Source: Paraburkholderia caffeinitolerans (lineage in GTDB: Bacteria; Pseudomonadota; Gammaproteobacteria; Burkholderiales; Burkholderiaceae). From it: DNA of 64,000 nucleotides. Below are positions 1-64,000 of this stretch, in pieces. Under the pieces are notes generated by a model that saw only the letters and a program-made list of their open reading frames with translations, made no database searches and was not told the DNA's origin. The stretch covers positions 62,001-126,000 of the forward strand of contig NZ_CADIKL010000006.1 of assembly GCF_902859945.1 (NCBI RefSeq). The letters are read 5' to 3'. Each line of letters opens with the position of its first letter. Position 1 is the first letter of the stretch. Position numbers and translations under genes: made by a program.

Positions 1-418
1 CGTAGGCCCGCCGCGACATCAGGTTGCGGTACGGATACTCGCCGTCGCGCCAGCCCTCCGCAAGCTCTTCGTCGGGATGGCGCGGGCGCGTCTTGCGCCA
101 CTCCGACGGGTTGCCTTCGAGGATGAGGCTGCGCAATTGCGCGGCTTCATCGGGTGACAGGCCTTTCATGAGCGCGGCGACCGAATCGAACAGCGAAGCG
201 TGTGATTGGCCCTGCGCCGCGCCGTTGGCGGCGACGAGGTCATGCATCGCGCCGGCGATGACCTCGGTAGCGGCTTCGACAGCGTCGTTGACGGCGTGCA
301 ACTCGGCGCTGCGTGCCGTGAGTTCGGCCGAGTATGCGGCCGCGTTGTGTTCGCGTGGTTGGTTTGGCGTGTCGGGCGAGGGATTCTGGGAGGCAGGGGG
401 AGTGACCATCTTGGGCAT
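1..418 (-). CDS. ppk2: Polyphosphate kinase 2 (PPK2), N-terminal part, cut by the window edge
   Basis: Only about the first 139 residues are visible, because the gene reads leftward off the window. The N-terminal half is a poorly conserved, Ala-rich stretch. It is followed by residues typical of the entry to the PPK2 kinase core: a Trp, then GEYPYRNLMSRRAY. PPK2 enzymes transfer phosphate between polyphosphate and nucleotides, and the Walker A region that would confirm this lies outside the window. The start is the ATG at 416-418; an in-frame ATG three codons later is an alternative. A CHAD protein, a family known to associate with polyphosphate granules, lies 640 bases away. Family assignment rests on the short conserved segment. 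Confidence 0.7.
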   Translation of the reverse strand, partial: MPKMVTPPASQNPSPDTPNQPREHNAAAYSAELTARSAELHAVNDAVEAATEVIAGAMHDLVAANGAAQGQSHASLFDSVAALMKGLSPDEAAQLRSLILEGNPSEWRKTRPRHPDEELAEGWRDGEYPYRNLMSRRAY

Positions 419-543
419 GGGAGTGGTTTTCGCTACTTGTTGCTACGGCGGTTGCGCCGTAGCTGAGGGGGCCACGGCGCCGCATCGCGCATCGCGCGCC
501 ATGCGGCTGTTCCGGTGCTGGCGCCTGAGGTTGACGCCGATCT

Positions 544-762
544 TTAGACGCTTTCGGCCTTGCGCAGGATCTGGTAGAGCGAATCCTTGAGCTGCAACTT
601 CTCTTTCTTGAGTTGCTCGATGGCCATGCCGTTAGCGGGGACGATGCCCGCTTCCATGTTCTTGATCTGCTGATCCAGTTCGTTGTGGCGATGGAAAAGC
701 CGTGCGAAATGATCGTCGTCCGTTTTGAGGCGGGAGATCAGGTCTCTGAATTCTGGGAACAC
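544..762 (-). CDS. YdcH-type DUF465 small protein
   Basis: This 72-residue, highly charged protein is predicted to be almost entirely helical. Its pattern (FPEFRDLISRLK near the start, then HNELDQQIKNME and LKKEKLQLKDSLYQIL) is typical of the YdcH/DUF465 family, a small coiled-coil protein common in Proteobacteria with no established biochemical role. Length matches the family. It reads toward the ppk2 gene. It is divergent from the CHAD gene, with a 293-base gap that holds a tandem palindromic repeat. Confidence 0.8.
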   Translation of the reverse strand: MFPEFRDLISRLKTDDDHFARLFHRHNELDQQIKNMEAGIVPANGMAIEQLKKEKLQLKDSLYQILRKAESV

Positions 763-870
763 TCAACACTCCTTACAGAAATACGACACACCGGGTCGAT
801 GTGTAAGTATTCATTTTTCCACTTCCGCCTGGCTGCGGTTTTGATCGTGGTCATTCGGATCAAGGGGGGC

Positions 871-904
871 GGGTTGGCCCATATGGGTTAGGGTTGGCCC
901 ATAT
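871..904. repeat. Tandem repeat with palindromic core in a divergent intergenic region
   Basis: The 14-mer GGGTTGGCCCATAT occurs at 871-884 and again at 891-904, exactly 20 bases apart. The first copy extends into a perfect palindrome, CCCATATGGG, at 878-887. The second is one base off (CCCATATCGGG). The spacing is about two helical turns, as expected for a cooperative regulator site. It lies between the DUF465 gene and the CHAD gene. No regulator is assigned. Confidence 0.5.
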
Positions 905-1055
905 CGGGCTGCTCCCGAGAGCGCCGGTGCGATCGCGCGTGTACTATCGAGTGCGGTAATCCCATTATTGCCAGCGTCGTTATCAGATTGATCTCACCCC
1001 ATCTCTTTGCCGTTTTCACCGCTTTCTGCCGCCCCACCGACTCTTCGGAGCGTTC

Positions 1056-2645
1056 ATGAACCGCGTACTGGAAATCGTGCTGGATGTCGTGAGCGTCACG
1101 CCGCAAGCCTCGACCGAGGCCGTTGTCCCGCCCGGGCAGATTCCATCCGATGTCGTGGCGGCCATGCGTGCCGCTTTGCCGCAGTGCGTGTCTCAAACCG
1201 AGGCGGGCGAACCGGTCGCGACCGTCATGTTCGACCGGGCCGGCGGGCTGGCACGGGCGGGCTGGCGGATCGGCGTCGAGACGCGCGGTGCCACGCATTG
1301 CGTCGTCGTTTCCAGCCGGCGCGCATGGGCGCCGGGCATCGTCGTTGTCGAACCGATTTTCACCGCGAGTCTCGAAGCCAACGGTCTCGATACCGCGCTG
1401 TTCGATGCCGCGCCCGAGGTGTTTCGCGAGATGCTTGCGGCGGCCGGGCCGCTCGAACCGTCGGCGTCGCTGTCGGCGGTGCGCAACCGCTGGCAGTGGC
1501 CGCGCGATGGCGTCGATGTGGGAATCGTGCTCGATGCCGGTGTAGGCGCGCCGCAGGACGCGGGCGCATGCCTGCACGAACTGCGTGTGAATGTGCCGTG
1601 GGCCGAAGACGAAGACCCCGCGCCGCTCGTCGACGCGCTGTTCGCCTGCGCGTTCGAACTGGCCGGGGCGCTACCCGCGTTTGTGCGCTTGATCGATGCG
1701 CTCGAGCGCGCGGCGGCCGGCAGCGTGGTCGGCGACGCTTGCGCGGTGCGCGCGGAGCCGGTCGATCTGGGCGGCGCGTGCACCGCCGAGGCGGCGCTGC
1801 TGGCGATCGGCGCGAACATTAGCGCGCACTGGTTCGGCAACAACTGGGGCGTGCGCGATTCGACAGTCAGGGCAAACGCAGTGAGCACCGAATTCATTCA
1901 CCAGATGCGGGTGGCGCAGCGGCGCTTGCGCACCGCGATGCGAATCTTTTCGCATTGGCAGGATGAGACGTGGTGTGAGCGCATCAAGCCCGAGCTCGAT
2001 TGGCTCGGCGCGCTGCTTGGCGAGGCGCGCGACCGCGATGTGTTTGTCGAAACCACGCTGCCCGCGCTCGCTGCCGCCGACGACGAGCCCGCGCGCTGGC
2101 GCGCCGTGCTCGACGAAGCCGAGGCGCAGCGGCTCGTGGCGCGCGCGCGGTTGCGCGAAGCATTGGCGGAGCCGCGCTACGCGCACGTCGCGCTCGCATG
2201 GCTGCAGTGGCTGGAGGCGCTCGCCCGCAGGGTGCGCGCCGGCGGCACCAACACCCGCGCTTTGCACCGGCATGCAAACAAACGCGTGCGCCGCTATTAC
2301 CAGCAACTCGCCCAGGCGGAAAAGCTTACCGTCATCGACGATGCGGGCCGCCATCGTGTGCGGATCAACGCGAAGTACCTGCGCTACACGCTCGAATTTT
2401 TCGCCCCCATTGCCTCGCGCCGCACGCGCGCGGACACGGTGCGCACGCTCACGCGTCTGCAAAGCGTGCTGGGTGACGGCAACGATGCCGCCGTGGCATT
2501 GCGCTATCTCGAGCGCATGGATGCAGAGCCCTATCAACTCGGCTTCGCGCGCGGCTGGTGCGAGGCGATGAAGCGCTATACGGCGAAAGAGGGCGAGCGG
2601 CTCCTGCGCGAATTGCATCCGCCGAAGATCACGCGCGGCGCTTGA
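1056..2645 (+). CDS. CHAD-domain protein with a degenerate CYTH-like N-terminal half
   Basis: The protein has 529 residues. From about residue 279 it is a CHAD domain, an all-helical bundle with conserved His and Arg/Lys residues: FIHQMRVAQRRLRTAMRIF, then later GEARDRDVF and LHRHANKRVRRYYQQL. The first 270 residues look like a diverged CYTH (triphosphate tunnel) domain lacking a clear ExExK signature. CHAD domains bind polyphosphate and are reported to target polyphosphate granules. The nearby ppk2 gene fits a role in polyphosphate metabolism, but that link is inference. The start is the ATG at 1056; no strong ribosome binding site was noted. Confidence 0.85.
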   Translation: MNRVLEIVLDVVSVTPQASTEAVVPPGQIPSDVVAAMRAALPQCVSQTEAGEPVATVMFDRAGGLARAGWRIGVETRGATHCVVVSSRRAWAPGIVVVEPIFTASLEANGLDTALFDAAPEVFREMLAAAGPLEPSASLSAVRNRWQWPRDGVDVGIVLDAGVGAPQDAGACLHELRVNVPWAEDEDPAPLVDALFACAFELAGALPAFVRLIDALERAAAGSVVGDACAVRAEPVDLGGACTAEAALLAIGANISAHWFGNNWGVRDSTVRANAVSTEFIHQMRVAQRRLRTAMRIFSHWQDETWCERIKPELDWLGALLGEARDRDVFVETTLPALAAADDEPARWRAVLDEAEAQRLVARARLREALAEPRYAHVALAWLQWLEALARRVRAGGTNTRALHRHANKRVRRYYQQLAQAEKLTVIDDAGRHRVRINAKYLRYTLEFFAPIASRRTRADTVRTLTRLQSVLGDGNDAAVALRYLERMDAEPYQLGFARGWCEAMKRYTAKEGERLLRELHPPKITRGA

Positions 2646-2756
2646 GTCGAGCTTGAGTCGAGCTTGAGCGGGTTTGATCGCGGCGCGCGGCGTGTTTCGC
2701 GCGCCCCCGTCTCTATAATCGACGTCACCGTTTGCACTCGACAAAAGCCCTGCGCG

Positions 2757-3689
2757 ATGACGACTCCCTCTTCGACTTCTTCCCCGGGCGGCTTGGCCGT
2801 TGCCGATCAACCCGCTGGCGCGGAATCGGCCTCGCTGGGCGTGGGCGGCTCGGTCTGGTTTCAGGCCGGCCCGCAGGTGCTGGGCGGCGCGGCCCGCATC
2901 GCGCTGTTGGCTGCGATTCGCGAAACCGGCTCGATCACCGGCGCCGCCAAGGCCGTCGGCATGAGCTACAAGGGCGCTTGGGATGCCATCGACGCCATGA
3001 ACAATCTCGCCGGCGAACCGCTCGTCGTGCGTGCGACGGGTGGCAAGGGAGGCGGTGGGACTACGCTCACGTCGCGTGCGCAACGTCTCATCGCCACATT
3101 CGGCGCGATCGAGCGCGAGCATCGGCACTTTCTCGAGCGTGCCGCCCAGGCGGTACGCGCACTCGGCGGCGAAGCGCACGGGGAAGCCGACGCGGATACG
3201 GCGGGCAGTCTGGGCAACGATCTCGCCGTGCTCGGACGTTTCGCACTGCGCACGAGCGCGCGCAATCAGCTTTACGGCACCGTCACGGCGCTCGTGCGCG
3301 GAGCCGTCAACGACGAAGTCTCGATCGCGCTGCCGGGCGGACAGCAACTCGTAGCGGTCGTCACGCGCGAAAGCGCCGAGGCGCTGGGGCTTGCTGTTGG
3401 CGGGGCGGTGGTGGCGCTCGTCAAGGCCTCGTCGGTCGTGCTGGTGGCGGGCGGGGCGCAATCATCCGGGTACGCCGCGCGTCTTTCTGCGCGCAACCTC
3501 TTGAGCGGCGTGGTGAGCGGCGTGCGCCGCGGCGAGGTCAACGCGGAGGTGATGCTCGAATTGCCGGGCGGCACCGTGATTGCCGCCGTGGTGACGGACG
3601 CTAGCGTCGATGCGCTCGGCCTCGAAACGGGAGCGAGCGCGACGGCGGTGTTCAAGGCGTCGAGCGTGCTGCTTGGGGTAGGCGGCTGA
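2757..3689 (+). CDS. modE: ModE-type molybdate-responsive regulator with two Mop/TOBE domains
   Basis: The N-terminal winged helix-turn-helix (about residues 40-115) contains ARIALLAAIRETGSITGAAK and MSYKGAWDAIDAMN, the ModE/LysR-like signature. Two tandem Mop/TOBE domains follow, beginning SARNQLYGTVTALVRG and SARNLLSGVVSGVRRG, each ending in a KASSVxL motif. In the family, molybdate binds these domains and the protein represses molybdate transport genes. At 310 residues the protein is slightly longer than E. coli ModE because of an N-terminal tail. The ATG at 2757 was chosen because the upstream in-frame extension is non-conserved. No modABC transport genes are adjacent, so its targets are not visible here. 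Confidence 0.85.
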   Translation: MTTPSSTSSPGGLAVADQPAGAESASLGVGGSVWFQAGPQVLGGAARIALLAAIRETGSITGAAKAVGMSYKGAWDAIDAMNNLAGEPLVVRATGGKGGGGTTLTSRAQRLIATFGAIEREHRHFLERAAQAVRALGGEAHGEADADTAGSLGNDLAVLGRFALRTSARNQLYGTVTALVRGAVNDEVSIALPGGQQLVAVVTRESAEALGLAVGGAVVALVKASSVVLVAGGAQSSGYAARLSARNLLSGVVSGVRRGEVNAEVMLELPGGTVIAAVVTDASVDALGLETGASATAVFKASSVLLGVGG

Positions 3690-3704
3690 CCGGCGCGGTC
3701 AGCC
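3684..3704. other. Stem-loop overlapping the modE stop codon
   Basis: An 8-bp perfect stem GGCTGACC / GGTCAGCC with a 5-base loop spans the modE stop codon, in the gap between convergent modE and the PAP2 gene. It has no T-run, so it is a weak candidate for an intrinsic terminator and may only protect a transcript end. Confidence 0.35.
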
Positions 3705-3749
3705 CGGCAGGCGTACGCGGGAGCGCAGTGGCATCCCGCGCCAGCGATC

Positions 3750-4460
3750 TCAAGCGTGCTCGCGGCGCGCGGGCGCGAGCGTATTGCGAGTCTGCGAGAC
3801 CGGCGCGGTGATCGTGCCCGGCTTGTGCACCGGCCGGTTGGCCTTCCACTTGGCGCGGATATAGGGTTGATCGTGCCCCGAGACGGTGAGCGCAAGATGC
3901 GTCACCCAACGGTGGGTGGGCACGCGCACGTCGTGCAAGCCAAAGGTGAGCGCCGCGAGGCTGAGCGCGACCACGGCCGCGGAGAGCCGGCCCGATTGCG
4001 CTTCCCACCAGTAGCGCACGAACACGAGCGCCGTAAGTGCGCCCACGATGCAGCCCGTGACGGCTTCCGACGGCGAATGCGCATCGAGCACGACGCGCGA
4101 GCATCCGACCGCGATGCCGATGGCCAACCCGACGACGACGCCTGCGGCGCGCACCACGGGCCGCACGCCCTGCATCATCAGGAAAAATGCCACCGGATAG
4201 ACGGCCGTAGACAGCATGGCATGTCCGCTCAGCCCCGTGAAATCGTACGAACGCACGCCGACGCCCCAGCCAAGGAAGGCGATCTTGGTGAGCGTGACGA
4301 GACAAATTGCCGCGCCAAGCAACAGCAGCCAGCTTGTTGCCATGCGCCAGGAATAGCCCGTCACGAGCCATAGCGCGATGGCCAGCGCGAGCGGCAGCGT
4401 GAGGCCCGCGCTGCCGAGGTTGGTGATCGAATACCAGAGGTGGAGCGGTAAATCAGGCAT
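3750..4460 (-). CDS. PAP2-superfamily membrane phosphatase
   Basis: This 236-residue protein has about six hydrophobic segments. It contains the PAP2 phosphatase motifs: SGHAMLSTA (the central SGH motif) and GCSRVVLDAHSPSEAVTG (the SRxxxxxHxxxD motif with catalytic His and Asp). The first motif (KxxxxxxRP) is not obvious. The family removes phosphate from lipid phosphates such as phosphatidate or undecaprenyl pyrophosphate at the membrane. The ATG at 4458-4460 starts the sequence MPDLPLHLW. A 26-residue longer in-frame version starting at 4538 is possible but lacks membrane character. It is convergent with modE. Confidence 0.85.
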   Translation of the reverse strand: MPDLPLHLWYSITNLGSAGLTLPLALAIALWLVTGYSWRMATSWLLLLGAAICLVTLTKIAFLGWGVGVRSYDFTGLSGHAMLSTAVYPVAFFLMMQGVRPVVRAAGVVVGLAIGIAVGCSRVVLDAHSPSEAVTGCIVGALTALVFVRYWWEAQSGRLSAAVVALSLAALTFGLHDVRVPTHRWVTHLALTVSGHDQPYIRAKWKANRPVHKPGTITAPVSQTRNTLAPARREHA

Positions 4461-4734
4461 GACTTGGCGCCGCTGGGGCGCGTTCCAAAAGCATCGTTTG
4501 ACTGGCGCCTGGGCGCCCCGATAGGGCAACAGGAGCATCGTCGGATCTTCCAGTATAGCGGTGTTCGGGGCCGATTAATGCGATGCGCCGTACATGGCCA
4601 CGCGGTTGAAATTCGTTACAGCAACCAGATCTCGTAACAACGACGTTCGATGATTGATGTTATTGTGCGTCGCACAATGAAGATCGCCATGGCTTGTGCC
4701 TTGGCGTATTCGACCCCCTTTCACGAGGCCACTG

Positions 4735-5949
4735 ATGACGAAAAATCTGACGAAGCTGTGGGCAGGTGGCATACAGCGTCTGCTCGCCATCCAGAACCGC
4801 GCTGCCCGTGAGGCACTGCGCGAGGCCGGCCGCCGCGCCCCCGAGGCGCAGGCCATGTGGCGCACTGCCCAGACCGCGGTGGCGCAGGCCGCCGCTGCCG
4901 CTGTGGCGGTACCTGCCGCCAGCGAAGTGCACGAGGCGCAAGAAGCGCGGGCGCCCGCCGCGCGCAGCGGTGCGCCGGTGCGCGAGTCGCGCGTGGGGCC
5001 GCGTGCCGCCGCCTGGGCGGCAGGCGAATGGCAGCGCGCCGAGCATCTGGCGCCGGGCGCATCGCGCGCACTCGCCTATGGGCTCTACGTACCACCGGGC
5101 TGGCCCACCGAGGACATGCCGCTGGTCGTGATGCTGCACGGTTGCAAGCAAACGATGGACTCGTTCGCCGAAGGCACCCGCATGAACCTGCTCGCGGATA
5201 AGCATGGCTTTGCCGTGGTCTATCCGGAGCAATCGATGCAGGCGCATCCGCATCAGTGCTGGCACTGGTACGACGCACGCCAGTCGGCGGGCGGCGGTGA
5301 GGCTGCGGCGATTGTTTCGCTCGTCGACACGCTGGTGCAGGAGCACGGTTTCGATCGGTCGCGCGTCTATCTGGCCGGACTTTCGGCGGGTGCGGGCCTG
5401 GCCGCGCTGCTGGCGGTGCATGCGCCGGGCCGCTTCGCGGCGGTCGCGTTCCATTCGGGGCCGGCTTTCGGCGAGGCGCAGTCGGGCGTGGCGGCGCTCG
5501 ACGTCATGCGGCGCGGCCTGCACCATGACCCGGTGGCGCTCGTCGAGCGTGCATTGGCGGGCCGCGCGCATCCCGGCATGCCGGCGCTAATCATGCAGGG
5601 CGATGTCGACGCGGTGGTCGCGCCGCTCAACGCGGAGCAGCTCGCGACGCAGTTTCTGCGTCTGAACCGCCTCGCCGATGCTCAAGGCGTGCACCAGGGC
5701 GTGGTCTCGCACGAGCACGACGGCGACGGCTATACGGTTCAGAACTACGCGCGTGACGGCAGGAGCGTGGTGCGCCTGTGCCGCGTGAGCGCACTGGACC
5801 ATGCGTGGAGCGGCGGCGACGATGCCGTGCCATTCCATTCCGCGACCGGACCGGACGCCAGCGCGATGATTTGGGAATTCTTCGAAAATCAACGGCGCGA
5901 AGCGGTTGACGACGCCTTCGGCGACGAACTGGCCGTGGGAGCGGGCTGA
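4735..5949 (+). CDS. PHB depolymerase-family (alpha/beta hydrolase) esterase
   Basis: The 404-residue protein has an Ala-rich N-terminal 100 residues and then an alpha/beta-hydrolase core. Visible motifs are LPLVVMLHGCKQTMDSFAEG (oxyanion region), the nucleophile elbow GLSAGAG (GxSxG), and a late DHAWSGG carrying the catalytic His. This matches the short-chain poly-hydroxyalkanoate depolymerase / LpqC-type esterase family. Neither a clear signal peptide nor a lipase box of intracellular type is visible, so the substrate (PHB oligomer, feruloyl ester or other ester) cannot be told. The ATG at 4735 is preferred over one 39 bases upstream because MTKNLTKLW is the usual family start. Confidence 0.85.
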   Translation: MTKNLTKLWAGGIQRLLAIQNRAAREALREAGRRAPEAQAMWRTAQTAVAQAAAAAVAVPAASEVHEAQEARAPAARSGAPVRESRVGPRAAAWAAGEWQRAEHLAPGASRALAYGLYVPPGWPTEDMPLVVMLHGCKQTMDSFAEGTRMNLLADKHGFAVVYPEQSMQAHPHQCWHWYDARQSAGGGEAAAIVSLVDTLVQEHGFDRSRVYLAGLSAGAGLAALLAVHAPGRFAAVAFHSGPAFGEAQSGVAALDVMRRGLHHDPVALVERALAGRAHPGMPALIMQGDVDAVVAPLNAEQLATQFLRLNRLADAQGVHQGVVSHEHDGDGYTVQNYARDGRSVVRLCRVSALDHAWSGGDDAVPFHSATGPDASAMIWEFFENQRREAVDDAFGDELAVGAG

Positions 5950-5974
5950 GCGCGCAGCACGCGGCGCAGGCTAG

Positions 5975-6006
5975 GGGTTTACCTTGACTAGGGTTTACCC
6001 TATAAT
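5975..6006 (+). promoter_or_regulatory. Promoter with perfect -10 and repeated GGGTTTACC element before the DUF3563 gene
   Basis: A perfect -10 box TATAAT lies at 6001-6006. Exactly 17 bases upstream is TTTACC (5978-5983), a fair -35 box. The 9-mer GGGTTTACC occurs twice, at 5975-5983 and 5992-6000, in 17-base register. The second copy forms the near palindrome AGGGT-TT-ACCCT (5990-6001) in the spacer. A regulator bound there would sit over the promoter. The DUF3563 ATG is 48 bases downstream. Confidence 0.6.
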
Positions 6007-6053
6007 GGCTTCATTCATTCCGAGGGCACTCGCCCGCTTACCGGAGCCAGACC

Positions 6054-6233
6054 ATGTACCTGCTCAGCCGCATTTTCCTGTTCCTCACGAAGTCGTACGA
6101 AACCGCTCAAAAAGAGCGCGAGGAAGCATACCTGGCCGAATCGGCCGACATCTACGACCTCGAATTCCGTATGCGCAAGCTCGATCGCGAAAAGGCGGGC
6201 CGCAACCCGTCGTGGATGAATCACTACAGCTAA
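6054..6233 (+). CDS. DUF3563-family small protein
   Basis: This 59-residue protein begins MYLLSRIFLFLTKSYETAQK and continues as a charged helix ending NPSWMNHYS. It matches the DUF3563 family, small proteins found mainly in Burkholderiales, function unknown. It has its own promoter upstream and a strong terminator 31 bases downstream, so it is probably a single-gene transcript. Short hydrophobic N-terminus, otherwise soluble. Confidence 0.8.
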   Translation: MYLLSRIFLFLTKSYETAQKEREEAYLAESADIYDLEFRMRKLDREKAGRNPSWMNHYS

Positions 6234-6263
6234 GCAACTGAAGGTTCACGCAGTGTAGATATG

Positions 6264-6296
6264 AAACGGGGCGCACATAGGCGCCCCGTTTGGTAT
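6264..6296. terminator. Intrinsic terminator between convergent genes
   Basis: An 11-bp perfect stem AAACGGGGCGC / GCGCCCCGTTT with a 6-base loop (ACATAG) lies between the DUF3563 gene and the leftward BPSS1780 gene. The A/T flanks make it usable from both directions. Confidence 0.8.
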
Positions 6297-6329
6297 TTGT
6301 GCGATTTGCACGCGGTGGGTACTAGCCGT

Positions 6330-7133
6330 TCAGCGGCCCGAGTCCGGCATGTCGGCGTCGGTCTTTTCCTGCACGCCGTAGCAGCCGCGATAGGTCGCGT
6401 AGAACGAGCAATAGAGCATCGTCGTCACGAGAATCAGCGCCGGCATCAGGATCGCCAGCGCGTACTCGCCCGCACCCATTGCGCGCAGCAGCGTCGAAAG
6501 TCCCAGCGACACGCCGATCGACACCGCAAACCACAGCGCGCCATACACCACGAACGCGCCCTTGTTGCGCCAGCAGCTCACGATGCTGAAGAACATCGCC
6601 TTGACCGGCGGCACCTCGTGCCAGGCGGTGAGGACCGGCGCGAACCAGAACAGCATCGAAACCGGCACATAGCACGCGAGCGAGGCGAGCACGGCGAGCG
6701 GCACGTTGCCGTCCGCGACGGCCTCCGTATCGAGCGTGCCGCCCAGCGTCATCAGGCGCAACAGCGTGCCGCCGTCGACCAGCGCCGACGCCGCGAGCAC
6801 CACCGTCATCGCCACCACGTAAATCCCGCCCAGCACGAACAGATGCTTCGTGACCGTGTGCCCGTATGAGCGGAAACCGTCGACGAGAATGGTGGGGAAC
6901 ACCGGCTTGCCCGCCACGGTGTCGCGGCACGCGGCCATGAAGCCCACTGCCACGCCGGGCACGAAGATGAGCGGCAGCACGCCGCCGATCACCGGCACGG
7001 CGGAGATCAGCGTCATGGCGAGCAGGTAGGAGAAGAACAGCGTGAGAAACGCGAGCGGGTTGCGGCGGAACAGCCAGATGCCCTGGCGGAACCAGACATA
7101 GCCCTGCTTCGCGGGAACTTCGATCAGTTGCAT
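6330..7133 (-). CDS. BPSS1780-family integral membrane protein
   Basis: The 267-residue protein has about six long hydrophobic segments after an N-terminal [18 protein letters not shown], which is characteristic of the BPSS1780 membrane family of Burkholderiales. Function is unknown. Its ATG lies inside the end of thrB (10-base overlap), so translation is probably coupled to thrB. The two genes plus the upstream DUF2782 gene form a leftward cluster. Confidence 0.85.
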
Positions 7134-8146
7134 GGGCGGGGCAGGTCGGAGAGTGCGTGGAAAGCGGCCGGCGTGCCGGCCGCGCTGCCCGCGCGGCGCG
7201 CGCGCAGGATGCGCTCGAAATGGCCGGGGTCGTGCGGCTTGAGCATCTCGGCCGAACGCGGCAAATAAAAATCGTACAGACGCGATACCCAGAAGCGATA
7301 CGCGCCGGCGCGCAGCATGTCGACCCAGTGCCGGCTTTCGGCGGGCGTGAATGGGCGGACGGTCTGATAGGAGCGTAACAACGCCTCGACGCGCGGCGCG
7401 TCGAGCTTGCCCGTCGCGAGATCGACGCACCAGTCGTTGACCGTCACCGCGACATCGAACACCCACTTGTCGCAGCCAGCGAAATAGAAGTCGAAGAATC
7501 CGCCGAGGCGCACCGTATGGCCCGTTTCCGGCTTGACGTGCGCGAACAGCGCGTTGTCGCGGAACAGGTCGCAGTGGCACGGGCCGCCGGGCAGCGCCGC
7601 GTAATCGTCGCTGGCGAAGAAAGCCTGCTGATGCGCGAGCTCGGTCGTGAGCAGTTCGCGCTGGGCGTCGTCCAGGAACGGCAGCACGGTGGGCACGGTT
7701 TCTTCCCACCACGGCAGGCTGCGCAGATTTGGCTGGCCGAGCGTGAAGTCGCGGCCCGCCAGGTGCATGCGCGCGAGCATCTGCCCCACTTCCGCACAGT
7801 GCTCCACGCCCGGGGCGAGTTCCGGCGCGCCGTCGAGCTTCGTGACGATGGCCGCCGGCTTGCCGTGCAGCAGGCCGAACAGGCTGCCGTCGGCGCGCGG
7901 CATCGGGTCGGGCACCGGCACGCGGTGCGAGGCCAGATGGCGCATCAGCTCGAGATAGAACGGCAACTGCTGCGCCGTGAGCTTTTCGAAGATCGTCAGA
8001 ACGTATTCGCCGCGCGTCGTCGTCAGGAAGAAGTTGCTATTTTCAATGCCCGACTGAATGCCGCGAAAATCGACTACGTCGCCAAGATCGTAGTCGCGCA
8101 TCCATTGAATGAGCTGGGGTTCGGTGACAGCGGTGAAGACGGCCAT
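7124..8146 (-). CDS. thrB: Homoserine kinase (choline-kinase-like type)
   Basis: The 340-residue protein converts homoserine to O-phosphohomoserine in threonine synthesis. It belongs to the aminoglycoside-phosphotransferase-fold ThrB found in Pseudomonas and Burkholderia, not the GHMP-kinase type of E. coli. Visible signatures are [11 protein letters not shown] near the start, the catalytic loop [11 protein letters not shown], and the metal-binding GFFDFYFAG. It overlaps the BPSS1780 gene by 10 bases. Length is normal for the family (about 330). Confidence 0.93.
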
Positions 8147-8292
8147 GCCAGAGAGGTCGTGTGGTTATCGTAGTCGGGAGCCTTGCTCGGGGGCGAGGCC
8201 GCTTGCGGGAAAGCCGCTTCGGCGCGGCTTCTCACGCTCGTGCAGGCGGCGGCGCGGGACAGCGCACGCCGCCCGCGCGCGAAGGGGGTGGA

Positions 8293-8700
8293 TCAGTAAT
8301 GCAGGTTGATCGACGGCAGGCGCGTGCTTGCCTGGCCGTTCGGACGCACTTGCGGCGACGTGTCGGGATTCGAGCTCATCGAGTAGCGCGTGCCGAAGTT
8401 CGAATGCACGTTGATCTCGACGGGCTTGCCCTTGTCGCGGTATTCGGTGACCTCGGTGCCGTTCGGGCTCACTTCGTGGAAGCTCGGCGTGCGCGGCACG
8501 TCGTTGATATTGACCTTCGAGGTGACGTGCGCGGCAGGCTTGTTGTTGATCGCAGCCAGATCGGGCAAGCCGGCCCGTTCATTGGCGGACTGGGCCGATT
8601 GGGCTTCAACGGCGGTCTTCGCGTCGTCGGCTGGCGTGGCCATGGCGAACCCGCTGAACGCGAGCGTCGCAGCGAAAGCGGCTAGAAGGTGCGACTTCAT
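8293..8700 (-). CDS. Secreted DUF2782-type protein
   Basis: The 135-residue protein starts with a clear signal peptide (MKSHLLAAFAATLAFSGFAM, cleavage near ATPAD). The conserved core is VTEYRDKGKPVEINVHS followed by FGTRYSM, consistent with the DUF2782 family of small periplasmic proteins. A 146-base gap separates it from thrB downstream. Function unknown. Confidence 0.75.
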   Translation of the reverse strand: MKSHLLAAFAATLAFSGFAMATPADDAKTAVEAQSAQSANERAGLPDLAAINNKPAAHVTSKVNINDVPRTPSFHEVSPNGTEVTEYRDKGKPVEINVHSNFGTRYSMSSNPDTSPQVRPNGQASTRLPSINLHY

Positions 8701-8882
8701 GGTGATTCTCCAATTGGATATGCCGATTCTAGCAAATTCGCGTCCCGCTCCCCGTAGCGGTGGGGCCGCGCGAGGGCACGCCGATGTTCGTGTCGGCCGA
8801 ATCTCCCGGACCGGCGAAGGGCGTTGTCAGAATGTCGTTCTTCCGTGCTAATGTGGTTCCATATGAACCGAGGCGAACGAAC

Positions 8883-10409
8883 ATGAACAACGAGATTCAC
8901 CGGCGCAGCTTCATGACGCCCCCGCACGATTTTCCCGCTGAAGCCTTCGAGGACGCCGCCGACGCCGTCGCGCGCCTCTCAGCCATCTACGAGACGAACA
9001 CGGCGTTCCTGCGCGATGCGTTCGCGCGCTACCGGCGCGGCGAAGCGTTCGACCACCGCGTGCGCGCCTGTTATCCGTTCGTGCGCGTGCACACGGAGGT
9101 CAATACGCACATCGACTCGCGGCGTTCGTATGGTTTCGTCGCGGGCCCCGGCGTGTTCGAAACCACCCTCACGCGCCCGGACCTGTTCGGCAACTACTAT
9201 CGCGAGCAATTGCGGCTGCTTGCGAAGAACCATCATGTGTCGATCGAAGTCGGGGTTTCGGACCAGCCCATTCCGATTCATTTCGCGTTCGCGGAAGGCA
9301 TCCACCTCGAAGGCGATCTGGACCGCGAGCGGCTCTTCGCGATGCGCGACATATTCGATACGCCCGACCTTGCCGAGCTCGACGACCGCATCGTGAACGG
9401 CACCTACGAGCCAGCGCCGGGCGAGCCGCAGCCGCTCGCGCTCTTCACGGCGCCGCGCGTGGACTTCTCGCTGCATCGCCTCAAGCACTACACGGCAACC
9501 GCGCCCACGCACGTCCAGAACTACGTGCTCTATACGAACTATCAGTTCTATATCGACGAATTTGTAAAGCTCGGCCGCGCCATGATGGCGCACACCGACG
9601 ACGCCGACCTGCGCACTTACCGCAGCGAATACACGTCGTTCGTGGAGCCGGGCGACGTGGTCACTTACAACGCGAATCTCGGCGAGCAGGACGACGAGGG
9701 CTCGCCGCCCGCGCGCCTGCCGCAGATGCCCGCCTATCACCTCAAGCGCGCGGACGGCAGCGGCATTACGATGGTCAATATCGGCGTGGGGCCGTCGAAC
9801 GCGAAGACCATCACGGACCATATCGCAGTGCTGCGCCCGCATGCGTGGATCATGCTCGGCCACTGCGCGGGGCTGCGCAACACGCAGCGTCTGGGCGACT
9901 ATGTGCTGGCGCACGGCTATGTGCGCGAGGATCACGTGCTCGACGCCGATCTGCCGCTGTGGGTGCCGATTCCGGCGCTGGCCGAAGTGCAGGTGGCGCT
10001 CGAGCGCGCGGTCGCGCAGATCACGCGGCTTGACGGCGTGGAACTCAAGCGCGTGATGCGCACGGGCACGGTGGCGAGCGTCGACAATCGCAACTGGGAA
10101 TTGCGCGAGCATCGCGAGCCGGTGCAGCGTCTTTCGCAGAGTCGCGCGGTTGCGCTAGACATGGAGAGCGCGACGATTGCGGCGAACGGCTTCCGTTTTC
10201 GCGTGCCGTACGGCACCTTGCTATGTGTCTCCGACAAGCCGTTGCACGGCGAGCTCAAGCTGCCGGGCATGGCCGATTCGTTCTACCGCGCGCAGGTGGA
10301 TCAGCATCTGCAGATTGGCGTGAAGGCGATGGAGATCTTGCGTACCAACGGCCTGCACAAGCTTCATAGCCGGAAGCTGCGCAGCTTTGCCGAGGTGGCG
10401 TTTCAGTGA
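8883..10409 (+). CDS. amn: AMP nucleosidase
   Basis: The 508-residue protein hydrolyses AMP to adenine and ribose 5-phosphate. The N-terminal half is the AMP-nucleosidase-specific domain (RVHTEVNTHIDSRRSYGFV, GVFETTLTRPDLF). The C-terminal half is a nucleoside-phosphorylase fold with GVGPSNAKTITDH, IMLGHCAGLR and the substrate-binding ALDMESATIAANGFRF. Length is close to E. coli Amn (484). The ATG at 8883 follows a purine-rich stretch; a second Met ten codons later is the alternative start. Confidence 0.93.
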   Translation: MNNEIHRRSFMTPPHDFPAEAFEDAADAVARLSAIYETNTAFLRDAFARYRRGEAFDHRVRACYPFVRVHTEVNTHIDSRRSYGFVAGPGVFETTLTRPDLFGNYYREQLRLLAKNHHVSIEVGVSDQPIPIHFAFAEGIHLEGDLDRERLFAMRDIFDTPDLAELDDRIVNGTYEPAPGEPQPLALFTAPRVDFSLHRLKHYTATAPTHVQNYVLYTNYQFYIDEFVKLGRAMMAHTDDADLRTYRSEYTSFVEPGDVVTYNANLGEQDDEGSPPARLPQMPAYHLKRADGSGITMVNIGVGPSNAKTITDHIAVLRPHAWIMLGHCAGLRNTQRLGDYVLAHGYVREDHVLDADLPLWVPIPALAEVQVALERAVAQITRLDGVELKRVMRTGTVASVDNRNWELREHREPVQRLSQSRAVALDMESATIAANGFRFRVPYGTLLCVSDKPLHGELKLPGMADSFYRAQVDQHLQIGVKAMEILRTNGLHKLHSRKLRSFAEVAFQ

Positions 10410-10448
10410 GGTAAATTCTGTAATCCGAACGAATGGGGTTCGGCGCTG

Positions 10449-10976
10449 TTACTGCCCAAACCCCGTCAAGCCGATCAGGCTGCCCGCCGCGAGCAGCCAC
10501 AGCGGATGGACTTTCGTGCGCAACGCGAGCACCGCGCACACGCCCGTGATGGCCCACGCGATCCACGTGTGATCGGACGCCCTCGAGATCACCATCGCGC
10601 TCGCGGCCACGAGCCCGGCCGTCACCGGCACGAGACCGCGTTGCGCGCTGCGCCGCCACGGCCGGTCCTTGAAGCGGTCCCACGCGTGAAGCGCGGCCAC
10701 CGTCACGAGCGAGGACGGTCCGAACTTCGCCACCGACGTCACCAGCATGCCGGCCCAGCCGGACACATGCCAGCCCACCAGCGTCACGATCATCATGTTC
10801 GGTCCGGGCGCGGCCTGTGCGAGTGCGAAGAGCGAGCTGAACTCGCTCGCGGTCATCCAGTGATGCACCTCCACGACCTGGCGCTGCATTTCCGGCAGGA
10901 TCGTGTTGCCACCGCCGAATGCGAGCAGCGACAGCTGGCTGAAGATCGTGGCGAGTGCGAGTAGCGTGTCACTCAT
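10449..10976 (-). CDS. Chromate transporter, second half-size subunit (ChrA family)
   Basis: This 175-residue membrane protein carries the CHR-domain signature FGGGNTILPEMQRQVV and LAQAAPGPNMM. It is one of a pair of half-size (about 200-residue) CHR proteins. Together they equal a full-length ChrA, a chromate/sulfate exchanger in the inner membrane. Its ATG overlaps the stop of the first half by four bases, so the two are translationally coupled. Only the domain, not chromate specificity, can be read from sequence. Confidence 0.88.
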   Translation of the reverse strand: MSDTLLALATIFSQLSLLAFGGGNTILPEMQRQVVEVHHWMTASEFSSLFALAQAAPGPNMMIVTLVGWHVSGWAGMLVTSVAKFGPSSLVTVAALHAWDRFKDRPWRRSAQRGLVPVTAGLVAASAMVISRASDHTWIAWAITGVCAVLALRTKVHPLWLLAAGSLIGLTGFGQ

Positions 10977-11584
10977 TGCGTTTCTCCCGAGCGGCGGGCA
11001 GCGCGGATGGCAACGGCGATGCCGATCGGCGTGAGTACGAGCATGGTGGGCAGCAGTGGCAGGCGCAGCAGGGCAATGGCGATGAAGCCGACCAGCGCGA
11101 TTGCAGCGGCGGCAGGGTCGCGGCGCAATGGCAGGATGATCTTCGCGGCCATGGCGATCAGCATCCCGGCTGCGGCTGCGGCGAGGCCGACGAACAGATG
11201 CCGCACGTGCGGATCGTTCTGCGTGCGCTCGTAGAGCACGCCCAACCCGATCACGATGAGCGAGGGCCCGGCGATTAGCCCGAGCAGGCCGGCGAGCGCG
11301 CCGCGCCAGCCGTGAAAGCGCATGCCGAGCGCCACCGAAAGATTGATTACGTTGCCGCCGGGCAGGAATTGGCACAGTCCGAGCAGGTCGGTGAATTCCG
11401 CGGCCGTAAGCCAGCGGCGCTGCTCGACGATGGCGCGGCGCGCAAGCGGCAGTGCGCCGCCGAAGGACGTGAGGCCGAGGCCGAGAAAACCGAGGAACAG
11501 ATCGCGCACGCTAGGCGCGCCGGACACTTCATGCTCGGGCGTGAGGTTCGCTCCGGATGGAGCTGAGACTGGATGTTGTTTCAT
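10973..11584 (-). CDS. Chromate transporter, first half-size subunit (ChrA family)
   Basis: This 203-residue membrane protein contains the N-type CHR signature LTSFGGALPLARRAIVE and LGLCQFLPGGNVIN. It is paired with the following half-size subunit with a 4-base ATGA overlap. The divergent LysR gene starts 95 bases away and may control the pair; that is inference from arrangement. Confidence 0.88.
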   Translation of the reverse strand: MKQHPVSAPSGANLTPEHEVSGAPSVRDLFLGFLGLGLTSFGGALPLARRAIVEQRRWLTAAEFTDLLGLCQFLPGGNVINLSVALGMRFHGWRGALAGLLGLIAGPSLIVIGLGVLYERTQNDPHVRHLFVGLAAAAAGMLIAMAAKIILPLRRDPAAAAIALVGFIAIALLRLPLLPTMLVLTPIGIAVAIRAARRSGETQ

Positions 11585-11679
11585 GCGAAGACCCGGATGG
11601 CAAGGTCGAAGCGTAGCGCCGAACCCATCCCGCGCAAAACGATTTCTCGGCCGGGTTCTTGTGATCTAGAATCACAAGC

Positions 11680-12585
11680 ATGGCCCGCTCCCTTCCTCCC
11701 TTTCCCGCGCTGCGCGCGTTCGAAGCCGCGGCGCGGCACAACAGTTTCACTGCTGCTGCGGCCGAGCTTCATGTGACTCACGGTGCAATCAGCCGCCAGG
11801 TGGCGGCACTGGAGGCATGGGTCGGTGTGCAGGTGTTTCATCGGCACGGCAAACGGGTTGCCTTGACCGAGGACGGGCGGCGCTATCTCGGGGCGGTGCA
11901 GGGCGCGTTCGAGAGCATTGCGCGCGCCACGGCGGAGCTGCGCGACACGGGCGTGGTTCACGTACTGCGCGTGAATGCGCTACCCACGTTCGCCATGAAG
12001 TGGCTGCTGCCGCGTCTTTCGCAGTTCCAGCGCCTGGCGCCTAACGTCGAGTTGCGCCTCGCCACTTCGAATGCGCCAGTCGAGACGCTCGATGCGTTCG
12101 ACGTTGCAGTGCGGCGCGGGCCGGCGCACTGGCCCGATTGCGCGAGCGGCTATTTTCTCGACGAAACGGAGTTGCCGGTGTGCAGTCCGGCGTTATTGAA
12201 GCGCTCGCCGATTCACTGCGCCGACGATCTCGCGCGCCATGTCTTGCTGCACTCGGATACGCGCCCTGATGCGTGGCGCACGTGGCTGGCCGCTGCGGGC
12301 GTGAAGGCCAAGTGCAGGAAGAAGCAGTCGTTCGACCATTTTTATCTGGCCTTGCAAGCTGCCGAAGACGGGCTCGGCGTGGCGCTCGGGCCGCTGCCGC
12401 TGCTCGACGAAGAGCTGGCTTCGGGGCGCCTCGTCGCGCCGCTCGCCGGCCCTCACCTCGACGCGCGCGGCTACTGGTGGGTCGCGCGGCGCGAGGTGGC
12501 GGACGTGCCCGTCGTCGCGCAGTTTTGCCGCTGGCTGGAGGAGCAGGCCAACGCGCCGACGGGTCACATCGAACCTCAAAGATAG
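11680..12585 (+). CDS. LysR-family transcriptional regulator (GcvA-like)
   Basis: The 301-residue protein has the LysR helix-turn-helix in residues 1-65 (LRAFEAAARHNSFTAAAAEL, then GAISRQVAALE) and a substrate-binding domain from about residue 90. The N-terminus resembles GcvA-type regulators. It is divergent from the chromate-transporter pair, which is the usual arrangement for a regulated target. Its last 10 bases overlap the tail of the convergent LOG gene. Confidence 0.88.
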   Translation: MARSLPPFPALRAFEAAARHNSFTAAAAELHVTHGAISRQVAALEAWVGVQVFHRHGKRVALTEDGRRYLGAVQGAFESIARATAELRDTGVVHVLRVNALPTFAMKWLLPRLSQFQRLAPNVELRLATSNAPVETLDAFDVAVRRGPAHWPDCASGYFLDETELPVCSPALLKRSPIHCADDLARHVLLHSDTRPDAWRTWLAAAGVKAKCRKKQSFDHFYLALQAAEDGLGVALGPLPLLDEELASGRLVAPLAGPHLDARGYWWVARREVADVPVVAQFCRWLEEQANAPTGHIEPQR

Positions 12586-13331
12586 AACATGCGGTCGTCG
12601 TCGGATTCGGGGCGGGCCGGGTGTTCCTGCTCGGGTTCTTCGCCGCTGTCCTCGTAGAACTTGAGCACCGCTTCGAGCACCTGGTCCGGATCGTCGATCA
12701 CCTGCATCAGGTCCATGTCTTCCGGATTGATGAGGCCCATCGGCACGAGTGCGGCACGGAACCACTCGAGCAGACCCTTCCAGAATTCCGCGCCCACCAG
12801 AATGATGGGTACGTGACGCGACTTCTTGGTCTGGATGAGCGTGAGCACCTCGGCCAGTTCGTCGAGCGTGCCGAAGCCGCCCGGCATCACGATCACCGCG
12901 TCCGAGTTCTTGACGAAGGTGACCTTGCGCGTGAAGAAATGGCGAAAGCGCAGCGAGATGTCCTGCCACTGGTTGCCGGACTGCTCGTGCGGCAACTCGA
13001 TGTTCAGGCCCACCGAAGGCGACTTGCCCGCATGCGCGCCCTGGTTGGCGGCTTCCATGATGCCGGGGCCGCCGCCGGAGATCACGGCGAAGCCCGCGTC
13101 CGACACTTTGCGCGCGATGGTTTTGGCGAGCTGGTAGTACGGCGAGTCCGGTTTGAGGCGTGCAGAACCATAGATGCTGACCGCTGGCCGGATCTCGGAC
13201 AGGTATTCGGTCGCCTCGATAAACTCTGCCATAATCGTGAACATCTGCCACGATGCGCGTGCCTTTTTGGCCGTCGCGCGCTCTTGATCTGCGAGTGAGC
13301 GCAGACTCGGAATCACTTTTCTCTTGTCCAT
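12576..13331 (-). CDS. LOG-family protein (TIGR00730, cytokinin riboside phosphoribohydrolase type)
   Basis: The 251-residue protein has the LOG motifs GGGPGIMEAANQGAHAGK and PGGFGTLDEL. Family members cleave nucleoside 5'-monophosphates (cytokinin ribotides or AMP) to the base and ribose 5-phosphate. This is the longer bacterial version with an N-terminal helical extension (VIPSLRSLADQERATAKKAR). The start ATG at 13329-13331 is only one base from the polA ATG on the other strand. The same type of reaction as AMP nucleosidase, encoded 2 kb away, may be coincidence. Confidence 0.85.
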   Translation of the reverse strand: MDKRKVIPSLRSLADQERATAKKARASWQMFTIMAEFIEATEYLSEIRPAVSIYGSARLKPDSPYYQLAKTIARKVSDAGFAVISGGGPGIMEAANQGAHAGKSPSVGLNIELPHEQSGNQWQDISLRFRHFFTRKVTFVKNSDAVIVMPGGFGTLDELAEVLTLIQTKKSRHVPIILVGAEFWKGLLEWFRAALVPMGLINPEDMDLMQVIDDPDQVLEAVLKFYEDSGEEPEQEHPARPESDDDRMFYL

Positions 13332-13332
13332 A

Positions 13333-16140
13333 ATGCCTGAAGAACTTCGCGTGGAAACCAAGCTACAAACTAAGCTGGAAGGAAAGACCCTGTTGCTGGT
13401 CGATGGTTCTAGCTATCTCTATCGTGCCTTCCATGCGATGCCTGATTTGCGCGGTCCTGACGGCGAGCCGACGGGCGCGCTATACGGCATCATCAACATG
13501 CTGCGTCGCATGCGCAAGGACGTTACGGCAGAGTATAGCGCGTGCGTGTTCGATGCAAAGGGCAAGACGTTTCGTGACGACTGGTATCCCGAGTACAAGG
13601 CCAACCGGCCTTCGATGCCCGAGCCGCTCGCGGCGCAAGTCGAGCCCATTCACGAAGCGGTGCGCGCGCTGGGCTGGCCGCTCTTGATGATCGAAGGTGT
13701 GGAGGCCGACGACGTGATCGGCACGCTCGCACGCCAGGCGGAACAGCAAGGCATGAAGGTGGTCGTGTCCACCGGCGACAAGGACCTTGCGCAGCTCGTG
13801 ACCGACCACGTCACGCTCATCAACACGATGACCAATGAGCTGCTCGATCGCGAAGGCGTGATCGCGAAGTTCGGCGTGCCGCCGGAGCGCATCGTCGACT
13901 ATCTCTCGCTCATTGGCGACACGGTGGACAACGTGCCGGGCGTGAACAAGTGCGGCCCGAAGACAGCAGTGAAGTGGCTCACGCAATATGGTTCGCTCGA
14001 TGGCATCGTCGAGCATGCCGATGAGATCAAGGGCGCCGTGGGCGGCTATCTGCGCGATGCACTCGGCTTCCTGCCGATGGCGAAGAAGCTCGTCACGGTG
14101 GAGACCGCTTGCAATCTCGCGCCGCACCTCGAATCGATCGAAGCGTCGCTCGCGACGCGCGGCGAAGCGCGTGAAGAGATGCGCGATATTTTCGCGCGTC
14201 ATGGCTTCAAGACCTGGCTGCGTGAAATCAGCGAAGCCGATCAGAGCCCGGCCGTGGCTGCTGCAACGGGTGCAGCGGCTGCAAGCGCGCCTGCGCAGGA
14301 TGCGCCAGTACAGCCCGCGTTGCTCATCAACCCGCCGCGCCACTACGAAACCATCCAGACGTGGGAGCAGTTCGACGCATGGCTCGCGAAGATCGAGGCC
14401 GCGCAACTCACCGCGTTCGACACCGAGACCACCGCGCTCGATCCGATGGTCGCGAAGCTCGTCGGCATGTCGTTCTCGACCGAAGCGGGCAGCGGCGCGT
14501 ACTTGCCGCTCGCGCATCGCGGGCCCGACGCGCCCGAGCAACTGCCGCTCGACGAAGTGCTCGCGCGCCTGAAGCCGTGGCTCGAAAGCGAGCAGCACAA
14601 GAAGGTCGGTCAGCACATGAAGTACGACGAGCAGGTGCTCGCGAATTACGGCATCGAGCTGAACGGCGTCGAACATGACACGCTGCTCGAATCGTACGTG
14701 CTCGAATCGCATCGCACCCACGACATGGACAGCCTTGCGCTGCGCCATCTCGGCATCAAGACGATCAAGTACGAGGAGGTGGCGGGCAAGGGCGCGCAGC
14801 AAATCGGCTTCGACGAAGTGCCGCTCGAAACGGCCGCCGAATACGCGGCCGAAGATGCCGATGTCACGCTGCAATTGCACCTCGCGCTCTATCCGCAAAT
14901 CGTGCCCGAGAAGGGGCTCGACTATGTGTATCGCGAGATCGAGATGCCGACCTCGCGCGTGCTTCGCAAAGTCGAGCGCAATGGCGTGCTGATCGACACG
15001 CAGCGGCTGGAGAAGCAGAGCGCGGAGATCGCGGTGCGCCTGGTCGAACTCGAACAGCAGGCCTATGCGCTCGCGGGCGGCGAGTTCAATCTCGGCTCGC
15101 CCAAGCAGATCGGCCAGATCTTCTTCGAGAAGCTGCAACTGCCGGTCGTGAAGAAGACGCCGAGCGGCGCGCCGTCCACCGACGAAGAAGTGCTGCAAAA
15201 ACTCGCGGAAGACTACCCGCTGCCCAAGCTGCTGCTCGAGCATCGCGGCCTCGCCAAGCTCAAGTCCACGTACACCGACAAGTTGCCGCGCATGGTCAAT
15301 GCGCAAACCGGTCGTGTGCACACGAACTATGCGCAGGCCGTGGCCGTGACGGGCCGCCTCGCGTCAAACGACCCGAATCTGCAGAACATTCCGGTGCGCA
15401 CGGGCGAAGGCCGGCGCATTCGCGAGGCGTTCATCGCGCCGCCGGGCTGCAAGATCGTGTCCGCCGATTATTCGCAGATCGAACTGCGCATCATGGCGCA
15501 TATCTCGGGCGACGAATCGCTGCTCGCGGCGTTCAAGCGCGGCGACGACATTCACCGCGCCACGGCGGCCGAAGTGTTCGGCGTGACGCCGCTCGAAGTG
15601 GGCAACGATCAGCGGCGCATCGCGAAGGTCATCAACTTCGGGCTGATTTACGGCATGAGCGCGTTCGGGCTCGCATCGAATCTCGGCATCACGCGCGATG
15701 CGGCCACGCTCTATATCGACCGCTATTTCGCGCGCTATCCGGGCGTCAAGCGCTACATGGACGAGACGCGCATGGACGCGAAATCGCGCGGCTATGTGGA
15801 GACGGTGTTCGGCCGCCGTCTGTGGCTGCCCGAGATCAACGGCGGCAACGGTCCGCGCCGCCAGGCCGCCGAGCGCTCCGCCATCAATGCGCCGATGCAG
15901 GGCACGGCAGCCGATCTCATCAAGCTCTCGATGATCGCTGTGCAGAAGTGGCTCGATCAACGCAAGACTGGCACGAAGATGATCATGCAGGTTCACGACG
16001 AACTGGTGCTTGAAGTGCCTGACGAAGAGCTTTCCGAAGTGCGCAAGTGCTTGCCGGAGCTGATGTGCTCGGTGGCGAAGCTGAAGGTGCCGCTCGTGGC
16101 CGAAGTGGGTGTGGGCGCGAATTGGGAAGAAGCGCACTGA
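13333..16140 (+). CDS. polA: DNA polymerase I
   Basis: The 935-residue protein has all three activities in order. The N-terminal 5'-3' exonuclease has LLVDGSSYLYRAFHAMPDL and STGDKDLAQLV. The 3'-5' exonuclease, near residue 361, keeps the metal ligands in FDTETTALDP, so proofreading is probably active. The polymerase domain has motif A DYSQIELR (about residue 711), motif B RRIAKVINFGLIYG and motif C VHDELVLEVP (about 887). The enzyme fills gaps in repair and removes RNA primers. The ATG at 13333 is adopted; a GTG at 13351 is a possible alternative. Confidence 0.96.
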   Translation: MPEELRVETKLQTKLEGKTLLLVDGSSYLYRAFHAMPDLRGPDGEPTGALYGIINMLRRMRKDVTAEYSACVFDAKGKTFRDDWYPEYKANRPSMPEPLAAQVEPIHEAVRALGWPLLMIEGVEADDVIGTLARQAEQQGMKVVVSTGDKDLAQLVTDHVTLINTMTNELLDREGVIAKFGVPPERIVDYLSLIGDTVDNVPGVNKCGPKTAVKWLTQYGSLDGIVEHADEIKGAVGGYLRDALGFLPMAKKLVTVETACNLAPHLESIEASLATRGEAREEMRDIFARHGFKTWLREISEADQSPAVAAATGAAAASAPAQDAPVQPALLINPPRHYETIQTWEQFDAWLAKIEAAQLTAFDTETTALDPMVAKLVGMSFSTEAGSGAYLPLAHRGPDAPEQLPLDEVLARLKPWLESEQHKKVGQHMKYDEQVLANYGIELNGVEHDTLLESYVLESHRTHDMDSLALRHLGIKTIKYEEVAGKGAQQIGFDEVPLETAAEYAAEDADVTLQLHLALYPQIVPEKGLDYVYREIEMPTSRVLRKVERNGVLIDTQRLEKQSAEIAVRLVELEQQAYALAGGEFNLGSPKQIGQIFFEKLQLPVVKKTPSGAPSTDEEVLQKLAEDYPLPKLLLEHRGLAKLKSTYTDKLPRMVNAQTGRVHTNYAQAVAVTGRLASNDPNLQNIPVRTGEGRRIREAFIAPPGCKIVSADYSQIELRIMAHISGDESLLAAFKRGDDIHRATAAEVFGVTPLEVGNDQRRIAKVINFGLIYGMSAFGLASNLGITRDAATLYIDRYFARYPGVKRYMDETRMDAKSRGYVETVFGRRLWLPEINGGNGPRRQAAERSAINAPMQGTAADLIKLSMIAVQKWLDQRKTGTKMIMQVHDELVLEVPDEELSEVRKCLPELMCSVAKLKVPLVAEVGVGANWEEAH

Positions 16141-16424
16141 GCGCACACAGCGGGCGCACTGAAGTGCTGACTGAAGACGCGCGAGCACACCGCTTGTGCG
16201 TCGAACGATCGTGCTGCGTTGCAGCTCCCTGTAACCGCAGCCGTGCCGTTACGCAAGCGGCTGGTGCAGATGTCGTTAATGCGCACCGTGCGTCTTGCCG
16301 TGCTGCGCCGCATCAGCCGACAATGGGCCAAAGACCGACGCCGCGCAGCAGCGAATGCGCGCCGATATGGAATATCGGATGAGCGTCGGAGGTTCTATTG
16401 CCTTTCGACATGCACGGAGAGTCT
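16141..16424. other. Non-coding gap between polA and ndh
   Basis: The 284 bases contain several short open frames on the plus strand but none with family resemblance or a good ribosome binding site. I see no clear hairpin terminator for polA. A GGAGA sequence at 16416-16420 serves the ndh start. Confidence 0.4.
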
Positions 16425-17780
16425 ATGCACCGCTTTATCGTTGTGGGAGGGGGCGCCGGAGGCCTGGAGCTGGCAACCCGGCTGGGCGACCGGTACGGCG
16501 AAACGCGTGCGAAGCGCGGCAAGCCGCGCGCCTCGGTCACGCTGGTCGACCGCAATCCGACGCATATCTGGAAGCCGCTCCTGCACGAAGTGGCGGCGGG
16601 CAGCATGGACCCTTTCACGCAGGAGCTCGAGTACGCGGCGCAGGCGCGCTGGCACGGTTTCGAGTTCCAGCAGGGCGAGCTGGTCGGGCTCGACCGCGCG
16701 GCAAAGCGCATTACGCTCGGCGCGGTGCAGGACGAAGACGGTGGCGAAATGCTGCCCGAGCGCGTGCTCGAATACGACACGCTCGTGCTCGCGATCGGCA
16801 GCACGACGCACTTTTTCGGCGTGCAAGGCGCGGCGCAAAATTCCATCGCGCTCGACACCGTTGCGCAGGCCGAGCGCTTTCGCAAGCGCCTCATCGCGGC
16901 GTGCATGCGCGCGGAGCATCAGGAGCCCGAGCCCTGGGTTCACGGTCAGCAAGACCACGAAGGCAACGAAGTGCCGCGCGTGCAGGTGGCGATCGTCGGC
17001 GCGGGGGCAACGGGCGTCGAGCTTTCCGCCGAGTTGCGCAACACCGCCCAGGTGCTTTCGGCGTATGGCCTGCACAAGCTCGATCCGCGTCACGACGTGG
17101 GCATCGTGCTGATCGAATCGGGTCCGCGCATTCTGCCCGCCCTGGCCGAGCGCGTTTCGTCGGCCACTGCCGAACTGCTGCGCAAGCTCGGCGTGCGGAT
17201 CATGACCGGCGAGCGCGTGATCGAGGTGGCGCCGGGCGTGATACGGACCGCGAGCGGCAAATCCGTGCGTGCGGACCTCACGGTCTGGGCGGCGGGCATC
17301 AAGGCGCCGTCGGTGCTTTCGCAGCTCGATGGCCTGCCTGTCAACAAGCTTGGCCAACTGATCGTGCGGCGCACGCTGCAAACGGAAGCCGACGACAATG
17401 TCTTCGCGCTCGGCGACTGTGCCGCATGCGAGTGGCCCGGCAATGAACGGGGCGTGCCGCCGCGCGCGCAGGCCGCGCACCAGCAGGCATCGTTTCTGTT
17501 CAAGTCGATGGGTGAGCGGCTTGCCGGGAAGCAACTGCCCGAGTTCACCTATCGCGACTTCGGCTCGCTCGTTTCGCTCGGCCACTTCAGCGCGGTCGGC
17601 AATCTGATGGGTGGGTTGATCGGCGGGAGCATGCTGATCGAAGGGCTGTTTGCCCGGTTCATGTACATGTCGTTGTACCGGCTGCATATCGCGGCGTTGC
17701 ACGGCTATGCGCGCATGGTGCTCGACACCTTCGCACATTGGCTGCGGCGCACGACGCTGCCGCGCGTGAAGCTACACTGA
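16425..17780 (+). CDS. ndh: Type II NADH dehydrogenase (NAD(P)/FAD oxidoreductase)
   Basis: The 451-residue flavoprotein oxidises NADH and passes electrons to quinone without proton pumping. It has an FAD-binding GGGAGGLEL near the start, the NADH-binding GAGATGVELSAEL near residue 190, and ALGDCAAC late in the chain, the usual FAD-contact motif. The C-terminal 60 residues contain a hydrophobic stretch (GNLMGGLIGGSMLIEGLFA) expected to anchor it to the membrane. The ATG at 16425 is preferred because GGAGA lies four bases upstream; ATG 16410 would add five residues. Confidence 0.9.
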   Translation: MHRFIVVGGGAGGLELATRLGDRYGETRAKRGKPRASVTLVDRNPTHIWKPLLHEVAAGSMDPFTQELEYAAQARWHGFEFQQGELVGLDRAAKRITLGAVQDEDGGEMLPERVLEYDTLVLAIGSTTHFFGVQGAAQNSIALDTVAQAERFRKRLIAACMRAEHQEPEPWVHGQQDHEGNEVPRVQVAIVGAGATGVELSAELRNTAQVLSAYGLHKLDPRHDVGIVLIESGPRILPALAERVSSATAELLRKLGVRIMTGERVIEVAPGVIRTASGKSVRADLTVWAAGIKAPSVLSQLDGLPVNKLGQLIVRRTLQTEADDNVFALGDCAACEWPGNERGVPPRAQAAHQQASFLFKSMGERLAGKQLPEFTYRDFGSLVSLGHFSAVGNLMGGLIGGSMLIEGLFARFMYMSLYRLHIAALHGYARMVLDTFAHWLRRTTLPRVKLH

Positions 17781-17858
17781 CGCGCTTTCCGGGGGCGTGG
17801 CGCCGGTTCGTGCGAGGGTGCAGTCCTTTTGCGTCGTTCTTTTCGCAAGGAGCGTTGC

Positions 17859-18731
17859 ATGCTTAAACCTGAAATCGACAGCCTCGTCCCGCATGTGCCA
17901 TTCGATCGGCGCACCTTCATTAAGGCAGCATTGGGCAGCGGCTTTGCCGCTGCGGTGCTTCCGGTCTCCGCACAAACCATCCATACCGACAGCGAAGGCC
18001 TCGAAGCCGGCGAGATCGCGTTCCAGTCGAACGGAACGCTGATTCCGGCGTATCGAGCGCAGCCGAAAGGCAAGACGCATCTGCCGGTGATCATCGTGAT
18101 TCACGAGATTTTCGGCGTGCACGAGCATATCGCCGACGTGTGCCGGCGCTTCGCGAAGCTCGGCTATCTGGCCATTGCACCGGATCTTTTCGAGCGCGAG
18201 GGCGATGCGTCCGTGTATCCGACCGTTCAGCAGATCGACCAGAACATCGTGAGCAAGATCGCCGATGCGCAGGTGCTCGGCGATATCGATGCGGCGCTCG
18301 TCTGGGCCGGCCAGCACGGCGGCGATCTCAAGCGCGTGGGGATCAACGGGTTCTGCTGGGGTGGGCGGTACGCGTGGCTTTATGCCGAGCACAATCCGCG
18401 CGTGAAGGCGGCGGTGTCGTGGTATGGGCGCGTGGCTGGCGCGCACACCGAAAACACGCCGCAGAATCCGCTCGATCTCGCAGGCAATTTGCAGGTGCCG
18501 GTGCTTGGGCTCTACGGTCTTCAGGACAAAAGCATTCCGCAGGACACGCTCGAGCAGATGAAGGCCGCGATCGCGCAGGGGCCGCAGGGTGGGCGCGGCT
18601 CGCAGTTCGTCGTGTACGACGATGCGGGCCATGCGTTCTTCGCCGACTATCGGCCGAGCTATCGCAAGGCCGATGCGGAGGATGGCTGGAAGCGCGCGAT
18701 CGCCTGGTTCAAGGAGCACGGCGTCGGCTGA
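17859..18731 (+). CDS. Dienelactone hydrolase-family protein with a twin-arginine signal
   Basis: The 290-residue alpha/beta hydrolase has HEIFGVHEHI, the nucleophile elbow GFCWGGRY with Cys as in dienelactone hydrolase, and DDAGHAFF carrying the catalytic His. Residues 16-40 contain RRTFIKAALGSGFAAAVLP, a Tat-type signal, so export of the folded protein is likely. An AAGGAG lies seven bases before the ATG. The substrate is unknown; family members hydrolyse dienelactone or other lactones and esters. Confidence 0.87.
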   Translation: MLKPEIDSLVPHVPFDRRTFIKAALGSGFAAAVLPVSAQTIHTDSEGLEAGEIAFQSNGTLIPAYRAQPKGKTHLPVIIVIHEIFGVHEHIADVCRRFAKLGYLAIAPDLFEREGDASVYPTVQQIDQNIVSKIADAQVLGDIDAALVWAGQHGGDLKRVGINGFCWGGRYAWLYAEHNPRVKAAVSWYGRVAGAHTENTPQNPLDLAGNLQVPVLGLYGLQDKSIPQDTLEQMKAAIAQGPQGGRGSQFVVYDDAGHAFFADYRPSYRKADAEDGWKRAIAWFKEHGVG

Positions 18732-18755
18732 GGCCGGCGCCGTGTCTCATGTGGC

Positions 18756-19625
18756 TCAGGGGTTCGGGCCCGTCGCCACGGGCCGTGACGGGTCCGAGCA
18801 CCACTCGCTCCACGACCCCGCATAAAGCGCCGCGCCATGCATGCCGGCGATCTCCATCGCCAGCGCGTTATGGCAGGCGGTCACGCCCGAGCCGCATTGC
18901 AGCACCACGTGTTCGGGCGTCTTGCCCGGCAGTAGCGCGCCGAATTCGTCGCGCAGCGTGTGGGCGGACTTGAAGCGGCCGTCGTCAGTGAGGTTGTCCT
19001 TGAAGAAGCGGTTGAGCGCGCCGGGGATATGACCGCCCACCGGATCGATCGTCTCGTTCTCGCCGCGATAGCGGTCGGCGGCGCGCGCGTCGACGACGGT
19101 GAGTTCATGAGTGGTGAGATTGCGCTCGATGGCCTGCGCATCCACGGTCACCTGCAGCGGAGCGCCTGCCTTGAATGTGCCTTGCGTCGCGGCGGGGACG
19201 TCCTTCGAGAGCGGGAAGCCGGCAGCCTCCCAAGCCTGCAGGCCGCCGTCGAGCACGGCGACCGAGTCGTGGCCGAGCCAGCGCAGCAGCCACCAGAGAC
19301 GTGCGGCATACATGCCGCCCTGTGCGTCATAGGCGACCACCTGTTGTCCCGCGTTAAGCCCCCAGCTCATGAGCGTGGCGACGAGCGAGGCGCGGTCGGG
19401 CAGCGGGTGGCGGCCGTTCTTGCCGGTCGTCGGACCCGAGAGGTCGCGCTCGAGGTGGAGATAGCGCGCGCCCGGCAGATGGCCGGCCGCGTAGGCGGTT
19501 TCGCCAGCGGCGGGATTCGCGAGGTCGAAGCGGCAGTCGAAGACGAGCACGCTGCCCGGCGCGGCGGTGAGGCGCTCGTGCAGGTTGCCGGCCGAGATCA
19601 GTGTGGTGTAGTGCGTGTGGGGCAT
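18756..19625 (-). CDS. sseA: 3-mercaptopyruvate sulfurtransferase (two-rhodanese-domain)
   Basis: The 289-residue protein has two rhodanese domains. The inactive N-terminal one contains VFDCRFDLANP and AYAAGHLPGARYLHLE. The catalytic one has the active loop CGSGVTAC, the mercaptopyruvate type rather than the thiosulfate CRxGxR type. It transfers sulfur from 3-mercaptopyruvate to a thiol acceptor. The start at 19625 has AAGGAG seven bases upstream on the coding strand. It is convergent with the dienelactone hydrolase gene. Confidence 0.9.
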   Translation of the reverse strand: MPHTHYTTLISAGNLHERLTAAPGSVLVFDCRFDLANPAAGETAYAAGHLPGARYLHLERDLSGPTTGKNGRHPLPDRASLVATLMSWGLNAGQQVVAYDAQGGMYAARLWWLLRWLGHDSVAVLDGGLQAWEAAGFPLSKDVPAATQGTFKAGAPLQVTVDAQAIERNLTTHELTVVDARAADRYRGENETIDPVGGHIPGALNRFFKDNLTDDGRFKSAHTLRDEFGALLPGKTPEHVVLQCGSGVTACHNALAMEIAGMHGAALYAGSWSEWCSDPSRPVATGPNP

Positions 19626-19714
19626 GACGGCTCCTTGAATCGTGCGTGGCCGGTGGCGCGCGAGTGCATCTGCACAGGCGCGCGAAAAGTGCTGGCCCGA
19701 TGCCGTCAGTCTAA

Positions 19715-19742
19715 ACAAAAAGACGGGCCTAAGCCCGTCTTT
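19715..19742 (-). terminator. Intrinsic terminator of the Rieske oxygenase gene
   Basis: On the minus strand an AAGACGGGC stem pairs with GCCCGTCTT around a 4-base loop and is followed by a T-run (the plus-strand A-run at 19716-19720). It is placed 46 bases after the oxygenase stop codon. Confidence 0.85.
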
Positions 19743-19787
19743 CCGTGAAGCGTCGAATGCGCATTGTTTGGCCTGCGAAGGCCGCGC

Positions 19788-20894
19788 TCAGATCGTGCCG
19801 AGCTCGCGGCGCAGGAACTCGTGGAAGTGCTGCATGCCGTCTTCCATCGGGCTCTGGTACGGGCCGACTTCGGAGACGCCGCGCTCGAACAGCGCGCGGC
19901 GGCCGGCGTCCATGCGCTCGGCGATCTCGTCGTCTTCAACGGCCGTTTCCATATAGGCGGCGCGCTCGGCCTCGACGAACTCGCGCTCGAACAGCACGAT
20001 TTCCTCGGGGTAATAGAACTCGACGATGTTGGTGGTCTTCTGCGTGCCCTGCGGAATGAGCCAGGAGCAGACGAGCACGTGCGGATACCACTCGATCATC
20101 AGACCGGGGTAGTACACCATCCAGATTGCGCCGAACTCGGGCGGCACGCCATTGCGGAAGCGCAGGACCTCGTCGTGCCACTTGCGATACGTAGGGCTGC
20201 CCGGCTTGCCGAGATGGTTGTGCACGCCCACCGTCTGGACGCTATACCATTCGCCGAATTCCCACTGCAGGTCGTCGCACGACACGAAGTTGCCGAGGCC
20301 CGGGTGGAACGGCACGACGTGGTAGTCCTCCAGATAGACCTCGATGAAGGTCTTCCAGTTGTAGTTGCACTCGTGGACCTCGACGTGATCGAACATGTAG
20401 TCCGTAAAGTCGAGATGCTTTGCCGGCCCAAGGCGTGCAAGGTCGCGCGCGACGTCGCGCCCGGCCGACTCGAACAGCAGGCCGTTCCACTTTTGTAGCG
20501 GTGTGCTGCTCAGGTTCAGGCAGGGCTTGTCGGCGAAATGCGGTGCGCCGAGCAGCTCGCCCTTGAGGTCGTAGGTCCAGCGATGCAGCGGACATACAAT
20601 GTTGTCGGCCGTGCCGCGACCGTTTAGCATGATGGCCTGACGGTGGCGGCAGACGTTCGAGAGCAGCTCGATCTCGTTGCTTTGGTTGCGAACGAGCACG
20701 CGACCCTCTTTCTCGCTGGGCAGCGCAAAATAATTCCCCGCCTCGGGCACCATCAATTCGTGGCCGACGTAGCGAGGACCTTTCTGGAAAAGCGTGTCGA
20801 TTTCGCGCTTGAGAAGCGCTTCGTCAAAGTAAGCCGTGACTGGCAACTGACTGTGAACGGACTTCAGCTGCAAAGCATTGCTCAGATTGGACAT
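19788..20894 (-). CDS. Rieske-type aromatic-ring-hydroxylating dioxygenase alpha subunit
   Basis: The 368-residue protein has a Rieske [2Fe-2S] domain with CRHRQAIML and CPLHRWTYDLKG, the C-x-H and C-x2-H ligands. It also has a catalytic domain with the mononuclear-iron region EVYLEDYHVVPFHPGLG. Such proteins hydroxylate or demethylate aromatic and related substrates using electrons from a reductase. No reductase or small subunit is adjacent, so the partner and substrate are unknown. The start MSNLSNALQ at 20894 replaces a 15-residue longer frame with no family support. Confidence 0.88.
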   Translation of the reverse strand: MSNLSNALQLKSVHSQLPVTAYFDEALLKREIDTLFQKGPRYVGHELMVPEAGNYFALPSEKEGRVLVRNQSNEIELLSNVCRHRQAIMLNGRGTADNIVCPLHRWTYDLKGELLGAPHFADKPCLNLSSTPLQKWNGLLFESAGRDVARDLARLGPAKHLDFTDYMFDHVEVHECNYNWKTFIEVYLEDYHVVPFHPGLGNFVSCDDLQWEFGEWYSVQTVGVHNHLGKPGSPTYRKWHDEVLRFRNGVPPEFGAIWMVYYPGLMIEWYPHVLVCSWLIPQGTQKTTNIVEFYYPEEIVLFEREFVEAERAAYMETAVEDDEIAERMDAGRRALFERGVSEVGPYQSPMEDGMQHFHEFLRRELGTI

Positions 20895-21202
20895 TCCCAC
20901 TCCCGATGAAGACGTGAAAGCAGTGAACAACCCAACCATCGAAGATTCGATTTAGGGAGCCGGGCATTATATCCTGGTCGGTCCCAGTGGGCTAGCTAAG
21001 TTGCTGATTTTTGCAGGAATTGCGCCGGGAAGGCGGTCGGAATACGGTATAAATCGCGACAATGAAGCGCAGAATACGACCTTCTGGTCCCGATTCAGGC
21101 AAACCCATTCGTGTCGCCGGGAGGGGACACGAACCGGCGAGCGGGGCGGCGAGGGGGCTTTTGCCGTAGAATGTCCGCCTTGTTTCATTTTGGCGACCAT
21201 CC
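20895..21202. other. Divergent intergenic region between the Rieske gene and xseB
   Basis: The 308 bases separate divergent genes and should hold promoters for both. I see no strong consensus pair, hairpin or family-like frame. Purine-rich GGCGAGGG at 21147-21154 is not a ribosome binding site for xseB. Confidence 0.4.
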
Positions 21203-21541
21203 ATGGCGAAATCCGCATCGAAAGACCGCGCCGGAACAGACTCAAGCGCGGCCAAAAGCACGGAGCCAGGCGCGGACGAGACGGCCCAGGCCGATCTGCC
21301 GCAGAGCTACGAGGCGGGCCTCGCCGAGCTCGACGAACTGGTGGCGCGCATGGAAGGCGGCAGCTTGAGCCTCGAGGAATCGCTGGCCGACTACCGCCGC
21401 GGTGCCGTGCTGGTCAAGTTCTGCCAGCAGCAGCTCGAAAAGGTTGAACAACAGGTGCGCGTGCTCGACGGCGAAACGCTGCGACCCGTGCCCCTCAATA
21501 CGACAGGCAGTTCCGCCGCTGGCGGAGACGACGATCTATGA
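21203..21541 (+). CDS. xseB: Exodeoxyribonuclease VII small subunit
   Basis: The 112-residue protein has the XseB helical core YEAGLAELDELVARMEGGSL followed by LSLEESLADYRRG. It also has a non-conserved, acidic 30-residue N-terminal tail. The small subunit assembles with XseA to degrade single-stranded DNA. Its stop overlaps the ispA start by four bases, the common xseB-ispA-dxs arrangement of proteobacteria. xseA is not in the window. Confidence 0.92.
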   Translation: MAKSASKDRAGTDSSAAKSTEPGADETAQADLPQSYEAGLAELDELVARMEGGSLSLEESLADYRRGAVLVKFCQQQLEKVEQQVRVLDGETLRPVPLNTTGSSAAGGDDDL

Positions 21542-22419
21542 CATTTGACCAATGGACCCGGCAGGTGCTCGACCGGGTCGAAAGCGCGCTCGATCACTAT
21601 TTACCGGCTGCCGATGTGCAGCCCGCCCCGCTGCATGACGCCATGCGTTATGCCGTGCTCGGTGGCGGCAAGCGTGTACGCCCGCTGCTGTGCCATGCCG
21701 CGGGCGAACTGACGAACGCGGCGCCCGAGGCGCTCGACGCGGCGGCCTGCGCGCTGGAGATGATCCACGTGTATTCGCTCGTGCACGACGACATGCCCTG
21801 CATGGACGACGACGACATGCGTCGCGGCAAGCCCACCGTACACGTCAAGTATGACGAACCGACGGCGCTGCTGGTCGGCGACGCACTGCAGTCGCAAGCT
21901 TTCGTGACGCTGACGTCGCACATTCTCGACGCACAGCATCAGGCATCGCTCGTGCGCGAACTCGCGCTCGCGAGCGGCTCGATCGGCATGGCCGGCGGCC
22001 AGGCGATCGATCTGGCGAGCGTGGGCCACGCGCTCACGCGCGAGCAGCTCGAAACGATGCATCGCCTGAAGACCGGAGCGTTGCTGCGCGCCGCGGTGCG
22101 CATGGGCGCGCTGGCCGGTGAAACGCCGTCGGCCGACACGCTCGCCTCGCTCGACAAGTACGCGGCCGCTGTGGGCCTGGCATTCCAGGTCGTGGACGAC
22201 ATTCTCGACGTCACGGCCGACTCGGCCACGCTGGGCAAGACCGCCGGCAAGGATGCGAAGGACGGCAAGCCGACCTACGTGTCGATCATCGGCCTCGATG
22301 CTTCGCGTGTGCTCGCGCAGCAGTTGCGCGCCGATGCCCACGCGGCGCTTGAACCGTTCGGCGCGCGCGCGCAGCGCCTCGCCGAACTCGCTGATCTGGT
22401 TGTGAACCGGGTGAGCTGA
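21538..22419 (+). CDS. ispA: Farnesyl diphosphate synthase
   Basis: The 293-residue prenyl transferase condenses dimethylallyl and isopentenyl diphosphate to farnesyl diphosphate. The first Asp-rich motif, HDDMPCMDDDDMRRG, is at about residue 82. The second, VVDDILDVTAD, is at about residue 218. The KxR substrate motif GGGKRVRPLL is also present. Length equals E. coli IspA (299). It sits in a tight xseB-ispA-dxs operon with a 4-base overlap upstream. Confidence 0.95.
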   Translation: MTFDQWTRQVLDRVESALDHYLPAADVQPAPLHDAMRYAVLGGGKRVRPLLCHAAGELTNAAPEALDAAACALEMIHVYSLVHDDMPCMDDDDMRRGKPTVHVKYDEPTALLVGDALQSQAFVTLTSHILDAQHQASLVRELALASGSIGMAGGQAIDLASVGHALTREQLETMHRLKTGALLRAAVRMGALAGETPSADTLASLDKYAAAVGLAFQVVDDILDVTADSATLGKTAGKDAKDGKPTYVSIIGLDASRVLAQQLRADAHAALEPFGARAQRLAELADLVVNRVS

Positions 22420-22505
22420 TTGCGCCAACCCGCCTGCGCGCATGAACGGGAAGTCATGCGCGGACAGAAGTGCGGGAGCGCTCGATTTCCTACAATGGAA
22501 CGACG

Positions 22506-24413
22506 ATGTACGACTTGCTGAAAACCATTGACGACCCGGCGGATTTGCGCCGCCTCGATCGCCGCCAGTTGCAGCCGCTCGCCGACGAACTGCGTGCCTT
22601 CGTCCTCGACAGCGTTTCGCAAACGGGCGGCCACCTGTCGTCCAACCTCGGTACGGTCGAGTTGACGATCGCGCTGCACTACGTGTTCGACACGCCGCGC
22701 GACCGCATCGTCTGGGACGTGGGTCATCAGACCTATCCGCACAAGATCCTGACGGGCCGCCGCGACCAGATGCACTCGCTGCGTCAGCTCGGCGGCATCT
22801 CGGGCTTTCCGAAGCGCGACGAGTCCGAGTACGACACGTTCGGCACCGCCCACTCGAGCACCTCGATCTCGGCGGCGCTCGGCATGGCCATCGCGAGCAA
22901 GCTCAAGGGCGATAACGCCATGGGCATCGCCGTGATCGGTGACGGCGCAATGACCGCCGGCATGGCCTTCGAGGCGCTGAACAACGGCGGCGTCGAAGAC
23001 GACGTGCCGCTGCTCGTCATCCTTAACGACAACGACATGTCGATTTCGCCGCCCGTGGGCGCGCTCAATCGCCATCTCGCACGCCTGATGTCGGGCCGCT
23101 TCTACGCCGCCGCACGCGCGGGCGTGGAGCGCGTGCTGCGTCATGCGCCGCCGGTGCTCGACCTCGCGCGCAAGCTCGAGGAGCACGCGAAGGGCATGAT
23201 CGTGCCGGCCACGCTGTTCGAGGAATTCGGCTTCAACTACATCGGGCCGATCGACGGCCACGATCTCGACTCGCTGATCCCCACACTGCAGAACATCAAG
23301 GAACTGCGCGGCCCGCAATTCCTGCACGTGGTGACGAAGAAAGGCCAGGGCTACAAGCTCGCCGAAGCCGATCCGGTCCTGTACCACGGCCCCGGCAAGT
23401 TCAATCCCGCCGAGGGCATCAAGCCGTCGACGACGCCCGCGAAGAAGACCTACACGCAGGTGTTCGGCGAATGGCTTTGCGACGCGGCGGAACTCGACTC
23501 GCGCGTGGTGGGCATCACGCCGGCCATGCGTGAAGGCTCGGGCATGGTCGAGTTCGAGAAGCGCTTCCCGGACCGCTATTACGACGTGGGCATTGCCGAG
23601 CAGCACGCGGTGACGTTCGCGGGCGGTATCGCGGCCGAGGGCTTGAAGCCCGTGGTCGCGATCTACTCGACTTTCCTGCAGCGCGCCTACGATCAACTGA
23701 TTCACGACGTGGCGCTGCAGAACCTGCCGGTCGTGTTCGCGATCGACCGCGCGGGCCTCGTCGGCGCGGACGGCGCGACGCATGCGGGCGCGTACGATCT
23801 CGCGTTCATGCGCTGCATCCCGAACATGATGGTGATGGCGGCATCGGACGAAAACGAATGCCGCCAGATGCTCTACACGGCGCTCCAGCAGGACTGCCCG
23901 ACGGCCGTGCGCTATCCGCGCGGCGCGGGCACGGGCGTCGCGACCATCAAGCAGATGGCCGCGCTGCCGGTCGGCAAGGGCGAGATTCGCCGCGAGAGCA
24001 ACGCACCGGCTGGTCAGCGCATTGCGATCCTCGCGTTCGGCACGATGGTTGCGCCGTCGCTCAAGGCCGCCGAGGAACTGGACGCCACCGTCGCGAACAT
24101 GCGCTTCGTGAAGCCGCTCGACGCCGAGCTCGTGCGTAAGCTCGCCGAGACGCACGATTACCTCGTGACCGTCGAGGAAGGCTGCATCATGGGCGGCGCG
24201 GGCTCGGCCTGCGTGGAAGCCCTGCTTGAAAGTGGGGTTATTAAGCCCGTACTACAATTGGGTCTCCCCGACCGCTTCATCGACCATGGCGACCCGGCCA
24301 AGCTGCTGGCCAGCTGCGGCCTCGACGCGGCTGGGATCGCGAAGTCGATTCGCGAGCGTTTCCTCGACAAGGCCGCGAGCGCGTCCGGCAAGTCGGTGAT
24401 GCGCGTTGCCTGA
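22506..24413 (+). CDS. dxs: 1-deoxy-D-xylulose-5-phosphate synthase
   Basis: The 635-residue thiamine-diphosphate enzyme makes DXP from pyruvate and glyceraldehyde 3-phosphate, the entry to the MEP isoprenoid pathway that supplies ispA. Visible signatures are [15 protein letters not shown], the ThDP/Mg site [16 protein letters not shown] with the downstream LNDNDMSIS, and the pyrimidine-domain [15 protein letters not shown]. Length is normal (E. coli 620). The ATG at 22506 is 86 bases after ispA. A longer frame at 22470 lacks support. Confidence 0.96.
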
Positions 24414-24500
24414 CCCGGATTAGCGCTTCGCGGTGGCTGGCCTCGTATGCACCAGGCCGGCCAGCAAGCCGCTGCAATCCACTTCTAAATTGAACCGGCG

Positions 24501-24553
24501 GCCGGGTGTGTACCCGGCAACGCCCGCAAGCGCCGGCTCGTGCCGGCGCTTGC
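24501..24553 (+). promoter_or_regulatory. Two tandem hairpins between dxs and folE2
   Basis: The first hairpin is GCCGGGT / ACCCGGC with loop GTGT (24501-24518). The second is a 12-bp perfect stem GCAAGCGCCGGC / GCCGGCGCTTGC with loop TCGT (24526-24553). There is no T-run after the second, so they may form a dxs transcript end or a structured folE2 leader. The folE2 ATG is 46 bases downstream. Confidence 0.5.
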
Positions 24554-24598
24554 CATTTGCGCGCCGCAAGTTTGCCGGCGCGGCCTGAGGACAAGAAC

Positions 24599-25399
24599 AT
24601 GAATCAGATGAACCCGGCTTTCGTGATGCCGGACGTGCAGAGCTCCGTCGATACCCGTCAGATCCCGATCCAGCGCGTGGGCGTGAAGGGCGTGCGCCAT
24701 CCGTTGACGGTCAAGACCGGCGCGGGCGACGTCCAGCCGAGCGTCGGCACGTGGAACCTCGACGTTCATCTGCCGGCGGACCAGAAGGGCACACACATGT
24801 CGCGTTTCGTGGCGCTGCTCGAAGAAAACAAGGCGCCGCTCGAAGCGGCGACGTTCCGCGCGATGCTGGCCGCGATGCTCGAAAAGCTTGAATCGCAGGC
24901 AGGCCGCATCGAGGTTTCGTTCCCGTACTTCGTGAAGAAGGTCGCGCCGGTGTCGGGCGTGGAAAGTCTGCTGGACTACGAAGTCACGCTCACGGGTGAT
25001 GTGCGCAACGGTGAGACGCGCATTTTCCTCAAGGTGCTCGTGCCGGTGACGAGCCTGTGCCCGTGCTCGAAGAAGATCTCGCAGTACGGTGCGCACAATC
25101 AGCGCTCGCATGTGACGATCGATGCCGAGCTCGCTGGCGACCTGCCGGTGGAAGACCTCATTCGCATTGCCGAGGAGGAAGCATCGTGCGAACTCTGGGG
25201 CTTGCTCAAGCGTCCGGACGAGAAGTTCGTGACGGAGCGCGCGTACGAGAACCCGAAGTTCGTCGAGGATCTGGTGCGCGACGTGGCGGTGCGTCTGAAC
25301 GCGGACGCACGCGTGATGGCCTATACGCTCGAAGCCGAGAATTTCGAATCGATCCACAACCACAGCGCGTATGCCGTGATCGAGCACGACAAGCGTTGA
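24599..25399 (+). CDS. folE2: GTP cyclohydrolase FolE2
   Basis: The 266-residue enzyme is the zinc-independent (type IB) GTP cyclohydrolase that makes dihydroneopterin triphosphate for folate. Signatures are GVKGVRHPL near the start, [18 protein letters not shown] with the active-site Cys near residue 151, and the closing [13 protein letters not shown]. Length is typical. The start MNQMNPAF is chosen; a longer frame would read through the hairpins. In some bacteria FolE2 is induced under zinc limitation, but I see no clear Zur site here. Confidence 0.94.
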
Positions 25400-25419
25400 T
25401 GCGGTGATTGAGCAAGGCA

Positions 25420-25450
25420 GATAGGGGCCGCTTAAGAAGCGGCCCCTATC
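25420..25450 (+). terminator. Long stem-loop terminator after folE2
   Basis: A 14-bp perfect stem (GATAGGGGCCGCTT / AAGCGGCCCCTATC) with loop AAG lies 20 bases after the folE2 stop. The tail is only weakly T-rich (ATTTG). Confidence 0.75.
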
Positions 25451-25707
25451 ATTTGCGCTTCTGCATATGAGGTGCTGGAAAAACGGATTGGGGTATACCC
25501 GTTTTGCCTGGTTATCCTGATGTTATTTTTTTCCGCTTTCCATCAAACAGGCCGCGATATCGCCATTATTTGAGGTGTGGCAACACTGCCGTCTACCTTC
25601 GCCGTTATAACTCGATTGCAACGCAATGTCATAACGAGTCGGCGTGCGTTCCTTGCGAACGATGACCGATCCAGATCCATCCATAAAAAGATGACGAAGG
25701 AGACATA

Positions 25708-26823
25708 ATGCGCTTTTGCAGAAAAGGCATTTGCAGTGCGGCGTTAATGTTGGCAGCAGGCGGCGCGAATGCTCAATCGAGCGTTACGCTGTACGGCATC
25801 GCAGACGCGTTTGTCCAGTTCCTCAATAACGGCGGCAAGTCATCCTGGTCGCAGCGCAGTGGCGGAAGCGCGCCGTCGCGTTTTGGCTTGAAAGGCACCG
25901 AGGATCTTGGCGACGGCTTGAAGGCCGCATTCACGCTTGAAAATGGTTTCAACATCAACAATGGCACTGGCTTTGGCGATACGAGCGCCATGTTTTATCG
26001 CCAGGCGTGGGTGGGGCTTGCGCACGAGAAATACGGCACGTTCACGCTGGGCCGCCAGTATCAGCCGACTTTCTGGGTGCTCTACCCAGGCGATCCGTTT
26101 TTCGCCAATGAAGTGCTCTCGCCATTAGCCGCAGCTGGCAATGTCGTCGATCGCAATACGATAGGCATGCAGACCAGCGGCGGGCGGTCGAGCAATTCGG
26201 TTGTGTACAAGTCACCGACGCTCAAGGGGCTGCAACTGATGGCCATGTATGCGTTCCAGTCCAGCGTGACGCAGCCGGCGCCGCAAACGAACGGCAATAT
26301 CCTCGATATTGCCGCAACCTGGTCGGGCTATGGCCTATATGCGGGATTCGCGTACCAGTACCAGCATCCGGGCACGAAGACCCTGGCCAGCTTGCCGTCC
26401 GTTCTCAATACGGTGGGAACCGAGCACTTCAATAGCGCGCTCGCTTATCAGATCGGGATCGTCAATCTTCAGTTTATCTACGGATATCATCGTCCGAAGC
26501 ATGACGATTCGAGTCCGCTCGCGACGCGGCTCTCGGCCGTGCACTCCTATAACCTGATGCAAGCGGGCGCCACGATTCAGGCCACGGTCGCGGACACGAT
26601 CGAGATCGTGGCCCTGCAACGCAACGTGCGTGGCGTGCATGACAACATGTGGGCAGTGCAACTGGGCGTCGACCACAGCCTTTCGAAGCGGACGGCCGTT
26701 TATGCGCGCGCGGGCTATATGAAGAACAACGGCTCGTCCACGATGAGCTGGTCTGGTGTTCCCGTCACGGCCCAAGGCACCAGTCAAACGCTCGGGGCCA
26801 TTGGCATCACGCAGCGTTTCTGA
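25708..26823 (+). CDS. Gram-negative general porin (Burkholderia OmpC/Opc type)
   Basis: The 371-residue protein has a signal peptide (MRFCRKGICSAALMLAAGG, cleavage after GANA). It begins the mature chain with QSSVTLYGIADAFVQF, the standard start of betaproteobacterial porins. FGLKGTEDLGDGLKAAFTLE and GTFTLGRQYQPTF are conserved early strands. The chain ends in aromatic ITQRF, the C-terminal Phe recognised by the BAM complex. It should form a trimeric 16-strand outer-membrane channel. The 258-base upstream region, after the folE2 terminator, is AT-richer and has a GGGTATACCC palindrome at 25491-25500. Convergent with tsaD, 15 bases apart. Confidence 0.93.
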   Translation: MRFCRKGICSAALMLAAGGANAQSSVTLYGIADAFVQFLNNGGKSSWSQRSGGSAPSRFGLKGTEDLGDGLKAAFTLENGFNINNGTGFGDTSAMFYRQAWVGLAHEKYGTFTLGRQYQPTFWVLYPGDPFFANEVLSPLAAAGNVVDRNTIGMQTSGGRSSNSVVYKSPTLKGLQLMAMYAFQSSVTQPAPQTNGNILDIAATWSGYGLYAGFAYQYQHPGTKTLASLPSVLNTVGTEHFNSALAYQIGIVNLQFIYGYHRPKHDDSSPLATRLSAVHSYNLMQAGATIQATVADTIEIVALQRNVRGVHDNMWAVQLGVDHSLSKRTAVYARAGYMKNNGSSTMSWSGVPVTAQGTSQTLGAIGITQRF

Positions 26824-26838
26824 CGCGCAGGCGCTCCG

Positions 26839-27873
26839 CTATCGCGCGTCCTGCGCGAGCGACGCGAGATCCCAGCGCGGCTTCACCGTGAACGCATAGT
26901 CCTGGGTGGCCTGCTCGGGCCAGCGCGCGAGGCGCAGCGCACCCGCGAGCGCGATCATCGCGCCGTTGTCGGTGCACAGTGAAAGATCGGGGTAGTGGAC
27001 TTCGAAGCCGCGCTTCTGCGCCGCTGCCGAAAGCGTTTCGCGCAGCTGCTTGTTCGCGCCCACGCCGCCCGCGACCACGAGGCGCTTCATTTTCGTGCGC
27101 TTGAGCGCGGCGATCGATTTGGCGGCCAGCACCTCGACAGCGGCATCGACGAAACCGCGCGCAATGTCGGCCTTGCCTTGCTCGCAGATGTTCGTGCCGA
27201 GCTTCTTCACCTGCGTGAGCACGGCGGTCTTCAGGCCGCTGAAGCTGAAGTCGAGGTCGCCCGAATGCAGCATCGGACGCGGCAGTTCGATGGCGCCCGG
27301 CGTGCCGAACTCGGCGAGACGCGAGACTTCCGGTCCGCCCGGATAGCCGAGGCCGAGCAGTTTGGCGGTCTTGTCGAAGGCTTCGCCGGCGGCGTCGTCG
27401 AGGGTTTCGCCGAGCGTCTCGTAGACGCCCACGTCGGTTACGCGCATGAGTTGCGTGTGGCCGCCCGAGACCAGCAGCGCGACGAAAGGGAAAGGCGGCG
27501 GCGCGTCGACGAGCAGCGGCGAAAGCAGATGCCCTTCGAGATGGTGGATGCCGACGGTCGGGCGGTTCCACGCCATGGCGAGCGCGTTGGCGATGCTCGC
27601 GCCGACCAGTAGCGCGCCGGCGAGCCCTGGCCCCTGGGTGAACGCGATGGCGTCGATGTCGCTGCGCGCGGCGCCGCTTTTCGCGAGCACTTCCTCTAGC
27701 AGCGGCAGCGCGCGGCGGATATGGTCGCGCGACGCGAGTTCGGGCACGACGCCGCCGTACTCGCGGTGCATGGCGATCTGCGAGTGCAGTGCGTGGGCGA
27801 GCAGGCCGCGCTCGCTGTCGTAGAGCGCGAGGCCGGTTTCGTCGCAGGAACTTTCGATGCCGAGAACAAGCAT
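26839..27873 (-). CDS. tsaD: tRNA N6-adenosine threonylcarbamoyltransferase
   Basis: The 344-residue protein installs threonylcarbamoyl on A37 of ANN-decoding tRNAs together with TsaB and TsaE. Signatures are [19 protein letters not shown], the metal-binding HHLEGHLL (HxxxH), and [12 protein letters not shown]. Length is normal (E. coli 337). In E. coli tsaD neighbours rpsU. Here a flavoprotein and a stress protein separate it from rpsU. Confidence 0.96.
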
Positions 27874-28075
27874 GGTGTGGCGGGCGGCGGCCTTGCCGGG
27901 ACAAGGCAGTCCAGGCGAAAACCGTCGCTAGATCAAAGTGATAGGCAGGCCTGAAAGTATAGCAGTGCGGGCGCAACCCGTTTGACGGCATCCGGCGCGC
28001 GGGCGCATCGCCTTGCCGCTGCTTCGCCGCCGCCGAGGCGCCATCGCGGCGTCCGGCGCGGGTAGAATGCGCGCC

Positions 28076-29302
28076 ATGGAATCTTTCGACATCGCCGTAA
28101 TCGGCGCTGGGGCGGCCGGCATGATGTGCGCGGCGGTGGCCGGCCAACAGGGCCGCCGCGTGGCGCTGATCGATCACGCCCCGCGCCTCGCGGAAAAAAT
28201 CCGCATCTCGGGTGGCGGACGCTGCAACTTCACGAATCTGCACGCGGGCCCCGCCAACTATATCTCGAACAATCCGCATTTTTGCCGCTCGGCGCTTGCG
28301 CGCTACACGCCGCGCGACTTTCTCGCGCTGCTGCGCCAGCATCGCGTGACGTGGCACGAGAAGCACAAGGGCCAGCTCTTCTGCGACCAGTCCAGCGACG
28401 CGATCATCGACGTGCTGCGCGCCGAATGCGATGCCGGCGGTGTGGCGTGGCGGCGTCCGCTGCCCGTCGAGGCGGTGAGCTATGGCGACGGCGCGGGCTT
28501 CACGCTCGGCACGCCGCAGGGCGAGATTCGCTCGAAGGCGCTGGTGATCGCCACGGGCGGTCTCTCGATCCCGAAGATCGGCGCCACCGATTTCGCCTAC
28601 CGCATCGCCAAACAGTTCGGCCACAAGCTCGTCGATACGCGTCCCGCGCTGGTGCCGCTCACGTTCGCGCCGCAGGACTGGGCGCCCTACGTGCCGCTCG
28701 CTGGCGTCTCGCTCGAAGTGCGCGTGGCAACCGGCGAGCGCAAGGCCGCTGGGGCTTTCGACGAGGATCTGCTGTTCACGCACCGGGGGCTTTCCGGACC
28801 CGGCGTGTTGCAGATTTCGAGCTACTGGCAGCCGGGGCAGCCGATTCGCGTGAATCTGCTGCCTGAGCAGGCTGCCAGTGATGCGCTGATCGAGGCGAAG
28901 GGCGCGACGAAGCGCCAGATCGGCAATCTACTGGCCGAGTGGGTGCCGACGCGTCTCGCGCACGCCTGGCTCGAGGCGCATCAGGTGCCGCTCGAGGCGC
29001 GGCTCGCCGATCTGCCCGACAAGACGCTGCGCCGCATTGGCGAGGGCCTCGCGCAATGGTCGCTGACGCCGACCGGCACCGAGGGCTACAAGAAGGCCGA
29101 GGTGACGCGCGGCGGCGTGGATACGCGCGAGTTGTCCTCCGCGACGATGATGAGCCAGCGCGTGCCGGGCCTGTATTTCGTGGGCGAGGCGGTGGACGTG
29201 ACGGGCTGGCTCGGCGGCTACAACTTCCAGTGGGCATGGGCTTCGGGCGTGGCCGCTGGTGAGGCCGCGGTGGAGTTCACGGCGGTGGCGGCCAGCGGCT
29301 GA
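28076..29302 (+). CDS. HI0933/BaiN-family NAD(P)/FAD-dependent oxidoreductase
   Basis: The 408-residue flavoprotein has the FAD-binding AVIGAGAAGMMCA. It also has the family signature EKIRISGGGRCNFTN and a late GLYFVGEAVDVTGWLGGYNF. This matches the HI0933 (YhiN/BaiN) family, conserved but with poorly defined substrates. The ATG at 28076 directly precedes the Rossmann motif. Divergent from tsaD with a 202-base gap. Confidence 0.88.
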   Translation: MESFDIAVIGAGAAGMMCAAVAGQQGRRVALIDHAPRLAEKIRISGGGRCNFTNLHAGPANYISNNPHFCRSALARYTPRDFLALLRQHRVTWHEKHKGQLFCDQSSDAIIDVLRAECDAGGVAWRRPLPVEAVSYGDGAGFTLGTPQGEIRSKALVIATGGLSIPKIGATDFAYRIAKQFGHKLVDTRPALVPLTFAPQDWAPYVPLAGVSLEVRVATGERKAAGAFDEDLLFTHRGLSGPGVLQISSYWQPGQPIRVNLLPEQAASDALIEAKGATKRQIGNLLAEWVPTRLAHAWLEAHQVPLEARLADLPDKTLRRIGEGLAQWSLTPTGTEGYKKAEVTRGGVDTRELSSATMMSQRVPGLYFVGEAVDVTGWLGGYNFQWAWASGVAAGEAAVEFTAVAASG

Positions 29303-29438
29303 GGCCCGATCATATCGATCGATTGCGATTTTTCGCCGGCCCGGGGCATCGAGTTTCAACGAGTTGATGCTCGTCATTGTTGGTCGGGCTGAGGAGGTTC
29401 ACGCTCGAACATTGATCCATTGTGGAGAGGTGTGAAAC

Positions 29439-30422
29439 GTGAACCAGCAAGCAGAGCAGGTGAAACAAGAGCCGGCGCAGCACGGTATGCCGCTGCGGCG
29501 GATCATGATTGCAGTCGACGATTCGAATGCATCGAAGCAGGCGGTGCGGTTCGCTGCGCGCGTAGCGCCGCGCGACGCCGATGTGCGTATCGTCTGCGCC
29601 GTCGGGCAGCCGCGCTCCTGGCAGGCTGGCGGCGCCTACACGGCGGGCGACGCCTGGTTGAGGGAGTCGCTTGCCGCCGCGCGCCAGGAGTTGCGCCAGG
29701 AGGCCGAGAACACGCTCGAGCAGGCGGTGGCCGCATTCGACGGACAAGTTGCCTCGGTTTCCGGACATGTGCTCAACCTCACCGGCGAGTCCGGCGCGGT
29801 CGTGCAGGCACTGAGCGCGGCGGCCAGCGAATGGCGTGCCGACCTGCTGGTGGTCGGCGCCCGTCATCAAGGGCGCGTGAAACGCTGGGTCGACGGCTCG
29901 GTGTCAGCCGCGCTGGCCGTGTCGGCTCCCTGTCCGCTGCTAGTGGTGCCGGCCGAGTACGAGGCGTGCGATGCGCCGCGCTTTACACGCATGCTGCTGG
30001 CGACTGACGGCAGCGAGGCTTCCACGCAGGCGATACAGGCGGCCATGCGGCTCGTCGAGCCGCAGCTTGCGTTGCGCGCGATCTACGTGGTCGACCGCAG
30101 CAGCGTGACTGGCGGCCCCGTGGCCGCTCCGGGGCTGGAAGAGGCACTCACCGGGCTCGGGCGCAGGGCGCTCGCCGCAGCACAAGAGCAACTTGAGCCG
30201 ACGGGTTGCGTCTGCGAAACGGCGCTCGTGGCGACCGGCCTCATGCGCGACGACATCGCCCACACGGTCCTGCGCGACGCGAAGCAGTGGAATGCCGATC
30301 TCGTCGTAATGGGCACGCACGGCCGCCGCGGCGTTGCGCGCTGGCTGCTCGGCAGCGTGGCCCAGCGCGCCGTCGAGGTCACGCATTTGCCGCTGTTGCT
30401 GGTCGGGCCTTGCGAAGGCTGA
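29439..30422 (+). CDS. Tandem universal stress protein (two UspA domains)
   Basis: The 327-residue protein has two Usp domains. The second (from about residue 185: RMLLATDGSEAS) ends with GTHGRRGVARWLLGSVA, matching the ATP-binding G-x2-G-x9-G-S motif. The first (RIMIAVDDSNASKQAVR) has GARHQGRVKRWVDGSVS in the same place, which departs from the consensus, so nucleotide binding there is less certain. The start is a GTG at 29439 with GGAGAGG 7-13 bases upstream. The 136-base gap before it shows no obvious structure. Confidence 0.87.
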   Translation: MNQQAEQVKQEPAQHGMPLRRIMIAVDDSNASKQAVRFAARVAPRDADVRIVCAVGQPRSWQAGGAYTAGDAWLRESLAAARQELRQEAENTLEQAVAAFDGQVASVSGHVLNLTGESGAVVQALSAAASEWRADLLVVGARHQGRVKRWVDGSVSAALAVSAPCPLLVVPAEYEACDAPRFTRMLLATDGSEASTQAIQAAMRLVEPQLALRAIYVVDRSSVTGGPVAAPGLEEALTGLGRRALAAAQEQLEPTGCVCETALVATGLMRDDIAHTVLRDAKQWNADLVVMGTHGRRGVARWLLGSVAQRAVEVTHLPLLLVGPCEG

Positions 30423-30607
30423 TCCTCCAGGTCTGGCCACGCTCGCTGCCCGAATCCGGTTCTTGGGGCACACTGGAATTTCGCTTCACGAGAGGCGGCT
30501 TGACGGGCAACAAACTGGGCAACAAATGAAGCGGTGAATGCGGGTGGAACAGGCCGCAGAGGTTCGGGTTTTCCTCCGAGGCGGCCTGTAATCCCCCGAC
30601 ATGGAAC

Positions 30608-30616
30608 TGCTATACT
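30608..30616 (+). promoter_or_regulatory. Extended -10 promoter before rpsU
   Basis: TGCTATACT (TG at 30608-30609, TATACT at 30611-30616) matches an extended -10 element, 35 bases before the rpsU ATG. The -35 position is weak. Just upstream (30550-30588) is an 8-bp perfect stem CAGGCCGC / GCGGCCTG enclosing 23 bases. It could end the upstream stress-protein transcript or modulate initiation. Confidence 0.45.
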
Positions 30617-30650
30617 TGACTCTCTTTACCTCACGATCCGTTATTGGAAA

Positions 30651-30863
30651 ATGACGACCATCCGCGTAAAAGAAAATGAACCCTTTGAAGTTGCCATGCG
30701 CCGCTTCAAGCGCACGATCGAGAAGAATGGTCTCCTGACTGAGCTTCGTGCGCGTGAGTTTTACGAAAAGCCTACGGCTGAGCGCAAGCGCAAGAAGGCT
30801 GCGGCGGTGAAGCGCCACTTCAAGCGCATACGCAGCCAGATGCTGCCGAAGAAAATGTATTGA
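30651..30863 (+). CDS. rpsU: 30S ribosomal protein S21
   Basis: The 70-residue basic protein ([20 protein letters not shown], ending SQMLPKKMY) is S21, which helps mRNA binding by the 30S subunit. It opens the macromolecular synthesis cluster rpsU-yqeY-dnaG-rpoD, as in E. coli but with yqeY inserted. A strong terminator 144 bases downstream should separate most rpsU transcript from the rest. Confidence 0.96.
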
Positions 30864-31006
30864 TTCCGGCGTGCCATGGTGCAAACCCGTGGCGCGCAAA
30901 CAGCCGGCACTGCCGCCGGCCAGTCCTGGAGCAACCCGGGCCGGACCGGCAACAACGCCTGCGCTGTCTATTTGGTGTGGCCGCAGCCGTATCGAACCCG
31001 CACCGA

Positions 31007-31037
31007 CCCGCCTGGAAACGCTTCCAGGCGGGTTTTT
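31007..31037 (+). terminator. Intrinsic terminator between rpsU and yqeY
   Basis: An 11-bp perfect stem CCCGCCTGGAA / TTCCAGGCGGG with loop ACGC is followed by TTTTT. It parallels the internal terminator known in the E. coli rpsU-dnaG-rpoD operon, which allows S21 to be made in excess. A second GC hairpin (31099-31115) lacks T-run. Confidence 0.88.
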
Positions 31038-31148
31038 GCATTCTTGTGATGTTTCGGTGCGAGGGTTTGGCGTATAGGTGAGCGCGGTGGCCGCGCTGCC
31101 CGGGGGTTCCCCGGGGATTGTGCAACCCCAACGCATTTCAGGTGAGTA

Positions 31149-31595
31149 ATGAGTCTCAAAGACCGGATCAACGACGACATGAAGGCCGCGATGCGCGCGC
31201 GCGAAAGTGAGCGCCTCGCCACGATTCGTTTGCTGCTCGCCGCCATCAAGCAACGTGAAGTCGACGAGCGTGTGACGCTCGACGACGCTGGCATCACGGC
31301 GGTCATCGACAAGATGATCAAGCAGCGCAAGGACTCGATCAGCCAGTTCGACGCAGCGGGTCGCGCGGACCTCGTCGAGAAGGAAAACGCCGAGCTGCAA
31401 ATCCTGTCCGCTTATATGCCCGAGCAGTTGTCGGAGGCGGAAATCGCGGCCGAAGTGCAGGCGGCGGTCGCCCAGGTGGGCGCCAGTGGTCCGCAGGACA
31501 TGGGCAAGGTGATGGGCGTGCTCAAGCCCAAACTGGCGGGCCGCGCCGACATGACGGCGGTGTCCGGGCTCGTCAAGGCCGCGCTTTCGAAGTGA
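31149..31595 (+). CDS. yqeY: GatB/YqeY-domain protein
   Basis: The 148-residue helical protein opens with SLKDRINDDMKAAMRARESE and contains ILSAYMPEQLSEAEI, both YqeY signatures. The domain is shared with the tail of the GatB amidotransferase subunit, where it contacts tRNA. The free-standing protein's role is unknown. It lies between rpsU and dnaG, the usual betaproteobacterial position. Confidence 0.9.
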   Translation: MSLKDRINDDMKAAMRARESERLATIRLLLAAIKQREVDERVTLDDAGITAVIDKMIKQRKDSISQFDAAGRADLVEKENAELQILSAYMPEQLSEAEIAAEVQAAVAQVGASGPQDMGKVMGVLKPKLAGRADMTAVSGLVKAALSK

Positions 31596-31704
31596 GGGCC
31601 GCGCTTCGCGCGGTGCTGGCTGTTGCCGTGCATCCTTGCGAGGTTTGCCGCGGGCCGCGCGAATGCGCGCGCCCAGCCCTTGTTACCCGAGCGACCGAGC
31701 CCTG

Positions 31705-33597
31705 ATGATTCCGCATTCGTTCCTGCAGGATCTGCTCAACCGCGTCGATATTGTCGACGTGGTGGGGCGCTACGTGCAGCTCAAGAAGGGCGGCGCGAAT
31801 TTCATGGGCCTCTGCCCGTTTCACAACGAAAAGAGCCCTTCCTTTACCGTTAGTCCAACGAAGCAGTTCTATCACTGCTTCGGCTGCGGCGCGCATGGCA
31901 CCGCCATCGGCTTCCTGATGGAGCACGCGGGCCTCACGTTTCCCGAGGCCGTCAACGAACTCGCGCAGTCGGTCGGCCTCAGCGTGCCTCAGGAGCCGTC
32001 GCCGATGCGTGGCGGCGCCTACGGCGGCGGTGGCGCGAGCGCCGGGGCAGGCGGCTACGCACCCGGTGTCTCGAAGGCCGTCTCCAACGCGCTCTCGGAC
32101 CTCATGCAAACGGCTTGCGACTATTACCGCAAGCAGTTGCGCAGTGCGCCGAGTGCCATCCAGTACCTGAAAAAGCGCGGCCTCACCGGCGAAGTCGCGG
32201 CCCGTTTCGGCCTCGGTTACGCGCCCGATGGATGGCAGAACCTCGAATCTGCGTTTACCGATTATCGCGACGATGGGCTGGTCGAAGCCGGTCTCGTTAT
32301 CGTCAGTGAAAAGCAGGATGCGCAGGGCCAGTCGCGCCGCTACGACCGCTTCCGCGACCGCGTGATGTTCCCCATCCGCAACGTGAAGGGGCAGGTGATC
32401 GGCTTTGGCGGGCGCGTGCTCGACGGCGGCGAGCCCAAGTATTTGAATTCCCCGGAAACGCCGCTATTTAACAAGGGTAGCGAACTGTACGGGCTGTTCG
32501 AGGCGCGTCTGGCGATTCGCGAACAGCACTACGTGCTGGTGGTCGAGGGGTATATGGACGTGGTCGCGCTCGCGCAACTCGGATTCCAGAACGCGGTGGC
32601 GACGCTGGGCACCGCGTGCACGCCCATCCACGTGCAGAAGCTGATGCGCCAGACCGACACGGTGATCTTCAGCTTCGACGGCGATTCGGCAGGCCGCCGC
32701 GCGGCAAGGCGTGCGCTAGATGCGTGCCTGCCCCATGCGGCGGACAATCGCACGATCCGCTTCCTGTTCCTGCCCTCGGAGCACGATCCGGACAGCTATG
32801 TTCGCGAGTATGGCGCCGAGGCGTTCAAGGAGCAGGTCGACCGGGCCATGCCGCTCTCGCAGTTCATGCTGAACGAAGTGCTGGTGGGCAAGGAGCTCGA
32901 TCAGCCTGAAGGGCGCGCCCGCGCGCTGTTCGATGCGAAGCCGCTGTTGCAGGCGCTGCCGGCGAACGCGCTGCGCGCGCAGATCATGCACATGTTCGCG
33001 GATCGCCTCGACGTGCCGTTCGAGGAAGTCGCGGCGCTCTGCGAGGTCGACGCCCGCATTGCCCGGGCCGCGCGCCAGGCGCCCGCGCGCAAGGACCGGC
33101 ACCTCGTGACCGGGATCGAGCGCAAGGCGCTGCGCAACCTGGTGATGCATCCGCGCATCGTGGCGCAGCTCGACGAGGAGGCCGAACAGGCGCTCATCGG
33201 GCTCACTCGACACGGAGAATTGTTCGAGGAAGTGACCACGCACGCGCGTGCGCTGGGCGACGCGGCTGAGTTCCAGTTGCTTTCGGACCTGTTGCGAAAC
33301 GGTGCGAACGCCCCCACCTTCGAGGAGATTTTTCGCGAAATTCTGGACTATGATGAAAACGTCCGGGATTTGTTAATGAAAAATCCAGAAGATGGCGCCG
33401 TGCTGGAGGAGCGCCGCGAGCAGGAGCGGCTCGTGGGCGAGGAGATGGCGGCGGCAATCCTGAAAATGCGCTTCGACGCCTGCAGCGAGCGGCTTGAAGT
33501 GCTTTCGCGGCAGTCGCGCCATACGCCCGAGGAGCTAGCCGAATATGTGAAACTGAATCAGACGCGGGCTGACATGAAACGTCAGCTCGGGCTGTAG
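31705..33597 (+). CDS. dnaG: DNA primase
   Basis: The 630-residue primase makes RNA primers at the replication fork. The N-terminal CHC2 zinc ribbon is visible as [12 protein letters not shown] and [10 protein letters not shown]. The catalytic TOPRIM domain has [11 protein letters not shown] and the acidic [12 protein letters not shown]. The C-terminal helical part binds DnaB helicase. Length is slightly above E. coli (581) because of a Gly/Ala-rich linker near residue 105. ATG 31705 starts the conserved [20 protein letters not shown]. Confidence 0.96.
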
Positions 33598-33710
33598 GGC
33601 AGGAACGTGCGCTGGGGATTATTACCCTGCGTGCTACAATAAAAGGTTTTCAGCGGTTTGTTTTTGTTGTTTGTTTTTGTTTTTTCCGGGCAGTTTCCAG
33701 CAAGGGCGGA

Positions 33711-36125
33711 ATGGCAATGGCAAAGACTACAGGCGGAAAAAAAGCGACAGGCAAGGGTTCGACGGATTCGACCAGCAAGGTCACGAAGGCCCAGGATGCA
33801 CCATCCGCCAGTTCGCGCCGCAAGGCGGCGAACGCCAGTCATGAAGTTCCCGCAGTCCGGCAGAGAGCAATGGCTGCTTCGGCCGCGCGAGCGGCGCCAA
33901 TACGCGCGGCGAAAGCCTCTACGCATCCGGCAACGAAGCGGTCCGGTGGTCCGAGTAGTGCAAGGCAAGTGCCTGCCGTTGCGGACGATGCGGCAGAGCG
34001 CGAGGCTCCAGTATCCACGGTTCACGAGGCTGATGTCCAACAGCCGAGAGTCGAGACTACAGCCGGTACGGCGAACTCCATGACGAAAAAGCTGAATGAA
34101 GTGTCCGTCGATGACGACGCAAACCAGAGCGAGGAAAGCACGCCCACCGCGGGCAAGGGTGAGAAAACCACCCGTGCGCGCGACCGGCGAGCGAAGGAAA
34201 AGGCGCTGCTGAAAGACGCATTCGCGTCATCGCAACCCGGGACCGTCGAGGAACTCGAAGAGCGCCGCAACAAGTTGCGCGCGCTCATCAAGCTTGGCAA
34301 GGAGCGCGGTTACCTCACCTACGCCGAAATCAACGATCACCTTCCGGACAACTTCACCGAGACCGAGGCGATCGAAGGCATCATCAGCACGTTCAACGAC
34401 ATGGGCGTGGCCGTCTACGAGCAGGCCCCCGATGCCGAAACGCTGCTTCTGAACGACAACGCGCCCAACGCTTCTTCGGATGACGAAGTAGAAGAAGAAG
34501 CCGAAGTCGCGCTGTCCACCGTCGACTCCGAATTCGGCCGCACGACCGACCCGGTGCGCATGTACATGCGCGAAATGGGCACGGTCGAGCTGCTTACGCG
34601 TGAAGGCGAAATCGAAATCGCCAAGCGCATCGAAGACGGCCTCATGCATATGGTCATGGCAATCTCCGCTTGCCCGACCACCATCGCCGACATCCTCTCC
34701 ATGGCCGAACGCGTCGCGAACGATGAAAGTCGCGTGGACGAGCTCGTCGACGGTCTGATCGATCCGAACGCCGAGGACACCGACGGCTTCAATGCAAAGG
34801 AAGCCGAAGAGATCGAGAACGAGGTGGAAGAGGAAGAAGAGAGCGAGGAAGAAGAGGAAGAAGAAGAGGACGACGGCACGGCTCAGGCCACGGCCAACGC
34901 GGCGCAGCTTGAAGCGCTCAAGCGGACCTCGCTCGAGAAGTTCTCGCACATTAGCGAGTGGTTCGACAAGATGCGCCGGGCGTTCGAGAAGGAGGGCTAT
35001 AAGTCGAAGTCCTACCTCAAGGCGCAGGAAACGATCCAGAATGAGCTGATGTCGATCCGCTTCACCGCGCGCACCGTCGAGCGGCTGTGCGACACGTTGC
35101 GCGCGCAAGTAGATGAGGTGCGCCAGGTCGAACGTCAGATCCTGCACACGGTCGTGGACAAGTGCGGCATGCCGCGCTCGGAGTTCATCGCGCGCTTCCC
35201 GGGCAATGAAACCGACCTCGAATGGTCCGACAAGATCGTGGCTGAGAATCACGCGTACAGCGCGATTCTCTCGCGCAACATTCCGGCGATTCGCGAGCAG
35301 CAGCAGCGCCTGCTGGACCTCCAGGCGCGCGTGGTGCTGCCGCTGAAGGACCTGAAGGAAACCAACCGCCAGATGGCGGCGGGCGAACTGAAGGCGCGCC
35401 AGGCAAAGCGCGAGATGACCGAGGCGAACCTGCGTCTCGTGATCTCGATTGCGAAGAAGTACACGAATCGCGGCTTGCAGTTCCTCGACCTCATTCAGGA
35501 AGGCAACATTGGCCTGATGAAGGCGGTGGACAAGTTCGAATATCGGCGCGGCTACAAGTTCTCGACCTACGCCACATGGTGGATCCGCCAGGCCATCACG
35601 CGCTCGATCGCGGACCAGGCGCGCACGATCCGCATTCCGGTTCACATGATCGAGACGATCAACAAGATGAACCGCATTTCGCGGCAAATCCTGCAGGAAA
35701 CCGGTCTCGAGCCGGATCCGGCAACGCTCGCCGAGAAGATGGAAATGCCGGAGGACAAGATCCGCAAGATCATGAAGATCGCGAAGGAGCCGATCTCCAT
35801 GGAAACGCCGATCGGCGACGACGACGATTCGCATCTGGGCGACTTCATCGAGGACAACAACACGGTCGCGCCAGCGGATGCCGCGTTGCACGCCTCGATG
35901 CGCGACGTGGTGAAGGACGTGCTCGACTCGCTCACGCCGCGCGAGGCGAAGGTGCTGCGCATGCGCTTCGGCATTGAGATGAGCACGGACCACACGCTCG
36001 AAGAGGTCGGCAAGCAGTTCGACGTCACGCGCGAGCGGATTCGCCAGATCGAAGCGAAGGCACTGCGCAAGCTGCGTCACCCGAGCCGCTCGGACAAGCT
36101 CAAGTCGTTCCTCGAAGGGAACTGA
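33711..36125 (+). CDS. rpoD: RNA polymerase primary sigma factor RpoD
   Basis: The 804-residue protein has sigma region 1.1 near residue 180 and region 1.2 [16 protein letters not shown] long non-conserved region contains a run of Glu around residue 380. Region 2 is [19 protein letters not shown], then [10 protein letters not shown]. Region 4.2 is [19 protein letters not shown]. It directs transcription from housekeeping promoters. An approximately 110-residue low-complexity Ala/Ser/Lys-rich N-terminal extension makes it longer than the E. coli protein (613). ATG 33717 is an equal alternative start. A T-rich stretch (33651-33686) precedes the gene. Confidence 0.96.
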
Positions 36126-36236
36126 TGCTTGTTTGAGATGCGGCCGAGGCGCATGTAATTGGCTTATTTGGGGCTGATTTGCATGCGCCGGATGGTCAGG
36201 CTGGAGTGGTTCGTGTAGTATGTCGGCCTGCCGTCG

Positions 36237-36270
36237 AAAAGCCCGGCCTCTGTGTAGACCGGGCTTTTTT
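36237..36270 (+). terminator. Intrinsic terminator after rpoD
   Basis: AAAAGCCCGG pairs with CCGGGCTTTT around a 12-base loop, and the T-run continues to TTTTTT. It lies 111 bases after rpoD and 27 bases before the tRNA gene, so the tRNA is presumably not simply read through from rpoD; its own promoter is not evident. Confidence 0.85.
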
Positions 36271-36297
36271 GTTGACTTCCCCTCGTTGTAGCTTCGT

Positions 36298-36385
36298 GGG
36301 CCGGACGCCGTGTTGGTTGCAGGCAGCGGACTCATAATCCGCCGGAGAAATCCCGTCGTCGGTTCGAACCCGACCCGGCCCACCA
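36298..36385 (+). tRNA. tRNA with CAU anticodon and a long (class II) variable arm
   Basis: An 88-base cloverleaf folds fully. The acceptor is GGGCCGG / CCGGCCC (36298-36304, 36375-36381). The D-stem has three pairs, GCC / GGC. The anticodon stem GCGGA / TCCGC holds loop CTCATAA (anticodon CAT at 36333-36335). The T-arm is GTCGG-TTCGAAC-CCGAC, with discriminator A and encoded CCA. The variable region is 15 bases (36343-36357) and can form GGA-GAAA-TCC. A 3-bp D-stem and long arm are class II features (Leu/Ser/Tyr), yet the anticodon is that of Met or lysidine-Ile tRNA. Automatic tools would probably call it tRNA-Met. Confidence 0.85.
36341..36385. other. Probable prophage attachment site (attL) in the tRNA 3' half
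   Basis: The phage integrase gene ends 113 bases from the tRNA and is oriented toward it, the normal layout for tyrosine integrases that use tRNA 3' ends. The exact core cannot be fixed because the second copy (attR) lies beyond the window. The 3' end of the tRNA is the inferred core. Confidence 0.5.
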
Positions 36386-36497
36386 ATAAAAACAACATTG
36401 CTTCAAGCGTTTAGCGCAGCGCCAACTGCCCTGAACGCCTTTGTGCCACAAAAGTCCGTTCGGTACTGTGTCCGGAGTGTGCCTCACTCCGGACGCT

Positions 36498-37547
36498 TCA
36501 CTTCACCGCTACGAGACGCGGGACACCTTCCGTTCGACTCCCCATCAATACGACGTCAGCATGCGGCCGCAAATGGTCCGGTGCGAGATGCGCGTAGCGC
36601 AGCACCATCTCATAGCTTGCCCAGCCGCCGAGTTCCATCAGCCTGTTCAGAGGCGTACCTCCCTGAACGTGCCACGATGCCCATGTATGCCGGACATCAT
36701 GAAACCGGAAGCGCTCAATCCCGGCCCGTTTGCAGGCCGCGTTCCAGTCCTTGGTTTCCCAGTACGGCATTGCCTCGCCGGCCCGCGTGAAGACGTGCGT
36801 TGGGTGCTTCCCGAGCTGACGACGTACGGCGGCCACCGCCTCGGCGTTCAGCGGGACGCCGATCGCCTTTCGTGCCTTGGCCTGATCGAGATGGATCCAT
36901 GCCCGCCGCGCCTGCAGGTCGACCTGCGACCATTCGAGCCCGATGATGTTGCCCTGTCGCAAGCCCGTCGCGAAGCCAAAGGCCGCGACCTCGCGCATCC
37001 AGTCGTCGTTGATCGCATCCAGCAGTCGCCGTGCATCTTCCCGCGTAATCCACCGGATGCGGCCATCTGGCTCCTTCGCAGCGCCCAGCTTCGGCGCTTT
37101 GTCGATCCACTCCCATTCATTTGATGCATCGTTGAAGAGGGCGCGTATCGTCGAAAGATACCGGTTGCGGGTTGCTGGCTTCAGGTCCGTATCGACGCCG
37201 CGCTGCGAGCTCTTGACCGGCAATGCGGTCAGAATCTCGTCGCGCGTGATCGAGTTCAGATCGCGCCCGCGAAAGACATTCTGGAAGTGCTTAATATGGC
37301 GATGCTTCGAACCATAGTCCGCCATGCCGGCCTGCTCACGCAGGTATCGCAGGGCCGCTTCCTCGAACATGCGCGTCGGCTTTTCGCCGAGCTTGGACAC
37401 GCGCCATGCCTCGTGCTTCAACTTGTCGTGGAACTCCTGCGCCTCCTGTTTATCGGTTGTGCCAGCAGTTTGTCTAATTCGGCCGCCGCCTGGCTTGCGG
37501 ATATCGACGTGCCATACGTCGGAGCCTTTGCGCTTTCGGATGGACAT
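36498..37547 (-). CDS. int: Phage tyrosine-recombinase integrase
   Basis: The 349-residue protein has an N-terminal arm-binding segment (MSIRKRKGSDVWHVDIRKPG) and a core-binding SAM-like domain. The catalytic domain shows all expected residues: Arg in FATGLRQGNIIGLEW, HDVRHTWASWH (HxxR), GGWASYEMVLRYAHL with Trp in the second-His position, and the nucleophile Tyr. It should carry out integration and excision at the adjacent tRNA. Its first 130 bases overlap the tail of the excisionase-like gene in another frame. Confidence 0.95.
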   Translation of the reverse strand: MSIRKRKGSDVWHVDIRKPGGGRIRQTAGTTDKQEAQEFHDKLKHEAWRVSKLGEKPTRMFEEAALRYLREQAGMADYGSKHRHIKHFQNVFRGRDLNSITRDEILTALPVKSSQRGVDTDLKPATRNRYLSTIRALFNDASNEWEWIDKAPKLGAAKEPDGRIRWITREDARRLLDAINDDWMREVAAFGFATGLRQGNIIGLEWSQVDLQARRAWIHLDQAKARKAIGVPLNAEAVAAVRRQLGKHPTHVFTRAGEAMPYWETKDWNAACKRAGIERFRFHDVRHTWASWHVQGGTPLNRLMELGGWASYEMVLRYAHLAPDHLRPHADVVLMGSRTEGVPRLVAVK

Positions 37548-37765
37548 TTTTTGTGCTCCAGTTCCTCCTGCGCCGGTCGGTCGGAATTGTACCGCCCGGT
37601 CGCTTCCCTCAATTTTTCCGGCCAGATGCGCCAGACAGACCCGACCTGGAAGAAGCCGAGCTCCCTGCGGTGCGCGTAAACGGTGCCGTAGCTCACGCGC
37701 AGCAGCTGCGCGGCCTCGCGCAGGCCCAGCGCGCGGTCGCCGATCAATGGGATAGCTTCAGCCAT
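37418..37765 (-). CDS. Excisionase-like helix-turn-helix protein
   Basis: The 115-residue protein has an N-terminal MerR/excisionase-type helix-turn-helix (LGLREAAQLLRVSYGTVYAH, then GFFQVGSVWRIWPEKL). A charged C-terminus ends in RRRRSSTTS. Placement directly upstream of the integrase gene suggests it is the directionality factor, which is inference. The two coding regions overlap by 130 bases, so either both frames are used or this gene is shorter. The helix-turn-helix lies outside the overlap. Confidence 0.7.
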   Translation of the reverse strand: MAEAIPLIGDRALGLREAAQLLRVSYGTVYAHRRELGFFQVGSVWRIWPEKLREATGRYNSDRPAQEELEHKKCPSESAKAPTYGTSISASQAAAELDKLLAQPINRRRRSSTTS

Positions 37766-38363
37766 TCAGTTCCCTCTCTGCAGCCTGCAGCGCCGCGTTG
37801 AGCTCGCTCATGGCCTCATGTGTGCCACCCTTGTCCGGATGGGCCGCGGCTGCGAGACGTCGGTAGACCTGCTTCACGAGCACGAGATCGCGCTCGTGCG
37901 GATGCACGCCGAGTACTTCCCGCCATGTGCGTGAAGCGTTCGGTGCGGCGATGGCAGTGAATCCGGTGAAGGCCGCCTCGAGCATGTCCCCGGTGCCCCA
38001 GCGCGCGATGCCGCGAAGCGCCTCGATCGTCTTCGCGATCGCCTGCATGTTGTGCTCGATCTTCAGCCACCGGTCGCAGGCGAACGACATCTGCTTGCCC
38101 TTGTAGGTGAAGTAGACGGCGACGCCCAGATCATCGGGCTGCCGTTGGTTTGCGAGAGGCAACCCATCGCGACGCAGCGCGAGGTTCGAGCTGATGACGA
38201 TGTTCGGGTCGCGGGCGTATCGGCCACCGCACAAAAGCGTGATCTCCGCGACGATGTTGTCGCGCGCTCGCGCGAGCGTTACATCGAATTTGGCGTGCTC
38301 TCGCGAGTAGCGGCCGGTACGCTTGCGGCCAGCTGGCCATTGAAGCGGGTAGGCGATCGTCAT
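37758..38363 (-). CDS. Phage J-domain protein (C-terminal DnaJ-like domain)
   Basis: The 201-residue protein has an unassigned N-terminal two thirds. The C-terminal J-domain has WREVLGVHPHERDLVLVKQ, then RRLAAAAHPDKGGTHEAM with the HPD motif at about residue 177. J-domains stimulate Hsp70 ATPase. Phages use such proteins or DnaJ itself to remodel replication or assembly complexes. No Hsp70 is in the visible prophage, so it presumably works with host DnaK. Overlaps its neighbours by 8 and 4 bases. Confidence 0.75.
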   Translation of the reverse strand: MTIAYPLQWPAGRKRTGRYSREHAKFDVTLARARDNIVAEITLLCGGRYARDPNIVISSNLALRRDGLPLANQRQPDDLGVAVYFTYKGKQMSFACDRWLKIEHNMQAIAKTIEALRGIARWGTGDMLEAAFTGFTAIAAPNASRTWREVLGVHPHERDLVLVKQVYRRLAAAAHPDKGGTHEAMSELNAALQAAERELNG

Positions 38364-38830
38364 GCGATGGCTCCGAGCTCATGCATCTGGCGAAGCTGTG
38401 TCGCGATGTCTTCGGGGACGTCGAAGAACTGCAGCGCGCCCTTGCATTCGACGAATGGCACCGGCTTCACGTTTTCGAGCCGGAAGCCCCACTGGCCATC
38501 CATATGCCACCGAGAGTTCCGTCTCGCAGACGGAATGCAATCAGTGATGGTCGCCGCCCCGACGATCCCGCCGCGGTCCAGCTTTCCCTGCCCAGGCAGC
38601 GCGATGTCGATCTCGAAATAGTCGAGGAAGGCCTCGACGTCGTCGTATTCTGCGCGCGTCATGCCCTTGCTCGCATGGATCAGGAAACGCCCGCGCAGCC
38701 TCGTCGGCCAGGTCCGGTTCTCAATATCCTTCAGGTCGCAAGCTTCGATCGCGGCCACGCGTGCCGCGCCGGTGAGGTCTGGGCGAATGATGAGCCACGC
38801 CCACGGCTGGCGGATTGACAGGGCTTTCAT
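38360..38830 (-). CDS. ASCH-domain protein
   Basis: The 156-residue protein begins with the ASCH signature MKALSIRQPWAWLII and ENRTWPTRLRGRFLIHASKG. ASCH domains are beta-barrel folds related to PUA and are thought to bind RNA; some remove nucleotide modifications. Common in phage early regions. A 4-base ATGA overlap on each side places it firmly in the leftward operon. Confidence 0.82.
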   Translation of the reverse strand: MKALSIRQPWAWLIIRPDLTGAARVAAIEACDLKDIENRTWPTRLRGRFLIHASKGMTRAEYDDVEAFLDYFEIDIALPGQGKLDRGGIVGAATITDCIPSARRNSRWHMDGQWGFRLENVKPVPFVECKGALQFFDVPEDIATQLRQMHELGAIA

Positions 38831-39372
38831 TGCTCATCCCCATTACTGGCGCCCACCCGATCGATGCGTTCGATCTCAGCGAGGATCAGCGCGCCAGCTT
38901 TCACAAGGTCGCGGCGTGGTGTGGTCGGCTTCCACCACTCAAGCATCCATGGCCATTGTCCTGGCACATTGCCGGAATTAAACCCTCCGGCCGAACGTGC
39001 ATAGCAGATCGCGGCTCGAATGAGATCGTGGTCGATGTAGCGATCGTCATCCTCCGGCGAATTGCCTTCCACCTCTACCTGCCGACGACGCTCTGCGAGG
39101 ACGTCGCGCGCGGCTTGGGTGTCGCGCAGCTTCCACGCCGGCGGTCGGCCACGCGGCGGTCGCCATTGCTCAGCGCCATCGGTGTAGGTGTAACCGCGCG
39201 CCTTGAGCGTACGCACGGCCGCGGTGCTCGCGCGTTCGGCAGCAGCGCGTGCCTCGCGCTCGGCTGCGCGCTCCTTGAAGTGATCGCATGGCTCGACCGC
39301 ACCGTCTTCGATGCGCTTGTAATCGTCGCCGCAATCGTTGAGGCAGTCGCAGCGCGGCTTTTCAGAGGTCAT
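38827..39372 (-). CDS. Conserved phage protein, dATP/dGTP diphosphohydrolase-N-like
   Basis: The 181-residue protein has a Cys-containing N-terminus (CDCLNDCGDDYK) and a coiled Ala/Arg-rich middle. Its C-terminal half resembles a widespread phage family: VLAERRRQVEVEG, then AAICYARSAGG, WKPTTPRRDLVKAGALILAE. Some members are annotated as dATP/dGTP diphosphohydrolase N-terminal domains. No enzyme activity can be claimed here. Confidence 0.7.
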   Translation of the reverse strand: MTSEKPRCDCLNDCGDDYKRIEDGAVEPCDHFKERAAEREARAAAERASTAAVRTLKARGYTYTDGAEQWRPPRGRPPAWKLRDTQAARDVLAERRRQVEVEGNSPEDDDRYIDHDLIRAAICYARSAGGFNSGNVPGQWPWMLEWWKPTTPRRDLVKAGALILAEIERIDRVGASNGDEQ

Positions 39373-40180
39373 TGAGGCCTCCCGTACGCGCCTTCACATG
39401 GGCAGCAAGTTGGAGTGCGGCGAGATAGCTTTCACCGTCCATGCTCGTGCCACGCGAGCGAATCCATTCATCGACGAGAGGTTTCACGTCGTCGAGCGCT
39501 GCGCGCTCGTCGGGCTGCGCCTCAAGGTGCGCGAACTGGCGCGCTGCCTCTGCTTCTTTCCACGACTCGCTCGGCGCTGCCGCATCTGCGGCGACGGTAG
39601 GCGTAGGGGCGACGGCGCGCGCATTTACGAGCGCGTCGAGGCAAGCGTTCCAGCCAATGCGAAACTCGATCGACTTCTCGTAGCGGTCCTGCGAGTCGCG
39701 GAAGTAGTCATGCGCGTTCGCGACCAGATCCCCCTTCGAAAGGATCGCGTCGAGCGCGGCCGATGCGCGCTTCGCATCCTCCAGCATGTCGCCGGTGTCC
39801 AGGTTGCTGTCGATCTTGTTGATCAACTCAAACAGCGCACTTTCGAACGGGAGTGTCTCGTTTCGCGGCGCTGCCGCAGCAGGGGCGACGGGAGCGGCGT
39901 AGAGCGGCATCGAGTAGGCGCCTCCGGGTGTCGCGACGGCCAGTGAGCTTGAGCGCGCGCCACGCTGCATCTGCTCGACCTCGAACTTGTGCATGTAGAC
40001 GCTCGGCGCTTGCGCTGCAGCGGAAGGGACGGGAGCGGCACCGCGCGCGACGCCGATGCCGTACATGTCGATCGTTCCATCGGCCATGAATAGATGGTCA
40101 CAGCCGCCGGCGCGGAGCTTATCGGAGATCTCCTGAAATGCGATCGCCGAGATTTCGAGTGTTGCAACTGTACGTGTCAT
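39362..40180 (-). CDS. Hypothetical phage protein
   Basis: I do not recognise this 272-residue protein. It has a short structured N-terminus (VATLEISAIAFQEISDKLRA), an Ala/Pro-rich linker, a central acidic helical segment, and a C-terminal segment KPLVDEWIRSRGTSMDG. Codon use and an 11-base overlap with the next gene support coding. Confidence 0.65.
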   Translation of the reverse strand: MTRTVATLEISAIAFQEISDKLRAGGCDHLFMADGTIDMYGIGVARGAAPVPSAAAQAPSVYMHKFEVEQMQRGARSSSLAVATPGGAYSMPLYAAPVAPAAAAPRNETLPFESALFELINKIDSNLDTGDMLEDAKRASAALDAILSKGDLVANAHDYFRDSQDRYEKSIEFRIGWNACLDALVNARAVAPTPTVAADAAAPSESWKEAEAARQFAHLEAQPDERAALDDVKPLVDEWIRSRGTSMDGESYLAALQLAAHVKARTGGLNDL

Positions 40181-40197
40181 CGTTTTCCTCGACTCGT

Positions 40198-40461
40198 CTA
40201 GCGCATGTCCGGGAGTGCCAACTGATCACTCGGCATGACTACTTCGGATGCTTGAATCATGGATAGCTCGAGCTCCGGCGCCGCGCCGGCTATGTAGCGC
40301 ATACTTCGGCCGCCATAATGGCGCTCACAGGCGATAGATTCGCGCATGAGCTTGAGGACCTGCATCGCCTTATCCGCGTCGAGCAGGTAATGTTCAAAGC
40401 CAATGCGGATGCATGCGACATCGCGGCTTCGTGGGCCTTTCGCTCTCGTTGCCATTTTCAT
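40198..40461 (-). CDS. Hypothetical phage protein, directly after the reverse transcriptase
   Basis: The 87-residue basic protein has no family I recognise (CIRIGFEHYLLDADKAMQVL). Its start overlaps the reverse transcriptase stop by four bases, so it is co-translated with the retroelement. Whether it belongs to the retroelement or to the surrounding phage operon is unknown. Confidence 0.65.
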   Translation of the reverse strand: MKMATRAKGPRSRDVACIRIGFEHYLLDADKAMQVLKLMRESIACERHYGGRSMRYIAGAAPELELSMIQASEVVMPSDQLALPDMR

Positions 40462-41795
40462 CGGGCTCCTCGATAAGTCTTCGTGAGATTGAAATTGACT
40501 GCCCGGCCGCGCGAGAGGACGACGTTGGCGAGCTGCGCGCGATCGTGATGGCTGGCGGATGCTTGTCCTAGCAACCCGAAGTAGGAGTTGGCGACCGGCA
40601 TCAGATCAGCGGCCGGCGTCGCCGCGACGCGACGCAATGCTTCGTTGCGCGTGCGCTTTCGCGTCTCGCGGCGCCACGGCTTGATCACCTGTCCGACGAA
40701 GTCGACGCCGCGATCAATCGGTTGCAGGATCGTCTTGCGCGGGTTGATACGCACGGAGAGCCGCGCCGGCAAGAATTCCGTCAGGTCGGCGAGGACCGCG
40801 TTCAGCCAGTCAGTCGACTCGTGCAGGAACAGGAAGTCGTCGACATATCGGATGTAATACCGTGCGCCGAGCACATGCTTCGCTCGCTGATCGAGCACGT
40901 TGAGTAGCACGTTCGCACCGAACTGGCTGAACAGGTTGCCGATTGGCAGCCCGAGATGCGCGGGCTGCTCCATCAGCCGCTTGTGCGGCGGCACACAAAC
41001 CATCTTTGCCGGGTCGCCGCGATATGCGAAGTCGGCCCGTGGGTCGTGCATCAGCACGACGTCGGTCAGCCATCGCCAGAACGGCTCAGAAATCTTCTCG
41101 AACAGCAGCTCGCGCAGGATGCGCCTGTCGATGCTGACGAAGAAATTCGCTAGGTCGAGCTTCAGGTAGTACGCGCGTTGCGACCAGTTTTGCGTGATCG
41201 ACCGCACCTTAGCCTCGAGACGCTCTGCGGCATACAGCGTGCCGCGACCCTTGATGCACGCGCATGAGTCCGCGATGAACGAGCGCTCGAAACGCGGCGC
41301 GATACGATGGTAAAGCAGGTGATGCACGACGCGATCGCGAAAATCCGCTGCCCAGACTTCACGGGGCTTTGGTCGGGTGATTACGAAGCAGATGGAGCGG
41401 CCCGGTGTGTAGCTGCCGTCGATCAGCTCGTCGTAAAGCAGCCGCAGGTTACGCTCGAGGCATCCCTCGAACGCGAGGGCGCTGCGGCTATTGCGCTTCG
41501 TGCGCCGGCAGGCGAGATAGGCCTCGACCAGCTCGGCGAACGAAAACGGGTTTCTATCTGCGGACGGCGCGGGCGCGAAACTCGTTGTTCTGGTTGTTGT
41601 AGTTCTGGTTGCCGTTTTTGAAGTTCTGATACCAGGCCCAGCCGGAAGTATCGTGCTATCTACGTCGCCCGGCCGATTGCTCAGCGGGGAAACTGCGCCG
41701 GACCGGATCGCCAGTTGGCGGTCGGTATCCGTGGTGCGCATGGCGGTGGCCTCGTGGGCCAGCGGCACGACCAGATTGAAAGATCGCTCAGCCAT
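40458..41795 (-). CDS. Reverse transcriptase of a diversity-generating retroelement
   Basis: The RT core spans about residues 81-445. Motif A is LDLANFFVSID (about 214-223). The motif LPIGNLFSQ (about 284-291) carries SQ in place of the usual QG, a hallmark of DGR reverse transcriptases. The catalytic box is YVDD (about 317-320). The start is uncertain. The ATG at 41793-41795 overlaps the avd stop (ATGGCTGA), favouring coupled translation, and is used here. The frame is open through the template repeat. No ATG, GTG or TTG occurs in frame between the repeat and the core, so the RT may carry a repeat-encoded Thr/Arg-rich leader. ATG 41741 is an alternative. Confidence 0.92.
   Translation of the reverse strand: MAERSFNLVVPLAHEATAMRTTDTDRQLAIRSGAVSPLSNRPGDVDSTILPAGPGIRTSKTATRTTTTRTTSFAPAPSADRNPFSFAELVEAYLACRRTKRNSRSALAFEGCLERNLRLLYDELIDGSYTPGRSICFVITRPKPREVWAADFRDRVVHHLLYHRIAPRFERSFIADSCACIKGRGTLYAAERLEAKVRSITQNWSQRAYYLKLDLANFFVSIDRRILRELLFEKISEPFWRWLTDVVLMHDPRADFAYRGDPAKMVCVPPHKRLMEQPAHLGLPIGNLFSQFGANVLLNVLDQRAKHVLGARYYIRYVDDFLFLHESTDWLNAVLADLTEFLPARLSVRINPRKTILQPIDRGVDFVGQVIKPWRRETRKRTRNEALRRVAATPAADLMPVANSYFGLLGQASASHHDRAQLANVVLSRGRAVNFNLTKTYRGAR
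41556..41646 (-). repeat. DGR template repeat (TR)
   Basis: A 91-base segment matches three downstream-of-gene copies. On the coding strand it would encode a chain with eight AAC (Asn) codons between GWAWYQ and EFRARAVRR, the AAY-rich signature of DGR templates. The last 29 bases are invariant and GC-rich. It lies between avd and the RT core, and inside the open RT frame. Confidence 0.95.
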
Positions 41796-42165
41796 GGAAG
41801 CCTTGACCTCCATGGAGCGGGCGATTGCCTGCGGATTTTCTCCATGCGGTGGCCTGCTTGCCGATGCTCGTCGTGAGCTCGATCGCACGAGCATATGCGC
41901 CCTTGTCGAGCTTGCGTTTGTTGAAGCCGAGCCGGAGCAGAAGGTTGATCACCTGCAGGCGCTCGACGAGCTCATTCAGATGAGGCGACTTGTCGCCGGC
42001 GACGTTCGCGCGATACACGAGCACGATGATCTCGATGCATTCGAGATTGATTTTCTCGCCTATCGAGCGCTTGAAGTTTCGCTGCATGTTCGTGACGACA
42101 TCGGTCACGACATCCAGTAGATCTTCGGCAGCGCGATAGATCGGCAGTTGGGTATGTAAGGCCAC
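41788..42165 (-). CDS. avd: DGR accessory variability determinant (Avd-like four-helix protein)
   Basis: The 125-residue helical, basic protein lies between the target genes and the template repeat, exactly where avd sits in the Bordetella phage BPP-1 element. RNFKRSIGEKINLECIEIIV and NLLLRLGFNKRKLD match the Avd/S23-like four-helix-bundle family. Avd forms a pentameric barrel that binds the reverse transcriptase and nucleic acid and is needed for mutagenic cDNA synthesis. The start is GTG at 42163-42165; no good ribosome binding site is seen. The stop overlaps the RT start by eight bases. Confidence 0.88.
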   Translation of the reverse strand: MALHTQLPIYRAAEDLLDVVTDVVTNMQRNFKRSIGEKINLECIEIIVLVYRANVAGDKSPHLNELVERLQVINLLLRLGFNKRKLDKGAYARAIELTTSIGKQATAWRKSAGNRPLHGGQGFHG

Positions 42166-42179
42166 GGTGGTTTAAATCA

Positions 42180-42641
42180 TTAAATTACTGAAGGAATGAA
42201 TCTGCGGACGGCGCGGGCGCGAAACTCGAGGGTCTGGAGGCTGTAGTCCTGGAAGCCGTCCTTGAAGAGCTGACACCAGGCCCAGCCGGAGTTTTCCTCG
42301 TGTGGCTCTCCCGACCAATACCAGGCTGCTTCGAACTCGTCCTTCAGGTTGGCGAACAGAAGTGACTGTTCGCGGCGCGTCGGCAAAGACGCATCGCGCT
42401 CGCTGGCCCATTCGCATGCAGCCTTCCAGTCAACATCCTCGGCTTCTCCCGGCAACAAAATCAGGTGATAGTCCTGCTTGCCTTCCTCACCGAGCATAAG
42501 GCCGGCGTAGCGCTCGCCTGGCGCAAGTGGAATCTTCACGCCCGCGACGACATATTCCGTCGGCATTGGCTGCTTTCTGAAAGCCTCGATCAGCGCGACG
42601 ATTCGCGTTTGCTCGATCTCGATCTGTTCAAGCGTGATCAT
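42180..42641 (-). CDS. DGR target protein 3 (longest paralog, DUF1566/C-type-lectin-like)
   Basis: The 153-residue protein has an extra N-terminal helical segment (MITLEQIEIEQTRIVALIEA), then the body shared with the two other targets: ILLPGEAEDVDWKAACEWAS, LPTRREQSLL, YWSGEPHE. Its C-terminus is the variable repeat GWAWCQ...EFRARAVRRF. The fold is inferred to be the DUF1566/FGE-type C-type lectin scaffold used by DGR targets to display variable residues. AGGAG lies 11 bases before the ATG. A longer upstream frame reads through the neighbouring variable repeat out of frame and is not coding. Confidence 0.85.
   Translation of the reverse strand: MITLEQIEIEQTRIVALIEAFRKQPMPTEYVVAGVKIPLAPGERYAGLMLGEEGKQDYHLILLPGEAEDVDWKAACEWASERDASLPTRREQSLLFANLKDEFEAAWYWSGEPHEENSGWAWCQLFKDGFQDYSLQTLEFRARAVRRFIPSVI
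42200..42290 (-). repeat. DGR variable repeat of target 3
   Basis: 91 bases aligned gap-free to the template repeat. There are 14 differences, every one at a template adenine on the coding strand (5 A-to-G, 5 A-to-T, 4 A-to-C). The encoded variable positions read QLFKDGFQDYSLQTLE. One change turns a Tyr to Cys (GWAWC). Confidence 0.95.
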
Positions 42642-42670
42642 GTTGTGATGCACTCCTGATGAATGAAGAA

Positions 42671-43030
42671 TTAAATGGGCAATCTGCGGACGGCGCGGGC
42701 GCGAAACTCGTTGTCCTGGTCGCCGTAGCCCTGGTAGCCGCCTTTGAAGCCCTGATACCAGGCCCAGCCGGAATTGCGGTGATGGATTTCGTTGCTCCAG
42801 TAGAAGTCCTCGTTGAACTGGTCGCGGAAGTTGTTCCAAAGCATGGCTTGCTCGATACGGTTCGGAAGATCGCCGCCGATCGATTTGGCCCACTCCATCT
42901 GCGCCTTCCACTCGCCATCCACGTTATCGCCGGGCAGCAGGATGATGTGGTGAAAATCACAGTTGGCGTTGCCGATTGCGCCGATGTAGATTTCGCCTTC
43001 AGCGAGGGGCGGAAGAGAAAGTTGTTGCAT
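42671..43030 (-). CDS. DGR target protein 2 (DUF1566/C-type-lectin-like)
   Basis: The 119-residue protein begins MQQLSLPPLAEGEIYIG and shares AQMEWAKSIGGDLP with target 1. YWSNEIHHRNSGWAWYQ leads into the C-terminal variable repeat ending EFRARAVRRLPI. It has no signal peptide or membrane segment, so on its own it should be cytoplasmic or virion-borne. An AGGAAAG lies just before the ATG. Closely related to target 1, suggesting tandem duplication. Confidence 0.87.
   Translation of the reverse strand: MQQLSLPPLAEGEIYIGAIGNANCDFHHIILLPGDNVDGEWKAQMEWAKSIGGDLPNRIEQAMLWNNFRDQFNEDFYWSNEIHHRNSGWAWYQGFKGGYQGYGDQDNEFRARAVRRLPI
42682..42772 (-). repeat. DGR variable repeat of target 2
   Basis: 91 bases aligned gap-free to the template repeat. 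There are 11 differences, all at template adenines; 10 are A-to-G and one is A-to-T. The encoded variable stretch is Gly-rich: QGFKGGYQGYGDQDNE. Confidence 0.95.
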
Positions 43031-43056
43031 GACTTTCCTTTGAATAACTAAATGAA

Positions 43057-43422
43057 TTAATTTTTGAATCTGCGGACGGCGCGGGCGCGAAACTCGTAGT
43101 CCTGGCTGTAGTAGCTCTGGTAGCCGTGTATGAAGTCCTGATACCAGGCCCAGCCGGCATATTCGGGATTGTCGTCCGGCGTATTCGACCAGTAGGCGGT
43201 TTTTTGAAACTGATCGCGATGCTTCTCATACGCGATCACGAGTTCGGCGCGCGTGGGCAAATCGCCGCCAATGCTTTTTGCCCATTCCATCTGGGCTTGC
43301 CACGATGCGCGGTCGTTGTCGCCGGGAAGCAGGACGCTATGCTCGACCTCGCCATTGGCGTCGACGAACCCACAGAGATAAATCTCGCCTGCGGCAAGCT
43401 CTGGGAGCTGGATCTTTTGCAT
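43057..43422 (-). CDS. DGR target protein 1 (DUF1566/C-type-lectin-like)
   Basis: The 121-residue protein begins MQKIQLPELAAGEIYLCG, with AQMEWAKSIGGDLPTRAEL and YWSNTPDD typical of DUF1566-like scaffolds. It ends in the variable repeat GWAWYQ...EFRARAVRRFKN. AAGGAG lies six bases before the ATG, the best ribosome binding site of the three targets. It is the first retroelement gene in the leftward operon, after a 65-residue phage gene. Confidence 0.87.
   Translation of the reverse strand: MQKIQLPELAAGEIYLCGFVDANGEVEHSVLLPGDNDRASWQAQMEWAKSIGGDLPTRAELVIAYEKHRDQFQKTAYWSNTPDDNPEYAGWAWYQDFIHGYQSYYSQDYEFRARAVRRFKN
43068..43158 (-). repeat. DGR variable repeat of target 1
   Basis: 91 bases aligned to the template repeat. 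There are nine internal differences, all at template adenines (4 A-to-G, 4 A-to-T, 1 A-to-C). The outermost base (43158) also differs and marks the edge of homology. Encoded variable stretch: QDFIHGYQSYYSQDYE. Confidence 0.95.
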
Positions 43423-43480
43423 TGCATCTCCTTATGACGGTCACCTTTTATGGTGCCGGGTTACCTTCGATTCAAACGTG

Positions 43481-43678
43481 TTATCGATTGCCGATCTGGC
43501 CGCGACCGACCGGAACCTTGCCGATCATCACCATCACTGGCTCACCGCGATCGCACGCCACCATGTCGGCAAAACTCGATGCAAACGCATGGAGCTGCTC
43601 AACCGTCGGCTCCTTCGCGAAGAGATAGCGCCGCGATGCTTCGAGGAACGCCGCGCGATGGCGTGTGCGCGCATTCAT
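43481..43678 (-). CDS. Small phage protein before the DGR targets
   Basis: The 65-residue protein (TRHRAAFLEASRRYLFAKEP, then FASSFADMVACDRGEP) starts two bases after the stop of the upstream secreted protein and ends 59 bases before target 1. No family recognised. Tight spacing supports coding. Confidence 0.6.
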   Translation of the reverse strand: MNARTRHRAAFLEASRRYLFAKEPTVEQLHAFASSFADMVACDRGEPVMVMIGKVPVGRGQIGNR

Positions 43679-43680
43679 GC

Positions 43681-44217
43681 TCAATTTCCCGATGCGATCC
43701 GAGTTGACGGCGGCTGCGTATCGGTGCGCGATTGCAGCTCTGCAGGTTTGAGCGAGCAGTCGAAGCCAGCTGCGCGATAGGCCTCGTAAACTTCCTGGCT
43801 CACCTGGCAGCGGATGAGGATTGCGGCCTTTTGCAGGCTGGTCTTCGTGGCTTCGTCCGATGTGACGGTCGACTGGCGCACGGTCTCGGCGGCCGCGACC
43901 TCGAGCTTGCAGTCCAGCAGGCTGTGCGAGGCTCCCCCCACGACCGACACGCCGGCGATCGCGCCGCCGAACTGGACCGTCTGGCCGCAGTTCATCTGCG
44001 AGAAGCTCGCGGCATATGCGCCGAGCACGGGCGCCGAGACGTTGCGAATGGTCTGCGTCGTATGCTCGGGCTGCTGGCTGAACTGGATCGTTCCCTGCGC
44101 CGTGGATGTGGCCGCCGAGTTTTGCGTTGCGCTCGCGGACGTCGATGTTTGCGCGATCGCACTGGCGGCATTTCCCAGGAGTAGAATCGATGCCGCAACG
44201 ATGAGAAGCTGTTTCAT
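43681..44217 (-). CDS. Secreted Ala/Ser/Thr-rich phage protein
   Basis: The 178-residue protein has a clear signal peptide (MKQLLIVAASILLLGNAASA, cleavage after AIAQ). Its mature chain is rich in Ser, Thr and Ala with three Cys residues. I do not recognise a family. Secretion from a prophage early operon suggests a lysogenic-conversion or envelope role. It lies just upstream of the retroelement; a link to the variable proteins is speculation. Confidence 0.65.
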   Translation of the reverse strand: MKQLLIVAASILLLGNAASAIAQTSTSASATQNSAATSTAQGTIQFSQQPEHTTQTIRNVSAPVLGAYAASFSQMNCGQTVQFGGAIAGVSVVGGASHSLLDCKLEVAAAETVRQSTVTSDEATKTSLQKAAILIRCQVSQEVYEAYRAAGFDCSLKPAELQSRTDTQPPSTRIASGN

Positions 44218-44282
44218 TGTTGTCACCCCCAACGGTGGTTGTGCGGGGCCTTCGGTATTGGCCGTACCGAAGGCCCTTCTCG

Positions 44283-44747
44283 TTAGTAGCTGTAGGAGTA
44301 GCTTCCGGCGCCGTTCGAATAGCCGTACGACGAGACGTCGGTGCCCACCCCCGACTTGCTGTCGCCGTAGCCGCTGCCGTTCGTATAGCCGCCGGCATTC
44401 GCGCTCGACGTGCTGCCCGTATAGCCGAACGAGCCCGACACGCCTGCGCCAAAGGCGCCCACTCCGAAGCCGCCAACGCCCGCGCCGAGCGCCGTGCCGC
44501 CGATGGCATATCCACCGCCGCTCGAATTGCTCCATTGCGACGAATAGCCGTTACCGTTCTGGCCGGCTGCTGCCTGTGAGCCGCCGGACGTGCTGACCGA
44601 TGAGCCGAAGGCGCCGTTCACCGAGAACGTGCCGGAGCCGCCGTTATTGCCGTAGGCGTTCCCGTTGCCATTGCCGTTACCTGCGAATGCGGCCGGTGCG
44701 GCAGCGAGTGCAAAAGCTGCTGCGATTGCGATGGTGATTTTCTTCAT
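44283..44747 (-). CDS. Secreted Gly/Ser/Asn-rich low-complexity protein
   Basis: The 154-residue protein has a signal peptide (MKKITIAIAAAFALAAAPAA, cleavage after AFA). It is followed by a mature chain made largely of Gly, Ser, Asn and Tyr (for example GNGNGNGNAYGNNGG and a Tyr/Ser-rich end). There are no Cys residues. Such chains are often disordered, fibre-like or surface-adhesive. No family is assigned. Confidence 0.65.
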   Translation of the reverse strand: MKKITIAIAAAFALAAAPAAFAGNGNGNGNAYGNNGGSGTFSVNGAFGSSVSTSGGSQAAAGQNGNGYSSQWSNSSGGGYAIGGTALGAGVGGFGVGAFGAGVSGSFGYTGSTSSANAGGYTNGSGYGDSKSGVGTDVSSYGYSNGAGSYSYSY

Positions 44748-44797
44748 GTTGATCTCCGTAGGTTGGTTTGCGCGGTGGTCCGGCCGTGCCCGGTCCT

Positions 44798-44974
44798 TCA
44801 GTTGTTCTGTTTCGGCGGCTGCCCGTCGCGCTGCGCGTTGCTGTATGCCTCGGCGAAGCGCTGGAGTGCATCGAGCGAGCCACTGACGCTCGAGTACTGC
44901 TGATTGCCGATCACGGCGTCGAGTTTTATGGTCAGGCCTGCGGTGCGTGCCAAGGCGATCAGATCGTCGCTCAT
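44798..44974 (-). CDS. Small phage protein following parB
   Basis: The 58-residue protein (MSDDLIALARTAGLTIKLDA, ending DGQPPKQNN) starts within the parB stop (ATGA overlap at 44971-44974). That overlap is the main coding evidence. No family recognised. Confidence 0.6.
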   Translation of the reverse strand: MSDDLIALARTAGLTIKLDAVIGNQQYSSVSGSLDALQRFAEAYSNAQRDGQPPKQNN

Positions 44975-46776
44975 GGGCGCCCCGTATTCGGAAACGGCCA
45001 GGGTTCGTTCTTGCGGTCCTTAAGCGACGGTTTTGCGTTGTCGGCCTGCGCGGGTGCGGCGCTCGAGCTAGCCTTTGAAGCGGGCTTCGCGACCACCTTC
45101 TTGGCCGCCGGCCTCTTCGCAGGCGCGCGTTTCGCCGCCGCAGCTTTCGCCGTTGGCTTCGGCGAGGCGGGAGGCGCTTTCTTCGCAGGTACCGGCTTTT
45201 CCTTAGGCTTCGGACGCATGTCGGTTTCGACCTGCTTGCGTACGGCGCCCGGGTCGATGCCGCGATCGCGCGCCGTCGCCTCGAGCAGTTCGGGCTTGCC
45301 GGTCGAGTAGGTCGCGGCGACAGATTCGTCGATCAGCGCGATGTCCATCACCAGGCGCCCGAGGCCTTCAGGGTCCTCGCGCGACGCTGCCTCGATCGCG
45401 TCGACCTTCTTCGCAAATTCGGCTTCGGTGATGGCCTTGCTCCCCCAGCCGTGCAGCTTGCAGATGCGCTTCTGGTTTTCATTCCACAGGCGGCGATAGA
45501 AGGTGACGGCCACGATCTTCAAATCGAAGTCGCTCAGGCCGGTGCCTTCGTGCTTGTCACGCACCTGATTGAAGAGTTCGCCGCGATATGCGTCGGCCGC
45601 TTTCTTCTTCGCGAGCTCCGCGGACTGCGAAGGATTCGACGTGCCCGTGCTGCGCGCCTGAATGCCCTTGTCGGCGAGCATCTTCTTCAGGTCCGCCTTC
45701 GGCATGACGTCGATCAGCTTGCCGTCATGTGGGCTCTCGAGGAGCGCAGCGGACTTGACTCCCTTGGCGCCGATGATCTGGCGATACGAACGGTGCTTCA
45801 GATCGTCATAGCAGGTCTCGTCGAGCTTCACGAGTCCGCCTTGCAGGCTGCTGTACTTATCCGGGAGCGCAGCTTTTGCCTCCTTGCCCGTGATCACTTT
45901 TCGCCCCGCGGCCTCGGCTTCGGCGCGTTTCAGCGCGGCACCGGCTTCTTTCTTCTTCGCGTAGCAGGAAGGATCCGTGCAAATTTCTTTGCTCTTGACG
46001 TCGCCGAACATATCAACCTGGTTGCCGGTGCGTTTCGGGCACGGGCCGCATGCACCGGCCGACGGCACGAGGGTCTCGTCGGACGTCTTGAATGGAGCCT
46101 CATCCAGGCGAAGCATGTACGTGCGCTGGATGTGCTCCGATGCCGCCCTGATCGATCTCGGCTCACCGTTCGCCCAGGGCGCTGTCAGCTCCTTCGCCGC
46201 TTTGTCCTGAAGGTCGGTGGGCAGTCGCGCGATCATCAGCGCGGTCGAGGCGTTCAGCTTCTCCTCGTGGAACAGCTTGCGCGTCGACGCATTCAGTGCG
46301 CACAACTTCAGGCGCTGCGCGACGTAGGTACGCGTCTGGCTGACTTCCTTCGCGATTTGCTCGAGCGTATGCCCGCGATCGGACAGCACCTTGTAGCCGT
46401 CCGCCTCCTCAAGCGGATGCAAATCACGACGCTGGAGGTTCTCGACGATCTGAATTTGAAGTACTTCGTCGTCGGAGAGATCGCGCACGAGTGCGGGAAC
46501 CGTCTCGAGCTCGACCGCGGTCGCCGCGCGAAAGCGGCGCTCGCCCGCGACGAGCTCGAACATGCCCGGTTCTTCGGGCCACGGACGCACGAGCACCGGC
46601 TGCAGGATGCCATGCACGCGCACGCTCTCGACGAGTTCGAGGTGCTCGGCCTCGGGGAAGCGCTTGCGCGGGTTCGTCGGCGACTTGCGGATGGCGCTCA
46701 GCGGCAGGAAGTCGATGGATGCCTGTTCGGTCTGCACGAAGGGATCTCCTGGTCTATTCGGATCGTTCACGCTCAT
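44971..46776 (-). CDS. ParB/RepB/Spo0J-type DNA-binding protein
   Basis: The 601-residue protein has the ParB N-terminal nuclease-like fold with SPTNPRKRF, LQPVLVRPW and LVAGERRFRAA (the GxRR CTP-binding box). It also has IQIVENLQRRDLHPLEEA and a helix-turn-helix (EQIAKEVSQTRTYVAQRLKL). A long C-terminal part has CGPCPKRTGNQ and CTDPSCYAKKKEAG, a Cys-containing segment found in phage and plasmid ParB-like proteins. It ends in a Lys/Ala/Pro-rich tail. No ParA is nearby, so partition is doubtful. A gene-regulatory or DNA-loading role is as likely. Confidence 0.85.
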   Translation of the reverse strand: MSVNDPNRPGDPFVQTEQASIDFLPLSAIRKSPTNPRKRFPEAEHLELVESVRVHGILQPVLVRPWPEEPGMFELVAGERRFRAATAVELETVPALVRDLSDDEVLQIQIVENLQRRDLHPLEEADGYKVLSDRGHTLEQIAKEVSQTRTYVAQRLKLCALNASTRKLFHEEKLNASTALMIARLPTDLQDKAAKELTAPWANGEPRSIRAASEHIQRTYMLRLDEAPFKTSDETLVPSAGACGPCPKRTGNQVDMFGDVKSKEICTDPSCYAKKKEAGAALKRAEAEAAGRKVITGKEAKAALPDKYSSLQGGLVKLDETCYDDLKHRSYRQIIGAKGVKSAALLESPHDGKLIDVMPKADLKKMLADKGIQARSTGTSNPSQSAELAKKKAADAYRGELFNQVRDKHEGTGLSDFDLKIVAVTFYRRLWNENQKRICKLHGWGSKAITEAEFAKKVDAIEAASREDPEGLGRLVMDIALIDESVAATYSTGKPELLEATARDRGIDPGAVRKQVETDMRPKPKEKPVPAKKAPPASPKPTAKAAAAKRAPAKRPAAKKVVAKPASKASSSAAPAQADNAKPSLKDRKNEPWPFPNTGRP

Positions 46777-46786
46777 TCAGCAGCGT

Positions 46787-47221
46787 TCAATGCACTACGC
46801 GGGCGAGGGGAGCTACAGGCGCGCCGGCGATCGCCTCAAGGATCCGGCCGAGCGCGGCGTCGCTGAAACGAACATCGGAGAGGCACGGCTTCGAGGGATG
46901 CCGATGGAAAATCTCGATGGCTTTCAGCCATGCATCATTTTTCGTGGGGGCATCGAGCCAAAGCGGCATCCAGTTGCCGCTGCCATAGATGCGGTCGTAT
47001 GCGGCGAACATACCGGTGCGTGTAGCATTGAGCGGATCGGCGACGCTCTCTTCGAGGTCCGCGGGCAGCGAATGTGCGCAACCGAAGGCGTAATCGATGT
47101 GCTCCCGCGTGCGGCCGTCGAATTCGACGCGTGCGAAAAGGCAGGCATCCTCACCCAAGGCGACGATGCATGGCAGGCGGTCGGTGGGACGAGAATCGTT
47201 GAAGATGAAGATCGTTTTCAT
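46787..47221 (-). CDS. Hypothetical phage protein
   Basis: The 144-residue acidic protein (MKTIFIFNDSRPTDRLPCIV, then WMPLWLDAPTKNDAWLKAIE) has no family I can name. Its start overlaps the next gene upstream by four bases and it ends 11 bases before parB. Confidence 0.7.
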   Translation of the reverse strand: MKTIFIFNDSRPTDRLPCIVALGEDACLFARVEFDGRTREHIDYAFGCAHSLPADLEESVADPLNATRTGMFAAYDRIYGSGNWMPLWLDAPTKNDAWLKAIEIFHRHPSKPCLSDVRFSDAALGRILEAIAGAPVAPLARVVH

Positions 47222-47391
47222 GGCCTGGGCCTTTTCGTGTGGTGCGTCATGCGCTGGCGCTTGGCGGCGCGCAACTGCACGCGTGCAATTCTGTATGCGT
47301 CCCTGAAATCCATGCTTCCGTCGTCCACTGCGGCGAAGAGCTGGAAGAGAGTGGGTCGCGGCTCGCGCCTTTTAGTACGGCGGGTTTTCAT
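47218..47391 (-). CDS. Small basic phage protein
   Basis: The 57-residue Arg/Lys-rich protein starts MKTRRTKRREPRPTLFQLFA. It overlaps the upstream gene by 20 bases and the downstream gene by four, fitting a tightly packed early operon. No family recognised. Confidence 0.55.
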   Translation of the reverse strand: MKTRRTKRREPRPTLFQLFAAVDDGSMDFRDAYRIARVQLRAAKRQRMTHHTKRPRP

Positions 47392-47716
47392 CGGAGAGCT
47401 CCAGCTGGGGCGCCCCAGCCGGCAGATCGCGAAGTGCGCGCTTAAGCTCCCATGTACTGATCGGCTGGATGCGCAGCTGGCGGACATACATGCGCGCAGC
47501 GGCTTCGTCGAGGAATGTGATCGCGTAGATCGCGCCGTTGCCAAACGCCTTCGTGAATGCCTGCAGCGCGGGCTCATCGTCGGTGGCCTCGCATTCCGGG
47601 ATATCGACGCGCACGAGCGACTGGCCGCCGATCGTGAGCTCGGAAACTCGGCCCGCAATGCGTTGGTGTCCGAACAATTCGACGAGAGCCCACTGCTCGA
47701 ATTTCTGATCAGCCAT
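47372..47716 (-). CDS. Conserved hypothetical phage protein
   Basis: The 114-residue protein (FEQWALVELFGHQRIAGRVS, then SLVRVDIPE) looks like a small beta-rich phage protein common in Burkholderiales prophages. Function unknown. Confidence 0.75.
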   Translation of the reverse strand: MADQKFEQWALVELFGHQRIAGRVSELTIGGQSLVRVDIPECEATDDEPALQAFTKAFGNGAIYAITFLDEAAARMYVRQLRIQPISTWELKRALRDLPAGAPQLELSDENPPY

Positions 47717-47803
47717 TTCAAATCCTTAAAAAGTGGGGCGCTGTGAGAGCCGCCCACCGAAAGTCGCGCGGTCGGGGTCAATGCCGCGCGCCTGAGAGCC
47801 TGG

Positions 47804-48475
47804 TTAGATGCGTGTATCGATGGAGATGCGGATGGGCTTCAACTGGTGCGGCGTGAGCTCGATGAATACGCCATCGGAACGTACGGTCACCCGGCCGTCA
47901 GGCCAGACGGTGAGCATTGCTTCTTCGGTTGCCAACGCGAAATCCGGCTTGCGCTGCAGCGGTGCAGCGCGGAGAGATTCGACGGGTGCAGACATCGGCG
48001 CACGCGGCGCGACCGACGCCTGAGCCTGTGGTTCGGAAGGCCTCGACTCCAGTTCCGCGTCGGCGCACGTGCGACGTACGGCGTCTGGAAGCATGTAGAG
48101 TTGGCCATCGCGGATGATTGACCCGTTTTTGAGTGCGCTGTCGATATACGGTGTTATCCCTCCGCCCACGTTAATACCGAGTGCCTCGCGGAGCTTCGCA
48201 GCGGTCATCGGGCCGTTGTTAGTCAGCAGCTCGATCACCTGATCTGCGCGTGTCGGTCGTCTTTCTTTCGCACCCGTCGCAGCCGGCGTCTGAGTAGTGT
48301 CATTTGAATCTGACGCGCGCTGGAGACGCGTGGCCGGATTTGCCCACGGATCGGCCTTCGCCGCGGCTGCGGTGGCTTGCTCTGGTGCCGCATTCGGGTT
48401 GCCGTTCAGGTCGACCGCGATGACCGCGGATTCACCTGCCACGGGGAACATGTTCGGATGGCCCGCGTCGCTCAT
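47804..48475 (-). CDS. Phage protein with a winged-helix segment
   Basis: The 223-residue protein has an Ala-rich N-terminus. A winged-helix-like segment follows at about residues 75-135 (RADQVIELLTNNGPMTAAKL, then YIDSALKNGSIIRDGQLYML). The C-terminal segment FALATEEAMLTVWPDGRVTV has a small beta-rich look. Its start overlaps the next gene upstream by four bases. A DNA-binding regulatory role is possible but unproved. Confidence 0.7.
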   Translation of the reverse strand: MSDAGHPNMFPVAGESAVIAVDLNGNPNAAPEQATAAAAKADPWANPATRLQRASDSNDTTQTPAATGAKERRPTRADQVIELLTNNGPMTAAKLREALGINVGGGITPYIDSALKNGSIIRDGQLYMLPDAVRRTCADAELESRPSEPQAQASVAPRAPMSAPVESLRAAPLQRKPDFALATEEAMLTVWPDGRVTVRSDGVFIELTPHQLKPIRISIDTRI

Positions 48476-49323
48476 GCCGATCTCCCGGAGAACGCAGCTG
48501 CCGCATGCGGCGGGAAGAAGCGCGTCGCGCGCGCCACCGCCGTATCGAGCTCGAGCACGGCAGCTTCGCTGTCCGCGTGCGCGAGGTCATAGAGGGCTGG
48601 CAACCCGGCTTCGACGGAAGCCATGACCTCGCTGCGGCTCGCGAGACGTCCTTCGGCATACCAGAAGGTCTGTTCCGGCTCGCCGATATCGAACAGCACG
48701 CCGTCATCGGCGCGCACCGCGTGAAAGCTGCGCGTTACCCATACGAGCGCTACGCCCGGATTGCGCTTGAGCATGATTCCGCTGACGCGCAGGTCATCGG
48801 GCATGCCCGTCTCGCGACGCGTTGCCTTCGGCAGCGTCAGGAACGGGCAGGCCTGCGCAGCGAACTTCGCGCAATCGGTGTGCGACGGCGGCTCCGCGGA
48901 CACGCGATTGACGGCGCACATCGGGCCGATGACGAAAGCCTTGTACTGGCCCAGCGGCTCGCCACAGATCCAGCAGCGCTTGTAGTAGACGCACGCGGCG
49001 AGCTTGCGGCTGTCCATCACCCGAAAGTCCGGCTTTCCATCGATCCAGTCGACGAAATAAGGCACCGGGTAGCCGCGCGAATCGACGGGCAGCGCGCGCA
49101 TGCGCTGCGGAAGCTCCGGCAGCCCTTGCCGGAGTGCGGTAGCGGTCATCGAAACCCCACGCGGAAGGCGCGCCGCGGCCGCGCCTCCGTGAATGCCCGA
49201 TGAATCGTTCGCGGGGGCGGGAAAGTGACGATCGAAGCGCTTGGCGGCAGCGACCGCCGACCAGGCGGCGCAGCCGAATGCAAGCGTCGCGGTGCCGAGG
49301 AATCCGAGGGCGTCCATGTTCAC
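48472..49323 (-). CDS. Phage protein with Cys pairs, possibly zinc-binding
   Basis: The 283-residue protein has a short hydrophobic N-terminus (ALGFLGTATLAFGCAAW). Its central segment has CWICGEPLGQYKAFVIGPMC and DCAKFAAQACPF, likely zinc ligands. The family is seen in Burkholderia prophages without known function. The start MNMDALGF overlaps the upstream gene by four bases; an internal Met at MTATALRQG would give a soluble form. Confidence 0.7.
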   Translation of the reverse strand: MNMDALGFLGTATLAFGCAAWSAVAAAKRFDRHFPAPANDSSGIHGGAAAARLPRGVSMTATALRQGLPELPQRMRALPVDSRGYPVPYFVDWIDGKPDFRVMDSRKLAACVYYKRCWICGEPLGQYKAFVIGPMCAVNRVSAEPPSHTDCAKFAAQACPFLTLPKATRRETGMPDDLRVSGIMLKRNPGVALVWVTRSFHAVRADDGVLFDIGEPEQTFWYAEGRLASRSEVMASVEAGLPALYDLAHADSEAAVLELDTAVARATRFFPPHAAAAFSGRSA

Positions 49324-49592
49324 TCCTCGTCACCGTCGTTGGCCGCGCGCTTTTTGAGGTCGACGATGGTGTCGTCGAACGCGAAACACGTCTGCGTGAG
49401 CGATGTGCTGCGCGGCGTCAGCTGCCGGCCGACATGGCGCTGCGGGCGACCGACGATCTGCGCGCGCACCGCAGCCTGCACCGCGGCACGCACGGCCGGA
49501 TTGAGCAGCGCCTCCTCTGGCGGCGTATCGACGAGGTGCGAGCAGGCCTTCGCCAGCAGCTCATCGGGAAGGCGGGTTGGGATAGGGCGCAT
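49320..49592 (-). CDS. Hypothetical phage protein
   Basis: The 90-residue protein (MRPIPTRLPDELLAKACSHL, ending KKRAANDGDEE) starts one base after the stop of the preceding gene and overlaps the following gene by four bases. No family recognised. Confidence 0.65.
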   Translation of the reverse strand: MRPIPTRLPDELLAKACSHLVDTPPEEALLNPAVRAAVQAAVRAQIVGRPQRHVGRQLTPRSTSLTQTCFAFDDTIVDLKKRAANDGDEE

Positions 49593-49593
49593 G

Positions 49594-49935
49594 TCAGGCT
49601 CCGGTGGCTTTTGCGATCGCTTCGCGCAGCTTGAAAAGCGCGATTGCTTCGGGATCAGTTGAACCTTCGATCCAGCGACCGCGTGCGAGGGTCGCCTCGG
49701 CGGCGATTGCTGCATCCAGCAGGTCCGGACATGCAGCGATGAGCAATTGATTCGCGTTGCTTTCCGCGGAGGTCTGCTCATGGTCGGAGCAGAGAAATCC
49801 CCACCCGATGTATTCCGCGGTGAGGATCGTGTGCACCGCATAGTGCTGAGGCTCACAGGCAGGATTCGGTTCGACGGGGTAGAGGTTGTAGCCTTCCCAC
49901 TTCCATGGCCCGGGTGTGTGTTTGAGCTCGGACAT
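49594..49935 (-). CDS. Ea22-like HTPGPW-type phage protein
   Basis: The 113-residue protein starts MSELKHTPGPWKWEGYNLYP. The HTPGPW opening followed by an ANQLLIAACPDLL segment is typical of a common early phage family related to lambda Ea22. Function unknown. The Met at 49935 is chosen because the family starts there. Confidence 0.75.
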   Translation of the reverse strand: MSELKHTPGPWKWEGYNLYPVEPNPACEPQHYAVHTILTAEYIGWGFLCSDHEQTSAESNANQLLIAACPDLLDAAIAAEATLARGRWIEGSTDPEAIALFKLREAIAKATGA

Positions 49936-49943
49936 GACGAGCC

Positions 49944-50156
49944 TCACAGGCAACGGGTGAGAGTGCACGACGTGTCGCCAGCGTCGACACGATCCTGGTA
50001 CTGCTGCCAGCCCGTATAAAGCAGATAGGCGAAGAACACACCGAGGGCCGCGAGGACGTTGCGCACGACGCGGAGCGTCCGAACCAGCACGCGGATGCCG
50101 CGCGCGCCGGTGCGCGCGGCGCTGGCGGTGGGGGTGGCTTGCTGTTGCTGGGACAT
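49944..50156 (-). CDS. Small single-pass membrane protein, first gene of the leftward operon
   Basis: The 70-residue protein has a basic N-terminal half and one hydrophobic segment (VLAALGVFFAYLLYTGWQQY). It lies about 40 bases downstream of the inferred leftward promoter start. A role like lambda-type early membrane effectors is possible but not shown. Confidence 0.6.
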   Translation of the reverse strand: MSQQQQATPTASAARTGARGIRVLVRTLRVVRNVLAALGVFFAYLLYTGWQQYQDRVDAGDTSCTLTRCL

Positions 50157-50200
50157 CGTTCGCTCCGTGTGCGTTTGCGTGTTGCGATCTGATGGAGCGA

Positions 50201-50242
50201 ATATTAGAACTTCTCTCTCTTTATGTAAAGAGAACTTCTAAT
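50201..50242 (-). promoter_or_regulatory. Leftward early promoter (pL-like) with flanking operators
   Basis: On the minus strand TTTACA (plus 50224-50229) and TAATAT (plus 50201-50206) are spaced by exactly 17 bases. Two copies of ATTAGAAGTTCT-like sequence, in inverted orientation at 50203-50214 and 50231-50242, flank and overlap the promoter. A perfect 8-bp inverted repeat, TCTCTTTA-TG-TAAAGAGA, lies between them (50216-50233). The same design occurs at the cro promoter, so one repressor probably controls both. Confidence 0.75.
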
Positions 50243-50274
50243 AAAAAATTCGACGAGGCGGCAATACCTCGAAG
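50243..50274 (-). terminator. Terminator of the repressor operon
   Basis: On the minus strand CGAGG pairs with CCTCG (plus 50267-50271 and 50254-50258), with extra A/T pairs, and is followed by TTTTTT (plus 50243-50248). It directly follows the last gene of the repressor operon and precedes the leftward promoter, so it insulates the two. Confidence 0.65.
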
Positions 50275-50280
50275 ATGGGC

Positions 50281-51045
50281 TTACTGTGCTGAGGGATAGC
50301 CGCGGCGCGCGATCACGTCTTGACAGTTGACGATAGCTACGCCGGCTTGATAGCGGAGGAGCTTGTTTTCGTATCCGGAGATATTTGCAGCGCGCTTATC
50401 CTGCTCGATCGCATATTGGGCATTCGAGATCGTGCGCCGGCAATCGACGACGGCGCGGTCTGCTGCGGCTTTCTTGCCGGCTGGACTGTCTTCGTAGTCG
50501 CGCTGAGCCTGAATCTTTGCCATTCTCTCGTTCTCAGCTGCTTCGCGCGCAATTTTTTGCTGGAGCCGGGAATCATTTATGGAGAGGAACGAGGCGGTTG
50601 CGGCGCTCTCGGAGTCATTGACCGGCAGACCATTGCTACTGACGAAGGACCACACGGCATTCTCAAATCGATCAGTGGGTGAAAAACCGCGATCGAAAAC
50701 GCCCGTCTTGAAGCGCTCGGTCGTTGCCGTGTAATACTCGAATCCTGATGCCGTTCGTTGCGTGGTGAGATGCAGGATAGCAGCGACGCGCATGCTAGGC
50801 GGATCGAACGAGGTCCGGCCCGAAAGAAGCGGGATCCCAGGAGCATCCGGAGCAATCGCCGGCGCGGGCTCATCGTCGCGTTCGCAATAAAGGCCGATGC
50901 GCGTGAACACGCCGGCGCATCTCGCATCGACAGCTTCTTTCGATGCTAAAAGCGTGGTTGTGGCGCATGCAGCATGCGAAACGGATAGGGCGAAAACTGC
51001 TGCCAGCCCGAATGTGTGAAGGTACCGGGTGCCTGTTCTTTTCAT
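50281..51045 (-). CDS. Secreted hypothetical protein in the repressor operon
   Basis: The 254-residue protein has a signal peptide (LHTFGLAAVFALSVSHAACA). The mature chain has an acidic first part and a charged helical C-terminus (IAREAAENERMAKIQAQRDY). It is the last gene of the repressor transcript and so is probably expressed in the lysogen. That suggests lysogenic conversion or superinfection exclusion, which is inference. Confidence 0.65.
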   Translation of the reverse strand: MKRTGTRYLHTFGLAAVFALSVSHAACATTTLLASKEAVDARCAGVFTRIGLYCERDDEPAPAIAPDAPGIPLLSGRTSFDPPSMRVAAILHLTTQRTASGFEYYTATTERFKTGVFDRGFSPTDRFENAVWSFVSSNGLPVNDSESAATASFLSINDSRLQQKIAREAAENERMAKIQAQRDYEDSPAGKKAAADRAVVDCRRTISNAQYAIEQDKRAANISGYENKLLRYQAGVAIVNCQDVIARRGYPSAQ

Positions 51046-51287
51046 ATCGAAGCGACGTCCATGAGCTCGTTCATAAGGGCAAGAAGCCCTCGGATAAGAC
51101 GCGGCGCGTCAGCGGCGTTGACGTCGACCATGCCGTACTCAATTTCGTCCTGAGGTGTGATTTTGCTATAGACCGAGGGCTGCGGGGGACGCTGCCGTCT
51201 GCCGGCCGTGTATGGGAGCACACATCGACGACGGAAGTCGACCTTGATTACATTGTTAGCCCGACCCTTCCCGCTTGTTCTGTCCAC
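51042..51287 (-). CDS. Small protein between repressor and secreted protein
   Basis: The 81-residue protein (NNVIKVDFRRRCVLPYTAGR, ending LLALMNELMDVASI) would start at GTG 51285-51287, inside the end of the repressor gene, and overlaps the next gene by four bases. Overlaps on both sides support coding, but no family is recognised. Confidence 0.5.
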   Translation of the reverse strand: MDRTSGKGRANNVIKVDFRRRCVLPYTAGRRQRPPQPSVYSKITPQDEIEYGMVDVNAADAPRLIRGLLALMNELMDVASI

Positions 51288-51861
51288 CCGACTGCCCCGC
51301 GACGGTCTCGGCCAGAACCTTCTTTCTGGTGTGTCGCTGCGGGGACGGTGCGCGGGTCTCGAGCCGAAGTACGCCCATTAGGAGATCGAGTTTCTCCTCG
51401 GACAATCGACCCTCTCTCTCAGCGTGCGCGAGCTCGTTCCTGAATGCGGCAAGCTTCTGGCTAAAGGGTGTATTTAAATCCGTGCTGAGTTGTTTGCCAC
51501 TAGGGGAAGTATCGACTTCATAATCCTTCACCGCTGCCGTTAACGCCCCAACCGCAGCTTTCTTTTCTTCGGGCGTCGTCGCAAGACCCATGTCAATGAA
51601 TGGCTTCATCAGCCGCGGGCTGATGACTTCGGGCTTGGCATCGATCTGCGAGCAAATAGCGACGAGGGCCTTGAGGTTGAGCGGAATGATGCCCCTCAAA
51701 TATTGACCCATCAGGCCCTGCGATCCGAGTTTGCTTGCGCTACCGAGCCATGCCTGTGTGACGCCCTTGTGGACTGCCTTGTAGTCGCGATATGCGGCCT
51801 CCAGCCGAATGGCTTCGGCTTGCTCCTCGCTCGTCAGTGGACGCTTTTCTACGGTTGCCAT
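51256..51861 (-). CDS. CI-like phage repressor
   Basis: The 201-residue protein has a helix-turn-helix near residues 35-75 (TQAWLGSASKLGSQGLMGQY, then LRGIIPLNLKALVAICSQI), typical of XRE/lambda-repressor folds. A less conserved C-terminal half lacks a clear Ala-Gly cleavage site and Ser/Lys peptidase pair. Induction may therefore not use RecA-type self-cleavage. It is divergent from the Cro-like gene with a 95-base gap holding operators. Expected to hold the prophage silent. Confidence 0.78.
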   Translation of the reverse strand: MATVEKRPLTSEEQAEAIRLEAAYRDYKAVHKGVTQAWLGSASKLGSQGLMGQYLRGIIPLNLKALVAICSQIDAKPEVISPRLMKPFIDMGLATTPEEKKAAVGALTAAVKDYEVDTSPSGKQLSTDLNTPFSQKLAAFRNELAHAEREGRLSEEKLDLLMGVLRLETRAPSPQRHTRKKVLAETVAGQSGGQNKREGSG

Positions 51862-51905
51862 GGCGCGATTTTAATTAGCTGCGTTAATTTCCGTGCAACA
51901 AGGCA

Positions 51906-51956
51906 ATTAGAAGGTTTGCGCTTTACTAATAAAAGAAGCTGTTCTAATATTCGCGC
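51906..51956 (+). promoter_or_regulatory. cro promoter and operators; transcript predicted leaderless
   Basis: TTTACT (51922-51927) and TAATAT (51945-51950) are spaced by 17 bases. The initiation point six to seven bases on would fall at or next to the cro ATG (51957), so the mRNA should be leaderless. Operator-like AGAAGCTGTTCT (51934-51945) lies at the -10 edge and ATTAGAAGG (51906-51914) upstream of -35. The 14 bases GTTCTAATATTCGC are identical to the leftward promoter. Confidence 0.7.
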
Positions 51957-52202
51957 ATGGATCTTCGAACCTACCTCACCAAGGTCAAGCACCGGCAGCG
52001 CGAGTTCGCTGACTCCCTCGGCGTTACGCAGGGGCTGATCAGCCAATGGGCGCGCGGCAAGGCGCTCCCGCCTCCTAACCGGTGCGTTGCCATCGAGCGC
52101 CTCACTCACGGAGAGGTGACGCGCAAAGAGCTTCGGCCGGTGGATTGGGCCGAATACTGGCCCGAGCTTGAGCACACCGCGCAGCACGAGGAGGGCGTCT
52201 GA
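51957..52202 (+). CDS. Cro/YdaS-like regulator
   Basis: The 81-residue protein is a Cro/YdaS-type helix-turn-helix: MDLRTYLTKVKHRQREFADS, then GVTQGLISQWARGKALPPPN and ELRPVDWAEYWPEL. Divergent from the CI-like repressor, it should control the lytic switch. The ATG coincides with the expected transcription start. Confidence 0.85.
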   Translation: MDLRTYLTKVKHRQREFADSLGVTQGLISQWARGKALPPPNRCVAIERLTHGEVTRKELRPVDWAEYWPELEHTAQHEEGV

Positions 52203-52203
52203 G

Positions 52204-52392
52204 ATGGCGACGCGAGTTCCGAAGCCGTATCCCGAAGAGCCGGCGCCGACGATCTTTCGGGCCGACTGTTTAAACGCAGTGCACGCCGATGTTCGTGCCG
52301 TTATTGAATCGAGTTCCGTTCGACCTGCGTGGTGGAGGTTCGAATGGCTTCGGCGATTGCGTAGAGGTGTTTCGAGATGGATTCGGGGCTGA
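52204..52392 (+). CDS. Possible small gene after cro
   Basis: A 62-residue frame starts one base after the cro stop with GAGGAGG nine bases upstream of its ATG, which supports translation. Its last third overlaps an opposite-strand gene with better coding character, and the product (many Trp/Arg at the end) has no family. It may be short or spurious. Confidence 0.35.
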   Translation: MATRVPKPYPEEPAPTIFRADCLNAVHADVRAVIESSSVRPAWWRFEWLRRLRRGVSRWIRG

Positions 52393-52567
52393 TTACCTCT
52401 GGCGGCATAGCTCGCGCGGTGGCTTCGAGCTGCCCAGCGATGTCGCTGCGATCGATCAAGCCCTTCGCGTGCAGTGCGTTGACCAGGACGACAAATGCCA
52501 TGCGCTGGGCGGTAATGGGCGCGGCGAGTGTTTCGCCCATCTGGGCGATCAGATTGTCGAGATCCAT
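52301..52567 (-). CDS. Hypothetical protein opposite to the rightward operon
   Basis: The 88-residue, well-composed helical protein (MDLDNLIAQMGETLAAPITA, then GQLEATARAMPPEVISPESI) has a strong GAGGAGG before its ATG on the minus strand. It runs against the rightward early genes, which is unusual. No family recognised; it could be a lysogen-expressed cargo gene. Confidence 0.65.
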   Translation of the reverse strand: MDLDNLIAQMGETLAAPITAQRMAFVVLVNALHAKGLIDRSDIAGQLEATARAMPPEVISPESISKHLYAIAEAIRTSTTQVERNSIQ

Positions 52568-52658
52568 GGGGATTCCTCCTCGTGAAGAAGCGGTTGGTGT
52601 GGGAACCACCGATTCTAAACGGGGCGTGAATCCCCACCCATTCGCCAGGAGTGCGTAG

Positions 52659-53033
52659 ATGAAATCGCAACTGTTCTCCGGACTTCTCGCACCGCTGGCT
52701 GAAATCGTGCTCGGCTGGTATTGGCTGGCGGGTGGCCACGACGTCGCTGGCCGCCTGCTGACGTTCTATTGGTGGCTGACCGTCGCAGTGCTTTTCGGCT
52801 TCTCGTTCCTGGTCGTCATTGTGCGCATGGTGCTGGATCGCGCGTGGCCCACGCTGGCGCCCAGTTCGCGCGCGAGCCGCTTGTGGATGCGCTCGCTGTT
52901 CTTCGCACGCGTGATCGCGCAGGTGGCAATCGGCTGCACGACGCTTGCGGTCCTGTCGCTGTCGGCGTGGCTGTTTTGCCGTCTCGCGTTGCTGATCGCT
53001 TTCGACGGCGAGACGAAGGGCGCGGAGACGTGA
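52659..53033 (+). CDS. Small phage membrane protein
   Basis: The 124-residue protein has four hydrophobic segments (LAEIVLGWYWLAGG, TVAVLFGFSFLVVIVRMVL, and two near the end). Unknown function. Its stop is immediately followed by the next ATG, so the two genes are co-translated. Confidence 0.7.
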   Translation: MKSQLFSGLLAPLAEIVLGWYWLAGGHDVAGRLLTFYWWLTVAVLFGFSFLVVIVRMVLDRAWPTLAPSSRASRLWMRSLFFARVIAQVAIGCTTLAVLSLSAWLFCRLALLIAFDGETKGAET

Positions 53034-53414
53034 ATGGCTGATCGCACGCTGCGCGAGATCCTCGCCGACATCGTCGATGCTGGGCACCGATACCCGGCAT
53101 TGCATGCGCAGATCTTCCATTGCCTGTTCGAAGGCGAGCAGCTGCGCCGCGGTCTGTTTCGCTACGAGTGCGGTACAGCGCCGCATCGGGCCGGCGACGG
53201 CATGCAAGTGACGGTGCTGGTGACGAAGGTCTGGCCGACCGAATGGCTGCTGCAGCTCGCGCATGCGCTTGGCCGCGGCGTGGTGCCCGAAATGGTGCTG
53301 GCGCCGGCGGATGAGTTTGATGGACATGAAATCTCGCATACGCGTGAGGAACATGAAGCGACTGTACCTGGCGATGCGTTCATGCGCATTCCTGAATATT
53401 TGAATCCGGAGTAA
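53034..53414 (+). CDS. Hypothetical phage protein
   Basis: The 126-residue protein (TLREILADIVDAGHRYPALH, then GMQVTVLVTKVWPTEWLLQL) has no family I recognise. It follows the membrane-protein gene with no gap. Confidence 0.65.
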   Translation: MADRTLREILADIVDAGHRYPALHAQIFHCLFEGEQLRRGLFRYECGTAPHRAGDGMQVTVLVTKVWPTEWLLQLAHALGRGVVPEMVLAPADEFDGHEISHTREEHEATVPGDAFMRIPEYLNPE

Positions 53415-53419
53415 CCCTG

Positions 53420-53737
53420 ATGAATGCCGTTGCACAGACGGTCCCACTGATGCCTGCGCGCACGCCGCTCGTTGAAAAGCTGCTGCGTGAGGCGATCGCG
53501 GACCCGAAAAAGAAGCAGGCGATCCTCGACGCGACGGGCTGGGACCCATCGATGCCGTCGAAGATCCTCTCCAATTCCGCGGGCGTGACGCTCGAGCATT
53601 TCAACGCGCTTTTCTACGCGCTTGGGCTCGTGGTAACGACTGTCGGGTATATGGACTATCTCGCTGAGGGCAACGTGATCGGAAGCAATTGCCGCTGCGC
53701 GCGCATGAACATGGGCGCATGCGGCGCGGCCGCGTAG
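53420..53737 (+). CDS. Possible CII-like regulator
   Basis: The 105-residue protein has a helix-turn-helix-like stretch (PKKKQAILDATGWDPSMPSK, then GVTLEHFNALFYALGLVVTT). It is preceded by genes of unknown function and followed by replication genes, the position of cII in lambdoid phages. The C-terminus has several Cys. A regulatory role is inferred from place and helices only. Confidence 0.55.
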   Translation: MNAVAQTVPLMPARTPLVEKLLREAIADPKKKQAILDATGWDPSMPSKILSNSAGVTLEHFNALFYALGLVVTTVGYMDYLAEGNVIGSNCRCARMNMGACGAAA

Positions 53738-53792
53738 GCACAGATTCAGCCGTATTCCACGATCGTTGTCTAAATGCGCGGGGTCGCATCGC

Positions 53793-54071
53793 ATGTCGTT
53801 TCATCTTTCGAATCTCGCCTGGGAAATCGAGCTTCGCGGACCGCAGAAGCTCGTTTTTCTGTGTCTGTCGCATCTGAGCCTGCAGAGCACGCGCGAGTGC
53901 AGCGTGACAATTGCGCGGCTGATGGTGCTGTGCGGAATGTCGTCGAGCGGCGTTCGCCAGCAACTGGCCACGCTCGTCTCGCTCGGGCTCGTCGAGGAGC
54001 TGCGCGACGGCCGCGTCGTGCATTACCGCGTCAATCTCGGCGCGCCGAGAGCGTGCGATGGCGAAGCCTGA
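53793..54071 (+). CDS. Winged-helix phage protein
   Basis: The 92-residue protein reads as a winged helix: PQKLVFLCLSHLSLQSTREC, then RLMVLCGMSSSGVRQQLATL and LVEELRDGRVVHYRV. The MarR-like pattern suggests DNA binding. It overlaps the next gene by 14 bases. ATG 53793 is preferred over one 27 bases earlier. Confidence 0.7.
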   Translation: MSFHLSNLAWEIELRGPQKLVFLCLSHLSLQSTRECSVTIARLMVLCGMSSSGVRQQLATLVSLGLVEELRDGRVVHYRVNLGAPRACDGEA

Positions 54072-54639
54072 GAACGTCTCCTGCGGCGCGCGGGCCCGCG
54101 CGCCGCAATTCAATGCCGGCCTCATCGAGGCCGCAATCCGGCGCCATGTTGATCACCGCGCAAATACGCTCATCCCCGAAGCATCGGTTCGCTACGGCCT
54201 CGGCTCGGCGCGCGGCGAGTACCGCGCTGACTTCGTCATGGTCACGCGCGCGGGCTATGCCACGGAGCTCGAAGTGAAGATCTCGCTGGCGGACTGGCGC
54301 AAGGATCTGTCGAAGCCGAAGTGGGTGGGCATGCCCGCCTGGATCACGCGGTTCGTCTACGTCGTGCCCGAGCGGCTCGGCATTCCCGAGTGGGTGCCCG
54401 AGCGTGCCGGCGTCTGGCATGTGCGTCCCCAGCCGCCGCGCTACGCGTCGTGGGAAGGTCCAACGCGGCCGGATGACTTCGAGATTGTCGTGGCCCGCGC
54501 GCCGCACGTCCTCGGCCGCGAGAAGCTGCCGGCGGCCGTGCTCGGTACGTGGCACAAAAACCTCTACTACCGCTACTGGGAGCAGCGCATGGACGCGCAG
54601 CGCCGGATTGCGCGGCACGTTCGTGAGGGCGTCGCGTGA
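54058..54639 (+). CDS. MmcB-like PD-(D/E)XK nuclease-fold protein
   Basis: The 193-residue protein has a restriction-endonuclease-fold signature: EYRADFVMVTRAGYATELEVK gives the Asp and ExK pattern within about 15 residues, followed by ADWRKDLSKPKW. Similar phage proteins resemble MmcB, a DNA-repair-related family. The motif supports a nuclease fold; activity is not shown. Start overlaps the preceding gene by 14 bases and the end overlaps the next by four. Confidence 0.68.
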   Translation: MAKPENVSCGARARAPQFNAGLIEAAIRRHVDHRANTLIPEASVRYGLGSARGEYRADFVMVTRAGYATELEVKISLADWRKDLSKPKWVGMPAWITRFVYVVPERLGIPEWVPERAGVWHVRPQPPRYASWEGPTRPDDFEIVVARAPHVLGREKLPAAVLGTWHKNLYYRYWEQRMDAQRRIARHVREGVA

Positions 54640-54866
54640 TCGATCAGATCGTTATCGGCGCGCTCGGCGCGGCCGCAGCCTACCTTTCGCAGGACCGTCT
54701 CGATGGCCGCCGGCGCTATGCGTGCCTTTGTGGGCTTGCTGCGCAACCGTTCTGGTTCTATGCATCGTGGACCGCCGGACAGTGGGGGATATTCGCGCTT
54801 TCGATCGTCTACACGCTTGCGTGGGCACGCGGGCTCGTGACGCATTGGCTCTGGAGGCGCTCATGA
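54636..54866 (+). CDS. Small phage membrane protein
   Basis: The 76-residue protein has hydrophobic segments around IVIGALGAAAAYL and WGIFALSIVYTLAWARGL. The start and stop each overlap a neighbour by four bases. Function unknown. Confidence 0.65.
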   Translation: MIDQIVIGALGAAAAYLSQDRLDGRRRYACLCGLAAQPFWFYASWTAGQWGIFALSIVYTLAWARGLVTHWLWRRS

Positions 54867-56035
54867 GGGCAGCTGACGTTCTCCGCGAGCTCGGCCGTCC
54901 GATCGCGTATTACCCCTTCCTGAGCCGCTATCTGGGCGGCGTCAATGCGTCCGTGCTCTTCTGCCAGATCTTCTACTGGCAGGACAAGGCGACGAGCGAG
55001 CTGGGCGTGCACAAGACGGTCGAGGAGCTCGAGGAGGAGACCGGGCTCAGCTATGAAGAGCAGCGCGCCGCGCGCGCGAAGCTGCGCGCCTGCGGCGTGC
55101 TGATCGAGACCGCGAAGCGCATCGAGCATCGCACCTACTTCCGCATCGACGAGGACGCGCTTGAGCGGTTGCTTGAATCTCCGGCACCCGAAAGAGCACC
55201 TCGTAAAAGTCCATCTCCCCGAGTGGGAAAATCCCATCTCCCGAGATGGGAAAAGTCCATTTCGGGAGATGGTAAAAGTCCACCTCACGAAATGGACAAA
55301 CCCGAGCTCGCGAGCGAGGAAAAACCTATGCCGCGGGATGGGGAAAACCACGCCCGCGGGAACGGAAATTCCCATCCCGTTAACGGTACAGAGACTACAG
55401 CAGAGATTACTTCAGAGACTACAGCAGCAGCAGCGCGCGAGGGGCCATCTGTGGATAACTCTGCTGCCGCTGCTGCTGATGAGCAAAAAGCCGGAACGAC
55501 CCCACTCGATGCTGAAGCCCAGCTGACCGATCTGCTGATCGGCCTCGAAGCCGAGCGCGGCAAGCGCCTCGTGGTCGACCGAAGCCGCGATCGCCTGCAC
55601 ATCGTGACATGGGTTGGTCGAGCGGTGACGCACGCTGAGCTGCGCGAGGCGCACAAGTGCGCCGTCGCGGCGCGGGATCGCGACGACGACTCCAGGGCGC
55701 TGAACGTCGGCTTCGTCGCACGGTTCGTCGACGAGGTGCTGGCGGCCCGCCAGCGCGAGGCTGGCGGCGCTTCCGACAGCGGACCCGGCAACGCAGCCGC
55801 GCCGGCTTCGGATTGGTGGCTGAGCGATTCAGGGACCGGCGCGCAGGGCAAACGCGTGCGTGTTGACCGCCGGCCGAACGAGTCCACCCCCGAATACCTC
55901 GTACGCGTGGCGAAGGCATCCGGCCGTGGCCCTTGGATCGATCACGTCCTGAAGAGCTGGCAGGGCAGCACGCGCTACCAGCAGATCATCGATTTCCTCG
56001 GCGCCGAGCTTCTTCCCTCGGACTTCTACGCATGA
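54863..56035 (+). CDS. O-like phage replication initiator with an internal origin
   Basis: The 390-residue protein has an N-terminal winged-helix part (YYPFLSRYLGGVNASVLFCQ, LGVHKTVEELEEETGLSYEE, RAARAKLRACGVLIETAKRI), as in phage replication O-type proteins. The middle part is low-complexity Pro/Lys/Asp-rich and is encoded by the iteron DNA. The C-terminal part (DRSRDRLHIVTWVGRAVTHA, then LLPSDFYA) may recruit the next replication factor. By analogy with lambda O it binds repeats inside its own gene. No helicase or loader gene is obvious next to it. Confidence 0.72.
   Translation: MRAADVLRELGRPIAYYPFLSRYLGGVNASVLFCQIFYWQDKATSELGVHKTVEELEEETGLSYEEQRAARAKLRACGVLIETAKRIEHRTYFRIDEDALERLLESPAPERAPRKSPSPRVGKSHLPRWEKSISGDGKSPPHEMDKPELASEEKPMPRDGENHARGNGNSHPVNGTETTAEITSETTAAAAREGPSVDNSAAAAADEQKAGTTPLDAEAQLTDLLIGLEAERGKRLVVDRSRDRLHIVTWVGRAVTHAELREAHKCAVAARDRDDDSRALNVGFVARFVDEVLAARQREAGGASDSGPGNAAAPASDWWLSDSGTGAQGKRVRVDRRPNESTPEYLVRVAKASGRGPWIDHVLKSWQGSTRYQQIIDFLGAELLPSDFYA
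55205..55296 (+). repeat. Four 23-bp iterons, probable phage replication origin
   Basis: Four copies of a 23-base unit start at 55205, 55228, 55251 and 55274, in exact register. The consensus is AAAAGTCCATCTCnCGAGA followed by TGG. The second copy contains CCATCTC-CC-GAGATGG, a perfect inverted repeat. Two degenerate units at 55321 and 55344 (both beginning AAAACC) keep the 23-base spacing. The unit is not a multiple of three, so protein repeats do not explain it. Location inside an O-like gene matches lambda. Confidence 0.85.
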
Positions 56036-56106
56036 TCAACGTCATCGACATCGACGAGCTCCGCGTGCAGCTCCAACTGCGCCATCTTTCTTTCGGCGGG
56101 GTTTAG
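56032..56106 (+). CDS. Tiny frame overlapping the replication-gene stop
   Basis: A 24-codon frame (MINVIDIDELRVQLQLRHLS...) starts in the ATGA overlap with the replication gene and ends just before the next gene. It may be a real microprotein or chance. No independent support. Confidence 0.25.
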   Translation: MINVIDIDELRVQLQLRHLSFGGV

Positions 56107-56109
56107 ACC

Positions 56110-56334
56110 ATGAAGGCAACGGTCAACGCTCGCGGGATGCTCATCGTCGAGCCGGAGAACGAGCTCGAAGCATACGCGCTAGGCAAATGGTCGGCCGCAA
56201 ACCTTACCGACCGGTTTTGCGCCTCGAAGCCGGACCTGAAGTTGATCGTGAATTGCGAGCAATGGCCCGATGCCATCGAGCCCGTGACGGTGGGTGTCAT
56301 TCCGTGGCTTTCCCGCGGAGCTCAGAAGCCGTGA
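56110..56334 (+). CDS. Hypothetical phage protein
   Basis: The 74-residue protein (MKATVNARGMLIVEPENELE, then NLTDRFCASKPDLKLIVNCE) resembles small phage proteins found beside replication genes. Function unknown. Its stop overlaps the GTG of the next gene. Confidence 0.7.
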   Translation: MKATVNARGMLIVEPENELEAYALGKWSAANLTDRFCASKPDLKLIVNCEQWPDAIEPVTVGVIPWLSRGAQKP

Positions 56335-57098
56335 GCAAGCGAACCATACACATGTACCCGAGCGTTATCGCCGCGCGCGGCGCAGGGCGCAAGCGCATTC
56401 GGAAACAGATCGCCGACGCGGCGCGCGAGCTGGCGGACGAGAGCCCCGCGGCGCTCGGAAAGCCAATGCAGACGCTGCTTTCCACTTCCGTGCTTGCATC
56501 GCGCGCAGCTGGCCTGATGTCTCGCGAAGAAGCGTGGGGCGCGTTGGGCGCGCCTGCCGGCCATTGCTCACGCGTCGACGCGATGCGCGCGAAAGAGGTC
56601 GAGATCGCAACGCGCCCGCTCGCCGGGGCGATGGCGTTGCCCGCGCAGCTCGTGGCGTCTCAATGGCACGAAGCCAATTATCGATTCAGCGTTTCAGCCG
56701 TCGCGGCTGACGCGCAGAAGATCTCACCAGCCGCAGCTGGTGATCAACCACCCCTGGAGCAACGAATGACTACGATGCGAGCGAAATTGCAGGTTCAAGG
56801 TGTGTCCGATATCAACACGTGCGGCCCAAACTGGACGCCGGATAACCAGGATCTCGTGAAGAGTGGCGAGCGCCTCAACTTCATGGCTGTAGGCCTCGGC
56901 CGAGCATACAACGAGGACGGCTCTGGCGACGAAGACAACACCTATTCCCGCTGGTCGCCGCAAGCGAACTTCGATCTCGTGTGCATGAATCCGGCGTTGT
57001 TCGGCCAGTTCAAGGTCGGCGACAAATTCTACGTCGACTTCACGCGTGCCGACGTTGCAGCGGGAGTGCAGGAAGGCGCCGACGCCACGCAGGGCTGA
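56331..57098 (+). CDS. Two-module hypothetical phage protein
   Basis: One 255-codon frame starts at GTG 56331. The first part (SKRTIHMYPSVIAARGAGRK, ending QPPLEQR) is a basic, helical module. The second, from the ATG at 56766, reads MTTMRAKLQVQGV, then FDLVCMNPALFGQFKVGDKF and YVDFTRADV. It resembles a stand-alone phage family that usually begins there. GGAG six bases before that ATG suggests internal initiation giving a separate 110-residue product. Confidence 0.65.
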   Translation: MSKRTIHMYPSVIAARGAGRKRIRKQIADAARELADESPAALGKPMQTLLSTSVLASRAAGLMSREEAWGALGAPAGHCSRVDAMRAKEVEIATRPLAGAMALPAQLVASQWHEANYRFSVSAVAADAQKISPAAAGDQPPLEQRMTTMRAKLQVQGVSDINTCGPNWTPDNQDLVKSGERLNFMAVGLGRAYNEDGSGDEDNTYSRWSPQANFDLVCMNPALFGQFKVGDKFYVDFTRADVAAGVQEGADATQG

Positions 57099-57167
57099 CG
57101 CCGCTCAATTCGATTTAGCCGGCCGCGCGCCGGCGAGTACTCAAAGGCTCATGAACGAGGATTGGCA

Positions 57168-57542
57168 ATGCACATCAGCAAAAGGGACGTGCCCGACGCC
57201 GCTGGCGCAACTGACGCGGCGCCGACGCACATGCCCGCGCGCCGCGGGCACGGCATGGTCTTGAAAGACTCGGAAATCGATTATCGCGATCTCACCGAGT
57301 TCGGGCGCATCACGATCGAGCGCTCCGGGTTCGACGTCTACATCACCGTCGACGGCTTCAGGTTTGAGGACGTGACAACGGGCCGCCAGCAGGTTGCGAA
57401 GGCGTTCGCGTGGGGCCGCGACATGCTGGCGGCAAAACTCGAGGCTTTGCGTCTCGTGCCGGGTGGCGGCGTGGTGGCCGTCAGCGGGATAACGCAGGAC
57501 GACCTCGATATCGAACGCCTCGCGCGCCGGGAGGCATCGTGA
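57168..57542 (+). CDS. Hypothetical phage protein
   Basis: The 124-residue protein (VLKDSEIDYRDLTEFGRITI, then EALRLVPGGGVVAVSG) is of unknown function. Starts considered are TTG 57162 and ATG 57168. Its stop overlaps the GTG of the next gene. Confidence 0.65.
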   Translation: MHISKRDVPDAAGATDAAPTHMPARRGHGMVLKDSEIDYRDLTEFGRITIERSGFDVYITVDGFRFEDVTTGRQQVAKAFAWGRDMLAAKLEALRLVPGGGVVAVSGITQDDLDIERLARREAS

Positions 57543-58192
57543 GGCAATTCTGGACGAGCGAGGAAGACGACGTGCTGCGAGACGTGGCGCGCCGCGGGGT
57601 AGGGCTGATCGGCGAGATGCATCGTCTTCCCGGGCGCACGCACTCAGCTGCACGCCAGCACGCTTGGGCGGCTCTCAAGCTGAAGCTTGGCGGTCGGGTA
57701 TGGACCGATGACGAGCGCGAGACTCTGCGCCGCATCTACGCCTCGGACGAATCAGTTAAGCACGCTGTCGGCCGGCTGCTCCCGGGCCGCACATACTCTA
57801 TGGCCAAGCAGGAGGCCGTGCGCCTCGATATCGCGAGCGGCAAAGTGCGGCGTGTGTATGGCTATTCGCTGATCTTCTATCGCGCGGAACGCCTGTTGGC
57901 GGACGGCCGCAAGGTGAGTGTCAAGCAGCTGGCGGCTGAGCTCGGTTCGTCCATCAGCGCCACGAAACGCGCGCTGAAGAGGCAGCACGGCGTTCGGACC
58001 CGCGTCGGAGATTACGGGCGTCTCTCGAACGGCCACTGGGAGGACCTGTGGATGCTCGGTAGCGGGCCTGATGCGCCGCGTCCGCCCCGCAGGACGGCGG
58101 CGCAGGTATGCCGCCTCAAGCGCGCCCGCGCGAAGGTGCGCGAGGGCCGCATAGATCCGTTCGCAACCCTCCGCCAGCAGATCGCAGCATGA
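57539..58192 (+). CDS. SANT/Myb-like DNA-binding phage protein
   Basis: The 217-residue protein begins with FWTSEEDDVLRDVARRGV and later VWTDDERETLRRIYASDES, two Trp-containing Myb/SANT-like repeats. A helix-turn-helix-like SVKQLAAELGSSISATKRAL and a basic tail follow. Such phage proteins are thought to bind DNA. The start is GTG, overlapping the stop of the previous gene. Confidence 0.68.
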   Translation: MRQFWTSEEDDVLRDVARRGVGLIGEMHRLPGRTHSAARQHAWAALKLKLGGRVWTDDERETLRRIYASDESVKHAVGRLLPGRTYSMAKQEAVRLDIASGKVRRVYGYSLIFYRAERLLADGRKVSVKQLAAELGSSISATKRALKRQHGVRTRVGDYGRLSNGHWEDLWMLGSGPDAPRPPRRTAAQVCRLKRARAKVREGRIDPFATLRQQIAA

Positions 58193-58632
58193 AGCGCGGC
58201 GCGCCGATGAAGCGGACCGGCTTCAAACGCAAATCCGGTTCGCCGTTCAGCAGCTTGGCGAATCGCGGCACGGCGCTGCGGCGCGCGGCCATGAAACGGC
58301 GCATGCACAAACCGACGGTCGAAGAGGGCGCGCTCTATCTGGCGGCATGCCGAGGCGAGCCATGCTACCTGCTCATCCCCGGCGTGTGCCGCCTCGATCC
58401 GCATGACAAGACGGTCGTGCCGTGCCATTCGAACCTGCTCGAGCACGGCGGCGGAATGGGTCTCAAGGCGCACCACCAATTCACTTTCCCGGGCTGCGAT
58501 GTATGCCATTTCTGGCTCGATCAATCCCGGATTCCAACGAAACAGCAGCGCCGCGCCGCGACGCACGCCGCGCTCGCGCGCTGGCGGCCGGTGCGCGCGC
58601 GAAAGATGGCGGCGGTGGAGGGTGCGCAATGA
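58189..58632 (+). CDS. DUF1364/YbcO-type phage nuclease-like protein
   Basis: The 147-residue basic protein has an early Lys/Arg-rich segment. It then has ACRGEPCYLLIPGVC and VVPCHSNLLEHGGGMGLKA, AHHQFTFPGCDVCHFWLD: four Cys and several His arranged as in the DUF1364/YbcO family. These are small HNH-like nucleases found in lambdoid nin regions. Nuclease activity is inferred. Four-base overlaps join it to both neighbours. Confidence 0.78.
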   Translation: MKRGAPMKRTGFKRKSGSPFSSLANRGTALRRAAMKRRMHKPTVEEGALYLAACRGEPCYLLIPGVCRLDPHDKTVVPCHSNLLEHGGGMGLKAHHQFTFPGCDVCHFWLDQSRIPTKQQRRAATHAALARWRPVRARKMAAVEGAQ

Positions 58633-58946
58633 CCGTTGTGCTAACGACAGAAGTGCCGACGATGGTGCCGATCCAGTATCGCGGCCGCGTTTCGTATCAG
58701 CCAGGCTTCGCCGAGCATGTCGCGCGCGTGCGCGTCGTCAGGCGTATCCGACTCCCGGACGGCTCGCTGGATCGTGAGCGCGCCGAGGTCGAGGTTTATG
58801 TGCCAGAGGATCGTCGCGCCGGTATCGAAGCGCCGCGCGATGCTTGGGTGACGCCCGAGTATCTGCGCTGCCATGCGCTTCGAAGCAAGAACAAGAAGAG
58901 CCTGCGCGACTTCTTCGAATCTGACGTGATGGAGCTGGCGGTTTGA
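58629..58946 (+). CDS. Hypothetical phage protein
   Basis: The 105-residue protein (VRVVRRIRLPDGSLDRERAE, then SLRDFFESDVMELAV) has no assigned family. Linked by overlaps in the nin-like block. Confidence 0.65.
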   Translation: MTVVLTTEVPTMVPIQYRGRVSYQPGFAEHVARVRVVRRIRLPDGSLDRERAEVEVYVPEDRRAGIEAPRDAWVTPEYLRCHALRSKNKKSLRDFFESDVMELAV

Positions 58947-59146
58947 ACCGCCAGCCTGCGCGCGCGCTGCGCACGGATCTCGAAAGTGCATTGCGCGAGG
59001 CCTCACGCGCCGTGCGCGCGGGGCATCCCGAAGATCCGGTGACGATCTCGGCGTCCGCGCTCTGGCTGCTGAACGAGACGCTGCACGCACAGAGCGAACG
59101 AATCGAGCAACTGAAAAACATGCAACTCAAAAAGGCCAACCGATGA
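58943..59146 (+). CDS. Small helical phage protein
   Basis: The 67-residue protein starts at TTG 58943, in the stop of the previous gene, and ends within the start of the next. It is largely helical (WLLNETLHAQSERIEQLKNM). Unknown function. Confidence 0.55.
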   Translation: MNRQPARALRTDLESALREASRAVRAGHPEDPVTISASALWLLNETLHAQSERIEQLKNMQLKKANR

Positions 59147-59841
59147 GCGAGACCACCGAAACACTATTCCGTACGCCTCAAGACGCTCTCGTGTTCGCGT
59201 TCAATTATTCGATGCAGACCCGCGATCGCTCCGCTATGGACCGGCTCGCTGCGCCGTCGCCGCGCACGGGGAAAGGCCTAAGCGGGAATGACGGAGCCGG
59301 ACAGGCCGGCATGATCCGTCGCGAGCTGCAGCAACTGACGGATCTTGAGCGCGCGGTGCTCGTCGCGCGCTTTGCGCCAAAGGCGTGGCCATGCACGTGC
59401 GGCCATGCATGCTGTTCTGGCTACACGCCGAACCCTGAATATCAGGAGGCAATCACCCTGCTGACGCAAAAGGTGATGCCCTCGCTCGCAGGGCGTCTCG
59501 TTCACTATCAGCTACGGCGTGGGCTGATCGAGAAGGCGGCGGGCAGGAAAGTCGAAATCAAAGCACTCGCGCTTATCTGCGAGGTGTCGGAGAAGACCGC
59601 GGGCGAGCATTGGCAGATCATCAAACTATGGTTTCAAGGGCAGCCGAAGCGTAAAGCGAAGCCTTCGAAGCGGCGGCGCGCAGCAGCTGGGACTGCAACC
59701 GCAGATATCGCCGACGAAGCGCACCTACACGACGAGGCGATCGATGCGCCTGCGATTGAGAGTGCCGTTGACGGCGTGGATTCGAAGGCGCGGAAACGTG
59801 CCGATGAGCTGCTTTCGACGCTCCCTTTTATTCGTCCGTGA
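59143..59841 (+). CDS. Probable Q-type late antiterminator/regulator
   Basis: The 232-residue protein has a central CTCGHACCSG Cys cluster, a helix-turn-helix-like segment (IKALALICEVSEKTAGEHWQ) and a basic region (KRKAKPSKRRR). Lambda Q-type antiterminators combine a zinc finger and DNA binding. It is the last gene before a consensus promoter and an immediate terminator, exactly where Q sits. Sequence alone does not prove the family. Confidence 0.6.
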   Translation: MSETTETLFRTPQDALVFAFNYSMQTRDRSAMDRLAAPSPRTGKGLSGNDGAGQAGMIRRELQQLTDLERAVLVARFAPKAWPCTCGHACCSGYTPNPEYQEAITLLTQKVMPSLAGRLVHYQLRRGLIEKAAGRKVEIKALALICEVSEKTAGEHWQIIKLWFQGQPKRKAKPSKRRRAAAGTATADIADEAHLHDEAIDAPAIESAVDGVDSKARKRADELLSTLPFIRP

Positions 59842-59850
59842 CGGATTTTC

Positions 59851-59879
59851 TTGACGCCTTCCATTTTCGACAGTAAATT
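59851..59879 (+). promoter_or_regulatory. Probable late promoter (pR'-like)
   Basis: TTGACG (59851-59856) and TAAATT (59874-59879) are spaced by 17 bases, 10 bases after the Q-like gene. Downstream is a short hairpin GACACT / AGTGTC (59892-59909), a candidate pause site, then an intrinsic terminator. This order mirrors the lambda late control region. Confidence 0.7.
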
Positions 59880-59913
59880 ACGCCTCAATCTGACACTGTG
59901 AATAAGTGTCTCC

Positions 59914-59947
59914 AAAGCCCGCACGGTTGCCGCCGCGCGGGCTTTTT
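59914..59947 (+). terminator. Intrinsic terminator just after the late promoter (tR'-like)
   Basis: AAAGCCCGC pairs with GCGGGCTTT around a 14-base loop, followed by TTTTT. It would stop the late transcript about 60 bases after its start unless antitermination occurs. The A/T flanks give little T-run on the other strand. Confidence 0.82.
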
Positions 59948-59964
59948 CGTTTCTGGCGTCCGAA

Positions 59965-60159
59965 TTACGGATGCAGCGCCTTAGCAGCTTGATGCCCGCG
60001 CTGCTCGATTTCGCCAAGCGTCAGCGCATCGAGATGCTCGTGCTCAGCGACGGTGATGCGCACGTGAACGGACTGACCCGTTTCATCGGCGATCCCGACC
60101 TGCAGTGTTTGTGGTTTGCCGTTGCGATTGATATTGAGACTGCTGAGTTTCATGCTCAT
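59965..60159 (-). CDS. Small opposite-strand phage gene
   Basis: The 64-residue protein (MKLSSLNINRNGKPQTLQVG, then HVRITVAEHEHLDALTLGEI) has AAAGGAG six bases before its ATG on the minus strand. It lies in the gap between the late terminator and the structural genes and runs against them. Possibly a lysogen-expressed cargo gene. Family not recognised. Confidence 0.65.
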   Translation of the reverse strand: MSMKLSSLNINRNGKPQTLQVGIADETGQSVHVRITVAEHEHLDALTLGEIEQRGHQAAKALHP

Positions 60160-60293
60160 TTGTTTCTCCTTTTTACGGTGTAGCCGCAGCGTGTGGATGC
60201 TCGCGGAAAAGCTATATGGCGGTGCCAATCGTCATATCAACACAGGCGTAAACCCTGGCCATCGGCGCGCGCGCTCTTCATCTGGATGACACG

Positions 60294-60545
60294 ATGAACA
60301 AACCGAAGTCAAAGGGCGTCGCGCCCATGATCGCGCGCCCGCGTCTCGGCGAGAGCGTCATCGTGCGCGCGCCATATTTCGGCAAACCGACTGTAGCGAT
60401 CGTGATTGCCGACTATGGTGACGACACCGATGACATTGCCGTGCAGGCGTTTCCGTTAGGTCGCGATTCGCTGCAGATTCCTGCCATTCCATTTTTCGAT
60501 ACGGAGCCGGATGCAAGCGTTCGGTCGGCGGCATGGCCGGCCTGA
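60294..60545 (+). CDS. Small phage protein before the head genes
   Basis: The 83-residue protein (RLGESVIVRAPYFGKPTVAI, then FPLGRDSLQIPAIPFFDTEP) resembles short proteins at the start of late operons. Unknown function. Its TGA overlaps the next ATG by one base. Confidence 0.65.
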   Translation: MNKPKSKGVAPMIARPRLGESVIVRAPYFGKPTVAIVIADYGDDTDDIAVQAFPLGRDSLQIPAIPFFDTEPDASVRSAAWPA

Positions 60546-61240
60546 TGACGATCCGGGTCACGTCGAATGCACGTGACCTCGCGCGCGGGCTGAACGACTT
60601 CATCCAGAAGCAAGTTCCGTTCGCTATCGCGCAGGGCATCAACCGTACCGCGCAGCGCGTGGCCGATGTCGAGCGCGAAAATCTCGCAGACACGCTTACG
60701 AATCCATCGCCGTTCACGCGCAATGCGGTCGGCGTGCAGCGCGCGAAGAAGGGCGCGCCTACGGCGGTGGTCTACATGAAGGACATCACAGCCAGCTATC
60801 TGGAGCCGTTCGAGACCGGCGGCGTCCACAAGCTCAATAGCCGTGCGCTGCTTAACCCGAAAAACATCCGCCTCAACCAGTACGGCCAGCTGCCGCGCAA
60901 CACGCTCGCGGCGCTCAAGGAGCGACCGGACGTATTCATCGGCGCAGTGAAGACCGCATCAGGCGAAACGATCAACGGTGTGTGGCAGAGACCCACAGAT
61001 ACGAAGCGAGTCTCGCTGCTCAACGCGCGCGGCAAGCGACTCGGGAAGGTGAACAAGCTCGACACGGAGCAGAACGGTGGGCGCGGCAAGCTGAAGTTGC
61101 TCATCCGCTTCGGCGAAGCGCTCCCGGTGAAGAAACGTCTCGATTGGGGCGCGCGGGCGCGCAGGACAGTCGATCAATGGATCAACCGCGACCTCGAGGC
61201 GGCGCTGTCCGCGGCCCTGAAGACCGCACGCCGGGCCTGA
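60545..61240 (+). CDS. Phage structural/tail-completion-like protein
   Basis: The 231-residue basic protein (TIRVTSNARDLARGLNDFIQ, then NPSPFTRNAVGVQRAKKGAP) looks like minor tail or tail-completion proteins that share the PSPFTRNAV motif. TGATG coupling favours the ATG at 60545; ATG 60533 would add four residues. It lies upstream of the terminase genes, an early position for a tail-type gene. Confidence 0.6.
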   Translation: MTIRVTSNARDLARGLNDFIQKQVPFAIAQGINRTAQRVADVERENLADTLTNPSPFTRNAVGVQRAKKGAPTAVVYMKDITASYLEPFETGGVHKLNSRALLNPKNIRLNQYGQLPRNTLAALKERPDVFIGAVKTASGETINGVWQRPTDTKRVSLLNARGKRLGKVNKLDTEQNGGRGKLKLLIRFGEALPVKKRLDWGARARRTVDQWINRDLEAALSAALKTARRA

Positions 61241-61374
61241 AAGGAAGGTCACCCGGTGGATGGTGACCGGCGTGCCAAGGGGCCCCCAAACCTTACAGGG
61301 TCCTTCCGGTAGAGCCCTAAGACGCGGGCATTGCGCGCGCCTGTTTTTCCCGTTCCTTTGAGCGAAAAAAAGTC

Positions 61375-61506
61375 GTTACACGTTACACGCTATGGTGGCA
61401 TCCAATGCGGCTCAAAGGCGCGCCGCGCCTAGTGATACGGGTGTAACGCAACATGGCGTGAAAGCGCGAGGAAAGGCGAAGAACGTTACACAGGAACGCG
61501 TTACAC
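61375..61506 (+). repeat. Five GTTACAC motifs around the terminase small-subunit start
   Basis: GTTACAC occurs at 61375 and 61382 (head to tail, before the gene), inverted at 61441, and again at 61485 and 61500. The 7-mer would be rare by chance in 132 bases. It may mark binding sites for the terminase small subunit. Just upstream (61247-61268) is the inverted repeat GGTCACC / GGTGACC and a GGGGCCCC palindrome (61279-61286). Confidence 0.55.
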
Positions 61507-62105
61507 CGATCGGCACCGACGGCGTCATCGGCAAAGCTGCGCTTGCTGACGCGCTCGGCTGGACGCGCCCGAAGCTCGACCGTCGACTGGACAGCGACGA
61601 ATCATTTCCGATCGCGAAGCGCGGCACGCGCGCCGGCGGCTGGGAGTTCGATCTGGCCGCGGTGAAGGCGTATCTCGCGGGAGCCGCGAGCGCAGCGCGA
61701 ACTCGCGCGCCGGCGCAAACCGCGGCGGCCGCACCTGATGCGAACCCTTACCCGGGCGCGAAATACACGGTGCTGCGACCGAGCGCCGTACCGCCGCCCG
61801 GCGTCGAGCCGGTCGTCCATAGCGGCGAGCAGACCGCGCGGCAGCGCCGCGACATGGTCCAGGCCGAGATCCTCGAGGACAAGCTGCGACGCGATCGCGG
61901 CGAGCTCGTGCAGGTCGAGGTGATGCGCCAGGTGATCACGAAGATGCTGGTGCACCTCGGCAAGGGCATGGACAGGCTTGCCGACCAGGTCGTCGAGAAG
62001 CTAGGGCTGCCCGAAGAAAGCTCGGACACGATCCGTGAGCTGACCGACGATCTCCGGACCACGATGGTCGACGAGCTCAAGGTGCTGCTGGGCCCCGATG
62101 CTTGA
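61392..62105 (+). CDS. Terminase small subunit (Nu1-like)
   Basis: The 237-residue protein has a Nu1-type winged helix near residues 48-95 (IGKAALADALGWTRPKLDRR, then GWEFDLAAVKAYLAG), an Ala/Pro-rich linker, and a helical C-terminus. It should recognise packaging DNA and recruit the large subunit. Its stop overlaps the large-subunit ATG by eight bases. The 151-base gap upstream is where a lambda-type cos site would lie. Confidence 0.82.
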   Translation: MVASNAAQRRAAPSDTGVTQHGVKARGKAKNVTQERVTPIGTDGVIGKAALADALGWTRPKLDRRLDSDESFPIAKRGTRAGGWEFDLAAVKAYLAGAASAARTRAPAQTAAAAPDANPYPGAKYTVLRPSAVPPPGVEPVVHSGEQTARQRRDMVQAEILEDKLRRDRGELVQVEVMRQVITKMLVHLGKGMDRLADQVVEKLGLPEESSDTIRELTDDLRTTMVDELKVLLGPDA

Positions 62106-64000
62106 GAACGCATACGCAGACGCGTACCAAGTGGTACGCGAGGCGCTCGCCGCGCTCGTGCCGCCGGCGCGCGAGACTGTCGCACAGTATGCGTCACTCA
62201 ATCGCCGGCTGACGAACCAGGGCGGCGGTTACGTCGGGCGCTGGCACCATGAGAAGGCGCCATACCTCGTTGCGCCGATGGAAACGCTCACGCGGCTCGA
62301 CTACCTGACGACGGTGGTCGTAGGCCCGGGCCAGTCGGGCAAGACGGAGATCGCGCAGAACTGGATGCTGAAGTCGGTGGCCAACGACCCGGGCGACTTC
62401 CTCTGGTACATGCAGACCGACCCGGGCCTGGAAGCCTTCGTCAAAAGCCGGATCAATACGCAGATCGATGGCCACCCGGAGATGGCCATGCGCCTCGGCT
62501 CGAAGCCCATCGACGATTCGCTGCACTTCAAACGCTTCGACGGCATGCGTGTCGAGTTCCTGTCGGCGAACGAGAACAACCTGATCAACAAGTCGGCGCC
62601 GCGGATCGTCGCCGACGAGGTCGACGCATATCCGGAAGGCCTCGGCGATATCAAGGCGCTGCTCGATGTGCGGCGCCAGACGTTCGGGCGGCAGTCAATG
62701 CTGCTCGCGATGAGCCACCCGGACCGCGCCCGCGGCCTGAATCCGGAGCGCGACTGGACCGCCGGTGTCATGGCGCTGTACGGCGACAGTGATCGCCGCG
62801 TCTGGTACTGGCCGTGCCCGCACTGCGGTGCCTGGTCGAGCCCGGTGCCGATCGCCGCGCGCTTCATGCCGCTGCATTACGAGGAGGGCTGGAGCCTCGA
62901 TGAGATCGAAGAAAAGGCGAGGCTCGTCTGTCCGGTCAATGGCTGCCTGATCGAGGACCGTGACCGCCGGGCGATGAACCTCGCAGCATACCGGTCACCG
63001 TTTGGCGGATGGGTGGGCGATGGTCAGGAGATCTCGCAGGAGGGAGTCATCAGCGGCGAGCTAGTCGCACGCAAGTCGGCCGGCTTCTGGATTGTCGGCG
63101 CGATGTCGCCGTTCATCCTGGGCGGCATCGGCGGCCTCGCACGTGCAAAAGCGAAGGCCGAACGCGAGCTCGAGGTCGACGGCGACGACAAAACACTGAA
63201 GCAGGTCGTCGTCAAGCAATGGGGTTTCCTGTACTCGCCGAAGCGCGGCGTTGGCTCGATCGATGCGAATGTGCTGGCGGAACGCGCGGAAGGCGATCTC
63301 AGGCTCGGGTTTGTACCGGACGGCGTGCGGTTTATTACCGGCGGGTGTGACGCCAACGGCGGGCGCTTCGAATGGCTCATGCGCGGCTGGGGTGTGAACG
63401 GCGAAAGCTGGGTGATCGACAAGGGCCGCGTTAACGGCGATCCGGCGACGTCGCCCGATGACTGGGACCTCTTGCTCGAGGTGATCCAGCGCACGTATCC
63501 GCTTGCAGATGGCAGCGGCCGACGCATGCCGGTCCGCGCGTTCGGCTTCGATAGCGGCGGCGAGGCTGGCGTCACGCAGCAGGCTTATGCGGCGTGGCGC
63601 CGCTGGCGGAAGCTGGACGGCGTCGTGCGTTTGATCGGCAAGATTTCGGGCCGCGACGCGTGGACCGTGCTCCCCACGAAGGGCGCGAGTGCGCTCACTG
63701 CGCAGCGGCTGTTAGTGACGTATCCGGACACCGCTCGGAAATCGAACCGCGCGGCCGCCGGCGGCACGGTTCCAGTCGCGCAGTTCAACCCGAACCTGTT
63801 CAAGGATGACCTCGCCGGACAGTTGCAGAAGGCTGACCTCGGCGACTGGTACGTGCATTTTCCGCACGGGCTGCGGTCTCCCGAAGAACCTCATGTCTGG
63901 TTCGAGCAGCTGACGTCCGAGACCCGGCAGAAGAACGGCCGCTGGGAAAAGCTCGTGCGCGGCCGCCGAAACGAAGCGCTCGATCTGATGGTGCTGACGC
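62098..64000 (+). CDS. Terminase large subunit (GpA family), cut by the window edge
   Basis: About 634 residues are visible. The ATPase has VVVGPGQSGKTEIAQNW (Walker A, about residue 77) and PRIVADEVDAYPEG (Walker B with Asp-Glu). A Cys-His segment (WYWPCPHCGAW) follows. The nuclease-domain start is ITGGCDANGGRFEW. This is the lambda gpA-type packaging motor and endonuclease. The gene runs off the right edge in an open frame. Confidence 0.93.
   Translation, partial: MLENAYADAYQVVREALAALVPPARETVAQYASLNRRLTNQGGGYVGRWHHEKAPYLVAPMETLTRLDYLTTVVVGPGQSGKTEIAQNWMLKSVANDPGDFLWYMQTDPGLEAFVKSRINTQIDGHPEMAMRLGSKPIDDSLHFKRFDGMRVEFLSANENNLINKSAPRIVADEVDAYPEGLGDIKALLDVRRQTFGRQSMLLAMSHPDRARGLNPERDWTAGVMALYGDSDRRVWYWPCPHCGAWSSPVPIAARFMPLHYEEGWSLDEIEEKARLVCPVNGCLIEDRDRRAMNLAAYRSPFGGWVGDGQEISQEGVISGELVARKSAGFWIVGAMSPFILGGIGGLARAKAKAERELEVDGDDKTLKQVVVKQWGFLYSPKRGVGSIDANVLAERAEGDLRLGFVPDGVRFITGGCDANGGRFEWLMRGWGVNGESWVIDKGRVNGDPATSPDDWDLLLEVIQRTYPLADGSGRRMPVRAFGFDSGGEAGVTQQAYAAWRRWRKLDGVVRLIGKISGRDAWTVLPTKGASALTAQRLLVTYPDTARKSNRAAAGGTVPVAQFNPNLFKDDLAGQLQKADLGDWYVHFPHGLRSPEEPHVWFEQLTSETRQKNGRWEKLVRGRRNEALDLMVLT

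Follow-up and report, generated by a model that had tools for sequence, protein, structure and literature searches.

Components of the cassette and the surrounding prophage

The window, the whole stretch of 64,000 nucleotides from Paraburkholderia caffeinitolerans that was analysed, carries all parts of a diversity-generating retroelement (DGR), every one of them on the minus strand (Table 1). Three target genes ending in a repeat, an Avd gene, a fourth, AAC-rich repeat representing the template (TR), and a reverse transcriptase (RT) were all located as an earlier note on this DNA had described. The targets are indeed small (119-153 residues had been claimed); the ORF of target 3 has 154 aa, and 153 aa are counted from its ATG. 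The stop codon of avd overlaps with an ATG at 41792 that is in frame with the RT, and the RT frame has 444 aa if counted from there.

Table 1. Features of the DGR cassette and of the left prophage end, in window positions.
Feature	Position	Strand	Description and basis
attL	36331..36385	+	55 bp of tRNA-Met 3′ end; exact repeat elsewhere on contig
Tyrosine integrase	36498..37547	-	Prophage left end, DGR strand; Phage_integrase 3.8e-31, phrog_1
DGR reverse transcriptase	40458..41741	-	Likely 427 aa from ATG 41741; RVT_1, phrog_1423, clade
TR core	41556..41645	-	90 nt, AAC-rich, open frame with RT; alignment to VRs
RT-15 structured RNA	41644..41826	-	avd 3′ end to TR start; RF03018, covariation
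avd, accessory variability determinant	41788..42165	-	Pfam bAvd, phrog_3206
Target 3, B-type	42180..42644	-	C-type-lectin fold (predicted); 153/154 aa with an additional N-terminal helix
VR3 core	42200..42289	-	14 mismatches to TR, each at a TR adenine
Target 2, A-type	42671..43030	-	119 aa; shares 55% identity with target 1
VR2 core	42682..42771	-	11 mismatches to TR, each at a TR adenine
Target 1, A-type	43057..43422	-	121 aa; likely C-type-lectin-like, VR at 3′ end
VR1 core	43068..43157	-	9 mismatches to TR, each at a TR adenine

The RT has the YVDD motif, and its motif 4 has the form LPIGNLFSQ (SQ type), in agreement with the earlier description. It matches Pfam RVT_1 and phrog_1423 (1.7e-108), and the nearest solved RT by sequence is 8ub7 (E 5.8e-30). 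In the RT tree it groups in the DGR clade with BPP-1 and ANMV-1 (support 98/100), while eight retron rows that the retron St85 model picked up, six of them above its cut-off, form a clade of their own (100/100), by which a retron is ruled out. Eight group II RTs form another separate group (93/91); this placement, together with a score of 69 bits against TIGR04416 (far under the cut-off of 300), rules out a group II intron. The suspected DGR type of the enzyme is thus confirmed. Avd, which is usual in phage DGRs, reaches 48.4 bits with Pfam bAvd (cut-off 40) and 4.9e-28 with phrog_3206; the NCBIfam Avd model gives 42.9 bits only (threshold 80), and no match to solved structures was found at E 0.1.

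The cassette lies in a prophage of 52.6 kb in which both att repeats as well as head and tail genes are present. The second att copy (G000 C6:150841-150895, corresponding to 88841-88895 in window numbering) is outside the window. With Avd, the DGR-clade RT, the att repeats, the head and tail genes and the adenine-only mismatches described below, the claim of a complete DGR in a prophage holds. In the profile scans of relatives described below, neighbouring ORFs include DNA methyltransferases, RdgC, ParB, AAA/SbcC-like proteins, Gam, ERF and integrase. In the window's prophage, the nearest head/tail-like gene found, which is minor-tail-like, is 17 kb from the targets, and most head and tail genes are 20-38 kb from them. 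The targets are thus placed in an early region away from the tail genes, as originally stated.

The window DGR belongs to a widespread phage DGR family which includes that of phage Magia (MT701587), whose RT is 80% identical to the window RT over the full length. Both have Avd, adjacent A- and B-type targets, an integrase nearby, and an RT start (annotated in Magia, likely in the window) upstream of TR. In Magia, unlike in the window, a single target of each type (A and B) adjoins avd, and another A-type relative is located some 6 kb off; only genes 47 and 57 are named as possible targets in its record. Profile scans of 110 neighbouring ORFs from 29 relatives matched 106 PHROGs and 36 Pfam families; among the 25 commonest that were listed are early functions and one terminase. 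No Magia or window head or tail proteins were found in the flanks of 63 relatives, where the probes had no positive control, so that the profile scans carry more weight. Only 11 of the 63 relatives have an integrase, identified by similarity to four integrases, in the flank retrieved, which counts against the reading proposed below. A search of a plasmid collection returned one weak ParB match only.

Adenine-directed variation

Alignment of the four repeats yielded a 90-nt core in which all 34 mismatches between VRs and TR are at TR adenines. They occupy 19 distinct columns, every one of which is an adenine column (27 in the core; hypergeometric probability 1.5e-13), and outside the adenines VR1-VR3 agree with their own TR throughout the core. 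The bias is a property of the Magia-type family: 2,037 of 2,129 mismatches in 178 distinct TR/VR segments are at TR adenines, with adenine accounting for 4,942 of the 16,794 template positions.

The genome contains a second prophage with a TR of its own. At five repeat positions the two TRs differ in non-adenine bases, and there the five VRs match their cognate TR in 25 of 25 cases. As every marker fits the cognate TR, cross-talk between the templates of the two prophages is ruled out. A distant VR in another part of the genome is also ruled out, the sole other TR match at E 0.001 being one of 27 nt on contig C13. It overlaps an ORF on the opposite strand, presumably coding for an enoyl-CoA hydratase. 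No VR beside tail genes was found when the genome was searched with the TR.

The family diversifies in nature. Contigs L099 and L100 show 14 differences in 2,632 bp, all of them in VR1 and all at TR adenines. For L048/L049, 24 of 24 VR differences are at TR adenines, with 39 differences outside the VR, and for L057/L059 the corresponding numbers are 43 of 43 and 179. The prediction that VRs vary between related isolates is therefore borne out for close relatives; no second isolate of the window's own prophage with a different VR was found.

Three adjacent targets sharing one template had been considered unusual. Two VRs occur in 74 and three in 10 of 99 family loci, the window included (counted without dereplication, L021 and L041 being identical), and no VR in four (L042, L073, L088, L097). 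Left out of this set were sixteen fetched loci that duplicate the window or another locus, have no family RT, or represent BPP-1, together with loci in which the RT match starts after residue 60. Multiple VRs are given for 271 of 948 DGRs in PMC6642488, and two to four VRs per DGR for Burkholderia, Ralstonia and Collimonas in PMC3521204. Multi-VR DGRs are thus common both in print and in the family, and the novelty of three targets on one template had to be rejected. What stands out instead is the position of RT-15 5′ of TR, the RT frame through TR, and the soluble-looking targets among early genes.

The RT frame and the RT-15 RNA

Between residues 19 and 155 of the 444-aa RT frame, ATG, GTG and TTG are all absent. 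Given ordinary start codons, TR therefore is part of the RT coding sequence and does not occupy a spacer upstream of it, which corrects the earlier description. The RT start codon is likely ATG 41741, inside RT-15; in six relatives a stop codon is found 5′ of this ATG, making it the first usable one. Starting at the RT-15 ATG, the frame stays intact up to the RT core in 93 of 100 anchored relatives (rows not dereplicated; 4 of 105 rows could not be anchored, and BPP-1, L019, was omitted as a chance alignment). It is broken in L017 (Haboob), L033, L097, L102, L107, L111 and L118, and reading through TR is thus not required across the whole family. Among 72 representatives, the same stretch contains a stop in the RT frame in one case, and in the other two frames in 72 and 66; as these representatives were picked by in-frame match, 93 of 100 is the fairer count. 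An ATG, GTG or TTG between TR and the RT core occurs in 15 of the 72.

Codon periodicity starts sharply at RT residue 85, directly after TR, and change at third codon positions is near the usual rate there. Therefore, no extra constraint is visible 3′ of TR. The N-terminal extension of the RT shows no codon periodicity, and for this reason the extension peptide itself seems to be unselected.

RF03018 (RT-15) matches at full length with 176.4 bits (gathering score 82), and compensatory changes are found at 25 of 39 consensus pairs among 52 sequences. The likely RT start codon and a ribosome-binding motif are located in its helices. All 13 scanned family loci carry RT-15, none carries RF03022, and no Rfam family was found between TR and RT in any of them. 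RT-15 adjoins TR on its 5′ side in 12 of 12 scanned relatives with a VR-defined TR. RT-15 is also annotated in phage Cruim01, where an Avd-like gene precedes it and the RT follows. In the open-access library searched, no paper with the phrase "RT-15 RNA" was found, and its link to TR was not traced in print; the accessible text of the Magia paper (PMC7883833) mentions neither RT-15 nor a TR within the RT gene.

The cassette had been likened to the mtd-avd-TR-brt layout of BPP-1. The gene order (target, avd, TR, RT) stands, and the two RTs, about 31% identical, are in one clade. The comparison fails for the side of the structured RNA, which is 5′ of TR here, whereas in BPP-1 RF03022 is 3′ of it, between TR and brt. 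In addition, the annotated brt begins after TR while the window RT frame spans it, and BPP-1 has a single larger tail target. BPP-1 has a GAAA-loop hairpin after the VR; a GRNA-loop hairpin was detected in 0 of 161 family VR flanks by a simple scan that detected 1 of 4 control DGRs. A TR overlapping the 5′ part of the RT ORF, as in the window, has been published as an arrangement class, and the cassette shows the overlap by which DiGReF group 3 is defined. To what the accessible text says of this class, the family adds the frame kept in 93 of 100 anchored relatives and the likely start codon in a covarying RNA.

Targets and proposed function

Target 1 matches Lcl_C (1.2e-6, below the Pfam cut-off) and phrog_4245, is lectin-like by alignment, and gave a predicted model with pLDDT 88.6; target 2 matches Lcl_C with 2.4e-5, also below the Pfam cut-off. 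The A-type targets are thus likely C-type-lectin-like, although a fold search matched nothing in the PDB at an E value of 0.001 or lower. The B-type target, whose gene has the VR at its 3′ end, has a predicted C-type-lectin fold. No domain besides the lectin-like one was found in the targets with Pfam and PHROGs. They look soluble, without obvious export signals. In the survey of targets in relatives, no target frame could be recognised for 39 further VRs, and some of the ORFs that were flagged as hydrophobic seem to be read in the wrong frame.

DGRs are the best-known directed protein hypermutation machines in microbes. Their mechanism is known mainly from BPP-1, which has its RNA scaffold 3′ of the template. 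There, the 3′ spacer does the job of holding the RT-Avd complex on the template. We propose, with a probability of about 0.75, that the window carries a prophage DGR in which one TR, placed in the open frame of the RT gene, is predicted to rewrite three likely lectin-fold genes at adenines. A single leftward transcript would comprise the targets (A-A-B), avd, RT-15, TR and RT, and RT-15, folded 5′ of TR, would keep RT-Avd attached to the template. With the likely RT start and the ribosome-binding motif sitting in RT-15 helices, the transcript might either be translated into RT or be folded and used as template. The cassette likely keeps rewriting its targets into new lectin-like binding proteins, which may serve the phage as evolvable binders within the host cell instead of as tail adhesins. 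In a lineage with a 5′ structured RNA and an RT frame through TR, the RNA needs of adenine-directed copying become directly testable.

The cassette might instead be a standard BPP-1-type DGR, with the key RNA 3′ of TR, an RT starting after TR, and RT-15 as a regulatory leader. The gene order would fit, the likely RT start is inside RT-15, as expected of a leader, and both the seven broken frames and the start codons between TR and the RT core in 15 representatives point the same way. We nevertheless consider this unlikely: the interval where BPP-1 has RF03022 is free of Rfam families in the 13 loci, third codon positions change near the usual rate directly after TR, and the window lacks a standard start codon over residues 19-155. 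That the cassette is dead, its repeats being relics of past diversification, is very improbable. A changed VR in a second isolate of this prophage would have spoken against it and was not found, but TR, VRs, Avd and RT are all intact, and VR change in relatives is recent. Furthermore, the VRs fit their own TR at all non-adenine core positions and at all markers that distinguish the sister TR, an agreement which drift would have blurred.

What points to an intracellular role of the targets is hydropathy and gene position, and they could also be packed into virions. That they are virion host-recognition proteins like Mtd of BPP-1, with an accidental position in the early operon, seems rather doubtful to us. 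In known cases C-type-lectin folds bind surfaces, viral targets of three DGR clades are mostly annotated as tail proteins by Roux et al. (PMC8144416), and the Magia paper suggests a change of host range. However, the minor-tail-like gene is 17 kb away and the portal-to-tail-fibre region about 21-38 kb, the commonest neighbour families listed for the 29 relatives include early functions and the one terminase, and the flanks of the 63 relatives yielded no head or tail proteins (with the control lacking there). Also, the targets show only the lectin-like domain.

More speculatively, and in our view with a rather low chance of being correct, the system may be an intracellular phage counterpart of somatic hypermutation, in which paired soluble early lectin-fold proteins are directed against host defences or rival phages. 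The DGR lineage would then have spread over many temperate phages of Proteobacteria with a permuted template RNA, its scaffold 5′ of the template doubling as the coding start of the enzyme, so that one RNA fold would decide between enzyme and mutations. If true, diversified soluble early proteins would give phage DGRs a wider role than tail adhesion. The cellular DGRs for which C-type-lectin antigen sensors have been proposed (PMC10907252) resemble the window in having several diversified lectin-fold proteins, many of the diversified proteins there being predicted as cytoplasmic. Those loci, as far as the accessible text describes them, are bacterial and tied to defence-like conflict systems, whereas the window represents a temperate phage with single-domain targets.

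Template, variable repeats and reverse transcriptase

The element in the window is a diversity-generating retroelement (DGR), but it is a variant and not a BPP-1-type DGR. On the minus strand, three target genes are followed by avd, an RNA, the template repeat (TR) and the reverse transcriptase (RT) gene. Within the 90-nt core, the variable repeats VR1, VR2 and VR3 differ from TR at 9, 11 and 14 positions, in every case at TR adenines. As the three target proteins are only ~42-55% identical pairwise, VR included, the core identity at every non-adenine position is not due to shared ancestry of the whole genes. In the family, 2,037 of 2,129 mismatches (178 distinct TR/VR segments) are at TR adenines. 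At least one VR occurs in 95 of 99 family loci, counted before duplicate removal.

A second, related DGR with its own RT, avd, TR and two VRs resides in a further prophage, on another contig of the same 8.05 Mb genome. The RTs of the two DGRs are 78% identical and the TRs 93%. The two TRs are distinguished by differing non-adenine bases at five repeat positions; there, the five VRs have the base of their own prophage's TR in 25 of 25 cases. The flow of information thus appears to run from each TR to the targets of its own prophage. The DGR of Burkholderia phage Magia has been published with two of its targets (PMC7883833). Judging by its sequence, which encodes a further A-type relative near the repressor, one template may there serve distant early genes.

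The nearest named relatives of the window DGR are from Paraburkholderia. In a maximum-likelihood tree of 36 RTs, the window RT groups with those of BPP-1 and ANMV-1 (98/100). The group II and retron-model RTs in the tree (8 each, from the same bacterial genus) lie apart from it; two of the eight retron rows fall under the cut-off of the retron model. The solved RT closest by sequence is 8ub7. Broken or incomplete RT copies were seen in other genomes of the genus (G021, loci L034 and L039; G058, L035; G017, L036).

Natural variation is seen in two metagenome contigs (L099 and L100), which have 14 differing sites over 2,632 bp, all in VR1 and all at TR adenines. Loci L048 and L049 do not differ in the RT region; their VR differences are at TR adenines in 24 of 24 cases, with 39 differences outside. 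For L057 and L059, with three VRs, this holds for 43 of 43, with 179 differences elsewhere, and the VRs of both L048 and L049 differ from those of L051 at TR adenines only. Eight of the 14 pairs compared are wholly identical, perhaps through double deposition of one source or because both members come from a single population. In the pair L029/L038, VR1 differs at all four bases and there are 398 further differences outside VR1, so that the upstream stretch is probably not homologous.

RT-15 RNA and the reading frame through the template

The RNA is a full-length match to RT-15 (RF03018; 176.4 bits) and extends from the 3′ end of avd as far as the first TR bases. Compensatory changes support 25 of 39 consensus pairs (52 sequences). 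RT-15 is present in all 13 family loci scanned, and ends at most 10 nt from the TR start in all 12 of the scanned loci that have a VR-defined TR. In BPP-1, by contrast, the Rfam DGR RNA (RF03022) sits on the 3′ side of TR, in the interval before brt. In BalMu-1 the RNA, there RT-14, is again 3′ of TR (10 of 11 mismatches of that TR are at A). Scans of the three remaining control DGRs yielded no Rfam match. We found no paper in the open-access library searched with RT-15 located 5′ of TR.

The TR-to-RT interval gave no Rfam match in the 13 family loci. Codon periodicity starts at RT residue 85, directly past TR, where third-position rates are 0.29-0.34 compared to 0.35 in the rest of the RT core. 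A hidden RNA 3′ of TR is thus not indicated. From its position and the BPP-1 mechanism told in PMC12875486, RT-15 would act as a scaffold for the RT-Avd complex, and its folding and its translation would be mutually exclusive.

Within RT-15, the RT frame has an ATG (position 41741) that 67 of 72 representatives share. The G of this codon pairs in a stem that is kept in 52 of 52 sequences, and the preceding hairpin contains a GAGG ribosome-binding-like motif. The window RT frame has no ATG, GTG or TTG at residues 19-155. Of 100 anchored relatives, 93 keep the frame from the RT-15 ATG to the RT core, and 92 of these lack a stop. Stops between ATG and TR end in the 72 representatives, which were selected by in-frame match, number 1 in the RT frame and 72 and 66 in the others; the frame and stop counts come from related rows and are not independent events. 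No codon-level selection was seen in the extension peptide. The frame would be kept open since ribosomes pass, with selection on the RNA sequence itself.

DGRs with several targets have been published, as have TRs that overlap the RT ORF (PMC6642488, PMC3521204). In the open-access library searched we found no paper describing TR as translated RT sequence. In the distant DGR of Vibrio phage VP58.5, a TR-like repeat likewise lies within the annotated RT gene. Read-through of TR may thus have arisen more than once.

Target proteins and prophage context

Two target types recur, A (~120 aa) and B (~154 aa, with an N-terminal helix). Leaving aside the window and phage Magia, the arrangements by best match are AB (36 loci), B (22), BB (10), AAB (6), none (4), and AA, BA and A (1 each), and the B-type target adjoins avd in AB and AAB loci. 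The A-A-B order of the window is therefore a recurring one. The predicted B-type model (pLDDT 93.2) matches the C-terminal domain of Legionella Lcl and other C-type lectins. For the A-type (pLDDT 88.6) only weak structure matches were obtained, and its sequence profile and weak Pfam matches point to the same fold.

For three clades, Roux et al. (PMC8144416) annotated most viral targets as tail proteins. Diversified lectin sensors, many predicted to be cytoplasmic, have been proposed for bacteria (PMC10907252). Membrane-helix-like hydrophobic stretches occur in 4 of 128 distinct target ORFs and in none of the window's three targets (highest 19-residue mean 1.05). The commonest families listed for 110 neighbour ORFs from 29 relatives include DNA methyltransferases, RdgC, ParB, AAA/SbcC-like, recombination, Gam, ERF, repressor and integrase; among those listed there is one terminase member and no tail protein. 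Some such families (methyltransferase, Gam) protect phage DNA, and on these grounds we favour targets that would act inside the cell.

The prophage is 52.6 kb long between its tRNA-Met repeats. This agrees with the length of an IMG/VR record (L040, 52,564 bp) with RT and targets identical to those of the window. The leftward arm holds the DGR, which lies close to the integrase, as well as a ParB-like gene and unassigned genes; ParB-like genes also adjoin the DGR in relatives. The O-antigen acetylase-like gene at the right end is likely surface-modifying cargo.

Features of the window prophage and of related loci (C3 and C6, contigs of genome G000; the window is C6:62001-126000)
Feature	Location	Remarks
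att repeat, 55 bp of tRNA-Met 3′ end	window 36331-36385 and C6:150841-150895	prophage bounds
ORF, 154 aa	window 44283-44747	rich in glycine/asparagine/serine; upstream of targets, same strand
Large ParB-like protein, 601 aa	window 44971-46776	same leftward arm as DGR
Minor-tail-like gene	window 60533-61240	nearest structural-type gene found, 17 kb from targets
Portal, protease, major head protein, sheath, tape measure, baseplate and tail-fibre genes	C6:126-144 kb	~21-38 kb from targets
O-antigen acetylase-like gene	L225 18004-19983	prophage right end, outside window
Second DGR	C3:169774-172084 (L010 9774-12338)	one A- and one B-type target
A-type relative in phage Magia	L009 38802-39182	~6 kb from cassette
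RT gene of phage VP58.5	L217 2737-4014	
TR-like repeat of phage VP58.5	L217 2750-2844	12/12 mismatches at A
Betaproteobacteria toxic small RNA (Rfam)	L057 29-86	related prophage
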